Shown here one piece after another: positions 1 to 34,660 of a stretch of 34,660 bases of DNA. This DNA is from a virus: the IMG/VR virus record IMGVR_UViG_3300020470_000088, positions 1 to 34,660 of that record. One strand, given 5' to 3'. Below the pieces are notes generated by a model. The model made no database searches. It was not told where the DNA came from and saw only the letters and a program-made list of their open reading frames with translations. How positions within the stretch are numbered: position 1 is the stretch's first letter; each line of letters opens with the position of its first letter. The position numbers and the translations under genes were made by a program.

Positions 1-16
1 AAAGTGTAAACAAAGG

Positions 17-44
17 TTAACGAATCGGTTATACTGACTATACA
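17..44 (+). promoter_or_regulatory. weak candidate promoter for the leftmost gene
   Basis: TTAACG at 17-22 and TATACA at 39-44 are separated by 16 nt and each matches the sigma70 consensus at four of six positions. A second -10-like TATACT lies at 30-35. Either would start transcription only a few bases before the Shine-Dalgarno at 52-58. Transcription may instead come from genes left of the window. Confidence 0.3.
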
Positions 45-66
45 CAATCACAAAGGAGTGTACAAA

Positions 67-957
67 ATGAAACTACTAAAACAATACATACTTGATACAG
101 CTACCGAGGAATTGGCTAGATACGTGACAAATCAATTTGAACCGTCTGGGCTATCATACAAAGAGCTACTAGGTACAAAAAACGGGTTTTCCACCTTGCT
201 AGGAAAATCCACCAAATGGGCTAATGACTTTGGTGACTATTGGGTGACTGGTATGTACTTGGCACCCCATAGCGAAGTACACGGTTTGCAATTGTGTTGG
301 GGTCGGGGTGCGTGCGTTCGTTCGTGTCTCATATATACCGGTCATAATGGTGTCAGACCTACAAACCACATGAAAAAAGACATGCATATTTCAGAACGTA
401 GGACGCGCGCCCTTTTTGAACACACCGAAATGTTTCTGACTCGGCTAATTGCTCAAATTATGATGATGTCAAATCAGCGTGATAGTTTAATGATTCGGTT
501 AAATGGGACTAGTGATATTCGATGGGAATTCATTTTAGACTTGCGCAAGATGTCCGATGATTTCGGCTGTAAATTCTTTGATTACACTAAACTACCACTA
601 TCCAAGCGCGCGCCAATTGATGGCGTGTATCGTCTCTGTTATTCGTATGATGAAAAAAAGGTCAGCTGGGACCGTGCTACAGAATACATTGAGGCGGGCT
701 ATCCCGTGGCAGTTGTACTCACTAAAGAAGACTACAAAAAAGTTTTGAGTTGGACAAATGAGTACATCATCGATGGGGATGCGCACGATATACGCTATTT
801 TGATTCGGGTATCTGTGTACTCAAATACAAAAGACCTACCGGTAAATATGCACAAACACCTAACGAGCAATTCATTCAATCGGTGCAAGTGGTCTCTAAT
901 CTTGCATACAAAAAACTAGCCTATGAACACACAAAAAAATACGGGGTGACGGTATGA
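67..957 (+). CDS. GP88-family phage protein (function unknown)
   Basis: A 296-aa protein that matches from memory the 'gene product 88' family of phage proteins. Seen in the sequence: a Cys cluster in the first third (LCWGRGACVRSCLIYTG), followed by a basic ERRTRALFEHTEMFL stretch, the diagnostic RLNGTSDIRWE, FFDYTKLP, an AVVLT strand, and DGDAHDIRYFDSG near the C terminus. These blocks occur in that order in family members. No biochemical role is established for the family; the clustered Cys suggest metal binding (inference). The start is placed at ATG 67, eight bases after the AAAGGAG at 52-58. An in-frame GTG at 58 overlaps that Shine-Dalgarno and is unlikely. It opens a run of small plus-strand genes, and the next gene overlaps it by ATGA. 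Confidence 0.75.
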   Translation: MKLLKQYILDTATEELARYVTNQFEPSGLSYKELLGTKNGFSTLLGKSTKWANDFGDYWVTGMYLAPHSEVHGLQLCWGRGACVRSCLIYTGHNGVRPTNHMKKDMHISERRTRALFEHTEMFLTRLIAQIMMMSNQRDSLMIRLNGTSDIRWEFILDLRKMSDDFGCKFFDYTKLPLSKRAPIDGVYRLCYSYDEKKVSWDRATEYIEAGYPVAVVLTKEDYKKVLSWTNEYIIDGDAHDIRYFDSGICVLKYKRPTGKYAQTPNEQFIQSVQVVSNLAYKKLAYEHTKKYGVTV

Positions 958-1124
958 ATAGATTTCAAAAATATATTGTCACTGGTGTTGATGTATATGG
1001 CAAGCGGTTCCGCTTGGAATATAAAAGTTTTGATATGGCATTTCGTATAAATTTGTATAGCGGGTCTGTGTGGGGTGTCTGTAAGTGCTCTGGAAAACGT
1101 GAACTTTTAAAACGGGTATGGTGA
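954..1124 (+). CDS. small hypothetical protein, 56 aa
   Basis: This reading frame starts at an ATG overlapping the stop of the upstream gene (ATGA at 954-957), with a GGGGTGA Shine-Dalgarno-like stretch about eight bases before it. The product begins MNRFQKYIVTGVDVYGKRF and reads like one small basic, beta-rich domain with two Cys (CKC) near residue 44. It resembles small phage proteins that carry a 'VTGVDxxGKRF' opening, but I do not recognise a named family. Translational coupling and the tight packing up to the next gene are the main evidence that it is real. Confidence 0.6.
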   Translation: MNRFQKYIVTGVDVYGKRFRLEYKSFDMAFRINLYSGSVWGVCKCSGKRELLKRVW

Positions 1125-1125
1125 T

Positions 1126-1233
1126 ATGAGGAGACTCGATATATTTTATGCCTGCTGGGGCGCCTTGCTTTTTATCTTGGCTTGTTATCTCGGTTTGCTG
1201 TGTTTGTCGGTTTTATGTAGGGGGCTGGTGTGA
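1126..1233 (+). CDS. small membrane peptide, 35 aa
   Basis: The frame starts one base after the preceding stop and encodes a 35-residue peptide. A short charged N terminus (MRRLD) is followed by one long hydrophobic segment rich in Leu, Cys and Phe (about residues 7-30), then CRGLV. This is the composition of a single-pass membrane peptide, inserted probably with the positive end inside. The Shine-Dalgarno is weak (GGTGAT), so translation likely depends on termination of the gene before it. No family is recognised. It could be an accessory lysis or superinfection peptide, but nothing here proves that. Confidence 0.45.
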   Translation: MRRLDIFYACWGALLFILACYLGLLCLSVLCRGLV

Positions 1234-1301
1234 AAGAATTGACTTTCTGGTTTTATGTTTGGCTATTGTTCAATTGCGTTGGAGGTTGTTATGGCTGTTA
1301 A
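1230..1301 (+). CDS. possible 23-aa hydrophobic peptide
   Basis: A GTG at 1230 overlaps the upstream TGA (GTGA) and sits five bases after AGGGGG. It would encode MKELTFWFYVWLLFNCVGGC plus three residues, a charged start followed by an aromatic membrane segment. It runs 11 bases into the next gene. The start context is reasonable, but 23 residues is short enough to be chance. It may serve only to couple translation to the 1291 start. Confidence 0.25.
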   Translation: MKELTFWFYVWLLFNCVGGCYGC

Positions 1302-1521
1302 AGTTACATTGTTGGTTGAAGACGATGTGGGAGACTGGGTCACCTTGGAGTTAGAAACCGAGTACAACAAAATTGTGTCGCAAGATGAAAATCAAATGAT
1401 GGATTATCTTTTCGGGCGCGTACTCGGTGATGGTATAGAGTCTTTTGATACGCTATGCTCATACATCATCATAATAGACTACACTGACGGCTCCTCTTTT
1501 ACTCGGTGGAAATTGCTGTAA
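1291..1521 (+). CDS. small acidic hypothetical protein, 76 aa
   Basis: The start at 1291 is chosen because GGAGG lies at 1281-1285 with six bases of spacing; the upstream in-frame ATG at 1255 has no such site. The protein begins MAVKVTLLVEDDVGDWVTLE and alternates hydrophobic and acidic residues, giving a predicted small alpha/beta or beta-sheet domain. A YIIIIDYTDGSSFTRWKLL strand forms the C terminus. Function is unknown. It ends the leftmost run of tightly packed small genes and is followed by a strong stem-loop at 1538-1572. Confidence 0.65.
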   Translation: MAVKVTLLVEDDVGDWVTLELETEYNKIVSQDENQMMDYLFGRVLGDGIESFDTLCSYIIIIDYTDGSSFTRWKLL

Positions 1522-1537
1522 TAACAACAACAGTATC

Positions 1538-1572
1538 TATATTGCGGTTGCATTATGTGCAATCGCAATATA
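1538..1572 (+). other. 15-bp stem-loop, possible terminator or RNA processing site
   Basis: TATATTGCGGTTGCA at 1538-1552 pairs with TGCAATCGCAATATA at 1558-1572 through a five-base loop, with a single G-U pair. No T tract follows on either strand, so this is not a textbook intrinsic terminator. It may protect or process the 3' end of the small-gene transcript. Confidence 0.6.
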
Positions 1573-1624
1573 AAATACTAAATAACATCATAAACTATCA
1601 TTAACAACTAACAAAGGACACAAG

Positions 1625-1936
1625 ATGACCCAACAAAAGAACGGTAAGGGAAGACCGAAGGGAAGCGGTAACGGTCGCTTATTGGCTCCGAAGAATCTAA
1701 TTAGTAGGGCTATTAAGGAGAGGAATATAAACAGCCTCCTATGGGCATTCATAACGCTTACACATAACGAAATCAAGGAGGATGGGAAGCCGTCAACGTT
1801 TTCAGGTAGCGACTTACAACACTTTGTCAAATTGCTGCACTTGCGAGAAGTCGAGCGACCAATGCAGAATGATGCAAATGCAGAAATGGCTACACTGCAG
1901 TTGCAACAATGGCTGGATGCAGACACAGCAAAATGA
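1625..1936 (+). CDS. hypothetical 103-aa protein, possible small terminase or DNA-binding protein
   Basis: AAAGGA nine bases before ATG 1625 supports the start. The N terminus is basic and glycine-rich (KGRPKGSGNGR), resembling an AT-hook. A helical middle (LISRAIKERNINSLLWAFIT) follows, and the protein ends in a helix-forming tail with many Gln, Ala and Leu residues. It is the last clear plus-strand gene before the large terminase, where many phages place the small terminase subunit. The length fits the smaller members of that group, and a basic N terminus would suit DNA binding. No terS signature is recognisable and a 1.1-kb gap separates it from terL, so the role is an inference from position. 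Confidence 0.5.
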   Translation: MTQQKNGKGRPKGSGNGRLLAPKNLISRAIKERNINSLLWAFITLTHNEIKEDGKPSTFSGSDLQHFVKLLHLREVERPMQNDANAEMATLQLQQWLDADTAK

Positions 1937-2107
1937 CGCGGGCGCAACAATGCTGTCGGTGCAATATGTTGCAAACGCAAAATCATCGTTAGGCGGATAG
2001 AACGGCTGGGGGTTACTTGGACTATCTAGACTGTGTAAGTCAAACAGCAAATCTCGGTGGCAGTTAGTACATCGCCAGTGTGGAAAGGGAGGGGGTGAAA
2101 ACGGTTC
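1937..2107. other. non-coding stretch upstream of palindromic promoter 1
   Basis: I see no supported gene here. It is richer in G than its surroundings and ends in a purine-rich run around 2080-2100 (GGGAGGGGGTG). I looked for a tRNA around 2000-2060 and could not build a cloverleaf. Confidence 0.4.
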
Positions 2108-2131
2108 AACACAACTGTGTTGTGTTATAGT
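2108..2131 (+). promoter_or_regulatory. palindromic operator fused to an extended -10 promoter (copy 1)
   Basis: AACACAACTGTGTTGTGTT (2108-2126) is a perfect 8-3-8 inverted repeat. Its last T is the first base of TATAGT (2126-2131), and TGT precedes that, giving an extended -10 (TGnTATAGT). There is no good -35. A dimeric regulator on the palindrome would sit exactly where polymerase contacts the spacer. A near-identical arrangement recurs at 2709-2732. Confidence 0.65.
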
Positions 2132-2221
2132 GAAACACCTCTCCCGAACACACGGCAGTTGTACGGCTTGGCTGTTTGTCGATGTCCGAGATTAGGTGGT
2201 GACCAAGTTACAGGAGATATA

Positions 2222-2266
2222 GCAACGCCGGAGAGTGTGTTATATAAACACGCTCGTAGGCGTTGC
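2222..2266 (+). ncRNA. two-tier stem-loop, candidate structured RNA
   Basis: An outer 8-bp stem (GCAACGCC / GGCGTTGC), a GGA/GTA internal loop and an inner 9-bp stem (GAGTGTGTT / AACACGCTC, one G-U) close a five-base loop. It lies about 85 bases downstream of promoter copy 1 in a stretch without a supported gene, so it would fall in that transcript. There is no T tract, which argues against a simple terminator. The class is unknown. Confidence 0.45.
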
Positions 2267-2316
2267 GGTCGCCTCACTAGTTCCAGATGGTATCTACTCG
2301 AATAACTAAAAGTCTA

Positions 2317-2361
2317 AGCCCCGTGCGAATGTGATACTCAATCACATTGTAGCACGGGGCT
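2317..2361 (-). terminator. intrinsic terminator of the minus-strand 94-aa gene
   Basis: A perfect 10-bp outer stem (AGCCCCGTGC / GCACGGGGCT) and an inner 8-bp stem (AATGTGAT / ATCACATT) lie eight bases past the stop of the minus-strand gene. On the minus strand the stem is followed by TTAGACTTTT. The two-tier shape, including a GTA on one side of the internal loop, resembles the hairpin at 2222-2266. Confidence 0.6.
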
Positions 2362-2368
2362 GGTCGAC

Positions 2369-2653
2369 TTACTCCTCTAGGTTTTCCGGAAAGATTGCTA
2401 GGAATGTGTTGAAGTGAAAGAGACCTGGTGCGTCAAATATGTAAAAGTTCGCGTCTCTTAAAACGTTCTTTACTCTATCAACATCATCTTGTAGTTTCTG
2501 ATTGTCATCGATTGTAAGTTGATACAGTTGCACCATAAGGTTTTGTCCGTGTGTATGAACAATAGCCTCGCTACTCATATCAAGACTGTTAAGCGCTGAC
2601 TCTATCGAGTCTGCTCGTTGTGCTAAGTATGAGTGGGATAGTTGGTTAGTCAT
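2369..2653 (-). CDS. small hypothetical protein, 94 aa
   Basis: The start is placed at position 2653, where TGGAG precedes the ATG by about seven bases. The longer in-frame start (MEIKM) would include that Shine-Dalgarno in the coding region. The protein is helical, beginning MTNQLSHSYLAQRADSIESA with a central segment rich in Asp, Gln and Leu, and ends in an aromatic stretch (FYIFDAPGLFHFNTFLAIF). I recognise no family. It is an isolated minus-strand gene inside a plus-strand region, flanked on each side by a palindrome-promoter element and followed by its own terminator. That placement would suit a regulatory or accessory gene, but no HTH is seen. Confidence 0.65.
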   Translation of the reverse strand: MTNQLSHSYLAQRADSIESALNSLDMSSEAIVHTHGQNLMVQLYQLTIDDNQKLQDDVDRVKNVLRDANFYIFDAPGLFHFNTFLAIFPENLEE

Positions 2654-2708
2654 TTTAATCTCCAATGATTAAGGTTAAGCCCGTAGGCAGTGTGTGTATG
2701 AACGGGTG

Positions 2709-2732
2709 AGCATAACTGTGTTATGCTATAGT
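2709..2732 (+). promoter_or_regulatory. palindromic operator fused to an extended -10 promoter (copy 2)
   Basis: AGCATAACTGTGTTATGCT (2709-2727) is a perfect 8-3-8 inverted repeat with the same core, AACTGTGTT, as copy 1. It is fused to TATAGT at 2727-2732, preceded by TGC, and both copies continue with GAAA. It points toward terL and lies 77 bases downstream of where the promoter of the divergent 94-aa gene must end, so one bound regulator could affect both directions. Confidence 0.65.
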
Positions 2733-2849
2733 GAAAGGAACACACAACTACAGAGGGCTAACCGACATTGGGTTACTGACAACTACCCACGGCAACGATG
2801 TGCAATGATATGCTGTGTGTAGATATGTATGCTAACTCCTCTATGCTAT

Positions 2850-2908
2850 CTCCCCTCACTGCCTATTCCCCTGGAAGAACAACGTAGCGAAAGAGGTAGC
2901 AAGGGGAG
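2850..2908 (+). ncRNA. long stem-loop in the terL leader, candidate structured RNA
   Basis: CTCCCCT (2850-2856) pairs with AGGGGAG (2902-2908). After a CA/CA internal loop, CTGCCT (2859-2864) pairs with AGGTAG (2894-2899), enclosing a 29-base apical region. A smaller stem follows at 2939-2955 (ACGACC / GGTCGT). No supported gene lies between promoter copy 2 and terL, so the roughly 300 bases would be untranslated leader or a separate small RNA. Confidence 0.4.
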
Positions 2909-2977
2909 TGGAGAACGGCACTGAACGTGACGTGCGTAACGACCCTTGCGGTCGTCTATGTGTGTATGCGTGTGTGT

Positions 2978-2989
2978 TGTGTTATGCTA
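2978..2989 (+). repeat. degenerate third copy of the operator half-site
   Basis: TGTGTTATGCTA repeats exactly the right half of palindrome 2 (2717-2728). The left arm is replaced by alternating GT and there is no TATAGT. It may be a decayed or low-affinity site 85 bases before terL. Confidence 0.4.
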
Positions 2990-3002
2990 GTCTAATAAAC
3001 TA

Positions 3003-3048
3003 GTGGCGATAAAAATATGATACATTAATTCATATCTTTTATCGCCAC
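3003..3048 (+). other. 18-bp stem-loop immediately upstream of terL
   Basis: GTGGCGATAAAA (3003-3014) pairs perfectly with TTTTATCGCCAC (3037-3048), and ATATGA pairs with TCATAT inside it, leaving a nine-base loop and one bulged C. It ends 25 bases before the terL start, which has only a weak Shine-Dalgarno. It could set terL translation or mark a cleavage site; no T tract follows on the plus strand. Confidence 0.6.
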
Positions 3049-3073
3049 GGTCAACTACTCATTAGGCTGGTCA

Positions 3074-4585
3074 ATGCAACTCACTCAAGTACAATCAATC
3101 TTTACTGACCCATTCCAGTTCATTAGTCGCTTAAACATTGTCGATAAGACTGGTAAGGTTGTTAAACTGGTATTGAATGCCGAGCAGATAGATATAATCA
3201 ATGCCTTGCAAGAGGGTAATGACACACTTATTCTTAAGCCTAGGCAGATAGGTAGTAGTACTGTTGTATGTGCTTATATGTTCTGGAAAGCATACACAGC
3301 AACAACACCATTAACTTGTATCATCTTGTCTTATAAGATTGCTAGTTCTAAACACTTACTGCATATACACAAGAGATTCTATCAGTATCTTCCTGAGGTG
3401 TTGAAAAGACCATTAGATGTAGACAATACAACAGAGTTGGCATTCAAGGGTGGTGGTAGGATTGTCGCAGCTGCAGCAACTCAAGCAGGTGGTCTACGTT
3501 CTTACACTTGTTCTATGCTACACATATCAGAGTATGCTTTTGCAGAGAATCCTGAGGAGTTAAAGGCAACTGCTATTAGTGCATTGAATGATGGTCAACT
3601 AGTGATTGAGAGTACTGCTAACTATTACAATGATGCGTTATGGAAAGAGATACACAAGTGTTTGATAGGTGAGGCTAGTTGGAGATACTTGTTCTTTCCT
3701 TGGTTTAAGCATTCAGAGTATACAATGGAAGATATACCAATAGAGTTGACTGATACAGAGTTAAAACTACAAGAAGATTATGGCTTAACATTGGGTCAGT
3801 TGTGTTGGCGAAGAGAGAAAGTCAGTAAGTTAGGATGGGAGAAGTTTGTACGAGAGTATCCTTTGACATTGGATGAGGCATATAGGATAAGTGGTAATAC
3901 GTATTTTAACTATGAAGACTTTGAGAATGTAGAGGTAATAACGGTAAGTCCAACAGAATGGGTAACGTTTGAAGAGCCTAAGGAAGATGATACGTATGCT
4001 ATTGGAGTAGATGTTAGTGGTGGTGTTGGTAGAGACTATGCAGTTGTGTATTGTGTAAGTAGAATGACATTGCAACCGGTGTGTATCTATAGAAGTAATA
4101 CGGTAAGTCCAGTACAATTAGCAGATTATATATACGATATGAGTGTGACATATAATAATGCATTGACATTGGTAGAGAGTAACAACTATGGACTAGCGAC
4201 GATAAATGAGTTAAAGCACCAAGGGTTCTATAGGTTTTGGTTAGATGCATTAACTGGAAAAGATTTCTTAACTACTTCAAGAACAAAACCACTATTATTC
4301 GAGAATCTCAAGAAAGGAATACAGACTGGTGCTATTAGAATGATAGACAATATAACGATGACAGAACTAAGAAGTATAACAGTAGATGAGAAAGGTGTGC
4401 TAAAGTTTGGTGAGGATATGGACACTCACTGTGATAGTGCAATGGCAATGGCATTAGCATATTGGTGTTTGAATAGTGTTAAGGTTAAAGAGCGAGCATA
4501 TTTACCGGATTGGATAATTGATATGAAAGCAGATAGAATCAGAGATAATGCTGGTGTTAGTCCCAGGTTGCATAGACGGTATTGA
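3074..4585 (+). CDS. terL: terminase large subunit
   Basis: The 503-aa motor and nuclease that cuts concatemers and pumps DNA through the portal. ATPase half: a deviant Walker A, LKPRQIGSST, at about 54-63; a Walker B region, LHISEYAF, at about 149-156 with catalytic Glu preceded by Ser rather than Asp, as seen in some phage terminases; and a coupling motif, ESTAN, near 179. Nuclease half: GVDVSGGVGRDYAVV (first metal-binding Asp), a middle acidic motif LVESNNYG, and a C-terminal DTHCDSAMAMALAYW. Length is usual for the family. The Shine-Dalgarno is poor (AGG 11 bases upstream) and a large stem-loop ends at 3048, so translation may be controlled. The portal gene follows after 34 bases. Confidence 0.93.
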   Translation: MQLTQVQSIFTDPFQFISRLNIVDKTGKVVKLVLNAEQIDIINALQEGNDTLILKPRQIGSSTVVCAYMFWKAYTATTPLTCIILSYKIASSKHLLHIHKRFYQYLPEVLKRPLDVDNTTELAFKGGGRIVAAAATQAGGLRSYTCSMLHISEYAFAENPEELKATAISALNDGQLVIESTANYYNDALWKEIHKCLIGEASWRYLFFPWFKHSEYTMEDIPIELTDTELKLQEDYGLTLGQLCWRREKVSKLGWEKFVREYPLTLDEAYRISGNTYFNYEDFENVEVITVSPTEWVTFEEPKEDDTYAIGVDVSGGVGRDYAVVYCVSRMTLQPVCIYRSNTVSPVQLADYIYDMSVTYNNALTLVESNNYGLATINELKHQGFYRFWLDALTGKDFLTTSRTKPLLFENLKKGIQTGAIRMIDNITMTELRSITVDEKGVLKFGEDMDTHCDSAMAMALAYWCLNSVKVKERAYLPDWIIDMKADRIRDNAGVSPRLHRRY

Positions 4586-4619
4586 AAGTGTATAGTATTG
4601 TTGGTGTTGGAGAATAGAT

Positions 4620-6266
4620 ATGCGTACGAATACTGAGATTGTACATTTGATTAGAACTGTGTTGGATGAGCATAATCATTTCTATGACCAACAAAGAGCA
4701 GAGTTAAAACGATACCGAGATGTATATGAGAATCGTTTTTGGCAGTCAGAGTATATGGATGACACGATGGTTCGTGTGGAGACTGCTGATTGTTTTGCTT
4801 ATGTTGAGGGATTCATAGCGTCTTTGTTTTCTAGGAATCCAGCAATAGTTGTTTCTAAAGATAAAAGTATTGCTGAGGGTAATCCTCAAATGGCACAAGA
4901 AGTGGTTAATCGTTTTTTGTTTGACAAACGAGAGCAATTAGAGATAGCAAGTAGACTCGCCCTTATTTATCCCTCAAGTTTCTTGAAACTTTCTCCCACT
5001 GATAGTACGGATATGCTTGAAAGAGTCTCTATCCGTGCTATTCCGTGTTGGGAGATTATTCGAGATTTAGATGCGTCGAGTTGGGAAGAGCAACGGTTTG
5101 TGGCACATACGTACTACTTGAGCATACCTGAGGCTAGAGAAAAGTTTGGCAAAAAGAAGTTTACGGCTATACCGAAAGTAGAATACTTTACACCACAAGA
5201 AAAGTATACTGGTGTTAGTGAAGATTTACCAGATGATTATTTGTATATTCAAATAGTAGAGTTTTACGACCTAGCATACGATAAGTTGTATATGTGGACT
5301 CCAAACCATAATGATGGTGAAACCTTGTTGGAGAAAAGTCAGATACCGATTCGGACTTATGACGACAAACCGATGAGTAGTATTTGTCCGTTGTATTATT
5401 CTCGACGACCAGAGAAACCAATGTTGGGTATGAGTGCTGTATGTCGAGTATATGACCAGTTTTATGAGAAGAACATTCTGCGTACATATTGGGCGAATAG
5501 TGTACGAAGAGATTCTCGTCAATATTTGTATAAAGAGGGTGCATTAGATGAAGAGGCATTGGCTAAGATTACTGCCGGTGTAGATGGTGCAATGATTCCG
5601 GTAGATGAACCGATACTGGATGGTGTTATACGTAGTGTTGGTGTTGAGCCATTGAGTGGTAACTTTGATAGATATTTGACCTACATTGAGCAAGATATAA
5701 ACCGTGGAAGTATTCTTGCTCCCTTTAGTCGGGGAGAGGCGACTAAAGCGACGGCAACCGAAGTGACTGCTTTGGCTCAATACTCTGCTAGTGAGATTGG
5801 TAAGATGGCTAGGGAACGAGATAATGCGATAGAGTTGTTGGCTTTAACGTATCTTAGGACCATTGCTTTGTTAGCAGAAGATGATGAGACTGCGTTTATT
5901 GAACTAGAGGGTTTACCAAAAATTATTACGGTTACTGACCTAGATGCCAAGTTTAAAATGGTTGCATTGGACCAGTCGTCTACTCCTTTGTCAGAGGCAA
6001 TCAAACGGTCCAACTTGGTTCAACTAATGCCAGTGTTAATGCAGTTGGGAGTACCAATGGATAAAGTAAAAGATGAGATTATCCGTTTGTACGACTTACC
6101 CGAATCCTTTAAAGAAAGCCCACCAGCACCTCCAGCTGCACCTCCAGGAATGGGCGGTGCAATGGGTGGCGGTCCAGAAGACTTGACCACAGTACCTGGT
6201 GAAGTTGGGGCAATGGGAGAATCACCACTACAACAACTACCACAAATGTTGAATAGAGCCAGATAA
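4620..6266 (+). CDS. portal protein (head-tail connector)
   Basis: A 548-aa protein placed directly after terL with GGAG before ATG 4620. As a dodecameric ring it would sit at one capsid vertex, dock the terminase and pass DNA. The N terminus is helical (TVLDEHNHFYDQQRAELKRY) and the middle is an alpha/beta mixture with long helices typical of podoviral portals. A segment near 380-410 (FSRGEATKATATEVTALAQ) looks like the helix entering the tunnel region. The C terminus is a low-complexity Pro/Gly/Met tail (PPAPPAAPPGMGGAMGGG), common in portals. Assignment rests on size, position and these features rather than on one diagnostic motif. Its TAA overlaps the next ATG. Confidence 0.85.
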   Translation: MRTNTEIVHLIRTVLDEHNHFYDQQRAELKRYRDVYENRFWQSEYMDDTMVRVETADCFAYVEGFIASLFSRNPAIVVSKDKSIAEGNPQMAQEVVNRFLFDKREQLEIASRLALIYPSSFLKLSPTDSTDMLERVSIRAIPCWEIIRDLDASSWEEQRFVAHTYYLSIPEAREKFGKKKFTAIPKVEYFTPQEKYTGVSEDLPDDYLYIQIVEFYDLAYDKLYMWTPNHNDGETLLEKSQIPIRTYDDKPMSSICPLYYSRRPEKPMLGMSAVCRVYDQFYEKNILRTYWANSVRRDSRQYLYKEGALDEEALAKITAGVDGAMIPVDEPILDGVIRSVGVEPLSGNFDRYLTYIEQDINRGSILAPFSRGEATKATATEVTALAQYSASEIGKMARERDNAIELLALTYLRTIALLAEDDETAFIELEGLPKIITVTDLDAKFKMVALDQSSTPLSEAIKRSNLVQLMPVLMQLGVPMDKVKDEIIRLYDLPESFKESPPAPPAAPPGMGGAMGGGPEDLTTVPGEVGAMGESPLQQLPQMLNRAR

Positions 6267-6745
6267 TGCCACTGTATGCCTACAAATGCCGTAACTGTAA
6301 TAAGATTCACGAAGAAATTTTGCGAATAAACGAACCACATCTCGAAACCTGCGGTTTAGATACTTTTGAAAGTGGTTGTGGTGGTAGTTTATATCAATTA
6401 ATTTTTGCGCCACAGGCGCATACTAGTTGGAATACTACTGGTAGATATGGTGCTAATGGCTATTTTAGTCACGCGCTGGGCAAGCACGTTGATAGCCACC
6501 GTGCTGAACAAAAGATAATGGAGTCCAAAGGTTTTGTTTGTGAGGCAGATTTACCCAAGGACCGGTGGGACGATGCGGTAACTCGACAAAAAGAACGAGT
6601 TGCAATACAGGATAAGTGTATTGAAACGTATACATCCGCTTTAGATAGTGGTAAAACTAAAGAAGAAGCTGTGGTCGAGGCGTTTACTGCCGAAGACGCA
6701 TTGTCTGGTAAACTCGATAAAGCATTCTCAGGAGATAACAAATGA
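6266..6745 (+). CDS. FmdB-type zinc-ribbon protein
   Basis: The 159-aa product starts MPLYAYKCRNCNKIHEE, the signature of the FmdB/CxxC zinc-ribbon family. C8 and C11 form the first knuckle and C29 with C38 the likely second, although the spacing of the latter pair is longer than usual. The remaining 110 residues are helical and charged. The role of these ribbons in phage head modules is not established; they may bind nucleic acid or help assembly. The start overlaps the portal stop (TAATG) and no strong Shine-Dalgarno is visible, so translation is probably coupled to the portal. It ends by ATGA overlap with the next gene. Confidence 0.75.
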   Translation: MPLYAYKCRNCNKIHEEILRINEPHLETCGLDTFESGCGGSLYQLIFAPQAHTSWNTTGRYGANGYFSHALGKHVDSHRAEQKIMESKGFVCEADLPKDRWDDAVTRQKERVAIQDKCIETYTSALDSGKTKEEAVVEAFTAEDALSGKLDKAFSGDNK

Positions 6746-7227
6746 ACGAAGAACTAGCAATGGAGATACAAGGGGCAGAGCAAGAAGATGAAATGATGTT
6801 TGCTGAGATGTCTCCAAGAGGTAACTTCACTTCAAAAGCATTGAATAACTTGGTTAAAGCAACCAATCGTTTACTGCCATTGTTTGGACAAACACCAGAC
6901 TATCCTATGTTTGAGGGTAATCTTACTGAGTTTCCAACAGAGTTTGTACGTGTATTAACTATGTTTAAAGGTGCTGTTGATAGTGCAATACAAAACGACT
7001 TACTAGATGAAGAGATGTCTTTTGATATGGCGCAAATACAATCAGACGAAATGGTTAATATGCTTGCCGGAAAGATTAACCAATTGGTTAATGAGAGAGA
7101 CTTTAAACGCTACTTAAAAGAAACACCTGTAGAAGAAGAAGAGGTAGAAGAAGAAGTAGAAGAAGTTGAACCAGATGGTGAAATGGCAGAAGAAGATATA
7201 GATAGTTTGTTTATGGAAAGAATGTAA
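6742..7227 (+). CDS. acidic hypothetical head-module protein, 161 aa
   Basis: AGGAGA precedes ATG 6742, which overlaps the previous stop. The N-terminal half contains a basic helix (SPRGNFTSKALNNLVKATNR). The C-terminal 40 residues are almost entirely Glu, Val and Asp (EEEEVEEEVEEVEPDGEM), a strongly acidic tail. It sits between the zinc-ribbon protein and the scaffold and shares the scaffold's acidic character. It may be a scaffold partner, assembly chaperone or head-closure accessory. No family is recognised. Confidence 0.7.
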   Translation: MNEELAMEIQGAEQEDEMMFAEMSPRGNFTSKALNNLVKATNRLLPLFGQTPDYPMFEGNLTEFPTEFVRVLTMFKGAVDSAIQNDLLDEEMSFDMAQIQSDEMVNMLAGKINQLVNERDFKRYLKETPVEEEEVEEEVEEVEPDGEMAEEDIDSLFMERM

Positions 7228-7247
7228 CCCCAAAAAAAGGAAATAAA

Positions 7248-8099
7248 ATGAATAACGACACTACTCCCGAATCGGGAACTGTTGAAGAAACTGTAGAAGA
7301 AGTAGAAGTAACCGACGAAACTGTTGAACCAGGTGAAGATAGTGTTGATGCTGATGCAGATACAGAAAGCATTGAAGAACAGTTAATGACTATTGACGAG
7401 TTACTTGGCATTAATGAAGAAGACTACGAAGAGTTTCAAGAAGACGCAAACCATAAAGGTATGAAACCATTACACGAATGGATGAAACACATACCAGAAG
7501 ATGTAAGGAAACACGTTGCTAATATACGTTCATCATATACTCAGAAGACACAAGAACTTGCTGAAATGCGCAGACAACTCGACGCAGAACGAGCCGAACT
7601 TATGCGACAGCAAGATATGGCAGTCAACAACCCATTCCTTAAAGAGGCAGAAAAGGCACTTGAAAACCAAGAAGAAAACGACTTGTATACCGCAGAGGGA
7701 ATGCAAGCCGAAATAAAACGACAAGCTGCACAAATGCTCAAAGAAATGATGCAACCGGCTCGTGAAGAAATCCAAATGAAACAACGTCGGTTGCAACTGG
7801 AAAACTTTAAAACAGAAAACCCTGAACTTATGCAAGATGAATACAGAATGCCTGTTGCCGAAATGCTAAGAGAAAGACCTGAACTAACTCTAGAAGACGC
7901 ATTCTATATTGTTAAAGCAAAAGTTGAAACGCAGAAAGCAAAAGAAGAACGTGAACAAATGTCTAGACAACGGTCCAGTCGTAGAGAAACTTTGCGTAAA
8001 ACATCGAATGGTAAGTCAGTTACACCTAGTGGGACTCCTAAGTTTCGTGATGCTTGGGAAGCCTACCAATATCACAAATCACAAACGGCTAAGAAGTAA
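7248..8099 (+). CDS. capsid scaffolding protein
   Basis: A 283-aa protein with AAGGAAA before ATG 7248. The first 65 residues are very acidic (Glu, Asp, Thr, Val). A long predicted coiled coil follows, from about 90 to 250 (SSYTQKTQELAEMRRQLDAE onward, rich in Gln, Glu, Lys, Met). The last 30 residues are basic. A basic, helical C terminus is what scaffolds use to touch the inner capsid surface. Acidic and coiled-coil composition, size and location just before the major capsid gene all fit. Unlike most phages, an amidase gene lies between scaffold and capsid. Its stop overlaps that gene (TAATG). Confidence 0.82.
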   Translation: MNNDTTPESGTVEETVEEVEVTDETVEPGEDSVDADADTESIEEQLMTIDELLGINEEDYEEFQEDANHKGMKPLHEWMKHIPEDVRKHVANIRSSYTQKTQELAEMRRQLDAERAELMRQQDMAVNNPFLKEAEKALENQEENDLYTAEGMQAEIKRQAAQMLKEMMQPAREEIQMKQRRLQLENFKTENPELMQDEYRMPVAEMLRERPELTLEDAFYIVKAKVETQKAKEEREQMSRQRSSRRETLRKTSNGKSVTPSGTPKFRDAWEAYQYHKSQTAKK

Positions 8100-8521
8100 T
8101 GGGACGTGGCAGAAGAAAAGTTGACAAAATTATTGTACACCACAGTGCAAGCCCCCAAGACACTACTGTTGCCCAAATCAGAGATTGGCACGTCAACGGG
8201 AATGGTTGGAGCGACATTGGGTATCATTATATTATATTGGCTGATGGTACACTTGAACGAGGACGGAACATAAACCGTACTGGGGCACATTGCAAGAACA
8301 AAAATAAAGGTAGTATTGGTATCTGTTTAACTGGAAATACCAGTAATGAACCACCGACAATGCAACAAATAGAATCTTTAAAAGGAACATTGGGTATGTT
8401 AATTGAAGACTATCTGTTGACAAGACAAGATGTCTATGGTCACCGTGATTTTGGGGCTACAGAATGTCCTGGAGATTTTTTATACGCTTACTTACAACAA
8501 TACAGACAAGGCTTGTGTTGA
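8099..8521 (+). CDS. N-acetylmuramoyl-L-alanine amidase (T7 lysozyme/PGRP fold)
   Basis: A 140-aa peptidoglycan hydrolase that cuts the amide between N-acetylmuramic acid and L-alanine. Zinc ligands expected for the fold are present: H14 in IIVHHSAS, H115 in VYGHRDF and C123 in ATECPG. The catalytic Tyr is Y42 in DIGYHYIILADG. There is no signal peptide or membrane segment, so it would need a holin to reach the wall; the closest candidate is at 27967. Length and domain are those of T7 lysozyme, without a cell-wall-binding domain. The stop TGA (8519-8521) lies inside the -35 box of the capsid promoter. Lying between scaffold and capsid, it may double as a virion-associated enzyme. Confidence 0.9.
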   Translation: MGRGRRKVDKIIVHHSASPQDTTVAQIRDWHVNGNGWSDIGYHYIILADGTLERGRNINRTGAHCKNKNKGSIGICLTGNTSNEPPTMQQIESLKGTLGMLIEDYLLTRQDVYGHRDFGATECPGDFLYAYLQQYRQGLC

Positions 8522-8546
8522 CAAGTCTATAATAAAACTGTACTAT
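8518..8546 (+). promoter_or_regulatory. sigma70 promoter for the capsid genes
   Basis: TTGACA (8518-8523, consensus) and TACTAT (8541-8546) are separated by 17 bases. The predicted start is near 8553, leaving a leader of about 90 bases before the capsid ATG. A 7-bp stem-loop (GTTTAAT / ATTAAAC, 8604-8626) is in that leader. The amidase stop codon is part of the -35. Confidence 0.75.
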
Positions 8547-8644
8547 GCTAATGTGTAACGGACTTACAAAGCACCCCGACCACAAACATTCCTCACGGAA
8601 CACGTTTAATCAGCATAAAATTAAACTCTTACTTAGGTAATACA

Positions 8645-9649
8645 ATGGCAATTTCTAATGATTTATTGTCATCGACGTTGTATTCCATCCGTGATGGTGA
8701 GGTCGATGAACTCTTTCAAAAAGTAGCATTCCTTGATAATGCTAAACGTTTCAACGGTATTGAATATGAAGATGGTGGTATTAAAATCCAACGTCCTCTC
8801 TCTATCGCTGAACATTCACAAATAACCGCTCTTCCTACTGGATACGAAGCTGTAAACCTTGCAGTTAAAGATGTATTGCAACCAGCCATCTATGAATGGT
8901 CTGATTTTACTGCACCTATCGTTATCACTAAGAAAGAAGAGTTGGAAAACAAAGGCGAAAAAGCAATCGTTAAGATTGTTGAGGCTCGTATGCGTTCTGT
9001 TATGGGAATGCTAAGACGTGAGTTGAACAAACAACTTATTGCTGGGTCTTCTACTATCTTGACAACTGTTAACACCTTGAACGGTGCAGCTGGTGGATTC
9101 CTTGAGAATTTAGACCCTGGTTCACAAACCAATTCAGTTGGTGGTATTAGTAAGGCAACTTACCAAAGTACAACTGGTTGGCAAAACCAACGTCAAGATG
9201 TTGGGGGTCTTTTTGGTACTTCTGGTATCCGTCAAATGCAACAAATGGCTATTCAAGCAGACAGTGTAACTCACATGGGACAAACCAATTGTGTACTTAT
9301 GTCTGAAGCTTGTATGGCTAATTATCGTCGTGCTTTGTTTGACAAAGAACGGTACATTAACGAGAAAACTTTAGATTCTGGTCGTATGCAACTTGCATTC
9401 GGTGGTGCTGTAGTAGAACAAGACCTTGAACTTGGATTCTTATACAGTGCTGGTAAGCCGGTATCTGCCTATTTCTTAAACTTTGATGGTGTTAAACTCT
9501 GTATGCATAGAGATGCAGACTTTGCAGTTTCACCATTTGAACATATCTCTGGAACTACTGCTCGTGCAGCTCAACTGTATGTTAAAATGCAATTGATTGC
9601 CGACCATCTCGGTTCTTGTGGTATACTTATTGATGCAGACACATTTTAG
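8645..9649 (+). CDS. major capsid protein (HK97-type fold likely)
   Basis: A 334-aa protein that would build the icosahedral shell. It opens MAISNDLLSSTLYSIRDGEV with a helical N-arm, and has a long helix around 105-135 (EARMRSVMGMLRRELNKQL) corresponding to the spine helix. The C-terminal half reads like a P-domain and A-domain (TNCVLMSEACMANYRRALFD; VSAYFLNFDGVKLCMHRDAD). Position after the scaffold and its own promoter support the call. Start: TAGGTAA seven bases before ATG 8645. Two separated cysteines near the end (C282, C325 by rough count) have no obvious role. No N-terminal protease domain or cleavage motif is seen. Confidence 0.88.
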   Translation: MAISNDLLSSTLYSIRDGEVDELFQKVAFLDNAKRFNGIEYEDGGIKIQRPLSIAEHSQITALPTGYEAVNLAVKDVLQPAIYEWSDFTAPIVITKKEELENKGEKAIVKIVEARMRSVMGMLRRELNKQLIAGSSTILTTVNTLNGAAGGFLENLDPGSQTNSVGGISKATYQSTTGWQNQRQDVGGLFGTSGIRQMQQMAIQADSVTHMGQTNCVLMSEACMANYRRALFDKERYINEKTLDSGRMQLAFGGAVVEQDLELGFLYSAGKPVSAYFLNFDGVKLCMHRDADFAVSPFEHISGTTARAAQLYVKMQLIADHLGSCGILIDADTF

Positions 9650-9658
9650 GAGATTATT

Positions 9659-10156
9659 ATGGCTACTCAAAATCTTATTCAATACTTAGAAACTTCACAA
9701 TACAATGCATTACCAGTTGGTGGAACACTGCCTATTGGTGAAGCTGCAATGAACCGTAGACAAGTTGAAACCTTTATTTCAGGCGCTGCTATTGCTGCTA
9801 ATGATTTAGTTTGTATCGACCTCAGTAAAACTGATAATAGTGAAAAAGTAATTACTATTATTCCGGCTGATGGTGCAGCTGCAACTAAACGTATGTGTGT
9901 TGGTTTTGCTTTAACTACAGCTTCTGGTGCTGGAGAGACTGTTGACGTTACTATTGCTGGACTACACGCAGAAGCTAATTGTGCAGACAGTGGTGGTGCT
10001 GGGGTTGCTGTGCAAGCTGGTGATTTTTTAAGTCCATCCGCAGTTGCCGGACGAGCAGATGAATACGTTGCAGGAGATACCGTACCTCCTATAGCGTATG
10101 CATTAACTACTGCAGCTGGTAATAAAGCAGCTGTCTTTGTTATTAAACAAATGTAA
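9659..10156 (+). CDS. capsid decoration (head stabilisation) protein
   Basis: A 165-aa beta-rich protein with TAGGAG before ATG 9659. It carries the pattern of DUF2190-type decoration proteins: a short N-terminal helix, then repeated strands with Gly and Ala turns (FISGAAIAANDLVCIDLSK, DVTIAGLHAEANC, AGDFLSPSAVAG, PPIAYALTTAAGNKAAVFVI). These bind the outside of the capsid and are made in amounts similar to the capsid protein. It is co-transcribed with the capsid gene from the 8518 promoter and followed by a strong terminator, consistent with high-level expression of this gene pair. Confidence 0.78.
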   Translation: MATQNLIQYLETSQYNALPVGGTLPIGEAAMNRRQVETFISGAAIAANDLVCIDLSKTDNSEKVITIIPADGAAATKRMCVGFALTTASGAGETVDVTIAGLHAEANCADSGGAGVAVQAGDFLSPSAVAGRADEYVAGDTVPPIAYALTTAAGNKAAVFVIKQM

Positions 10157-10177
10157 TTTCTTTCATTGTTGTTTTGA

Positions 10178-10216
10178 GGGTGGGTGGTTCCGAGACATTA
10201 CCACCCACCCTTTTTT
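10178..10216 (+). terminator. intrinsic terminator after the decoration gene
   Basis: GGGTGGGTGGT (10178-10188) and ACCACCCACCC (10200-10210) form a perfect 11-bp GC-rich stem with an 11-base loop, followed by six T. It stands only 12 bases before the next ATG, so downstream genes must rely on read-through. Confidence 0.9.
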
Positions 10217-10228
10217 ATTGGAGACAGT

Positions 10229-11743
10229 ATGGCTAATCTAAAAGCATTACGTGAGAAGATTAAAAACATTACTGATTACAGTCCTGAACTGCAACAGTTT
10301 AATGACCAACTGGACGAACTAATCAATGATGCGTTCTACTGTATCTGGACTATGAAACGGTGGAACTTTGCAACTGAAATAGATACTATATCGTTTCACG
10401 TTGACATTTCCTCTAAGACAGACTTAGAGAACACAGCTGCTAGTGATGTGTACTTGGCTATTACTAAAGGTGAACGTAAAGCCACGTTAAGTGCAGCTAT
10501 AGATAGGTTACACGACCCCGATATATGGGAGGGTCAACCTATACAAATAGATACTATGGAATATACAATTTCCAAAGTTTTATCTATGACAGAAATTTTA
10601 TTAGATAGAGCCTATGAGGGTACTACGTATGCTTTAGCAGATTCATACACAGGATGGGTAATTAAGAAAAGATGGTATGACTTACCAGAGAATTGCCTAG
10701 AACTATTGTATATGGGACACAGAGATTACCCATACGTAAGTGTATCTGGTTCACAAAATCCATACGGAAAATCTACTGCTATATTACCTCGTCGAGAAGA
10801 AGACATAGACTTGCGTGTTGACTATGCAGCGTCTTATGCAGAGGCATACATAACAGCACCAACTATTGGAATACCATCTGGTGAAACTTTAACACTAGAC
10901 AAAACTACCACTACTGGTAACTTTCCAGTAGGTAAAACTTATGAGTTTTGTTGGGCATTCGTAAAAGACGGTAAAGTAGGTCCATTATCTGACCCACAAA
11001 CTATTAAGATAACTGATGAAAACAAAGGTGTATCTATTAAGTTTACTGGTTGGGATGATGAAGTAATACAAGCAGATACTTATAATAGTAATGACCAGGT
11101 AGCCACACAGTGGGAGGGTTACAGAAAGGTAGTGTTTTGGAATAAAAACTTTAATGCTACGACTGCTGAACGCAAAGGGTTACCGTGTTGGCTATCAGTT
11201 ATTACTGGGGGCGCACCAGCTGCTCGTAATACTCAAGCATATCTAAAACCATTAGTAGCGCAAGATACCGCTAATAGTGTAGAGATTCTATATGTTGAAC
11301 AGTTAGATAACGGTAACAAACGTTATGTTGAGATTGATGGTATACACCAACAGATAAGACCATATCCTAGAGTTAATGGGTATGACTTTGAAGTAGTACA
11401 AGTAAAAACTGGCGCTGGTACTATTACAACTTACCACGATTATGTAAGACAAGGTATTATACGGTATCTAGTAAAACCACAAGACGTATTACTTGCTACT
11501 GATGTACCAAAGATACCATTCGAGTTTCACCAACTTATTGTATACAAAGCCCTAGAAGATATATATCTAAAACTTGGACAACAAGGGTTGGCTACTACAT
11601 ACGAACGCAAGTATATGAAAGAAATTAATGGACTTGCAAAACGATATGTAGATAAGATTGACCAACGAGTTAGAAGAGGTCAGTTTCATACACGAGCCGG
11701 AAGACCCTCTTACGATGGTGCTTCTTTAAGGAGAATGTCGTGA
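10229..11743 (+). CDS. head-tail connector / tail tubular A-like protein
   Basis: 504 aa. The start at 10229 follows GGAGA; a longer in-frame GTG start at 10184 would lie inside the terminator stem and is rejected. The N terminus is a helical connector (LKALREKIKNITDYSPELQQ... FNDQLDELINDAFYCIWTMKRW) and the C terminus again helical (ALEDIYLKLGQQGLATTYER), the split arrangement seen in podoviral adaptor proteins such as T7 gp11. The middle holds an inserted beta domain (about 220-290, VGKTYEFCWAFVKDGKVGPL) that looks immunoglobulin- or fibronectin-like. Adaptor identity follows from position after the head genes and before the 730-aa tail protein. Confidence 0.65.
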   Translation: MANLKALREKIKNITDYSPELQQFNDQLDELINDAFYCIWTMKRWNFATEIDTISFHVDISSKTDLENTAASDVYLAITKGERKATLSAAIDRLHDPDIWEGQPIQIDTMEYTISKVLSMTEILLDRAYEGTTYALADSYTGWVIKKRWYDLPENCLELLYMGHRDYPYVSVSGSQNPYGKSTAILPRREEDIDLRVDYAASYAEAYITAPTIGIPSGETLTLDKTTTTGNFPVGKTYEFCWAFVKDGKVGPLSDPQTIKITDENKGVSIKFTGWDDEVIQADTYNSNDQVATQWEGYRKVVFWNKNFNATTAERKGLPCWLSVITGGAPAARNTQAYLKPLVAQDTANSVEILYVEQLDNGNKRYVEIDGIHQQIRPYPRVNGYDFEVVQVKTGAGTITTYHDYVRQGIIRYLVKPQDVLLATDVPKIPFEFHQLIVYKALEDIYLKLGQQGLATTYERKYMKEINGLAKRYVDKIDQRVRRGQFHTRAGRPSYDGASLRRMS

Positions 11744-13932
11744 AGTCTCAGCGGTTGAAACAGTTTGTCCAACTGGGTGGTATAAACAGAATACTGACAC
11801 CAAAGATAGGTGATGCAGAGACAGTTTTGAATTGTCGTATGTCTGTCGAGGGTGGCTGGATGGGTAACGTTGGATTTCAATCCTGGTGGAGAAATCCGTC
11901 GTCGTGGACTGTATCTGAAAGCACACTACAAAAATACTTTGAAAAGAAAGTGGACAGTTGCTATCAGTGGAAAAGACAAGGCTCAAACGATGTATACACG
12001 TTTGTAGAACAGAATGGAGTGTTATATTATGTTTTGGGGAATAAAGGGCAAGGTACGACATACACAGGTGCGTTTTATGAAAATGACATTGTTGTGGTTG
12101 ATAGTGATAGGTACATTCCCAAGTTGGGTGATACTGGCAGTCAGTATGTCAATCTGGGAAGACACCTTTTAATAATCAATGGACGCGACCGCGCAATATT
12201 GTTTAGTGGTGATAGATTATTTAGAGACTTTGGGTTTGTATTAGGTGGTCCAACAGTTTCTCCATACGATATAGATGCTGAATATTTTAACAATAAAGTA
12301 CTAACGGCTACTGCTATTGCTTTTAACAAATCAACTGTGTTTGGATTAGGTGGTGTAACAGAAAACGAGCGATATGTTTATCAATACAAAATGACAACTA
12401 TTAGTGACTTAGGAGCAGAATCACCACTATCAGGAGAACAAGAAGTATCTTGGACTATACCTAATGCACAAGACAAAAGATACGCTGTTGCATTAGACTT
12501 ACCTTTGGGTGATGTTGGCACTGTTGCTAGACGTATATATAGAACTAAAGAGATTAACACTAGCGGTGGACTGTTTTACTTTGTAACTCAAATAGACGAA
12601 AATTCTAGTCGATTCTACATAGATACTATGCCAGACAAATACTTAGTAGATGAAGCACCGAGGTTTACAGCCAGCACGAGTATTAATACAAACTTTCGAA
12701 TAGGAGAAAACTGGGATAATAGATTGTGGTTAGCAGAGGGTACTCGCATAATCTATAGTGACAGTGGTATATTTGAACAATTTGGAGCAACTAACTACTT
12801 TGAATTAGGAGCCTTTCAAGGTGGCGACATTATTCAATTGCAGTCATTCTATAACAGTCTTATTGTGTTTCGAGAATCTGCTATTAACATTATAAGTTTT
12901 AATAACAATGGCTTTAACATATCGACAGTAACTAACACTATTGGTACTACTGCACCTAATAGTATTGTTGTTATTCCACAGTTAGGTATCATCTTTATGA
13001 ATGAACAAGGTGTTTATATACTAACTGGTGGTTTAAACGGTGGTGCTAGTCTTAAAGTACAAAAGATTAGTTTTGGTATTGATGACTTATTAAACCGTGT
13101 CAATACATCTATGATACACAAAACTATTGCAGCTTATAGTCCAGTAGAACGTGAGGTGTGGATACACTTTCCATCGGACGATAGCGTTATACCAGATACT
13201 GGTATAGTGTTGCATTCAATGACTGGTAACCCCTCTTGGTCTATTAGAACTGCTTTTGCTAATGTAGACAAAGCATACTGGTCTGCACTAACAACAACTA
13301 TAGATGGTTTATTCTTATTGGGTAATGCACCTGAATGGACTATTGCAGCCGGACAAACAACAAAGAAGTTTGGTCCATTACAAGTAATGACAAATGCAAA
13401 TAACTGGGGACAGTCTTGTACAATTACTTCATTAAACGCAGGAACTGCTGTACTTACTATTACAGACACTACTAATCCAGGACACACTTGGGAATCAGAG
13501 TGGTATGGGTTTGCACAAAACAGTGTAAAAGTAAGATTCTACAGTGTTGAACTTAGGCTTATGTCTTATGGGGACAACTCGTTTGAGTTCTTTTATAGCA
13601 CTGATTATTCATACACTGAGAATGTTACAACTGCACAAAAGCAAGCAAGGTCGGAAACTGTATTCACTGTAAATGAGGATGCGGTTTTTGGGGCAGCTGA
13701 TGCTACGGTGACAAAGGTTCCATTTACAGTGAATAGCAGTTATATAGCCGATGGGCGTTTAATAACCCTACGGTATGATGTGAACACACAACTATGTGAC
13801 CAGTTTAAGTTTGGAATTCGGACAACAAACGATACTCAGTGGCATTTGTTATCTATGAATTTACTCTCTGACGCACAGGCTTTACCATCATTGAATCAAG
13901 CCACACGTCTACAGAAAGGGCAAGCAAGATGA
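11740..13932 (+). CDS. tail tubular B / tail hub (nozzle)-like protein
   Basis: A 730-aa protein starting at GTG 11740, which overlaps the previous TGA (GTGA) and follows AAGGAG by eight bases. The opening (LGGINRILTPKIGDAETVLN ... GGWMGNVGFQSWWR) matches the start of podoviral tail-stabilisation proteins (P22 gp10 / T7 gp12 type), whose beta-propeller forms the tail tube tip. The body is beta-strand-rich with recurring 'YVYQYKMTTISDLGAESPLS' type strands, as expected of propeller blades. No enzymatic motif is seen. The next gene overlaps by ATGA, so the tail proteins are translationally coupled. Confidence 0.72.
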   Translation: MKSQRLKQFVQLGGINRILTPKIGDAETVLNCRMSVEGGWMGNVGFQSWWRNPSSWTVSESTLQKYFEKKVDSCYQWKRQGSNDVYTFVEQNGVLYYVLGNKGQGTTYTGAFYENDIVVVDSDRYIPKLGDTGSQYVNLGRHLLIINGRDRAILFSGDRLFRDFGFVLGGPTVSPYDIDAEYFNNKVLTATAIAFNKSTVFGLGGVTENERYVYQYKMTTISDLGAESPLSGEQEVSWTIPNAQDKRYAVALDLPLGDVGTVARRIYRTKEINTSGGLFYFVTQIDENSSRFYIDTMPDKYLVDEAPRFTASTSINTNFRIGENWDNRLWLAEGTRIIYSDSGIFEQFGATNYFELGAFQGGDIIQLQSFYNSLIVFRESAINIISFNNNGFNISTVTNTIGTTAPNSIVVIPQLGIIFMNEQGVYILTGGLNGGASLKVQKISFGIDDLLNRVNTSMIHKTIAAYSPVEREVWIHFPSDDSVIPDTGIVLHSMTGNPSWSIRTAFANVDKAYWSALTTTIDGLFLLGNAPEWTIAAGQTTKKFGPLQVMTNANNWGQSCTITSLNAGTAVLTITDTTNPGHTWESEWYGFAQNSVKVRFYSVELRLMSYGDNSFEFFYSTDYSYTENVTTAQKQARSETVFTVNEDAVFGAADATVTKVPFTVNSSYIADGRLITLRYDVNTQLCDQFKFGIRTTNDTQWHLLSMNLLSDAQALPSLNQATRLQKGQAR

Positions 13933-14684
13933 AAGTATATACGCAACAAGGGCAAAAGAGGTTTGACCAAGTTAAACCAGAAAGCATTAACGATAACACT
14001 CAAGCAGTGGTTAGTGTATACAATGGACGTGTTGATGGGCAAAACTTTCCTATTGATACAATAGACAAATTAAAGTTTGCACCCTCTTCGATTACTAGCA
14101 CTTCAACAGCAAAGGCTTTTGGTTTTAAATTTGATGGACAAACACAAGATTATTATTTTGTTAGACGTTGGAATACGTATGAGGGTAGTTTAAGTGTACA
14201 CAACCCATTGTATTCTGTAGACTTGAATAACAGTAACTGGTCTAGTGGTTGGAACAACTTACAAGACATTGCTACTACCGGTGGTGTAGCAAACACTTTT
14301 AGTGATTTATTTTTAGAGTTTACGGCAACCTCAGGAACTTTATCAGGATGTTTTGATATAAACTTTAGACACGGGTCAGATGTAATACAAGATGGAAGTG
14401 GTGGTTACATTGCATTTTCTACTACATGGTGGACTCGATGGGGTTTGTTTTGTAATGATATATTAATAGCCGAAACTGGAAAAGTGTATCCACGATTAGA
14501 AAATTTAAGTGTTCCTTTCCATTTGTTTATAGGTAGTCAAAATGTAAGACTAGAACTAAAATATCAAACTATAAACACTGGAGCAGAAGATGTTACTGGA
14601 GCTGCTGCTGGTGCTACAGTAACAACTAGTTCAAGGCTTGAATTGTATGGTGCTTCTATATGGGCTTGTAATACAAAGAGGTAA
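13929..14684 (+). CDS. putative tail-associated virion protein, 251 aa
   Basis: ATG 13929 overlaps the upstream stop and follows AAAGGG. The protein has a short N-terminal region (VYTQQGQKRFDQVKPESIND) and then a mostly beta-rich body (NWSSGWNNLQDIATTGGVAN; ARLELYGASIWACNTKR-type C terminus), similar to galactose-binding or jelly-roll virion domains. It is the first of three consecutive genes of about 220-250 residues with similar beta composition. They are probably tail decoration or short fibre proteins. I recognise no named family. Confidence 0.55.
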   Translation: MKVYTQQGQKRFDQVKPESINDNTQAVVSVYNGRVDGQNFPIDTIDKLKFAPSSITSTSTAKAFGFKFDGQTQDYYFVRRWNTYEGSLSVHNPLYSVDLNNSNWSSGWNNLQDIATTGGVANTFSDLFLEFTATSGTLSGCFDINFRHGSDVIQDGSGGYIAFSTTWWTRWGLFCNDILIAETGKVYPRLENLSVPFHLFIGSQNVRLELKYQTINTGAEDVTGAAAGATVTTSSRLELYGASIWACNTKR

Positions 14685-14686
14685 TA

Positions 14687-15355
14687 ATGAGCAAAATAGG
14701 AAATCAATATTTGGACGGTGGAGTAGTACCAACAGCTGCTCAGTTAAATGCTGTATATGATGCAGTTGCAGCTGATACTATAAACAATGATAATGTTGAA
14801 ACAGACTGTGCAAACCGTATGCATTTTAGTGATACACCTGGTAACAGAATTAATCAGTTATCTACATTTGATTATGATGGTACAGCTGATTGGGCAACTA
14901 GTAGTACTGCTTGGACAACTATTGAAAATGTAGCCGGAACTCCAAGTAAAGTTGAGCCTAATTATACTGCGCACGGACAAATAGTAATACGTGTCCAAGC
15001 AAGTGGGTTAGTAACTGAATTAACTTTAAGTGCTTCTAAAGATGGTGATGGTACTAATGCACAAATACCATATAACACTTATGCATTTAGATTATTTGCA
15101 ACATTAAACAGTGGTGGAACAACAGTTGATATAGCAAACTGTACATATAGTTTTTCACCAAAAGCTGCGATTACTACTGAAAACCAAGGAGTTGTAGAAC
15201 GTATTCAATATAGGTCTTTTGCCTTTAGTGGATTAGCCACAGTAAATGCTGGTGTTACAATAGACAAAGTCGAACTACAAGCTTGTGTTGGCTTTAATGG
15301 TAATACATTAAAAGTTCAACATAATCACATACAACTTATTGTAGTGGAGAACTAA
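14687..15355 (+). CDS. putative tail-fibre-like virion protein, 222 aa
   Basis: Begins MSKIGNQYLDGGVVPTAAQL three bases after the previous stop, following AGGTAATA. The N-terminal pattern, a Tyr then D/N-G-x-V-x-x-A and a short helix with paired Asn and Asp, is shared with the gene downstream, which opens PYTYVNGNVLNATDQE. Many phage tail fibres begin this way, as a virion attachment segment. The body is beta-rich (IVIRVQASGLVTELTLSASK; VNAGVTIDKVELQACVGFNG). Its TAA overlaps the next ATG. Confidence 0.55.
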   Translation: MSKIGNQYLDGGVVPTAAQLNAVYDAVAADTINNDNVETDCANRMHFSDTPGNRINQLSTFDYDGTADWATSSTAWTTIENVAGTPSKVEPNYTAHGQIVIRVQASGLVTELTLSASKDGDGTNAQIPYNTYAFRLFATLNSGGTTVDIANCTYSFSPKAAITTENQGVVERIQYRSFAFSGLATVNAGVTIDKVELQACVGFNGNTLKVQHNHIQLIVVEN

Positions 15356-16071
15356 TGGCTTTTGTAAAACCATATACATACGTTAATGGTAACGTTTTAA
15401 ATGCAACAGACCAAGAGTCAAACGAACTAGCATTACAAAGACACGTTAATCAACAAATAGTATCTGCTGATGTGGCTAATGATTCTGTAGTTGGTGAAAG
15501 CATTGCAACACCTCGATTAATTAGTGCAGTTTACACAGCAGACTTTGTAACCAAGACTATACAAGGTGTAAGTAAGTTACTAAGTAAACACGACTTTGCA
15601 TACTTTACTTCTACTACTAAAGGTAAGAATCAAACGTCTACTACTGTAGAGGATTACCAAAGTTTAAATACCACAGGTGCTGAAGTATTTATACCAGTAG
15701 ACAGTACAACAGTAATGATAACTATATATTTTAAAGCTGTTGGTGATGAAAACTCTGCTCAACAAACAAACAAACGGAATCCTGGTCCTGGAATGTGGGA
15801 TAATAGATTTGAACTTTTATATGAAAAAGACGGTAAAATTACATCTTATGATGGAACACGTAACTATGTGTTTGAAGAAGCAAATTCACTTAGCCTTGGT
15901 GCATTGAATCCAAGTGCAAAATCAACGGCTGCTGGACACCGGAGCATTATGATTACTCGTATGCTAACATTAGATAAAGGTAGGTATAAATTTAGTGTTG
16001 CTGTTAATCCAAAGGTTGAAAAGGGTAACATTAACTGTCAATCATTTTTAATAGAAACTTTCCACGTATAG
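15355..16071 (+). CDS. putative tail-fibre-like virion protein, 238 aa
   Basis: Starts at 15355 through a TAATG overlap. The first 60 residues resemble a fibre attachment region (YVNGNVLNATDQESNELALQ, then VSADVANDSVVGESIATPR). The remaining 180 residues are predominantly beta (VFIPVDSTTVMITIYFKAVG; KGRYKFSVAVNPKVEKGNI). It forms a pair with the gene before it, probably as paralogues or subunits of one structure. Host-receptor binding is possible but unproven. Confidence 0.55.
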   Translation: MAFVKPYTYVNGNVLNATDQESNELALQRHVNQQIVSADVANDSVVGESIATPRLISAVYTADFVTKTIQGVSKLLSKHDFAYFTSTTKGKNQTSTTVEDYQSLNTTGAEVFIPVDSTTVMITIYFKAVGDENSAQQTNKRNPGPGMWDNRFELLYEKDGKITSYDGTRNYVFEEANSLSLGALNPSAKSTAAGHRSIMITRMLTLDKGRYKFSVAVNPKVEKGNINCQSFLIETFHV

Positions 16072-16078
16072 GTGATAT

Positions 16079-16816
16079 ATGGGACCATTAGCAACAGCTG
16101 CGTTAATTTCTGGTGGAGCAACACTTGTTGGTAATTTGCCAAGCATTATTCCAAGCAAGTATGAACGTGAACAAAATAAACGTCTCAAAGAACTTGAACG
16201 TAGACAAGAAATGGGTTTGTTAGGTCTAACTGAAAGACAAGAACAACAAATGCAAACACAGTTTCGTAACACTAGGGACCAAGCACAACGTAGACAAGAT
16301 GCAGAAATGCGACGGTTGTCTACACCAACAGCACAACCAGGTCAACAAATGCTAGGCGCACAAATGTCTATGGATAATAGACAACGTTTAGAGGCAGATA
16401 TAGCCAGTCAAATACTTGGTATTGACCTTAAACGACAAGCAGAACAAGAGGCTGATATAGAGGCTTTAAGAGCAGGGCAAGCCCAAATGCGTAAAGACAA
16501 AACAACTGCATTTTTAGAGCCTTTTACCTCTGCTGGAGAGGCATATATTAAAGGGCAAACGTTGGAAAGGCTAATAGGGCAAATGCCTGAAGAAGACAAA
16601 GATATGTTTATGCGAGAAGAAATGGCAAAAAGAATGGCTCCACAACAACCAGTAAGCCAAACTCAACAAATTTTAAATTCTTTTGGACCAGACCCAGTAC
16701 AAGGAATGATGTTTAAGTTGGGTATTGATGAAGAAACAGCAAACCAACTTGTATTAGGTTTAACAGGGCCAACAATAAACACAAGTAGTGCTTTTAACCC
16801 TCTATTAGGTATGTAA
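16079..16816 (+). CDS. internal virion (ejection) protein, 245 aa
   Basis: AGGTGAT precedes ATG 16079. The N terminus is hydrophobic and glycine-rich (MGPLATAALISGGATLVGNL), able to insert in membrane. It is followed by a long Gln/Arg/Glu-rich coiled coil (ERRQEMGLLGLTERQEQQMQ and on, to about 160) and a C-terminal region ending TSSAFNPLLGM. This layout matches the smallest of the three podoviral ejection proteins (T7 gp14 type), which leave the virion first and help DNA cross the envelope. The next two genes complete a three-protein ejection set in order of rising size. Confidence 0.65.
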   Translation: MGPLATAALISGGATLVGNLPSIIPSKYEREQNKRLKELERRQEMGLLGLTERQEQQMQTQFRNTRDQAQRRQDAEMRRLSTPTAQPGQQMLGAQMSMDNRQRLEADIASQILGIDLKRQAEQEADIEALRAGQAQMRKDKTTAFLEPFTSAGEAYIKGQTLERLIGQMPEEDKDMFMREEMAKRMAPQQPVSQTQQILNSFGPDPVQGMMFKLGIDEETANQLVLGLTGPTINTSSAFNPLLGM

Positions 16817-16818
16817 AA

Positions 16819-18633
16819 ATGGCTATTCAACAGATAGGTGGACGTAACGTCTATGTAATAACTGGTTCAGCTAGTACTGGTGGTAGAACAAGTACTGGTC
16901 AATCTTGGGCAGACTTAGTAACTCAGCAAAGATATACCTTGTATGACGCAGCTTATAAACAAGCATTGCGTGAATACGAGTCGGGTAAGTTGTCAAATGA
17001 ACAACTGCGTAAGAAACAAGAAGAACTTAAAAACAAGTTAATAACTGAAAGAGAAGAGCGTCAAGACAGTATTAGAACATTAAATATTAAAAATATTGAA
17101 AGTAAAGCTCGTGCAGAAAGTCAAAATGTAAAGGCTGAAAATATTGCAGCACAAAAAAAGGCACAAGCAGGAACAAAAGGAACATTAAGGTCTGCAAAAC
17201 CAATACCTACTAAAGAAGAATATATTGAAAAATTAATGGATGAGAGTCGTGAATTTACTTCAAGTATAAGTGATTTAAGACGACAAGCAATGGAAGCTGC
17301 TGATGCACGAGTAAAAGAGAAGTTTCTTAGCGAAACTGAAATGTATTCATTTTTAAAGAATAAAGATGCAGAAACTATAAGTGGTAGTGCAGAGTATAAA
17401 TCTTTAATAAAAGCAATTAAAAGAGATATAAAGCGCAAAGAAGCACGTGAAAAAGATATAGAATTTTTAGAAACGCAAACAGGGTCTTTTAATTTTGAGG
17501 AATGGTTTAATAAAGAAAATTCACGTTCAGGTTCGGTAGCAAGTCAATATGTAGCACCTAAAGTTAAAGAAGTTAAACCAACAAGTTTTGATGATTTAAT
17601 AGAAAAAGACAGACAAAGAATACGTGAAATAGATTTAGAAATAGAAGCATTAGACTTTAAAGATTTAGACAACATAAATGTATTAGAACGTGCTGGTGAA
17701 CTTACCAGAGAAATGGAAAGTAGACCTATAAGACAACCTAGAGAACCTAGGGAGCGTGGTAGGTTTCGAAGAGCAGAAATGGAAGCGTTAGGTGAATCAC
17801 CTGAACCAGATGTTCCATTACAGTTGTCTGGTGCTGAACCTACGGGAATGACAGATACTGCAGTAACAGAATCACCAACTATTACTGAACCTGTGCAAGC
17901 AACTTATGGGTCTTTAGAAAATAAAGAAATACCAATACAAGACCCTGGTGAACCATTAGCATTTAGAGATATAGACCCACCACGATTTGTAGGTGAGGAA
18001 TTAGAAGATTTTTACAGAACTGACCCAATGGCTTTTCCTGCAAGAGGTGAAATGCCTAGGGTTCAACGAATAAGTGCAATACCATTATCAGATGAAACAG
18101 AGCAAGTTGAAGTAGCAGAAGGTCCTCAATCATCTAGAAGAGCCATACGTAAAAATATACAAAATCAATTTAAACAAGTACGCAACTTAGATGACCAAGA
18201 GAAAACAACTGTAGCAATACAACTATTAGAAGAATATAAAGACCAGTTTGGTGTCAGTAGTAAAGAATATAATAAATATAAAAAACTTATACTAGATGAA
18301 CTTGAAAAATCTCAAAATCCAGAAGAGGCAAAAGCGCATAGAGCAGCAGAACAATACATTAAAAAAGACCCAACTGCAGCGGCTAACTTATTAGTACCAA
18401 ACAAATTAAGCACTTCCTTTGTTGTAGCTAACAGCACACAAAAATTAGTACAAGGTGTTTTTGGTGGTCATATACAAAAATTTGCTAATGAAGAATTAGA
18501 TTTAGCAGAACTTGATAAATTGCGTACAAATGCAATCGAACAAGTAAATAAAACAGCAATGGCGCAAGGCAAAAAAGACGCTCTAGAACTAATAGACATA
18601 ATGTATTGGACTGTTATTGAACAAAGTAGGTAG
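16819..18633 (+). CDS. internal virion (ejection) protein, 604 aa
   Basis: Starts two bases after the upstream stop. Residues 1-30 are Gly/Ser/Thr-rich, then charged helices dominate (SGKLSNEQLRKKQEELKNKL and on to about 300). A Pro- and Glu-rich, probably disordered, stretch lies at about 310-430, and helices return at the C terminus. No enzyme motif is seen. Size, helical content and position between the 245-aa and 2301-aa proteins fit the middle ejection protein (T7 gp15 type). The assignment is by architecture and context rather than by recognisable sequence. Confidence 0.55.
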   Translation: MAIQQIGGRNVYVITGSASTGGRTSTGQSWADLVTQQRYTLYDAAYKQALREYESGKLSNEQLRKKQEELKNKLITEREERQDSIRTLNIKNIESKARAESQNVKAENIAAQKKAQAGTKGTLRSAKPIPTKEEYIEKLMDESREFTSSISDLRRQAMEAADARVKEKFLSETEMYSFLKNKDAETISGSAEYKSLIKAIKRDIKRKEAREKDIEFLETQTGSFNFEEWFNKENSRSGSVASQYVAPKVKEVKPTSFDDLIEKDRQRIREIDLEIEALDFKDLDNINVLERAGELTREMESRPIRQPREPRERGRFRRAEMEALGESPEPDVPLQLSGAEPTGMTDTAVTESPTITEPVQATYGSLENKEIPIQDPGEPLAFRDIDPPRFVGEELEDFYRTDPMAFPARGEMPRVQRISAIPLSDETEQVEVAEGPQSSRRAIRKNIQNQFKQVRNLDDQEKTTVAIQLLEEYKDQFGVSSKEYNKYKKLILDELEKSQNPEEAKAHRAAEQYIKKDPTAAANLLVPNKLSTSFVVANSTQKLVQGVFGGHIQKFANEELDLAELDKLRTNAIEQVNKTAMAQGKKDALELIDIMYWTVIEQSR

Positions 18634-18635
18634 AT

Positions 18636-21600
18636 ATGGCAACGACACCATCTATAGAGGAAATGAGCAAGTTAATGGGTACACCGTTAACACCTATCCA
18701 ATATGAAATAGCAATTGCTAATTTAGATTTAATAATGTCGCAAGTTGAAGCGCAACAAGCAGCTGCTCAAAATCCATATATGACCGAAATGGAACGTGTT
18801 GGTACAGACCGACTACAAAGAGAATTAGATGAGATTAATAAAATTAGGTCAAAAGCACAAGTTGGCGGTTATGGCTCATTAAGCGCAAGAGAAGTACCGG
18901 CAGGTTTGCCTATGGAAACACAGACTGAACACAAAGGTGCTGGTATTCTGTTGGAACCATTTTATAGAAGTCAAACAGTTGGTGAGGATAGTGCAACATT
19001 TGCTAAGACGTATGCAGATGCAGAAGTTTTAGTAGAGGATATGAGACAACACGGATATAACTTTGAAGAAATGAATGCTGGTCGTGCAATGTTTATGGAA
19101 CTTCGTGAAGATTATCCAGACTTGTCGTTAAAAGAAGTTAATGATTTAACAAGAGAAAAATTAAATTCATTATTACAGTCACCAGAATATATAACTGAAG
19201 ATGAATACCACGAACTTATGCCTGGTATGCGTTCTAGAATAGGTGTTGAGCAACTACCTTTAGGTGCGCAAAAGTCAGACAATTTGTTAGCAAGTGTTTT
19301 AGATTATCAAAAAACACCAGGAACGAATCTTAGAAAATATGATAAGTATCAAATGGCATATTTGAATAGTTTACAAAATGCTAAATATGATGCTGAAATA
19401 GAACGTCAAAAAGAATTGGTTCCAACTTCTTATACAATGAATAATTTTTATGAAGTTAAGTTAGGTCCAAACAACTACGCATTATTACCACAAGAGGTGT
19501 TTGATTATATACAAGATAACCCTACTGGTGGTGTTGTATACAATGCTCAAAAAGACACAGACATAATAGAAGCTTTAAAAAAAGGAGACTATAAAGAATT
19601 AGGTTCTGCGGATTTAGGTTACCAGGGACAAACACAAAGAACAATAGATGCTATAGCAAAAGTAAGAGCCTATAAAGAATTAGGAAATCCTGATTGGCAA
19701 CAAGATATAAACAAACGACGAGAAGTATTAGAAAACCTAGACTTGTTTAGTACTACAAGTATTGGTGGTACTAGAACAGACCCATTAGGTGGTACTGCCG
19801 AGGGAAGTGGTGCTTTTGTACTTCGTGCGTCTTTAATGCCCTACAATGCTTTTGCAGGAGCTGTAACTACCGCATTAGATTTGCCTACAGAATATGCAAT
19901 GGGTGCTGCTTTTGAGGGTGCAGAGAAACTTGGTATTGTTGGTGAAGCAGATTATTTGTCAGATGTAGGTACTGGTCGGTATAGTACAAGACAAATACGA
20001 AAAGAAGAACGACCAGCTTTGTATAGCGAGGGAGGGTTGTTATACGAAATGGCTGATAATATGGCGCGCAATAAAGGATTTACCGGAGAGGGTACAGTTA
20101 TTGCAGAGGGTCTAAATCTAGAGGGTACAGCAAAATATATTACACACGGTGGTCGTTTTATAATGGATATAACAGACCCAAGTTTGGATTTAGCAGCTGG
20201 AACAGTTTCAGGAATCAGTGCATATAATAAAAGTAAGAAACTTCACAAAGCGGTATATGGAGCCAGTAATACACAAGAGGCAACAAAGGCCGCAAAACAA
20301 GCATTTGCAAGAAGTATGGAAGACCCATTCAATATTTATGGGATGACTAAAAAACTTGTTACTCGAAAAAAAATTGATGTTCCAAAGAATATAGATAGTG
20401 ATGATGTGTTGTTAGTTATGGGCGATAATATGGCACAAAACTTGTCTGCTATAAGACATTTGGAAACAGATGAAGCGTTATTTAATTTAGATAATACATT
20501 GGTTGGTCAACAATATTTTAATAACCCAAGTCCAATTGCAGCAGAAGAAGTTATAACCAACTTTCGTGACAACATAAACCGTTCTCCAGTAGCAAAAGAA
20601 CTTTTAAGTGAATACGACGCAACTGTAGAAGAAGTGATTTCTATTGCTCAAGACTATGCAAATTATATGAATAGGGCTTCTAGTTTTCGTAACTATGGAG
20701 ATTACAATTTAACATTTGGTGAATATTTAATAGATGTATTAAAAAATCCATCATCGTCTTTTGTAACAAAACAAGCCAGAAAAGCTGTTCGCACAAATGT
20801 AGAAGACTTAGTGCAGTCACTAAATGCTAACAGAAGAACACCTTTAAGTAACGAAGACTTAGCTGCTGAACTAGCAGCAATCAAAGATGCTAGTACTAAA
20901 GGTACGAAAACTGTTAGACCAAATATGCAAGCAATAAAAGATAGTATAGATATAAATATTGGACGTATGGACGATGTTGATAGTGTAGAAGAAATCTTAA
21001 AAGCATTAGATACAATATATGGTAGGGCTATATTCTTTGATATGTCTGCTCGGTTTATGCCAAGTCAAGTTAGAAAAGGTTTGGCAAAAGCAAACTTTAT
21101 TACCAGAAACACTATAGTAGACAAAAAAGCAAAACCTAAAATAATTGCAGCAGCTGCTCAAAGTGACATTGGACAAGCGTTACATCGTGTCATAAAATTA
21201 TCAGACGACACACCTATGCTTGTAATACAAAAGTCAAGTAATACACCTACATATTCACAGATAACTAAAAGACAAACGTCTGCACCAACTGAAACAAAAC
21301 GAGCCTACGACTTAGAGGGTTTGACTGATGTTGAAAAAAGGGCACTTGTTGATAGTGTACGATTCTTAGATATGAATGGAATAATAAAAGACGAAATACT
21401 GCAAGATATAATAGAAGAAAACATATTAGTTTTAGATGATATGAATATGTTGTTAGACGCTAACGTAGACAGAGTAGCACGTAAGTATGCTGAGACAGCG
21501 TCGGTAGATGACATAGAAAAACTTGGTACAGCAAATTACAATAGATTACTAGAAGCTGAGGGTTCAGCTTTTCGTTATCAACCTAAAGGTATAAAAAACT

Positions 21601-24600
21601 TTTTTAAAAGACTTGTTGGTAAAGAAGAACCATTTGTAGAAGTACCTTTTCAAGCATTTAGACAAAAGCGTATTATTGAAGAATACAACCGACAGATGAG
21701 TACTTTGCCGGAAAGAACTGAAGCATTGTTTAATGAATTAATAGCATATAACAACCCTAAATTAGAAAGAAGTGCAGAGGGTGTAAGTCGTTATATGGAC
21801 GAAACAGTTGGACGTAAAATAACTAAGAATGAAGTGTTTGGACTGATGATTGTTGGTGAAAGAAGTACTGGTGCTAGTCGTGTACAACAAGAACAAATAC
21901 TACAAGAAACTATAGAGATGTTAGTTCAACAAGTGTTTAATAGAACAGTAGATGTATTAGACAATATAAACGCAAGTGATGAACTAAGTGGTATACGAAG
22001 ATTTTTTAAAAGCAATATATTTAATCAGCACGGTCGTGAATTTATAAAGTCAAAAGCATTAGAAATTAGCGAACGTGTAGTACGTGACCCTTTATCTTTT
22101 AATGACGAAATGATTGGATTATTAGAAGAGATTGACGAATCTATACAAAGTTTACGTATGCGTGATGAATATATAAAAGTAGATACTCCTACACAATCTA
22201 GTCAAAGAATACAAAAGCCTATTAGTGATAAAAATAGATTTCGCACTAATCCTCTTAGTCACGAAGAGGGTGGAAGTATAGTAAGAGTATACTATCAAAA
22301 CGGCACTTATCGAGATTATGATAGAGTTAAGTATCCAAATGCATTTATAAAGAAGATACAAGAATCAGCAAGTGATTTTCAAAGCGCAAAAGTCATAGAC
22401 GAATCTATAGAAGAGATAGATTATAGACCAGTAGATGAATATGAACTATTACCTGGAGACAGAGTTAAAGATGTATATGTGGATATGCCTGGACAACCTG
22501 GTCAACGTATATCAAAGGCTATTGTTGATTTAGATGTCAACTTTGAGAATGTACGTTCGTTAGAAGAATTAAAATTAGACAATAAATACGAAAAGGTATT
22601 GTTTGGACTATACGCTTTTGCTGAACAACAAAGAGAACTTAGTGCATTAGTGGCAAAGTCTGTTCGTAGAGACATAATAGGTTTAAGGATAGAAGACTTT
22701 GCACCTGGGATAGAGTTTTCACAACAAGCGTTTGAAGAGGCTATTAAGCAAGCAGTAATCAATCGGTATCTAGAACTAAGCAATGGAGGAGGGTTTGGTC
22801 CTAATACCAATATGTATCGCAATATAGTAAGTGACGCACACAAAATGGACCAAGCAACACAACTTGATACTGCAATAAATGTAAAGAAAATAGATGATGA
22901 AATATATAAAGAAATAAGAAGTGCTGAAAAAGAATATATAAGACAGACCAGTAGTGAACTACGAGCTGAAATAAAAAGACGAAATGAAAAAATTAAAGAG
23001 CAATTAGTAGAAACTAGAGCTGACTTTAAAGACCAAATGGACGCTGTAATTGGTAGGTTTAATGATGATGCTAGAGTGTCTGTAGGTAGATTAAAAGAAG
23101 AAAAGCAATTAGCGTTAGAAAAATATTTAGGTACAAAAGAAAAACGAAAGAAGACACAACAGTTTCCAAAGAAAGGTCAACCTAGAATTACTTGGGTCAA
23201 AAGAAAGACTACTGACCCAGAATACAAAAAGATAATGAAAGAGTACAATGAACAGATAGACCAATTGTATAGAAAGATAAGTAAAGACAGAAAACAATTA
23301 AGGAAGTCTTTAACAGAAGAAAAGAATAGAAAACTTGTACAAGAAAAGGACAAGTTAATAGCCGAGCGTGAACAATATATTAGACAACGAGAAAGTGACC
23401 AAGATGTTCAATATGAAGTAGACGAAGATTTGCAGTTACAGTTAGACCGTGGAGAAATAACTGATGAGCAATATACAAGATTATCGTTAAAGAATCAGAT
23501 TGCAAGACAACCGGATATACAATCTAAGATACAATTAATGAGGTCATTAATCACAGACTATGACGCAGCGTTTGATGAAATATACGACATTTTTGCCAAG
23601 GGTCGATTGGACGATGACGTATTGGATAGATTAGCAACTGAAGTAGAAAACTATGCAGAAATAGTATTACGAAACAATAATCTATCACAATCTATTAGAG
23701 GTGTAACATTAAATGAAGTAACGGAAACTATAGATAAGTTTTTTAAGGTTCCAGGATTGGCAACAGCAGTATTAGGTAAAGACCAAATGCAAAGTATGAG
23801 ACAAGGATTCTCACAACAAAACCTTGTACAAAGTTTACGAAAAATACTGCAAGAAGAACCAGAGCTTATAGACTCAGTTGATGCGTTGTTTGCTTTCAAT
23901 ATAGATGCTTTATATACTTTTGCATTAGGTTTTAACCTTGCGTCAATAGGTAGAAATTTAATAACTGGACCTGCCATTGTATATCAAACTATAGGTCAAA
24001 TTATATCACCTAGATATGTAAGTAAAGGTTCAAGAGTAACTGAATTTGGGGCAAATGTAAATCATCCAAAACATTATGACATTGTCGTTAAAACACCAAC
24101 TGGTAAACAATATACATACGCTGATGTATATAGAATACTTGCAAAATCAGGTGTAAGAAATCAATACAAATTTTTTGAAAGTGTTATACGTGACGGTGAG
24201 TTTATACGTGAACTAAAAGAGATGAACGAACTTGGACATTTAAGCAAAAGTAACTTTGATAGATTGTTAACTAACTTAAAGAATATACTTAGAAAAGACA
24301 TTTCAGCTGCAGAAAAACTTTATATGTTAACACCTAAATCTGCTAAGAACATTCCAATTGTAGGTACTTTAGGCAATGTTGGTTTAGGATTACAAACTAA
24401 AACAGATTACGCATTTAGAGCTGGTGTTCTTGTAAAGGCTTTAGAAGAGGGTAAGAGTGTAGAAGAAGCTGCTGCTTTAAGTAGAAGAAGTTTGTTTGAT
24501 TATAGTGATGTTAAAATATTTGACGACTTAACTAGTCAATCAAAAATGTTAAAGAAAGCGTTTGTATTTGCTACTTTTTCATTAAGAAATTTAGAAACAA

Positions 24601-25541
24601 CTTTGCAAGCCATATTTAATGCTGCTTTTGGTGACGCTACACAGTTAGTTAAATTAGCAAGATTAATGCGTGGACAAAATGGTGTAGAGCGTGTAATAAA
24701 TGCAAATAATGATAATAAACAACCACCATACGAATATTACTATCCAACGTATGCACAAAATTCTATAACAACTGTAGTTGGAGAATACGGTGGCGATGAT
24801 ACCTTTGTTCGTTTACCACCATTGCCAGCTATAGAAGCATTAGAATCTCTTGCAGATGCAATTTATTTAATAAAACAACTTTTACCTGAACACAAAAGAC
24901 CGGCAGATGTAGAAACCGTTGCAGAAAAGTTATTCGGATTTTTAAGTCCAGTGTTAAAAGAAGCTGTTCACCCTTTAGTAAAACAAAAATATGAACCTGG
25001 ACACGTACCTCCTGAAATAATTTCAATCTTAACAGCACACCCAGGGTTTGATACAAGTACTCCGTATGCCATAGCAGATAGTTTAGAACGTATTACTGGT
25101 GGTAGAATTAACCCAGTTAAAGCTGCACCAGGTAAAGGTGTTAAAGGTGGTTACAAATATCCTCTTACAGCAGAACAAAAAGAGCAATTGTACCACCGTA
25201 GTTTTTACACTGCTCTTAAAATGTCTGGGATTTTACCTATGGTTAATACAGTAGTAAGAACAATAGACCCAGAGGGTACAGTTATAGGAGATATGGAAAG
25301 TCCTACTTGGGAGGCTAAGGTTTTAAACTATACTACTATGTATAATTGGATAATAGGACTGCATAGTATTCACCAAATGAAAACACCGAAGTCACAACAA
25401 CTAGAAGCTTTGCGTAATTTAAACGCAGAAATTGAGAGAATAAAAAGACACCACGAAAAAGAAACTAAAGCCTTTATGATATTGGGTCCAAATACTACAC
25501 AAGAAGACATACAAAAAGATATAGATGCAGAGACAGATTGA
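18636..25541 (+). CDS. giant internal virion protein, 2301 aa
   Basis: At 2301 residues this gene fills a fifth of the window. A hydrophobic stretch at about 393-430 (LMPYNAFAGAVTTALDLPTE...) may insert in membrane. A long basic coiled coil runs at about 1420-1590 (SAEKEYIRQTSSELRAEIKR onward), and a second hydrophobic run at about 1750-1795 (FALGFNLASIGRNLITGPAI) is followed by helical modules up to the C terminus. The third ejection protein of podoviruses (T7 gp16 type) is usually about 1300 residues and often carries a lytic transglycosylase; I could not find that catalytic signature here. Phage N4 packs a giant RNA polymerase in this position, but no polymerase motif is evident either. 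Its TGA (25539-25541) lies inside the -35 of the next promoter. Confidence 0.6.
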   Translation: MATTPSIEEMSKLMGTPLTPIQYEIAIANLDLIMSQVEAQQAAAQNPYMTEMERVGTDRLQRELDEINKIRSKAQVGGYGSLSAREVPAGLPMETQTEHKGAGILLEPFYRSQTVGEDSATFAKTYADAEVLVEDMRQHGYNFEEMNAGRAMFMELREDYPDLSLKEVNDLTREKLNSLLQSPEYITEDEYHELMPGMRSRIGVEQLPLGAQKSDNLLASVLDYQKTPGTNLRKYDKYQMAYLNSLQNAKYDAEIERQKELVPTSYTMNNFYEVKLGPNNYALLPQEVFDYIQDNPTGGVVYNAQKDTDIIEALKKGDYKELGSADLGYQGQTQRTIDAIAKVRAYKELGNPDWQQDINKRREVLENLDLFSTTSIGGTRTDPLGGTAEGSGAFVLRASLMPYNAFAGAVTTALDLPTEYAMGAAFEGAEKLGIVGEADYLSDVGTGRYSTRQIRKEERPALYSEGGLLYEMADNMARNKGFTGEGTVIAEGLNLEGTAKYITHGGRFIMDITDPSLDLAAGTVSGISAYNKSKKLHKAVYGASNTQEATKAAKQAFARSMEDPFNIYGMTKKLVTRKKIDVPKNIDSDDVLLVMGDNMAQNLSAIRHLETDEALFNLDNTLVGQQYFNNPSPIAAEEVITNFRDNINRSPVAKELLSEYDATVEEVISIAQDYANYMNRASSFRNYGDYNLTFGEYLIDVLKNPSSSFVTKQARKAVRTNVEDLVQSLNANRRTPLSNEDLAAELAAIKDASTKGTKTVRPNMQAIKDSIDINIGRMDDVDSVEEILKALDTIYGRAIFFDMSARFMPSQVRKGLAKANFITRNTIVDKKAKPKIIAAAAQSDIGQALHRVIKLSDDTPMLVIQKSSNTPTYSQITKRQTSAPTETKRAYDLEGLTDVEKRALVDSVRFLDMNGIIKDEILQDIIEENILVLDDMNMLLDANVDRVARKYAETASVDDIEKLGTANYNRLLEAEGSAFRYQPKGIKNFFKRLVGKEEPFVEVPFQAFRQKRIIEEYNRQMSTLPERTEALFNELIAYNNPKLERSAEGVSRYMDETVGRKITKNEVFGLMIVGERSTGASRVQQEQILQETIEMLVQQVFNRTVDVLDNINASDELSGIRRFFKSNIFNQHGREFIKSKALEISERVVRDPLSFNDEMIGLLEEIDESIQSLRMRDEYIKVDTPTQSSQRIQKPISDKNRFRTNPLSHEEGGSIVRVYYQNGTYRDYDRVKYPNAFIKKIQESASDFQSAKVIDESIEEIDYRPVDEYELLPGDRVKDVYVDMPGQPGQRISKAIVDLDVNFENVRSLEELKLDNKYEKVLFGLYAFAEQQRELSALVAKSVRRDIIGLRIEDFAPGIEFSQQAFEEAIKQAVINRYLELSNGGGFGPNTNMYRNIVSDAHKMDQATQLDTAINVKKIDDEIYKEIRSAEKEYIRQTSSELRAEIKRRNEKIKEQLVETRADFKDQMDAVIGRFNDDARVSVGRLKEEKQLALEKYLGTKEKRKKTQQFPKKGQPRITWVKRKTTDPEYKKIMKEYNEQIDQLYRKISKDRKQLRKSLTEEKNRKLVQEKDKLIAEREQYIRQRESDQDVQYEVDEDLQLQLDRGEITDEQYTRLSLKNQIARQPDIQSKIQLMRSLITDYDAAFDEIYDIFAKGRLDDDVLDRLATEVENYAEIVLRNNNLSQSIRGVTLNEVTETIDKFFKVPGLATAVLGKDQMQSMRQGFSQQNLVQSLRKILQEEPELIDSVDALFAFNIDALYTFALGFNLASIGRNLITGPAIVYQTIGQIISPRYVSKGSRVTEFGANVNHPKHYDIVVKTPTGKQYTYADVYRILAKSGVRNQYKFFESVIRDGEFIRELKEMNELGHLSKSNFDRLLTNLKNILRKDISAAEKLYMLTPKSAKNIPIVGTLGNVGLGLQTKTDYAFRAGVLVKALEEGKSVEEAAALSRRSLFDYSDVKIFDDLTSQSKMLKKAFVFATFSLRNLETTLQAIFNAAFGDATQLVKLARLMRGQNGVERVINANNDNKQPPYEYYYPTYAQNSITTVVGEYGGDDTFVRLPPLPAIEALESLADAIYLIKQLLPEHKRPADVETVAEKLFGFLSPVLKEAVHPLVKQKYEPGHVPPEIISILTAHPGFDTSTPYAIADSLERITGGRINPVKAAPGKGVKGGYKYPLTAEQKEQLYHRSFYTALKMSGILPMVNTVVRTIDPEGTVIGDMESPTWEAKVLNYTTMYNWIIGLHSIHQMKTPKSQQLEALRNLNAEIERIKRHHEKETKAFMILGPNTTQEDIQKDIDAETD

Positions 25542-25566
25542 CAATGTTGCAAACACAGCATAAACT
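25538..25566 (+). promoter_or_regulatory. sigma70 promoter for the fibre genes
   Basis: TTGACA (25538-25543, consensus) is 17 bases upstream of TAAACT (25561-25566). The predicted start is near 25573, close to the GGAGGAG Shine-Dalgarno of the 25597 gene. The stop codon of the 2301-aa gene is part of the -35, the same design as at 8518. Confidence 0.65.
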
Positions 25567-25596
25567 ATATTCGTATCGGTAGCCGGAGGAGAAGAT

Positions 25597-26022
25597 ATGG
25601 CAAAGTCAGGAAAATTTTATCACGCAACCACTAACAATAATGCAGTTGCAGCAGTTGGAACATCGTTTAATGCTGGTAAGAATCACAAGCACGAACTTAA
25701 ACGACAAATACCTTTAGACAGCACAAACAGATTCTTAGGTAAAGTTGAGGGGTTCACAGTAAAAGTTAATACCATTGCTGGAGGGTCTGGTACACCGACT
25801 CTTACACTACGTGGTGCTACTGATGCTGCTGGAGACAACACTTGGTTCCCTGATACTGATGGACAACTAGCATTGGGCATTACTACTGCTACCAGTGGAG
25901 TTGCAGCTTACGAGTTCAAACTTCCTTTAACCATCGAAACTAGCGATGATGTATACTTGTTCTTTAAGATAGACCAAGGAACTTGTACCATAGAAAAGAG
26001 TACAATCACCTGGAGTGAATAA
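25597..26022 (+). CDS. putative virion decoration or fibre-associated protein, 141 aa
   Basis: A strong GGAGGAG precedes ATG 25597. The protein is beta-rich (GKVEGFTVKVNTIAGGSGTP; YEFKLPLTIETSDDVYLFFK) with a short basic N terminus containing His and Asn (FYHATTNNNAVAAVGTSFN). The fold looks like a single beta-sandwich of about 120 residues, common in decoration proteins and fibre tips. It is the first gene of the fibre transcript from the 25538 promoter, which suggests high copy number. I recognise no named family, and the TAA overlaps the next ATG. Confidence 0.6.
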   Translation: MAKSGKFYHATTNNNAVAAVGTSFNAGKNHKHELKRQIPLDSTNRFLGKVEGFTVKVNTIAGGSGTPTLTLRGATDAAGDNTWFPDTDGQLALGITTATSGVAAYEFKLPLTIETSDDVYLFFKIDQGTCTIEKSTITWSE

Positions 26023-26282
26023 TGCCAGTCGCCTCACCCTTTGAATCGGGTGGGAGCGGTGGAACCGTTAATCTCAAGATAGACGACCTTACGTCTTCTT
26101 GTGACGGTAGTACTCAAAGTTTCACAGTTTCTTCGCCCTACAAAACTGGACTACTTCAGATATATTGGAATGGACTACTTCAAACGTCTACTGAGATAAC
26201 TGAAGTGTCACAAACAACTTTTTCTACAGACTTCACACCAACAAGCGACGATGTTTTAGTCGCAGTGTATATACAAAAATAG
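26022..26282 (+). CDS. 86-aa protein related to the tail-fibre tip domain
   Basis: GGAG precedes ATG 26022 (TAATG overlap). After a Gly/Ser-rich leader (PFESGGSGG), the body (TQSFTVSSPYKTGLLQIYWN ... SDDVLVAVYIQK) aligns by eye with the last 70 residues of the next gene (KTAFDLPEAL ... GSIVYLNGLALEK ... APAGSDDLTCLYFG). Shared points are a strand ending in WNGL or LNGL, a central T-x-F-x-x-D/Q segment and a terminal strand after SDD. It is probably a free-standing copy of the fibre's C-terminal domain, and may cap or compete with the fibre tip. No homologous enzyme motif is present. Confidence 0.6.
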   Translation: MPVASPFESGGSGGTVNLKIDDLTSSCDGSTQSFTVSSPYKTGLLQIYWNGLLQTSTEITEVSQTTFSTDFTPTSDDVLVAVYIQK

Positions 26283-26293
26283 GAGAACAAGCA

Positions 26294-27907
26294 ATGGCTG
26301 TTCAAATTAAAAGAGAGCAAATCAAAGATGCAGCAATTAATGCTGGTAAAATCGACTTAACCGCAACTTATGCATTTACCAGTGGGGTGCTACGTGCAGC
26401 TACTCCATCGGCTGATGCAGACGTAGCCACCAAAGGTTACGTAGACGGACTACTTGCCGGACTTCACTGGAAAGAAAGTGTACGTGTTGCAACGACAGCA
26501 AACATTACATTAAGTGGCACACAAACTATTGATGCCATATCTGTATCTGCTGGTAACAGAGTGTTAGTAAAGAATCAAAGCACAGCTTCAGAGAATGGTA
26601 TCTACGTTGTTAGTGCTAGTGGTTGGTCACGTTCAGATGATATGAACGCTGGTACTGAGTTCCCAGGTGCTGCTGTCTTCGTAAGAGAGGGTACAGTAAA
26701 TGGAGACTTGGGATATGTATGTACAAACGATGCAGTTACGCTGGGTTCAACCGCTGTTGCTTTCACTCAATTTAACGGTGCTGCAAACATTACTGCTGGA
26801 GCTGCTCTTAGTAAGTCTGCTAATACACTTAATGTTGAAGTTGACGATTCGTCTATCGAAATCTCTAGTGATGCACTTCGAGTTAAAGCTTCCGGAATTA
26901 CCAATGCTATGCTTGCAGGAAGTATTGCTAATGGTAAACTTGCTAATAGTACTATCTCTGGTATTGCTCTTGGTGCTAATCTGGCAGAACTAACTGCCGG
27001 TTCAGATGGTGGTTTGGTTCTTAGTGGAGCATACAATGGTGCAACAGCTAGACAAATAGCAATTAATCTTGATGGTAATACTTTAACTACTAGTGCAAGT
27101 GGACTTAAAGTTGCAGATGGTCAAATTAACACAGCTCAAATAGCAAACAGTGCTGTAACCAATGCTAAACTTGCTGGGTCAATTAGTGCTAGTAAACTCA
27201 CTTTGGGAACTGCTTTTGCCAACGCGTCAGACAATTTAACATTGGCAAATGGTGTTGCTGGTAACGGTTTGGCTTTAAGTGCTGGACAAGTTCTTAGTGT
27301 AGACCTTAATGGAACCACTCTTGCTCTTTCTGCTGATGGTTTAAAAATCAATGACAATGGTGTTGGCGCAAGTCAAATAGCAGACAATGCAATTGGTACA
27401 GCAGCTGTTGCAGATTCGGCAATTACCAATGCAAAGTTGGCTGGGTCTATTACTGCAGCTAAGTTGGCTGGGTCTATTCCTGCTGACAAACTGAACTTGG
27501 GTAACGGTGTTAAAGAAGACGGTGGTAACTTGGTGGTTGACCTTGACGGTGGTTCGTTGGCTCTTGGTGCTAGTGGTATCAAGATTGCTGACAATGGAGT
27601 TGGCGCAAGTCAAGTTGCAGCTGGTGCAATTACTGGTGCTAAACTTTCATTCGCTCCAAAGTATGTATCTTTGAGTGGCGAAGACGGAACTAAAACTGCG
27701 TTTGATTTACCTGAAGCTTTGGATGCCAACTTGGTAACCGGTTCTATCGTTTACTTGAACGGTTTGGCTTTAGAAAAAGTTGCTAGTTCTCCAGGTACTG
27801 ACCAATACACAGTTAGTGCAACTGGTGGAACTGGCGGTGTAGGACAGATTGTAATGGGAGCAGCTCCAGCTGGTTCTGATGACCTTACTTGTCTGTACTT
27901 TGGATAA
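26294..27907 (+). CDS. tail fibre protein with internal repeats
   Basis: The 537-aa protein opens MAVQIKREQIKDAAINAGKI, then DVATKGYVDGLLAGLHWKES, a tail-fibre attachment block common in phages, followed by a domain to about 165 (VLVKNQSTASENGIYVV). From about 170 to 455 there are four irregular copies of a 45-70-residue repeat: strand VDLDG-type, SxDGLKIxDNGVG, SQIADxAI and TNAKLAGSI, the last found several times. Such repeats make a trimeric triple-helical shaft. The C-terminal 70 residues form the tip domain shared with the 86-aa gene upstream. It would bind the host surface. Repeats make it a likely site of recombination and host-range change. Confidence 0.82.
   Translation: MAVQIKREQIKDAAINAGKIDLTATYAFTSGVLRAATPSADADVATKGYVDGLLAGLHWKESVRVATTANITLSGTQTIDAISVSAGNRVLVKNQSTASENGIYVVSASGWSRSDDMNAGTEFPGAAVFVREGTVNGDLGYVCTNDAVTLGSTAVAFTQFNGAANITAGAALSKSANTLNVEVDDSSIEISSDALRVKASGITNAMLAGSIANGKLANSTISGIALGANLAELTAGSDGGLVLSGAYNGATARQIAINLDGNTLTTSASGLKVADGQINTAQIANSAVTNAKLAGSISASKLTLGTAFANASDNLTLANGVAGNGLALSAGQVLSVDLNGTTLALSADGLKINDNGVGASQIADNAIGTAAVADSAITNAKLAGSITAAKLAGSIPADKLNLGNGVKEDGGNLVVDLDGGSLALGASGIKIADNGVGASQVAAGAITGAKLSFAPKYVSLSGEDGTKTAFDLPEALDANLVTGSIVYLNGLALEKVASSPGTDQYTVSATGGTGGVGQIVMGAAPAGSDDLTCLYFG
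26880..27650 (+). repeat. tandem shaft repeats in the tail fibre gene
   Basis: Translated copies of TNAKLAGSI or TNAMLAGSI recur at about 26910, 27158 and 27424, with an immediate partial second copy (AAKLAGSI) after the last. DLDG/DLNG, LKIxDNGVGASQ and NGV blocks also recur. Copies diverge at the DNA level, so this is an old protein repeat rather than a recent tandem duplication. Confidence 0.65.
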
Positions 27908-27912
27908 TGATT

Positions 27913-27955
27913 CCCCTAGGTGGGTGACTGAGTAGGGGTTGCCCACCTCCCTTTT
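27913..27955 (+). terminator. intrinsic terminator with a competing hairpin after the fibre gene
   Basis: AGGTGGG (27918-27924) pairs with CCCACCT (27942-27948), followed by CCCTTTTT. An alternative stem, CCCCTA (27913-27918) with TAGGGG (27933-27938), overlaps the left arm and would block the terminator. The next gene starts 12 bases past the T run. Confidence 0.65.
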
Positions 27956-27966
27956 TGGAGGTATAT

Positions 27967-28287
27967 ATGGAAGGCGAAGTAGTACAACTATTGATTAGTG
28001 GTGGTGCTAATGCAGCGTTTGCTGTATACCTCTACACCCAAAACAAAGACCTGCAACGTAGGGCTGACCAACGTGAAGCCAAACAAGAGCAGAAAGAAGA
28101 GCAACTACGTGCTAGGTATGACAAAGTCATATCTGATATGCAAGCAAAAGAAGAGACTATACGAGAGACAATACTTCAGGAAGTAAATGATTTAGATAAA
28201 AGAATGAGTTTACTTGAGCAAAGTATTACCACATTGAGTACAATAATCTCTGAGATTAAAGGCTCACTAATTCGTGCAGAAACATAG
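27967..28287 (+). CDS. BhlA/UviB-like holin candidate, 106 aa
   Basis: GGAGG lies six bases before ATG 27967; an in-frame TTG at 27955 would place the Shine-Dalgarno in the coding sequence. The architecture is a short N terminus, one weakly hydrophobic segment (VVQLLISGGANAAFAVYLYT, about 5-24) and then a long charged coiled coil to the end. This is the layout of BhlA/UviB-type holins and of some spanin-like proteins. It would work in the inner membrane to release the amidase encoded at 8099. The membrane segment is not very hydrophobic, so the call stays tentative. It is the penultimate gene of the late strand. Confidence 0.45.
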   Translation: MEGEVVQLLISGGANAAFAVYLYTQNKDLQRRADQREAKQEQKEEQLRARYDKVISDMQAKEETIRETILQEVNDLDKRMSLLEQSITTLSTIISEIKGSLIRAET

Positions 28288-28295
28288 GAGAAATA

Positions 28296-28469
28296 ATGGA
28301 TAAAGACCTACTCGCATTAACACCTGAACTAATCTTGCTAGTCAAGAAGGTAATTACAATGAGCCGTGGTGGTTTAACCAAGGCAGAGAAACAAGAACTA
28401 GCAGCGGATTTGTTGCAACTTGCTTATAAGGTGTTAAGAGAAGTAGTGGACGACGATGGTCAGCCGTAG
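28296..28469 (+). CDS. small hypothetical protein, 57 aa
   Basis: TAGGAG (ending 28290) precedes ATG 28296, overlapping the previous stop region. The product, opening MDKDLLALTPELILLVKKVI, is largely helical and ends in an acidic tail (VVDDDGQP). It has no clear membrane segment, though residues 6-21 are moderately hydrophobic. It is the last late gene, downstream of the holin candidate, and ends just before the convergent-transcription terminator. It could be a second lysis protein, but no family is recognised. Confidence 0.7.
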   Translation: MDKDLLALTPELILLVKKVITMSRGGLTKAEKQELAADLLQLAYKVLREVVDDDGQP

Positions 28470-28490
28470 TCCACATCCTTTTGTGTTTGT

Positions 28491-28529
28491 AAGAGATAGG
28501 TTTTGTAGTTACCTATCTCTTCTTTTTTT
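28491..28529 (+). terminator. intrinsic terminator between convergent late and early units
   Basis: AAGAGATAGGT (28491-28501) and ACCTATCTCTT (28511-28521) form a perfect 11-bp stem with a nine-base loop, followed by C and seven T on the plus strand. The stop codon of the minus-strand HTH gene lies across the loop at 28509-28511. Only the plus strand has a T tract. Confidence 0.9.
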
Positions 28530-28802
28530 CCATCGTTCTTCGGCGTATTTCATTTCTCGTAAGTGGGTACAAGCTTCGAACAACAGTTGAGTAGGGGACC
28601 GGTCCTCTGCTAACGCTATGATTTCCACTATGGCGCATAGGTTAGGTAACTTGGGTGGTGTCTCATCCTTTATGTAAGCACTAAGGGTGTTAGGGTGTAT
28701 GCCCACTTTCCTTGCCACGTAGTTCTCTTTTAAACCGTTACGTGCCATTGCTCGGTTAATCCAGTTGCCAATGCTAGTGTGTCGTTGTAAAGAACCAGAC
28801 AT
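28509..28802 (-). CDS. Xre/Cro-CI-type HTH regulator, 97 aa
   Basis: Residues 12-62 carry a helix-turn-helix of Xre type: IGNWINRAMARNGLKENYVA, then a recognition helix in GIHPNTLSAYIKDETPPKLP, typical of Cro/CI DNA-binding proteins. The rest is a helical, likely dimerising tail ending in a basic run (ERWKKRRDR). The start at 28802 was chosen from the HTH boundary. A Shine-Dalgarno is poor (GGTGAG about ten bases before), and upstream in-frame starts extend through a terminator hairpin and are implausible. Upstream lies a consensus promoter followed at once by a terminator-like hairpin, so its expression may depend on read-through. It may bind the palindromic operators near 2108 and 2709, which is untested. 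Confidence 0.75.
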   Translation of the reverse strand: MSGSLQRHTSIGNWINRAMARNGLKENYVARKVGIHPNTLSAYIKDETPPKLPNLCAIVEIIALAEDRSPTQLLFEACTHLREMKYAEERWKKRRDR

Positions 28803-28833
28803 AACGTAAACTTTACTCACCACTAACACCACT

Positions 28834-28868
28834 AAAAGAAAAGGAGGATAGCCACTCAACCATCCTCC
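28834..28868 (-). terminator. minus-strand terminator-like hairpin (possible attenuator)
   Basis: On the minus strand GGAGGAT (28868-28862) pairs with ATCCTCC (28849-28843), followed by TTTTCTTTT. It could end the long minus operon after the HTH gene at 28895, or act as an attenuator for the transcript starting near 28874. Confidence 0.65.
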
Positions 28869-28880
28869 ACACCTGCGCAT

Positions 28881-28909
28881 AGTATAGGAACATTCTATGG
28901 ATATGTCAA
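28881..28909 (-). promoter_or_regulatory. minus-strand sigma70 promoter upstream of the 97-aa HTH gene
   Basis: On the minus strand TTGACA (28909-28904, consensus) is 17 bases before TATACT (28886-28881, five of six). The predicted start near 28874 is only about six bases before the terminator-like hairpin at 28868. The -35 overlaps the end of the HTH gene at 28895-29107. Confidence 0.75.
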
Positions 28910-29107
28910 CATAATTGACCATCTTATGTACGCAGTTTGCCATTTCTCTCCATACATAAACTGACACAGCCTTACCAGGTTAGGCACAGATGGTTCTCGT
29001 TTACCATTCTTCCATAAGTAGATAGTGGTTCTGCTGACCTCTACATAAGATGCTAGTTCAGTCTTATTGTGCGGTTTCAGACACTTGGCAAACTCTTCGT
29101 TCCACAT
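28895..29107 (-). CDS. Xre-type HTH regulator, 70 aa
   Basis: GGAGA precedes the ATG at 29107. Residues 13-50 form a compact HTH: HNKTELASYVEVSRTTIYLW, then KNGKREPSVPNLVRLCQ, the Cro/CI scaffold with the recognition helix around SRTTIYLWKNG. The remaining 20 residues are aromatic and lack an obvious dimer domain, so it resembles a minimal Cro-like repressor. Its first 44 bases overlap the end of the methyltransferase in another frame, so the two are translationally coupled. It is followed by a consensus promoter that begins inside its coding end. Confidence 0.8.
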   Translation of the reverse strand: MWNEEFAKCLKPHNKTELASYVEVSRTTIYLWKNGKREPSVPNLVRLCQFMYGEKWQTAYIRWSIMLTYP

Positions 29108-29927
29108 ATTCTCTCCAAAGTTTTGATTGTTGTATTTTGTGTCCGACTAGTTCAGAACACTGGGGTACTATGGCATTGCCTAAGGCTCTAACTCGGTCCA
29201 CCCTGTCGGGAACCCCATCATCCATTCTGCAAACCGAGGATTGAGGACCAACCCCTCCCCAATCGCTTGCTCTTTTTTGATTCCATAATGTTGACAAGCG
29301 CGGATACCCAAGCAACTCCCCATCTTCAGAACCTCCTCTCTCCTCCAGGCACTCAACAGTCGTGGCTCTTGTTTCAGGTCGTGTGGTGTTGGAGTAGGCA
29401 GCCTCCATTCCGTTTTTGCTATGGTGGTAGTATCCCAAGGTTGTTCGGTATCCGACACAGAACCATCGTTTTCTGAGGTGTGGTGCGCCAAACTGACCAG
29501 CGGATATAATCGTCCACTCCGCGTCATACCCGATGTCGGCAAGACTTCCAAGAACTTCTCTTCCCCCCAGTCGAAGCACATTTGGGACGTTTTCCAATAC
29601 GATAACTGGTGGTTCCATTTCGCTAATAACTCTACACATTTCCCACCAAAGACCAGACCTCGATGCATTGATACCTCCTTTTGCTCCAGCAATACTTATG
29701 TCTTGACACGGGAACCCACCGCACAGTATGTCTACAGGCTCCAGGTTATGTTTACCAACACTACACACATCATCATAAATAGTTGCGTCAGGCCAGTGTT
29801 GTTTCAGAACTCTCTGGCAAAATGGGTTTTGCTCCACTTGCCAGATTGTTTCGCTGTTGGGTATGGAGCGTTCCAATCCTAATTCGAACCCTCCAATACC
29901 ACTAAATAGACTACCCATTCGAATCAT
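29064..29927 (-). CDS. DNA cytosine-5 methyltransferase (orphan)
   Basis: A 287-aa enzyme that adds a methyl group from S-adenosylmethionine to cytosine C5. Motif I LFSGIGGFELGL (about 7-18); motif IV GGFPCQDIS with catalytic C74; motif VI LENVP (112-114 ENV); motif VIII region QFGAPHLRKRWFCV (145-158); and motif X RALGNAIVPQ (about 246-255), all in canonical order. The target-recognition region (about 160-240) is short. No restriction endonuclease gene lies beside it, so it is probably an orphan protecting phage DNA from host cleavage or marking it. AGGGG lies about seven bases before the ATG at 29927, which overlaps the stop of the SWIM-ERF gene by 17 bases. Confidence 0.92.
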   Translation of the reverse strand: MIRMGSLFSGIGGFELGLERSIPNSETIWQVEQNPFCQRVLKQHWPDATIYDDVCSVGKHNLEPVDILCGGFPCQDISIAGAKGGINASRSGLWWEMCRVISEMEPPVIVLENVPNVLRLGGREVLGSLADIGYDAEWTIISAGQFGAPHLRKRWFCVGYRTTLGYYHHSKNGMEAAYSNTTRPETRATTVECLEERGGSEDGELLGYPRLSTLWNQKRASDWGGVGPQSSVCRMDDGVPDRVDRVRALGNAIVPQCSELVGHKIQQSKLWREYVERRVCQVSETAQ

Positions 29928-30450
29928 ACAAACCCCTGAGGTAGTCCATATTTTTTTTCTCTATCACATACTTTTCATACAACTTCTGTGGGTTGTTATT
30001 GTTCATTACCCATTGGCAAACCTTTTCCCACTGTTCTGATTCTGGATGGAGTCGTATTTTGGTATTTTGACCATCATCGTCTCCAAATACATCTAGGTCT
30101 AACAAACAACTAATAGCGTAGCGTTTGCCATAGGTGATAGCCGAACCAAATGCTTGTGAGTCTTTCTTACCAGCAACGTGCAAACTATAGGTACTGGTAA
30201 TAGACTCACCTGTAGGTACATGTACAATACTGGTTTGCATACGGTCCTCCGTTTGCAGTTGGTGTACAATCATTAGTTCACACTCTAAAAGTAACGGTTT
30301 AATAACGTGGTGAATTCCTGGTAAGTCAGCGTACTTGTAGGCAAAAGACCCTTGTCCAGCTTGCTTGTTCTTAGGTATTGGACCTCTTTCGTTCATTAAT
30401 TTATGAAAATTTTGAATGGCGGTATATACAGTGTCTTGAGTTTCACTCAT
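29911..30450 (-). CDS. internal start product: free ERF annealing protein (candidate)
   Basis: Within the SWIM-ERF gene the ATG at 30450 (MSETQDTVYTAIQNF...) is preceded by AAAAAGGAG with seven bases of spacing, a site as good as any real start in the window. Upstream are four AAC triplets in the Gln-rich linker, the same layout as two other starts in the operon. Translation from it would give a 179-aa ERF without the zinc finger, which is the size of a standalone ERF protein. The alternative is that the site is a fossil of a once separate gene, fused by loss of a stop codon. Confidence 0.5.
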   Translation of the reverse strand: MSETQDTVYTAIQNFHKLMNERGPIPKNKQAGQGSFAYKYADLPGIHHVIKPLLLECELMIVHQLQTEDRMQTSIVHVPTGESITSTYSLHVAGKKDSQAFGSAITYGKRYAISCLLDLDVFGDDDGQNTKIRLHPESEQWEKVCQWVMNNNNPQKLYEKYVIEKKNMDYLRGLYDSNG

Positions 30451-30720
30451 AGCACTCTCCTTTTTGTTTTGTTGTTGTTGTTTTGATTGGATTCTAAGCG
30501 CCAAAGCACCTAGGTGTTTACACTGAGACTGACGGTACTTGTAATCGGGGCAAGTACAACTGTACCCTCCATCATTGCTAATGAATGCTGTCCATTCACC
30601 ACATTGATTTTTGTAACCGTCAGCACTCTTGTGAAATTGTGAGCGCTCGATTGCGTCTTGTAGAACTTCTTGTTTCTCTGGTGTAGACCAGAGTTCAGCG
30701 ATTGCTTGTATGGTATCCAT
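29911..30720 (-). CDS. SWIM zinc finger fused to ERF-family single-strand annealing protein
   Basis: A 269-aa recombination protein. Residues 55-69 (CTCPDYKYRQSQCKH) are a CxC...CxH SWIM zinc finger, likely to bind DNA or a partner. A Gln-rich linker (SKQQQQNKKESA) follows, then an ERF domain from about 95 to 215: FAYKYADLPGIHHVIKPLL, and the signature GSAITYGKRYAISCLLDLD plus DDDG. ERF proteins coat single-stranded DNA and promote annealing. The start at 30720 follows AAGGAGG; a longer in-frame GTG at 30753 overlaps the upstream stop. An internal AAAAAGGAG with ATG at 30450 would release the ERF domain alone. A palindromic TTAAC ACA GTTAA lies just upstream. Confidence 0.85.
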   Translation of the reverse strand: MDTIQAIAELWSTPEKQEVLQDAIERSQFHKSADGYKNQCGEWTAFISNDGGYSCTCPDYKYRQSQCKHLGALALRIQSKQQQQNKKESAMSETQDTVYTAIQNFHKLMNERGPIPKNKQAGQGSFAYKYADLPGIHHVIKPLLLECELMIVHQLQTEDRMQTSIVHVPTGESITSTYSLHVAGKKDSQAFGSAITYGKRYAISCLLDLDVFGDDDGQNTKIRLHPESEQWEKVCQWVMNNNNPQKLYEKYVIEKKNMDYLRGLYDSNG

Positions 30721-30746
30721 ACGACCTCCTTGTGTGTGCTTTAAGA

Positions 30747-30759
30747 TTAACACAGTTAA
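30747..30759 (-). promoter_or_regulatory. short palindrome sharing the operator core, upstream of SWIM-ERF
   Basis: TTAACACAGTTAA is a 5-3-5 perfect palindrome containing the AAC-TGT-GTT core of the plus-strand operators, read on the minus strand. It overlaps the stop codon of the gene at 30756. No good -10 follows at the corresponding distance, so it may be chance. Confidence 0.3.
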
Positions 30760-31235
30760 CCATTGTTTGCACGTTTTTCTTGAGTTATTATTCTCAGGGT
30801 TATCTGTTCCATCATAGGTTCAACGTCTGTGAACTCGGCATAATGCATATCCTCGTCAAAGAATAGAGTTACACTTAGGTGCATATTGTATTCAATGTCT
30901 TCGTCTATGTATACGAGGTGACGGCAGTTCCAATTTGGATGACCCCACGGTCTAGTACCTATAAAACTAGGTGGTCCAGGAATGCGTTGGAAGTTGTGTT
31001 CCTCCAACTTTTTCTCCATCTCCTCTATTCGGTCGTGCAGTGGGTCGTATAGCCGTGCTTGCTTTTCTCGCTCCATTGCAGTCCACAGTTTGTCCTCCAC
31101 TTCGTCCTCTCCAATCTTTTGGATTATGACATTGGCAGACACTATGGCTTTCTCTATAGTCGCACGTAGTCCGTGGTCGTCGGTGACACTGGCGAGTATT
31201 TGTAGCCAGTTGTTTAAGGTATTAATTCTTCTCAT
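30756..31235 (-). CDS. hypothetical protein, 159 aa
   Basis: The start at 31235 overlaps the previous stop (TAATG) and GGGAG lies eight bases upstream; the longer TTG start is rejected because it includes that site. N-terminal helices (RRINTLNNWLQILASVTDDH; IEKAIVSANVIIQKI) are followed by a charged coiled-coil segment (MEKKLEEHNFQRI) and a beta-rich acidic C-terminal part (NWNCRHLVYIDEDIEYNMHL). No motif is recognised. It is co-translated with the loader-like gene before it and sits upstream of the recombination gene, so a DNA-metabolism role is possible. Confidence 0.7.
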   Translation of the reverse strand: MRRINTLNNWLQILASVTDDHGLRATIEKAIVSANVIIQKIGEDEVEDKLWTAMEREKQARLYDPLHDRIEEMEKKLEEHNFQRIPGPPSFIGTRPWGHPNWNCRHLVYIDEDIEYNMHLSVTLFFDEDMHYAEFTDVEPMMEQITLRIITQEKRANNG

Positions 31236-31936
31236 TAAAATATCTCCCAAGAGGGGTCGTATTGCTCCTCCGATATATGCTCTTCTATGGACTCTGGTTC
31301 GTTGGTAGGTACATTAGACGCCAACTCGTCTACAACCCACAAATAGGGGTTCTGCTTTCCGCTCTGTTCATCTTTTGCTATCTGTTGTTGCAACCACTGA
31401 TACTTATCTGGATTGCGTATAGACAATGGCAGATGTGGTTGACGTGCGCTGGTCGTGTGGAAACTGTACAGTTGGATTCGACCGTCGTGTTGCATAGTCA
31501 TTTGCAAGTCGCGCCACGTTCCCATACGAGGATACTTGGCTATTGAACCCTCACACTCGCACCGTGCTATAGCAGAATGGTGTTTGCGTCTCTGAGTCTC
31601 TAGTACTAAGAACCAAGCCGACACCTCTACAACACCATCGCGTTGTATGCAGTTCTCACAGAAGTTGTACCTCCCACTGCTACCAGATAAACCAACACCA
31701 CCTCGTTGCTTAATGACACATTCGATTTCTTTAATCAGCATACCAAGCAGACCTTGAGGTGGATACTCAAATGTCTTAGCGCACAATACGTGACACGCGT
31801 CTAGCAAGTCAGCGTCTTTTACGCGCTCCAACCCTTTCATCCAAGACCAATGTACGTCTTGTTTCCAGGTGTTATTTTTGTTGAACGTACTCGCACAAAT
31901 GTTTAATACACGATTTATTGCATTTGGGTCAGCCAT
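31235..31936 (-). CDS. putative replication protein with zinc finger, possibly helicase-loader-like
   Basis: A 233-aa protein. N-terminal helices (MADPNAINRVLNICASTFNK; a Trp-rich stretch and a helical 'LLDACHVLCAKTFEYPPQG' block) resemble the lambda P or DnaT-like helix pattern of proteins that bring helicase to an initiator, where a 'PP' follows a helix. A zinc ribbon has C93 and C96 and C126 and C128 (CENC ... CEC). It directly follows the initiator-like gene, an order similar to O and P genes. The loader assignment is weak and based on pattern and order; the Cys ribbon is visible directly. The next gene overlaps by TAATG. Confidence 0.5.
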   Translation of the reverse strand: MADPNAINRVLNICASTFNKNNTWKQDVHWSWMKGLERVKDADLLDACHVLCAKTFEYPPQGLLGMLIKEIECVIKQRGGVGLSGSSGRYNFCENCIQRDGVVEVSAWFLVLETQRRKHHSAIARCECEGSIAKYPRMGTWRDLQMTMQHDGRIQLYSFHTTSARQPHLPLSIRNPDKYQWLQQQIAKDEQSGKQNPYLWVVDELASNVPTNEPESIEEHISEEQYDPSWEIF

Positions 31937-32622
31937 TACAAACCTCCTATCAGATTGCCGTCTTCATCGAACTCCGGTTCAGGAAGGGCTGGTATCGTGG
32001 TGGCAACTTCAGACAGTTTGCGTACAGACTGTTGGCATAAGTCGTAGTAGGTGTCAAACTTCTCCTCTCTTAAAACCACAGCTGGGTCTAGCATGCTCTT
32101 ACCGCGCAACCACTTGGCTCTGTAGTGGTCTGACGTAAACAGCCACTCTAACATTTCGATTGCCTTGTCAGTGTCGCCACGTTTAACCACACCAGCGATT
32201 GCTCCAATGTTGGTTCTATTGATTATCTCTAACGGCTTGCTAAACATATCGTGGTACAACTCAAACCAAGCGTCGAGAATCTTTTGACACTGAGGGTTCT
32301 GTTGGACGTAGTCGAATGTCGTGATTGTAGTTGCTCTGTCCACTTGAACTATATGGTTATTAATTTCTAGTTCAAGACCAGCAACAGTATCGTTTACAAT
32401 ATTACTATTACTAATATTGTTGTTATTATTAATATCTACTATCTTACTATTACTATTATAGCAAGATTCGTGCCAAAGCATTTGTACTTGATTGAATGTC
32501 TCAACTACGTCGATTCGTTCTCCTCTGTAGAGAATAGTCGTACCTCCGTGTTGACAAGGGTATGCAATGTCCAAGCCTGTAAACAGAATTGGTGTCTTTT
32601 TGTGTTGTAATGTGAGTATCAT
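31936..32622 (-). CDS. replisome-organiser-like protein, 228 aa
   Basis: TGGAG precedes the ATG at 32622, which overlaps the previous TGA (ATGA). An N-terminal beta and helix region (residues 1-55) is joined by an Asn-rich linker (64-78, DINNNNNISNSNIVN) to a helical C-terminal domain (105-205). That part reads KILDAWFELYHDMFSKPLEI ... AKWLRGKSMLDPAVVLREEK FDTYY, resembling the conserved C-terminal 'LRPxTLF-x-KFxxYL' domain of phage replisome organisers that bind the helicase or the origin. AAT and AAC triplets in the linker may mark an iteron-like origin within the gene, as in lambda O. The match is by eye and needs profile confirmation. Confidence 0.55.
   Translation of the reverse strand: MILTLQHKKTPILFTGLDIAYPCQHGGTTILYRGERIDVVETFNQVQMLWHESCYNSNSKIVDINNNNNISNSNIVNDTVAGLELEINNHIVQVDRATTITTFDYVQQNPQCQKILDAWFELYHDMFSKPLEIINRTNIGAIAGVVKRGDTDKAIEMLEWLFTSDHYRAKWLRGKSMLDPAVVLREEKFDTYYDLCQQSVRKLSEVATTIPALPEPEFDEDGNLIGGL
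32395..32460 (-). repeat. Asn-rich AAT/AAC low-complexity stretch
   Basis: A run of irregular trinucleotides (ATT/TAC/GTT on the plus strand) encodes the Asn-rich linker of the replisome-organiser-like protein. It is AT-rich and easily melted, so it could also serve as a DNA unwinding element inside the gene, as origins in phage initiator genes do. Confidence 0.35.
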
Positions 32623-32870
32623 TTTCGCTCCATTTTTTTATCTATGTAAAGTCGGACTCCATCGCGAGTCCATAGCAAAGGTTTCTCCAGGGCAGTCTTT
32701 GTTACTGGTCCCTTGATTCGGTATAGGTTGACGGTTCGTCCGTCCGGCAGTTCCGCAGTACTGTACGACAGTTTGATTATGTGACCTTTGTAGAGCCACA
32801 GTTTAAACTGTTGATATGTGCGGAAGTTATGGTCGGGGGAGGATGTCCCCCCCCAGTCATTATCACTCAT
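32619..32870 (-). CDS. small hypothetical protein, 83 aa
   Basis: The start at 32870 follows AGAGG by six bases and overlaps the upstream TGA (ATGA). The protein begins MSDNDWGGTSSPDHNFRTYQ and is beta-rich (GHIIKLSYSTAELPDGRTVN), with a basic end (YIDKKMERK). An uninterrupted run of eight G encodes part of DWGG near the start, which is prone to slippage or sequencing error. No family is recognised. Its TGA overlaps the next ATG. Confidence 0.65.
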   Translation of the reverse strand: MSDNDWGGTSSPDHNFRTYQQFKLWLYKGHIIKLSYSTAELPDGRTVNLYRIKGPVTKTALEKPLLWTRDGVRLYIDKKMERK

Positions 32871-33130
32871 ACAAACCTCTCCCATTCCACCCTATCCCAG
32901 TCAGGATTACACCATCCCTTGTCCCAATACTGGAGTTCGTAACTTACTGTTGCACAAGACTTTCTCCATAATCGAGAGAAAGGATGGAGCTTTGAAAAAG
33001 TCACTTGGTCTCTATGAAAATAATACTTACCATCTACGTAGGTTCCCTTTTCACCTTTCATTACTACGTATTTGTGTTCTTTCATCCAGTCATCGAATGT
33101 TTTCCATTCTTTTGAATCTAAGTTACTCAT
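32867..33130 (-). CDS. small hypothetical protein, 87 aa
   Basis: GGAGAG lies before the ATG at 33130, where the start MSNLDSKEWKTFDDWMKEHK overlaps the upstream gene's end by eight bases. The product is rich in Trp, Tyr and Lys (KWCNPDW-type and EWERFV end) and looks like a compact alpha/beta domain. No family is recognised. Its own stop overlaps the next start by ATGA. It belongs to a set of overlapping small early genes whose starts are MSN. Confidence 0.65.
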   Translation of the reverse strand: MSNLDSKEWKTFDDWMKEHKYVVMKGEKGTYVDGKYYFHRDQVTFSKLHPFSRLWRKSCATVSYELQYWDKGWCNPDWDRVEWERFV

Positions 33131-33467
33131 AGTTCTCTCCATTTATATCGAAGTTACCAGCCTCAGAAGCTTCCACTGTTTCTTCGTATGCGATATTTAC
33201 AGAACTCCTCATAACTTCGTGGAAGTCTATCATATCGTCATCGGGGTCTGTCCAACGTTCTTCTATGTCAAAGTACACCTCAGACGAACCCATAATCAAC
33301 GAACCAGTCGAGCCTTGTTCAGCACATATTCTGTCGAAATGATAGGTTATTTGTTTGTGATAGAAATACTCAGCTTCTTCAAAGTCAAATCTAGAGGGGT
33401 CTAGTTCCCAATTTAGTCTGTGAGAATCCCGACCAAAATATGCAGATTGTGTAGATGTTGTAGTCAT
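33123..33467 (-). CDS. hypothetical protein, 114 aa
   Basis: The start at 33467 follows AAGGAGAG; the longer in-frame start at 33497 would include that site. The protein begins MTTTSTQSAYFGRDSHRLNW and has an acidic composition with many Glu, Asp and Tyr (DFEEAEYFYHKQITYHFDRI). Its last residues (NGENYE) are encoded by the ribosome-binding site and start region of the next gene. No family is recognised. It is part of the small early gene block. Confidence 0.65.
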   Translation of the reverse strand: MTTTSTQSAYFGRDSHRLNWELDPSRFDFEEAEYFYHKQITYHFDRICAEQGSTGSLIMGSSEVYFDIEERWTDPDDDMIDFHEVMRSSVNIAYEETVEASEAGNFDINGENYE

Positions 33468-33477
33468 TGTTCTCTCC

Positions 33478-34095
33478 TTAAAATGGTAAGCAACCAACGT
33501 GTATTGCCCACATTTCGTCGTCTCTCATTGTACCCAGAATGCGATTAAAGACGTCTGTAATTTCCTCTTTGACATCACATTCCTCGTGTGAGGAGTTGAA
33601 TTTAAACTCACGAAACAAATACTCCACAGTTTCCTGAAGCGTTTTGTCGTGACACTTTCGCAGTATGTCGTAAACCTCTCCGTTGAAGTGGATATGTTTT
33701 CTTTCTGCTTTGTACTGCAATGCCCATTCTTCTTTTAAATACTCACAAAAATTATTATTGATTAGAGAGTCTACCAGACTAGCGTAGAGGTCGTCGGGCG
33801 ACTCTTGAGGTATATGTGGTTGTTGGTCTTTGCCGAATTGAACCATTGCGTGGTCTATGACATACCAAGAGCCTATGTCGGCACGTCGAGATTCTAGTAT
33901 CTCCACTACCTCAGGACCGCACATATACCAAGCGGAGTGTGAACCTTTCCAATGTATGACTACTCGTTTGGTTGGGCTGAAGTTGACTTGTCCACCAGCT
34001 TCCCCAAGAGCGTACATGTATTGTTCGTGTTCCTCTTTGCGTTCTTTTATTGTGTCTAAGTATTCTATGAATTGGTTATAGTTTAAGTTACTCAT
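33478..34095 (-). CDS. hypothetical early protein, 205 aa
   Basis: The start at 34095 is preceded by GGAGAAACCA, a good Shine-Dalgarno, and overlaps the previous gene's end by eight bases. The protein opens MSNLNYNQFIEYLDTIKERK with a charged coiled coil, and continues with an alpha/beta region containing HWKGSHSAWYMCGPEVVEIL and an acidic helical end. It is the largest unknown in the early block. The mixture of His, Cys and Trp in one segment may bind a metal, but no motif is clear. It ends ten bases before the next start. Confidence 0.7.
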   Translation of the reverse strand: MSNLNYNQFIEYLDTIKERKEEHEQYMYALGEAGGQVNFSPTKRVVIHWKGSHSAWYMCGPEVVEILESRRADIGSWYVIDHAMVQFGKDQQPHIPQESPDDLYASLVDSLINNNFCEYLKEEWALQYKAERKHIHFNGEVYDILRKCHDKTLQETVEYLFREFKFNSSHEECDVKEEITDVFNRILGTMRDDEMWAIHVGCLPF

Positions 34096-34130
34096 TGGTT
34101 TCTCCAGAATTGTTGTTGTTGTTGTTGTTG
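34088..34130 (-). repeat. duplicated start cassette, copy 1: AAC array plus 21-nt junction
   Basis: A 21-nt sequence (34088-34108) containing the Shine-Dalgarno and ATGAGTAA overlap is identical to 34329-34349. It is preceded on the minus strand by seven AAC triplets (34110-34130). AAC or CA-rich tracts are unstructured and can enhance translation initiation. Confidence 0.85.
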
Positions 34131-34336
34131 TCGTTAAGATATGAGACTGCGATTCGAATGGAACGTATAAGCAAAAGCATTTGTTCTTTTTTCTTTGTTC
34201 CCTCCTCAGAGGTTGGAATCAATACTTGATATATTGCCTCCATCGGTCCGCATTGTTCAAGCAGAGCCTCAAGTTCTTCTTTTGTGTGGTCTTCAATTAA
34301 TTTGAAAACTAGGTCTTTAGTAGTACAATTACTCAT
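34088..34336 (-). CDS. small hypothetical protein ending in an Asn7 run, 82 aa
   Basis: The ATG at 34336 follows GGAGAAACCA; an upstream in-frame ATG at 34414 would make the poly-Gln run of the AAC array coding, so the shorter start is preferred. The product begins MSNCTTKDLVFKLIEDHTKE, is helical and ends DNNNNNNNSGETNE. The last seven residues are the translation of the next gene's Shine-Dalgarno and start. The same tail in another frame ends the upstream gene. No family is recognised. Confidence 0.65.
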   Translation of the reverse strand: MSNCTTKDLVFKLIEDHTKEELEALLEQCGPMEAIYQVLIPTSEEGTKKKEQMLLLIRSIRIAVSYLNDNNNNNNNSGETNE

Positions 34337-34372
34337 TGGTTTCTCCAGAGTTTGTTGTTGTTGTTGTTGTTG
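34329..34372 (-). repeat. duplicated start cassette, copy 2: AAC array plus 21-nt junction
   Basis: A second copy of the 21-nt junction (34329-34349) with seven adjacent AAC triplets (34352-34372). It lies at the overlap of the 78-aa and 82-aa genes, in the same arrangement as copy 1 at the next junction. Confidence 0.85.
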
Positions 34373-34565
34373 TTTCACAGTGTGTTCCATACGGTTGATT
34401 ATCAGCCAATTCATCTAATCGACTTTCAAATTCTTCCATAATTTTGTCCAGGGAAGTACTTCGTTTGTGGTACTCGTCTGGTGAAAGTTGGTTTACATTA
34501 TCGAGAAAGTTGTCGTACAATTCTCGCAGTACTTTTTCGTCTGTAACGAATTCTAAAAATCTCAT
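34329..34565 (-). CDS. small hypothetical protein ending in a Thr7 run, 78 aa
   Basis: The start at 34565 follows GGAGAG and overlaps the upstream stop (TAATG); an in-frame ATG at 34598 lies inside the previous gene. The protein begins MRFLEFVTDEKVLRELYDNF, is predicted mostly helical and coiled-coil, and ends in ETTTTTTTNSGETNE. Thr repeats come from the same AAC array that gives Asn in the next gene, read in another frame. No family is recognised. Confidence 0.65.
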   Translation of the reverse strand: MRFLEFVTDEKVLRELYDNFLDNVNQLSPDEYHKRSTSLDKIMEEFESRLDELADNQPYGTHCETTTTTTTNSGETNE

Positions 34566-34660
34566 TATCTCTCCACTTTTACTTTTGCTCCAGTCCATTC
34601 TACACTGAAGCCTGCGGGCAGTTGTACTGTAGAGTACACTACGGTTTCTGTTCCGTCTGT
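34565..34660 (-). CDS. 3' end of a gene cut by the window edge
   Basis: An open frame enters from the right edge on the minus strand and ends at a TAA (34567-34565) overlapping the next ATG. The visible 31 residues (TDGTETVVYSTVQLPAGFSV and onward, ending KVKVER) look like beta strands. Continuity of the frame, the TAATG overlap and the gene packing support it. Function cannot be judged. Confidence 0.6.
   Translation of the reverse strand, partial: TDGTETVVYSTVQLPAGFSVEWTGAKVKVER

Follow-up and report, generated by a model that had tools for sequence, protein, structure and literature searches.

A covarying hairpin at the terminase junction of uncultured phages is probably a new structured RNA family

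The 34,660-b virus record IMGVR_UViG_3300020470_000088 from IMG/VR, analysed here over its whole length and called the window, carries two matched palindromes close to its terminase genes, each adjoining a hexamer that resembles a promoter −10 box. A preliminary description had read them as a pair of DNA operators fused to extended −10 promoters, which raises the question of whether these repeats act as double-stranded DNA or in some other form. A direct sequence check located the perfect 8-3-8 palindromes at 2108–2126 and 2709–2727 as described, with a shared core AACTGTGTT and arms that differ at two symmetric positions each. The last T of each palindrome is the first letter of TATAGTGAAA, TGn precedes TATAGTGAAA, and comparison of the two window copies showed that they also share the 10-mer just downstream. 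The surroundings had been called a nearly gene-free kilobase; this is roughly right in that the gap between the presumed small terminase gene (TerS) and the large one (TerL) runs from 1936, where TerS ends, to 3074, where TerL starts, but a minus-strand ORF of 94 aa with a ribosome-binding site lies in between. The genes of the junction are:

1625 to 1936, plus strand: presumed small terminase subunit (TerS), assigned from position and conservation
2369 to 2653, minus strand: 94-aa cargo ORF between the two hairpin copies described below, its start codon 29 nt from the base of copy 2
3074 to 4585, plus strand: large terminase subunit (TerL), matched by tblastn to annotated TerL at no more than 28% identity and in 57 IMG/VR loci at 80–98%

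The presumed TerS had no match in Pfam or PHROGs.

The window contains three perfect 8-3-8 palindromes. Since dinucleotide shuffles give 0.85 on average, a lone palindrome of this kind is unremarkable, and the third one, at 13188 within a gene, was not conserved in the nearest relative. However, no pair sharing the 9-bp centre or a downstream 9-mer occurred in 200 shuffles, and the matched pair is therefore not explained by chance. Chance palindromes in AT/GT-rich sequence, in whose favour the expectation of ~0.85 can be cited, thus have a vanishingly small probability, and they are refuted by the structure that covaries across relatives.

By sequence comparison the window's TerL is without a close cultured relative: its top-ranked phage match is Roseobacter phage CRP-7 at 28% identity, and all matches fall below 60%. 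Searches for cultured-phage DNA similar to the window's first 8 kb or to the element of one relative returned none, and a search of GTDB genomes for relatives likewise returned none. The family sample consists of 57 IMG/VR loci with related TerL (80–98% identical), all from uncultured phages. About 30 of the 57 carry, near the terminase genes, a palindrome of other sequence and loop length in front of TATAGT or TACAGT (TAYAGT), and a scan for palindromes before TAYAGT gave 54 matches versus 9 in reversed control sequence. With TerL at least 80% identical throughout, this is a young family, so that the stem changes described below are not all independent. Elsewhere in the genome, the fastest-changing large gene is an ORF of 2301 aa (18636–25541), which is 44% identical in G001, a relative with 98% identical TerL; it had no match in Pfam, PHROGs or a PDB sequence search, and a 730-aa ORF of the virion region had none in Pfam or a PDB sequence search.

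What the preliminary description overlooked is that both palindromes lie within far longer complementary arms. In the predicted structure each palindrome forms the 8-bp stem (P2) at the apex of a rod-like hairpin of ~70–94 nt on the terminase-sense strand, encoded in the window between the presumed small and large terminase genes. Folding gives the layout ATCGCCAGTGTGG...outer stems...ACGNNNN-P2-TAYAGT...return strands...CCACACCAGATA, a long imperfect stem that is interrupted by an asymmetric internal loop with ACGNNNN on its 5' side and TAYAGT on its 3' side. Across the family P2 is strictly Watson-Crick, has 6–9 bp and is capped by a pyrimidine-rich loop of 3–6 nt. The hairpin measures ~94 nt, or ~240 nt counting conserved flanks. 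Its parts in the window, with scores from the covariance model R1 described below, are:

1982 to 2068, plus strand: 5' domain of type A, starting ATCGTTAGGCGG, 92–95 nt from the hairpin in 13 relatives
2069 to 2162, plus strand: hairpin copy 1, type A, downstream of presumed TerS (R1 56.5 bits, E 2e-14, copy 1 being one of the 13 sequences used to build R1)
2078 to 2094, plus strand: outer-stem 5' strands, GTGTG at 2078–2082 and GGGAGGGG at 2087–2094, from the fold and the model alignment
2101 to 2107, plus strand: 5' side of the internal loop, ACGGTTC, with ACG almost invariant in alignments
2108 to 2126, plus strand: apical stem P2 of copy 1, AACACAAC-TGT-GTTGTGTT, from the sequence, with arms that covary in relatives
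2127 to 2131, plus strand: ATAGT, which closes the internal loop on its 3' side and opens the return strand, previously described as a −10 box, from alignments
2138 to 2153, plus strand: outer-stem 3' strands, CCTCTCCC at 2138–2145 and CACAC at 2149–2153, from the fold and the model alignment
2683 to 2751, plus strand: hairpin copy 2, type B, upstream of TerL (R1 23.2 bits, E 0.0016 over 788 kb, copy 2 having been left out of model building)
2709 to 2727, plus strand: apical stem P2 of copy 2, AGCATAAC-TGT-GTTATGCT, from the sequence and the model alignment

Copy 1 folds with a z of −4.4, and the AC of its ACG pairs with GT at 2130–2131. Copy 2 has a shortened outer stem and the low score given above; L001 and L002 have a copy 2 near-identical to that of the window and have lost the apex of copy 1. 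In L007, L008 and L051 the apical loop holds a 58-nt insert with a terminator-like hairpin plus A and T tracts. Alternative pairing of an upstream GGCTATCT box with the P0 3' strand was rejected by eye, as the box ignores the P0 changes of L006 and L009. An attC-like site, considered for the GTTAGGC box, was set aside on inspection, which revealed no R/L box pair.

Pairing is maintained while the sequence changes. In a 34-pair structure over 13 sequences, 86% of cells are paired and 15 pairs changed on both sides; none of 500 shuffles scored as high, and slid controls were 31–55% paired. For P2 plus the inner outer stem in 28 sequences, the paired fraction is 94% (15–58% in slid controls), with 70 cells changed on both sides versus 17 after shuffling. 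The P2 arms themselves are Watson-Crick in 248 of 249 cells. Selection for symmetry, which had been claimed from the compensating arms of the two window copies, is thus borne out by covariation in relatives, where the palindromes are kept, with other sequences, as the tips of hairpins. Among the sister phages L030, L032 and L045, P2 differs within flanks that are almost identical.

The covariance model R1 recovers both copies of the window and ~50 from relatives, among them copies outside its training set (L011, E 2e-21; L013, 3e-17). Every one lies next to terminase and runs in terminase sense, and the element is confined to one locus per genome. Two 14-mer scans of IMG/VR brought in mainly unrelated contigs, used as negative controls; on these ~100 unrelated loci R1 gave nothing credible beyond chance-level matches. 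Two longer motif scans added a single contig, a chance match. Distant TerL relatives (22–48% identity) did not yield the element; the sole match, a marginal one, was in L260 and on the other strand. No Rfam 15 family matches the hairpin at the curated threshold, and our literature search found no report of such an element.

The element occurs in two layouts. Type A comes after presumed TerS, with a 5' domain that hardly varies in length, and type B sits 25–33 nt away from the start codons of small, divergently oriented ORFs (37–122 aa); in the window and in L032 the order is TerS, type A, ORF, type B, TerL, so that two hairpin copies bracket the cargo ORF. This cargo slot (window 2369–2653, minus strand; L001, L007, L008, L013, L016–L020, L025, L029, L032) is occupied by small minus-strand ORFs that are mostly unrelated, such as the unrelated 122-aa ORF that takes the place of the window's 94-aa ORF in L001. 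Several of them resemble single-TM proteins, and they share a conserved 5' flank GGCGATATAACC...AAAAGGAG...ATG that starts 25–33 nt from the hairpin base. Behind copy 1 the window has a further long hairpin (2318–2360; AGCCCCGTGC...GCACGGGGCT), with a compensating change in L001 (CCAGTGC/GCACTGG). Just behind presumed TerS, short repeats such as TTGCAAnnnCAGCA or GAAACAnnGAAACA form arrays that lie between it and the hairpin (window ~1937–1985), are strong in L043, L033 and L037, and are possible candidates for TerS-binding or pac repeats. A GP88-family protein (PF17338; window 58–957) is encoded upstream of presumed TerS, as it is in most carriers with contigs long enough to include that region, L032 excepted; in the element-less L043, GP88 lies on the opposite strand. 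On the TerL tree the element-less phages group in two clades, both of them nested among carriers, so that the simplest account would be that the element is ancestral and was lost twice within the family.

Most relatives have a sigma70-like TTGCAT-17-TATNNT pair 79–89 nt downstream of TAYAGT, among them L026, whose TerL is 1 kb distant. Where the element precedes presumed TerS, as in L013 and L021, a different pair, TTG..-18-TAAAAT, lies 87–94 nt downstream. Inspection of the window did not locate the full TTGCAT-17-TATNNT pair, only TATGCT at 2828–2833 without a recognisable −35. From these sequences the downstream pair appears to be a better candidate for the TerL promoter than TGn-TAYAGT. 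A second hairpin, whose loop reads GGGAC(A) and whose stems change, sits downstream of the TTGCAT-17-TATNNT pair in the TerL leader of L009–L029, L049 and L057 (for example L009 ~4900–4960). Kissing between its GGGACA loop and the C-rich P2 loop was considered and rejected, as by eye the loops do not covary.

Read on the terminase strand, the outer stems contain 54 G-U versus 8 A-C cells (20 versus 2 in P0 plus P1 alone), a bias present in both layouts (41:5 and 13:3), in a structure drawn partly with plus-strand RNA folds, a procedure that favours G-U. The RNA fold is stronger on the terminase strand in 24 of 29 copies. The excess of G-U over A-C and the stronger fold on the same strand point to the terminase strand, as RNA or, less probably, as single-stranded DNA. 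Single-stranded DNA, too, tolerates G-T better than A-C. P2 contains no G-U in 249 cells, whereas in the outer stems G-U makes up ~7% of the standard pairs. A stem so free of G-U would be uncommon in plain RNA and suggests that P2 is under some additional constraint, for instance binding as dsDNA, formation of a DNA cruciform or strict recognition as dsRNA; it is the strongest remaining argument for recognition at the DNA level or of strict dsRNA. A further point against RNA is that a plus-strand RNA of type B copies would need to run antisense through the divergent small ORF.

A pair of dsDNA operators bound by a single phage repressor or activator, with an extended −10 promoter overlapping each and firing toward the terminase genes, would agree with perfect symmetry lacking G-U intermediates, with the retention of TGn-TAYAGT in almost all copies, and with the two HTH_3 proteins that the genome encodes (28509 and 28895), both of them Cro/CI-like. 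The resemblance to lambdoid CI/Cro operator/promoter pairs lies in a palindrome with symmetric arms that adjoins a −10-like hexamer. Unlike in those pairs, the half-site spacing is variable, the arms differ within one genome, there is no co-variation with the encoded HTH proteins, and a long covarying stem encloses the palindrome, something that a DNA operator does not need. Specifically, loops of 3, 4, 5 and 6 nt vary the spacing by up to 3 bp, even among the near-identical phages L030, L032 and L045, and L032, like the window, carries copies with different arms, in its case with two spacings as well. The recognition helices of the two proteins (HTH1 and HTH2) are nearly identical in G005, G007, G010 and G011 despite different arms, and element-less genomes retain the genes (HTH2 in G003 and G019, HTH1 in G003). 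Because the helices are almost constant while arms and spacing differ, and because the genes outlast the hairpin, HTH1 and HTH2 appear to be a poor fit as regulators; an unrecognised regulator may exist. In addition, L007, L008 and L051 have lost TAYAGT though their hairpin persists. Spacing, arms, helices and the nested outer stem thus fail to support operators for a dedicated HTH regulator, and we regard that reading as quite unlikely. The internal loop, together with the pairing of AGT with the AC of ACG, would account for the −10-like box: for the most part TATAGTGAAA coincides with the 3' strand of this conserved loop (ACG.../TAYAGT) and with the return strand of the outer stem. TGn-TAYAGT may additionally work as an extended −10.

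The pac and cos sites of phages often lie between the two terminase genes. The position of the element, the repeat arrays directly after presumed TerS, the strict Watson-Crick pairing of P2 and a G-T over A-C bias compatible with single-stranded DNA would all suit a plus-strand ssDNA or cruciform element that acts as a DNA hairpin, for example in replication or packaging. However, the distance from the element to TerL is 600–1100 bp in L026, L033 and L054, in L013 and L021 the element sits on the opposite flank of presumed TerS, and two clades have lost it yet must still package their DNA. The RNA reading is also simpler, and we judge a DNA hairpin to be distinctly unlikely. The long and stable stem might instead form the 3' end of the upstream operon transcript, as a terminator or exonuclease barrier, given its location after presumed TerS and before a new promoter-like pair and the terminator-like loop insert in L007, L008 and L051. 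No T-run follows the stem, and no intrinsic terminator was found at 1500–3200; a barrier needs neither a conserved internal loop nor the CA/TG pairs, and the element precedes presumed TerS in L013 and L021. We consider a 3'-end structure unlikely.

Several known phage elements invite comparison. The manA and wcaG motifs are candidate structured RNAs of cyanophages that were found by comparative genomics and are linked to metabolic genes, with manA RNAs sitting in potential 5' UTRs (PMC2864571). As with these, the hairpin was recognised by covariation in environmental phage sequences and its function is inferred from gene neighbourhood; unlike these, it lies at the terminase junction upstream of a promoter-like pair for TerL and matches no Rfam family. 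The hairpin promoters of the N4 virion RNA polymerase have stems of 5–7 bp and a 3-nt loop on the template strand. P2 resembles them in its short stem, small loop and possible promoter role, but the G-U bias here marks the other strand and the short stem tops a much longer one; no RNA polymerase was recognised among the scanned phage proteins. GOLLD and ROOL RNAs can also lie in phage genomes. Both are large, ornate structured non-coding RNAs (PMC12286853). The element shares with them a structured RNA, here predicted, in a phage genome, but is far smaller and has no match to those Rfam families.

Taken together, we consider it very likely that the element is a structured RNA, and likely that the combined claim holds, namely that it is a structured RNA and not a DNA operator pair. 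It is probably a new RNA family, absent from Rfam, and a candidate regulator of the terminase junction; the regulatory role itself we propose only tentatively, at somewhat less than even chances. The suggestion of RNA in a nearly gene-free stretch has thus held up in the form of a hairpin between TerS and TerL. Transcription past presumed TerS would yield the hairpin RNA in the direction of terminase, a phage or host protein that binds RNA would read the internal loop and the base of P2, and the element would thereby separate or couple the expression of two operons, an upstream one with GP88 and TerS and a late one beginning at TerL. It is highly improbable that the RNA instead acts on the packaging machinery, as a terminase cofactor in cis or trans like the phi29 pRNA, or on RNA polymerase, with TGnTAYAGT in the internal loop holding the enzyme at the junction.

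The TerS/TerL junction is the one gene junction that tailed phages need, and it is there that the element would add a structured RNA family to phages without cultured relatives. Because the apical stem is swapped whole among close relatives with its pairing kept, these phages provide natural compensatory mutants for testing what reads it. The element also cautions against taking every compensating palindrome next to a −10-like hexamer for an operator; such palindromes can be RNA stems.
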